From NCBI GenBank assembly GCA_003647765.1, contig QMNM01000054.1, forward strand, positions 1-8,007: a stretch of 8,007 bases of DNA, given 5' to 3'. Below, piece after piece: positions 1-8,007 of this stretch. The translations under genes were made by a program, and so were the position numbers. The notes beneath the pieces were generated by a model. That model saw only the letters and a program-made list of their open reading frames with translations, did no database searches and was not told the origin of the DNA. Source of the DNA: Candidatus Cloacimonadota bacterium (GTDB taxonomy: Bacteria > Cloacimonadota > Cloacimonadia > JGIOTU-2 > B8-G9). The first letter of the stretch is position 1; every line of letters starts with the position of its first letter.

Positions 1-119
1 GTGCGTAAGGCGTAATGCGTAGGGCGTAGTGCGTAAGGCGTAATGCGTAGGGCGTAGTGCGTAAGGCGTAATGCGTAGGGCGTAGTGCGTAAGGCGTAAT
101 GCGTAGGGCGTAAGGCGTA
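1..119. repeat. 28-bp tandem repeat made of four GCGTA heptamers
   Basis: The stretch reads as 17 consecutive heptamers of the form NNGCGTA. Their order is regular: GTGCGTA, AGGCGTA, ATGCGTA, GGGCGTA. This 28-bp unit occurs four times without a mismatch (starting at 1, 29, 57 and 85), followed by one more AGGCGTA. The array begins at base 1, so its true left end lies outside the window. Neither 7 nor 28 is a multiple of three, and no gene runs through it, so it is non-coding. It has no spacers, so it is not a CRISPR array. The identity among copies suggests recent expansion. Confidence 0.97.
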
Positions 120-145
120 GCCACAGAGACACAGAGGACACAGAG
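120..145. repeat. CACAGAG-type short dispersed repeat element
   Basis: A 26-bp element reads GCCACAGAGACACAGAGG followed by ACACAGAG. It is internally repetitive, with three copies of ACAGAG. It sits between the long GCGTA heptamer array and two further heptamers, as if inserted into or co-amplified with the array. A related sequence in opposite orientation lies at 1642-1667 inside the signal-peptide region of the sprA-like gene (21 of 26 positions identical by hand alignment). That second copy supports calling it a dispersed element. Its function is unknown. Confidence 0.7.
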
Positions 146-147
146 TA

Positions 148-161
148 ATGCGTAGCGCGTA
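148..161. repeat. Two residual GCGTA heptamers
   Basis: ATGCGTA and GCGCGTA follow the CACAGAG element directly. ATGCGTA is a unit of the main array; GCGCGTA is a variant not found there. They show that the heptamer array continues past the 26-bp element at 120-145. Confidence 0.75.
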
Positions 162-325
162 GGTGTTGACACAGTTACAACCCAACTTGACCTAATAGTT
201 ACCCATAAATCAACTCCTATTAAAAATCAGCAATAGAAACAAACAAATTTATTTGTAAGTATACTACAAAGTTAAGTCATTAACAATCGTTTTAACGGTT
301 TTTAGATATATTAGATAAACCATTT

Positions 326-423
326 ACCCCGTTAGATATTTAGATTGAGACACTGTTTTTTTGTTAAATTTTAATTATCTAACAGGGTGAACCGCGTTAG
401 ATAAAAGGACTATCTAATGGGGT
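326..423. repeat. Four 13-mers ACCCCGTTAGATA in alternating orientation
   Basis: Copies lie at 326-338 (+, ACCCCGTTAGATA), 376-388 (-, ACCCTGTTAGATA), 391-403 (+, ACCGCGTTAGATA) and 411-423 (-, ACCCCATTAGATA). Each differs from the consensus by at most one base, and orientation strictly alternates. Copies 2 and 3 can fold on each other around a 2-base gap, and copies 3 and 4 around a 7-base loop. Copies 1 and 4 form an outer inverted repeat that extends outward through AACCATT. Two further TTAGATA heptamers precede at 302-308 and 311-317. It could be a dispersed palindromic repeat or a cluster of protein-binding sites. Confidence 0.8.
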
Positions 424-457
424 AAAAATGGTTAAAGTATTGCGGTTTAATTTATAT

Positions 458-484
458 CCCACAACTAAAGTTGTGGGCTTTTAC
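458..484 (+). terminator. Strong hairpin followed by CTTTT, terminator-like
   Basis: CCCACAACT (458-466) pairs perfectly with AGTTGTGGG (469-477) around a minimal AA loop, or as 8 bp with a TAAA loop. CTTTT follows on the + strand, which is the form of a weak intrinsic terminator. No gene precedes it on + within the window. The same hairpin could equally be a structured end of an IS200/IS605-type element or a REP-like repeat. The stem is plain; its role is uncertain. Confidence 0.4.
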
Positions 485-517
485 CATTAGTATTTACATA
501 TTTATGGGTAATGGTAA
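481..517. repeat. 9-bp inverted repeat TTACCATTA / TAATGGTAA
   Basis: TTACCATTA (481-489) and TAATGGTAA (509-517) are exact reverse complements separated by 19 bases. The pair starts just after the CCCACAACT hairpin, and its right arm overlaps the right arm of the 12-bp inverted repeat ending at 511. The nested signals suggest one structured repeat element, not independent sites. Confidence 0.5.
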
Positions 518-530
518 GAACTTGACAAAG

Positions 531-572
531 TAATCTTTTCAATCTTTTTAATCTTTTAATCTTTCAATCTTT
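531..572. repeat. Degenerate tandem repeat, five AATCTTT units
   Basis: AATCTTT starts at 532, 541, 550, 558 and 566, giving spacings of 9, 9, 8 and 8 bases with T or C filler between. It is non-coding and pyrimidine-rich on the + strand. It is a separate repeat family from the GCGTA array but similarly built from a heptamer core. Confidence 0.85.
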
Positions 573-703
573 GTAAAACTGATTGCATTGATTTTTTCTT
601 GACTGAAAATTAACTAGTTCTAGTTTCCACAACCAAAAAAAATAGCACACTGAAAAATATTGACTAAAGACGCTACTGCACACAGGATAAAAATATTTTA
701 CTT

Positions 704-719
704 CGTGAACCCGTGAACC
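704..719. repeat. Two tandem copies of CGTGAACC
   Basis: CGTGAACC occurs at 704-711 and again immediately at 712-719, about 50 bases before the coaX start. It could be a small direct-repeat binding site in the coaX leader or one more simple repeat of the kind crowding this region. With two copies it cannot be decided from the sequence. Confidence 0.6.
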
Positions 720-756
720 TTTGTATTTTTTTTGTAATTTTGTAGCTAACAGTAAT

Positions 757-760
757 AGGA
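757..760 (+). promoter_or_regulatory. Ribosome binding site of coaX
   Basis: AGGA lies six bases before the ATG at 767, a normal Shine-Dalgarno spacing. It supports this ATG as the coaX start and suggests the organism uses Shine-Dalgarno initiation at least here, which many Bacteroidetes do not. Confidence 0.65.
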
Positions 761-766
761 AACATT

Positions 767-1573
767 ATGCTATTAGTAAGTGATATTGGCAATTCTAATA
801 TTGTTTCTGGAATATATGATAACAGTAATCTCCTCTGTTCATGGAGAATTAATACTAACCAAAAGAGGACAAGTATAGAATATTTTGTATTGTTAAAGGC
901 CATCTTACAAGAGAATAAGCTTGATATTAGTGATATTACGAGTTTTATTATTTCCTCGGTTGTGCCTCACTTAAATCCAATTTTTGAAGAGATGGCTATA
1001 ACCTATTTTCATATCAATCCTATTTTAGTAAATTATACTCTTCCATTAGGATTGAGTTTTTCTCATATCCCAGACCCTTCTGTAATCGGTGCAGATTTAT
1101 TGGTCAATGCTAGTGCCGCATTTCACAAATACAAAAAAAATTGCATTATTGTAGATTTAGGCACTGCTACTACTATTCAATTAGTTAGCAATCAGGGAGA
1201 GTTTTTAGGCACAGCTATAATTCCTGGCATACTGAGTTCTGCTAAGCAATTATTTAAAAAAGCTGCTAAATTATATTCTATACCAATAAATATAAAAATA
1301 TCACACTTAAACATAATTGGACAAGATACTCGTAACTCGCTTTTATCTGGCATTATTTGTGGCAATAGTTTAATGATTGATGGATTTATCAAAAGGATAA
1401 AACAAGATTTCAGGGACAAATTATCAGGAGAATTTGTTGCAATAGCCACAGGTGGCATAGCTTCACTTATCTATGAATACACAACGGAAATAGATATTTT
1501 AGACAAAGATTTAACCCTTGATGGATTGCATATTATCTATCAGAAAACCACTGAAAATAAACACCTTGAATAA
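767..1573 (+). CDS. coaX: Type III pantothenate kinase (CoaX)
   Basis: This 268-residue cytoplasmic enzyme should phosphorylate pantothenate with ATP to 4'-phosphopantothenate, the first committed step of coenzyme A synthesis. It belongs to the ASKHA fold; the type III enzymes are dimers that typically need a monovalent cation and are not inhibited by CoA. The phosphate-binding motif DIGNSN starts at residue 6, the VDLGTATT motif covers 129-136, and the C-terminal ATGGIA motif lies near 227-232. The length is normal for the family. One oddity is the usual GxDR motif reading GADL at 108-111: the Asp is kept but the Arg is Leu. Another is Gln138 after TATTI, where family members usually have Asp. 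The start is supported by AGGA at 757-760. The 3' end overlaps the downstream sprA-like gene, so the two are probably cotranscribed. Family assignment is firm; full activity is less certain because of the substitutions. Confidence 0.93.
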   Translation: MLLVSDIGNSNIVSGIYDNSNLLCSWRINTNQKRTSIEYFVLLKAILQENKLDISDITSFIISSVVPHLNPIFEEMAITYFHINPILVNYTLPLGLSFSHIPDPSVIGADLLVNASAAFHKYKKNCIIVDLGTATTIQLVSNQGEFLGTAIIPGILSSAKQLFKKAAKLYSIPINIKISHLNIIGQDTRNSLLSGIICGNSLMIDGFIKRIKQDFRDKLSGEFVAIATGGIASLIYEYTTEIDILDKDLTLDGLHIIYQKTTENKHLE

Positions 1574-4500
1574 CAAAAAATTTTTTCTTATAATAACATT
1601 TTTATTAAAGATTATTTTTTTCTCTGTAGCCATAAAATTCTCTCTGTGCCCTCTCCCTCTTTGTGGCAATATCCAATTGACTCCTACTTACTCATCTGCC
1701 TTGTCTATAAGGAGCTATCATCTAACAAATGCACCTTTTTATCAAGGTGGAAAAAGAGTATTCCCTGAACAAATACAAAAAGGTTTAGTCCAAGATAAGA
1801 TAAATTATTACTTCCTGAAAAACGATTTATTGAAATATGAATACAAGTTGGATTATCCAGACAGTTTGATGATTATTTCCTACAAATTTGAGGATAGTCC
1901 TATTTTTCCAACCATTGCAATGCCTCTTGATAAATTTTTTAAAAGCGTTACCTATTATAAACGACGACAGAAATTCATTGCAGAATTGAGTAATCAATTA
2001 TCTGAAAAAGAGGGACCAACTGGACAAGGGATTATTCCTGATATAAAAATTCCCAAAGGAGTTATGCCTAAAACATTTCGTAAGTTATTTGGAGACAGAG
2101 CAACTGGATTACGGGTGAATGGACACCAGAAATTATCTTTTGGTGGTGTAAGCACTGTTACTAAAGGGCAACAGCAAATAGAAGGCACAAAAGATTCTGG
2201 GTTCCCTGACTTGAAAATGAAGCAAGAATTGAACTTATCTTTGCAGGGTAATATCGGTGATAAAGTTACAGTGGATGTAAAGCAAAAATCACAGGAAGAA
2301 ACCATTTTCCAAGAAAATAAAATCAATATCAAATATAAAGGTTATGATGATGATATTGTTCAGTTGGTAGAAGGTGGCGATACTAATCTAAATATTTCAG
2401 GGTCAAAGTATATCAGCTATTCTGGCTCATCAGAAGGACTTTTCGGCATTAAGACAAAATTCAAATTTGGCGATTTGAACATCACTGTTATTGCAAGTAA
2501 AGAAGAGGGACAAAAGTCATCCGCTACCTTCTATGGCACTTCTACAAAAGATTCTACAAATATTAGAGATATGGATTTTGAGAAATATAGATATTTCTAT
2601 ATTGCTCCACCAGAACAATTATATTTTAATGTAGATTTGGATGAGTCAGGTGAACCTACAGCATTTAATCCTGACAGTAGTCTTTATGTAGACGATATTC
2701 TTTATATTAATTCTGCACTTTCACCAAAAGAAGGAACAGTTAAGCTTTATGTTGATGATAATAATGCAAATAATAATTTATATGCAATTAAAGGTTATTC
2801 TGATGATCCTAATGATACAAAAATGTATTACTTTGATAAATTATATCCCAATGAATCTGATGGATTTGTAGTAGATTATAACACTGGAATTATCTATATA
2901 AATAGAAATATAACTAATAATTATGATGTAGGTGTAGTATATATTACTGACAATGACACAGAAATTGGCAATGAAGAGCAAAACTATAATCCATCGGATT
3001 CTACTACTTATGCAACTGTGAGGATTATAAAGAAAGAATATCAAACAATTACTACTGACGACCCATATTGGATGCAGATGTGTCAAAACAAATATTACCT
3101 TGGCGCACAGAATATAAACAATGATGGCTTTGAATTACAAATATATACTTTGCTCTCCGGAGGAGAGAAACAGTTCACCATTAGTCAAGAGAGTAACATT
3201 ACTTATGCTGAATTTTTAGGATTAGATGATAATGGAGATGGTATTGTTAATGGTTATGATATGGGAATAAATTTATCAGATGGTATCGTAACATTTCCTT
3301 ATTTACAGCCATTCAAAAAGCTTGAGAACATTGCTATCTATAATAAATTAACTCCAAATGTGGCACAGGATGTTAAGTTTTATATTGCTGTAAAAATGAG
3401 AACTAGGCGAGACCAGATTAATTTAGGTCAATTAAATATTATCAAAAATAGTGAAAAAATTACAGCTGATGGTCAGCTCTTAAAAAAAAATGTGGATTAT
3501 TTGATTGATTACGATTTAGGCATAGTTACTATTATTAATCCGGAGATAAAAAATAATCCAGATGCAAAGATAAAGATTGATTATGAATATGAGCCGATTT
3601 TTGCTATGGAAGCAAGAACCTTAATTGGAATGCGAGCGGATTATAAATATAGCAAGAACGCTAAATTGGGCGGAACATTTCTATATCAAAGTGAGACAGT
3701 GCGAGATAAAAAGCCTAAATTAGGTAAAGAACCGAAACGGATGATTCTAATGGGTCTTGATGGTGAACTTAATTATGAGCCGCCAATTATGACTAAATTG
3801 GTCAACTGGATACCACTTGTAAATACTGATGTAGAATCAAATGTTAAACTTACAGGTGCAGTTGCAATGAATATACCAACTCCTAATGCTACGAAGAAAA
3901 AACAAGCATACATAGATGATATGGAAAGTATTGTAGAGACATATCCATTAGGAATTAGTCGTTCTACTTGGCATTTCGCAAGTCCACCTGTTACAGACGA
4001 TTCTTTGGATACAGGAAAAGTTATCTGGTATAATCCATATCATAGATGGAGAGCAGATGCTATATATGACAATTTGTCTGAAAAAGAGGCAAAAGAATAT
4101 GTAAGTATATTAGAGTGTAAAATTGTTCCTGATAGTGCAGCTGGACCCAATTGGTCAGGAATAATGAAATATCTTGGCACTAATATTGACCTTTCGGAAA
4201 AAAAATACATTGAATTGTTAGTTAGACCTGATGAGAATATGAATCTTAACGATTGTTTGCATATTAATTTAGGTTATATAGATGAGGATTTTTACGAACC
4301 TGAGTTGGACGAACTTAACACAGAGGATATTATCTATACTGATGGCAAATTAGATATTGGAGAAGATACAGGATTAGATACTCTTTTAAGTAAATATGAG
4401 CCTGGCTATAATGCAAATACAAACACAGACCCAAATGGTGATGATTTCCATTATGTTACTGGTTCTGATAATTATGATAAAATCAATGGTACAGAAGGTA

Positions 4501-7500
4501 ATAATAAATTAGATACTGAGGATTTAGATGCTAATGGGCAGTTAGACCAATATAATGGATATTTTGAGTATTCTATTAACTTTGCTGATACTACTTATTT
4601 AGTTGATGAACTAAAAAATGGTTGGCGTTTATATCGTATTCCATTGCAAGATACATTTTCTTATAATGTTAGAGGTAATGATAGAATGCCAACTTTTTTG
4701 GATGTTAAGTATGCTCGTATATGGTTTGAGAAAAGTTCTCCTGATACTTCTATCATTGCTTTTATTAATATAGATATTGTAGGCAATAAATGGCAGGAGC
4801 AGCGAATACAGTATGCTGACGGAATTACAATATCAGATTCTTTAATCTATTCTGATGAAACTTTTTCCATTGCTACATATAACACGCAAAAGAATCCAAA
4901 TTATACTCCTCCATCTGGTAGTTTAGAAGATGTAGATGAAGATAAGACAGAGCTGGAACAATCAATAGTAATTGAATTTAATAATATTTCTGAAGACCGC
5001 TTATGTCCAGTTAGACAATTCTTTGTTGATAAGATGAACCTGTTGAAATATAAAAAATTGAGATTTTGGGCTTATGCACAATCATATCCTGAAAATACAA
5101 CAACGGATGAGTTCGCAGAAATTTTTATTCAAATAGGAGCAGATACACTTAATTACTATCAATATAGTGAAAAAATTCCTTTAAGAGATGATTACGGGAA
5201 AAAAATGAGACAAGATTGGTGGAAGGATATAAGCATAAAATTGTCTGATATAACTGAAATTAAAAAAGTCCATAAGGATTCTGTTATTACCACAGGAGAT
5301 AAGCAATTTGAAATGAAAGGTAATCCCTCATTGATGAACATTAGACAGATTACAATTGGACTGATTAGACATGGAGGTCATAAAGATTATTTTAGTGGAC
5401 AAATCTTCTTTGATGATATTAGATTAACAGAACCTTATGATGATATTGGTATTGTGTACTCACTTTCGCTAACAACTAAATTTGCTGATTTTCTTAGTTT
5501 TACTGCAAGTATAGATAAAAAAAGTCCTAATTTTTATACGATAAATCAGGATAAAGGTACCTGGACAGATAGCTGGAAATATAATCTAAATAATAGTATA
5601 TCTTTAAATAAATTTTTACCTACTGATTGGGGCTATAGAATCCCATTGATATTGAATTATGATTACTCAATATCCAAGCCACTTTACAAGAGTAATTCTG
5701 ATATTTATTTAAAAAAAGGAAAAGAGAGAGAACAAGAAAAATCAGAATCATCAACAAAGTCAGCTAATATAACTATTTCTAAACAAAAGAAATCTCCAAA
5801 TTTCTTTGTTCATTATTTATTAGATAACAGCACTTTGAACAGCACTATTAAAAACACTAAGTCAATATCACCTACAAGGGCAGATACTACATGGAATTAT
5901 ACAGCTAAATATGCCTATAAGTTAAACTTTAAAAAAGAAAATAATCTTACTATATTCAAGGGCTTTCAATGGTATTACTTACCTCAAAATATTGATGCTT
6001 CCGTAGATTATTCTTATAATCATCCTAAAAAATGGAGATTTACCGAGATTGATACTCTATATACTAAACAGAAAATAATGGAGCAGTTGATTGTTACAGA
6101 AAAAATTGTAACTAACACCTCTGTTAAATATGAGATACTTACAGATTTATCTACAAATTATTCTCTGCGTACAACAAGAGATTTGCAGAGAAAAATAATG
6201 ATAGATAATTTCAATATTGGTATGGAAACGAATCGTACTCAAAAAGTGAATGCTAATTATAGTCGTCAATTTTTAGATTTTATCACTCCTTCCTCTTCTT
6301 ATGATGTTACTTACATAGAGGATAAGAAATTTGACAACAACCAAAATTTTGACTATTTAAACATTAGTAATGTCAGAGAGATCAAAACTGGATTGACAAT
6401 TAGTCCGAAGAACTTTGCTAGAAAAATATTTGGTTCTGGTAAAAAAAAGAAGGATAAGGAAGAGGAAAAGGAGAAAGGAGAATGGAGAAAGGGAAAAGGA
6501 GAAATGGAAGAGGAGGAAACACATGAACCAAAAGATGAAAACCAAAAACAAGAAGATGAATTAGGAAAAAGAAAGAATGGTGAACAGCTCATACCAAAGG
6601 CAGATTCACTTCTGAAAAAAGAAAAGGAAGAAGAAAAGAAAACAAAAGAACAAGAAGACAAGAAAACAAGAAAATTCTCTATTCCTGTTATCAGTTTAAT
6701 AAGACAAGGAATAGAAAAATTTGGTAATATACAGTTAAATTACAGAAATGTTTATAATACTAAAGCAAAACCTATGGATAAAAAAGCTAGTTTTCTTTAC
6801 CAGATTGGTATAGAGGACTTGGCTGATACTCTGATTGATTCAAAAGTAATAGAGGATAAATATAATGCCTCTGGCTCTGTTGATATTCTAAATTGGAAAT
6901 ATCTAACGTCCTCATTAAGTGCTGATTATGAATTCAGGAAAACAAATAATAAAGGGAATGTCAGTAAAAATATTACTACTACTTTTCCATCGCTTTCTTT
7001 GAGTTTAACAGAATTTGAAAAACTTATTCATATGACAAAAGTTTTGAATAGTTCAAGGCTAAATAGCACTTATGTTAGAAGAATAACCAAGACAGGTAGT
7101 GGAGATTGGGAAGAACCATCCAAAATTACTACAGAGACCTCATTCCAACCGCTTCTTTCCTGGAATGGAAATTGGATAAAAAATATAACAACTAGCTTAT
7201 CAGCTAATTATGGTATTACCAAACAAGATGAGAAAGAGAGACAATCTGTTACAACTGCTACGGATAAGACAATTCAAGGAAATATCAAATATTCTTTCTC
7301 TGCTCCAACAGGAATTAAGATACCATTATTGAGATCTGTCAGTTTTAAAAATGAACTTACTCTCTCTATAGACGGCTCGTATAGTTTAAAAGACCAGTAT
7401 ACAGAGACGCCTTCAACCGGGAAAGTACCGGAACGTTCATCTTCTGATATCTCATTTAGAACCAATGCTTCTTATATATTTAGTCGTGGTATTGATGGAG

Positions 7501-7595
7501 GATTAACTGCAAGGTATAATTTAAATTCTAACAAAAAAGATGGAAAACAAACAAGAACTATTGAGATAAATATATGGGTAAAATTTACATTTTAG
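1521..7595 (+). CDS. sprA: SprA-family T9SS outer-membrane translocon protein
   Basis: In Bacteroidetes, SprA (Sov) is the giant beta-barrel that passes folded type IX secretion cargo across the outer membrane. Numbering from the ATG at 1521, this is 2024 residues, somewhat shorter than the roughly 2400 of Flavobacterium SprA. A basic then hydrophobic signal-peptide-like stretch (about 18-40) starts it. SprA-like blocks follow: LFGDRATGLRVNG (189-201), LFGIKTKFKFGDLN (307-320), RYFYI (near 357), DYLIDYDLGIVTIINP (659-674), YIDDMES (797-803), GEDTGLD (947-953) and a DANGQLD segment (1003-1009). The C-terminal part alternates as beta strands do and ends in WVKFTF, with the terminal Phe typical of BAM substrates. 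A Lys/Glu-rich insert fills 1641-1718. Start choices: ATG 1521 (53-base overlap with coaX), TTG 1518, or TTG 1566 (8-base overlap), the last giving a compact signal peptide, MNNKKFFLII. None has a clear Shine-Dalgarno. Partners such as PorV are not in the window. Confidence 0.9.
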   Translation: MDCILSIRKPLKINTLNNKKFFLIITFLLKIIFFSVAIKFSLCPLPLCGNIQLTPTYSSALSIRSYHLTNAPFYQGGKRVFPEQIQKGLVQDKINYYFLKNDLLKYEYKLDYPDSLMIISYKFEDSPIFPTIAMPLDKFFKSVTYYKRRQKFIAELSNQLSEKEGPTGQGIIPDIKIPKGVMPKTFRKLFGDRATGLRVNGHQKLSFGGVSTVTKGQQQIEGTKDSGFPDLKMKQELNLSLQGNIGDKVTVDVKQKSQEETIFQENKINIKYKGYDDDIVQLVEGGDTNLNISGSKYISYSGSSEGLFGIKTKFKFGDLNITVIASKEEGQKSSATFYGTSTKDSTNIRDMDFEKYRYFYIAPPEQLYFNVDLDESGEPTAFNPDSSLYVDDILYINSALSPKEGTVKLYVDDNNANNNLYAIKGYSDDPNDTKMYYFDKLYPNESDGFVVDYNTGIIYINRNITNNYDVGVVYITDNDTEIGNEEQNYNPSDSTTYATVRIIKKEYQTITTDDPYWMQMCQNKYYLGAQNINNDGFELQIYTLLSGGEKQFTISQESNITYAEFLGLDDNGDGIVNGYDMGINLSDGIVTFPYLQPFKKLENIAIYNKLTPNVAQDVKFYIAVKMRTRRDQINLGQLNIIKNSEKITADGQLLKKNVDYLIDYDLGIVTIINPEIKNNPDAKIKIDYEYEPIFAMEARTLIGMRADYKYSKNAKLGGTFLYQSETVRDKKPKLGKEPKRMILMGLDGELNYEPPIMTKLVNWIPLVNTDVESNVKLTGAVAMNIPTPNATKKKQAYIDDMESIVETYPLGISRSTWHFASPPVTDDSLDTGKVIWYNPYHRWRADAIYDNLSEKEAKEYVSILECKIVPDSAAGPNWSGIMKYLGTNIDLSEKKYIELLVRPDENMNLNDCLHINLGYIDEDFYEPELDELNTEDIIYTDGKLDIGEDTGLDTLLSKYEPGYNANTNTDPNGDDFHYVTGSDNYDKINGTEGNNKLDTEDLDANGQLDQYNGYFEYSINFADTTYLVDELKNGWRLYRIPLQDTFSYNVRGNDRMPTFLDVKYARIWFEKSSPDTSIIAFINIDIVGNKWQEQRIQYADGITISDSLIYSDETFSIATYNTQKNPNYTPPSGSLEDVDEDKTELEQSIVIEFNNISEDRLCPVRQFFVDKMNLLKYKKLRFWAYAQSYPENTTTDEFAEIFIQIGADTLNYYQYSEKIPLRDDYGKKMRQDWWKDISIKLSDITEIKKVHKDSVITTGDKQFEMKGNPSLMNIRQITIGLIRHGGHKDYFSGQIFFDDIRLTEPYDDIGIVYSLSLTTKFADFLSFTASIDKKSPNFYTINQDKGTWTDSWKYNLNNSISLNKFLPTDWGYRIPLILNYDYSISKPLYKSNSDIYLKKGKEREQEKSESSTKSANITISKQKKSPNFFVHYLLDNSTLNSTIKNTKSISPTRADTTWNYTAKYAYKLNFKKENNLTIFKGFQWYYLPQNIDASVDYSYNHPKKWRFTEIDTLYTKQKIMEQLIVTEKIVTNTSVKYEILTDLSTNYSLRTTRDLQRKIMIDNFNIGMETNRTQKVNANYSRQFLDFITPSSSYDVTYIEDKKFDNNQNFDYLNISNVREIKTGLTISPKNFARKIFGSGKKKKDKEEEKEKGEWRKGKGEMEEEETHEPKDENQKQEDELGKRKNGEQLIPKADSLLKKEKEEEKKTKEQEDKKTRKFSIPVISLIRQGIEKFGNIQLNYRNVYNTKAKPMDKKASFLYQIGIEDLADTLIDSKVIEDKYNASGSVDILNWKYLTSSLSADYEFRKTNNKGNVSKNITTTFPSLSLSLTEFEKLIHMTKVLNSSRLNSTYVRRITKTGSGDWEEPSKITTETSFQPLLSWNGNWIKNITTSLSANYGITKQDEKERQSVTTATDKTIQGNIKYSFSAPTGIKIPLLRSVSFKNELTLSIDGSYSLKDQYTETPSTGKVPERSSSDISFRTNASYIFSRGIDGGLTARYNLNSNKKDGKQTRTIEINIWVKFTF
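1642..1667. repeat. CACAGAG-like repeat remnant inside the sprA signal-peptide region
   Basis: On the + strand this reads CTCTGTGCCCTCTCC then CTCTTTGTGGC. It matches the reverse complement of the element at 120-145 at 21 of 26 positions without gaps. In the sprA frame it encodes SLCPLPLCG (residues 41-49), a Cys/Pro-rich piece at the end of the hydrophobic segment. The likely explanation is that a dispersed repeat entered the gene near the signal-peptide cleavage region; chance similarity of pyrimidine-rich sequence is the alternative. Confidence 0.5.
6441..6519. repeat. Polypurine tract with five 7-bp GGAGAAA-type units inside sprA
   Basis: Of these 79 bases only three are pyrimidines (T at 6455, 6483 and 6505). 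Within it, 6470-6504 reads as five consecutive heptamers: GGAGAAA, GGAGAAT, GGAGAAA, GGGAAAA, GGAGAAA. Since 7 is not a multiple of three, the unit is read in all three frames in turn, giving EKGEWRKGKGEM. It lies in the Lys/Glu-rich segment of the SprA-like protein (residues 1641-1718), probably a disordered loop between barrel strands. Confidence 0.85.
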
Positions 7596-7823
7596 ACATG
7601 GATTTCTGGGTGTTAAAGGACTTAATCGCTAACTAAACTGGACAAACTGACATGAATTTCTTTTTATTTCTTTCCATAAAATTCTTCGCGATGAGTCCGC
7701 AAAGTTAGTGATAAGTTTGCGTTTAATAAATGAAAAGGTCGTCCCTCAGAAGTAGTGGTGAATGATTTATTAACTAAAGCATCTCAAATTGAATACAACT
7801 ACTTATACAGGACTAGCCATTAT

Positions 7824-7862
7824 GAAACCCGACTCGAGTTCAAAGAACCCGAGTCGAGTTTC
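7824..7862. repeat. Large hairpin with 17-base arms and CAAAG loop
   Basis: GAAACCCGACTCGAGTT (7824-7840) pairs with AACCCGAGTCGAGTTTC (7846-7862) around CAAAG. Fifteen of 17 positions pair; the two exceptions are C-A and A-C apposed bases. On the + strand it is followed by TGTG and then a run of A, not T, and on the - strand no T run follows it, so it is not a standard intrinsic terminator in either direction. It could still protect the 3' end of the sprA transcript or be a dispersed palindromic repeat. Confidence 0.8.
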
Positions 7863-7873
7863 TGTGAAAAAAA

Positions 7874-7943
7874 ATCCCGTAGGCATGAAATAATTATAGC
7901 AATAATTACAATAGCAAATCATAGCTCCGTAGGAGCGATATAA
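7874..7943. repeat. Two CCGTAGG-core mini-hairpin elements
   Basis: The first, ATCCC GTA GGCAT (7874-7886), is a 5-bp stem with one C-C mismatch. The second, GCTCC GTA GGAGC (7924-7936), is a perfect 5-bp stem. Both share the CCGTAGG core and are followed by A/T-rich tails (GAAATAATTATAG and GATATAAATGGC). Between them lies TAATTAT AGCA ATAATTA (7891-7908), a further inverted repeat. From memory, elements of the form GCTCCGTAGGAGC with an ATAT-rich tail are common dispersed repeats in several environmental bacterial lineages; I could not search to confirm it. Confidence 0.6.
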
Positions 7944-8007
7944 ATGGCTTAATTTGCGAAAGTCATAATTTTAGAAAAAAGACGAGGTATAGTATTATAT
8001 TTGACTA

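Follow-up and report, generated by a model that had tools for sequence, protein, structure and literature searches.

The window, an 8,007-nt stretch of Candidatus Cloacimonadota DNA, carries coaX, which encodes a type III pantothenate kinase, and directly 3′ of it the gene for SprA, the outer-membrane translocon of T9SS (TIGR04189; 1518-7595). The two genes overlap if the listed TTG start is used. Positions 1-119 hold a near-perfect 28-bp (14-bp) tandem array of GTGCGTAAGGCGTAATGCGTAGGGCGTA; after it comes a simple repeat of the CACAGAGACACAGAGG type, which is found elsewhere in the genome too. A larger dispersed repeat (191-517), which also occurs at L015, L372, L369 and L368, has inverted ends and an internal GTTGTGGG hairpin, and its copy on contig C5 is devoid of the middle part. 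Inside this repeat, the 13-mer ACCCCGTTAGATA is matched with at most one mismatch at 326-338 (+), 376-388 (-), 391-403 (+) and 411-423 (-), which bears out the four alternating copies of the initial annotation; dinucleotide-preserving shuffles of the window gave 0 matches in 200/200 cases versus the 4 observed. These 13-mers are the arms of two adjoining insertion units: unit A (61 bp, 327-387), in which an inverted 12-bp arm pair encloses a 37-bp core, and unit B (31 bp, 392-422), a hairpin with the same arms and a 7-nt loop (Table 1). The flanks of both units are inexact as repeats, namely TTTA..TGAA for A and TGAA..TAAA for B. The two TTAGATA heptamers noted ahead of the copies are present (302-308 and 311-317), but they are probably chance matches in AT-rich DNA, since neither the C97 nor the C162 homologous flank has kept them.

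Table 1. Components of the palindromic block in the window
Feature	Positions	Strand	Basis
Unit A left flank TTTA, a TNNA target tetranucleotide whose final A opens 13-mer copy 1	323..326	+	TNNA flank statistics
Unit A left arm CCCCGTTAGATA, copy 1	327..338	+	sequence, 13-mer match
Unit A 37-bp core; also in contigs C97, C24, C240, C160, C106, C23	339..375	+	genome comparison
Unit A right arm TATCTAACAGGG, copy 2	376..387	-	sequence, 13-mer match
TGAA serving both as right flank of A and as left flank of B	388..391	+	sequence; most frequent right flank of this lineage
Unit B left arm CCGCGTTAGATA, copy 3	392..403	+	sequence, 13-mer match
Unit B 7-nt loop AAAGGAC; also in C97, C103, C130, C136	404..410	+	genome comparison
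Unit B right arm TATCTAATGGGG, copy 4	411..422	-	sequence, 13-mer match
Unit B right flank TAAA	423..426	+	sequence, flank statistics
A+B block; absent exactly from homologous contig C162 (CATT^AAAATGG), present in C97	325..424		locus comparison
Larger dispersed repeat hosting A+B; ends TTACCCATAAAT / ATTTATGGGTAA	191..517		repeat comparison

Both units are dispersed in the genome. A search with the 13-mer returned 22 matches at ≤1 mismatch versus 2 for the reversed control. Unit A is found at seven places (the window and about six more) in differing surroundings, together with several B units. At four of these places, in C24, C240, C160 and C106, unit A stands without B and in quite different flanks (C24/C240 and C160/C106); conversely, C103 and C136 harbor B without A. 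The copy of the larger repeat in C162 represents a near-exact empty site, reading CATT^AAAATGG where the window has CATT[TACCCC...GGGGTA]AAAATGG with 100 nt inserted.

The number of ACCCNRTTAGATA arms per genome ranges from 0 to 182 within the order, and some sister species have none. Many of the relatives' copies are located inside multicopy S23 genes (PF05635), which encode four-helix-bundle proteins, and comparison with insert-free homologous S23 genes revealed the empty sites GATTTTATTCA^TAAATT, GAACTTAA^TTTAATT and GTTTA^CCAAATG, i.e. insertion without loss. Apart from S23, we found no recurrent mobile neighbor genes. The whole S23 (23S rRNA IVP-like) genes are themselves dispersed units with common complementary flanks, CCAATATCCAACACGGAATATCC / GGATATTGGATATTCCGTGTTGG (L069, L101, L132, L175, L187 and L202), which Cloacimonadota and Marinimicrobia have in similar form. 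The S23 genes of L187 and L202 also contain a further tiny insert, 22-23 nt long and made of two hairpins (TTCCGAAGGAATGCCTGTGGCA-like); a similar one is found in L055, and such inserts lie between genes as well.

The flanks of 164 sites were compiled. TNNA was present at 158 left and 156 right flanks (~95%), and the 4-bp flanks were direct repeats at 48/164 sites versus 15 (maximum 26) in shuffles, a three-fold excess; the duplicated tetranucleotides include the rare TACA, TAGA, TGGA and TCCA. One Omnitrophota and one Patescibacteria genome together showed direct repeats at 40/58 sites. TNNA is directly duplicated in Omnitrophota, Nitrospinota, Patescibacteria, KSB1 and Proteobacteria, whereas Bacteroidota (0/32 direct), Marinimicrobia and most Cloacimonadota show the pattern TTTA..TGAA (Fisher p = 4e-13 for the lineage split). 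In the latter class, empty sites reveal that the right TRAA was brought in with the element. We read the two flank patterns as two insertion modes, and because both exist, a single simple insertion chemistry does not fit all copies.

We scanned the GTDB genomes for the exact arm pair, which was found in more than 12 phyla among the matches listed: Cloacimonadota, Bacteroidota, Omnitrophota, Stahlbacteria, Nitrospinota, Thermodesulfovibrionales, Armatimonadota, Neomarinimicrobiota, KSB1, Planctomycetes (Scalindua and Phycisphaerae), Latescibacterota, Proteobacteria and several Patescibacteria. As this set was gathered by exact arm match, arm conservation within it is partly selected. When 26 of these genomes were searched again, all 26 carried 3-266 arms versus 0-14 for the reversed control, the lowest counts (G081, G082 and G083) being close to background. 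The IMG/VR viral contigs contained no match to the arm pair. Changes in the two arms were paired 34 times versus 4 expected, giving subfamilies such as CCCCGTTGGATA, CCCCGTTAAATA and CCCCGTTAGAAA, and the cores are unrelated between families. Lengths from end to end span about 26 to >100 bp; most elements fall into a main cluster of 59-65 bp, and a second mode lies at 26-32 bp.

A number of copies lie in frame inside protein genes. In the Omnitrophota genome G063, the 53-bp CCCCGTTAGAAA unit and its 4-bp duplication add up to 57 nt (19 residues). Among the insertions into long ORFs of G063 and the Patescibacteria genome G079, 15/16 are open and a multiple of three, and 14 are read in the frame [ND]PVR..SNG, while the non-coding copies are less constrained (25/42 a multiple of three; p = 0.012). 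In Omnitrophota alone, 13/13 coding insertions are in frame, with a peptide that is mostly NPVRNT..SNGV. The host genes encode RACo, a Mur ligase, valyl-, lysyl- and alanyl-tRNA synthetases, DNA polymerase I, glycogen synthase, diaminopimelate epimerase and trigger factor, and mfd of G008, a genome of the window's order, carries a 66-nt insert in the same frame (HPVRF..LSNGV). When LysRS and DapF are compared with relatives of solved structure, the result agrees with an additional segment at the insert position; for Mfd and AlaRS, the best alignments stop short of the insert. Across housekeeping proteins, the inserts are single and 11-34 residues long. Family members of 26 nt are also in frame in DDE transposase genes (L260, 1541-1566; L265, 1375-1400) with a duplicated TTCA or TTTA.

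These results strongly argue that the 13-mers of the window are the arms of two non-autonomous, MITE-like mobile palindromes, each a 12-bp terminal inverted repeat CCCCGTTAGATA around a variable core, inserted side by side at TNNA. Unit B inserted next to the TGAA of unit A. Like MITEs, the elements are short, non-coding and AT-rich in their sites, with terminal inverted repeats around a short core, flanking direct repeats, many copies and no transposase gene; the target duplication takes the form of 4-bp TNNA in Omnitrophota, Nitrospinota and Patescibacteria and is lacking from the 32 Bacteroidota sites. Unlike MITEs, they are much shorter (61-66 bp, down to 26), no parental IS was found, and the same 12-bp ends recur across >12 phyla around unrelated cores. 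GTTAGAT/ATCTAAC could suggest an attC-like (integron) site, a reading that we set aside since the copies occur singly at dispersed places instead of in cassette arrays.

The in-frame copies recall the Rickettsia palindromic elements (RPEs), which are found in frame in genes (PMC10969869) and are CGTC-tagged (PMC3733652). In both cases, palindromes sit in frame in unrelated housekeeping genes and add a similar peptide, and no dedicated transposase is known; the conserved in-frame peptide is seen in Omnitrophota, while the copy in the window is intergenic. The family differs in its insert of 19 residues (57 nt), against about 150 bp for RPEs, and in its occurrence in Omnitrophota, Patescibacteria and Cloacimonadota, and is set apart by its ends as described (CCCCGTTAGAWA, TNNA duplication, no CGTC tag). 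PARCELs are likewise palindromic peptide-coding DNA spread horizontally among distant taxa (PMC2996958), but they consist of 25-residue units repeated in tandem within proteins that have no assigned function, in contrast to single inserts in housekeeping proteins.

The ends would be recognized by a trans-acting enzyme that carries out the insertion at TNNA. No classical transposase was found between two such arms in the loci examined, the arm positions listed for G008, G063 and G079 gave no convincing candidate for a longer transposase-bearing copy, and neither IS1380 nor Y1/RAYT genes, the enzymes compared, correlated with copy number or position. IS1380/piggyBac, whose ends and target we presumed to be alike, was rejected as the mobilizer, its transposase being absent from genomes with 266, 120 and 80 arms. 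In contrast, small GIY-YIG genes were found at six distinct loci between CCC[AC]GT-type inverted ends in conserved protein motifs. One lies between CCCCGTTAGATA arms inside a HATPase_c_4 gene (L074, 502-773), those of L120, L121, L122 and L130/L413 (L413, 2705-3000) between CCC[AC]GTGTAAT arms inside the S23 motif ANIA^EGFGR, and that of L410 (1229-1508) between CCCAGTGAAATA arms inside TST^GANY; a seventh GIY-YIG locus, L280, has another inverted repeat. In 794 kb not selected for GIY-YIG, a small sample that is partly biased by overlap with some previously seen loci, both members of this GIY-YIG group were bracketed and three distant GIY-YIG genes were unbracketed.

The small GIY-YIG genes are the best lead for the mobilizer, as candidates for a transposition that would be driven by a nuclease. 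Tentatively, and with rather low confidence, the palindromes could be the non-autonomous members of a GIY-YIG-driven transposon class. Its autonomous copy would be an ~80-codon GIY-YIG gene between CCC[AC]GT-type ends that homes into conserved protein motifs, and the ends alone would have spread across phyla as 61-66 bp units, inserting at TNNA and adding peptides to housekeeping proteins. GIY-YIG homing elements share the small GIY-YIG gene and the location in conserved motifs, here between inverted ends; the loci of the family differ in having neither an intron nor an intein, and their ends are transposon-like.

The initial annotation had also suggested a REP/BIME-like palindromic family, and this was right in kind, as the elements are dispersed mobile palindromes that form a two-unit composite. 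REP sequences are defined by a GTAG or CGTC tag at one end, and REP/BIME elements and their RAYT transposases share with the family the dispersed hairpins, two-unit composites and intergenic clusters (PMC3733652). The family has no such tag, its loop is larger, and it shows direct duplication in many lineages and no RAYT linkage. It is unlikely that the elements are of the REP type and are moved by an IS200-like tyrosine transposase (RAYT). The duplication-free insertion 3′ of TTNA in one lineage does resemble single-strand IS200/IS605 insertion, and two Y1 genes beside purE (L272 and L285) have 64-nt CCCCGTAAGATA palindromes nearby. However, the arm pair was near only two of 20 further Y1 loci, approximately the genome density, so that except at the two purE loci the palindromes flank these genes no more than expected from that density; moreover, G001 is free of elements despite its seven Y1 genes, whereas about 20 arms occur in G000 alongside a single Y1 gene. 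Y1 enzymes are not known to make direct TNNA duplications.

The copies in S23 genes raise the question of whether the inserts are removed from the RNA or bypassed in translation, like an intron or byp. Exact excision restores full S23 reading frames, and dN/dS of the second half is 0.04-0.4 among occupied copies. Nevertheless, an occupied copy has an empty one as its nearest relative (L101/L132, 97.5% identical) and other occupied copies have decayed, so that recombination and selection before insertion suffice for this ratio. In addition, units that remain open and in frame in essential genes would be needless if they were excised, and we regard such removal as very improbable.

An RNA switch or attenuator in the coaX leader, in which mutually exclusive hairpins (1-2 and 3-4 versus 2-3) would alternate, could be suspected from the strong folding of the whole region (z = -5.6) and from the 14-nt stem that copies 2 and 3 could form. 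However, the alternative pairing is energetically disfavored, since the separate hairpins reach -22.5 (copies 1-2) and -14.6 kcal/mol (copies 3-4) versus -11.5 kcal/mol for copies 2-3. Unit A occurs without B at paralogous loci, B was inserted beside A, and the homologous C162 repeat has neither unit. There is no Rfam family at gathering scores and no terminator-like site, the coaX start is 340 nt downstream, and the palindrome is absent within ~1.5 kb of seven coaX loci of relatives. We consider a switch highly improbable.

Equally slight is the chance that the four copies are bound by a DNA-binding regulator: conserved inverted 12-mers that change in pairs resemble operator half-sites, but the arm spacing varies over the whole length range of the family, the units lie in unrelated intergenic places and in frame inside unrelated genes, target duplications occur at the flanks, and empty sites exist. 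Against a regulator-binding cluster for coaX in particular stand the relatives' coaX loci, which are without the palindrome. The initial annotation had named a lack of other occurrences in the genome together with a lack of conservation upstream of coaX in relatives as grounds against its proposals; the occurrences are many, and only the conservation is lacking.

Taken together, the MITE-like palindromes in the window are an ordinary pair of selfish intergenic insertions; their neighborhood to coaX is incidental, and nothing in the analysis ties them to that gene. Since the mobile element occurs across phyla and is found in frame in essential genes in some of them, it is selfish rather than a switch for the neighboring gene, and a host function is unnecessary to explain the family. 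We found no description of the family in the open-access papers searched, and the 12-mer appeared in one unrelated paper only. Thus, these cross-phylum, MITE-like and in places RPE-like mobile palindromes are apparently new to the literature.

Most descriptions of selfish palindromes that insert peptides in frame come from Rickettsia. In the present family, more than 12 phyla share one end sequence, and in a single Omnitrophota genome the inserts affect DNA polymerase I, three tRNA synthetases, trigger factor and a Mur ligase. This allows direct tests of how tiny elements spread between distant uncultured bacteria and of how well proteins tolerate such inserts, and for the missing enzyme, the association with GIY-YIG genes provides a concrete candidate.
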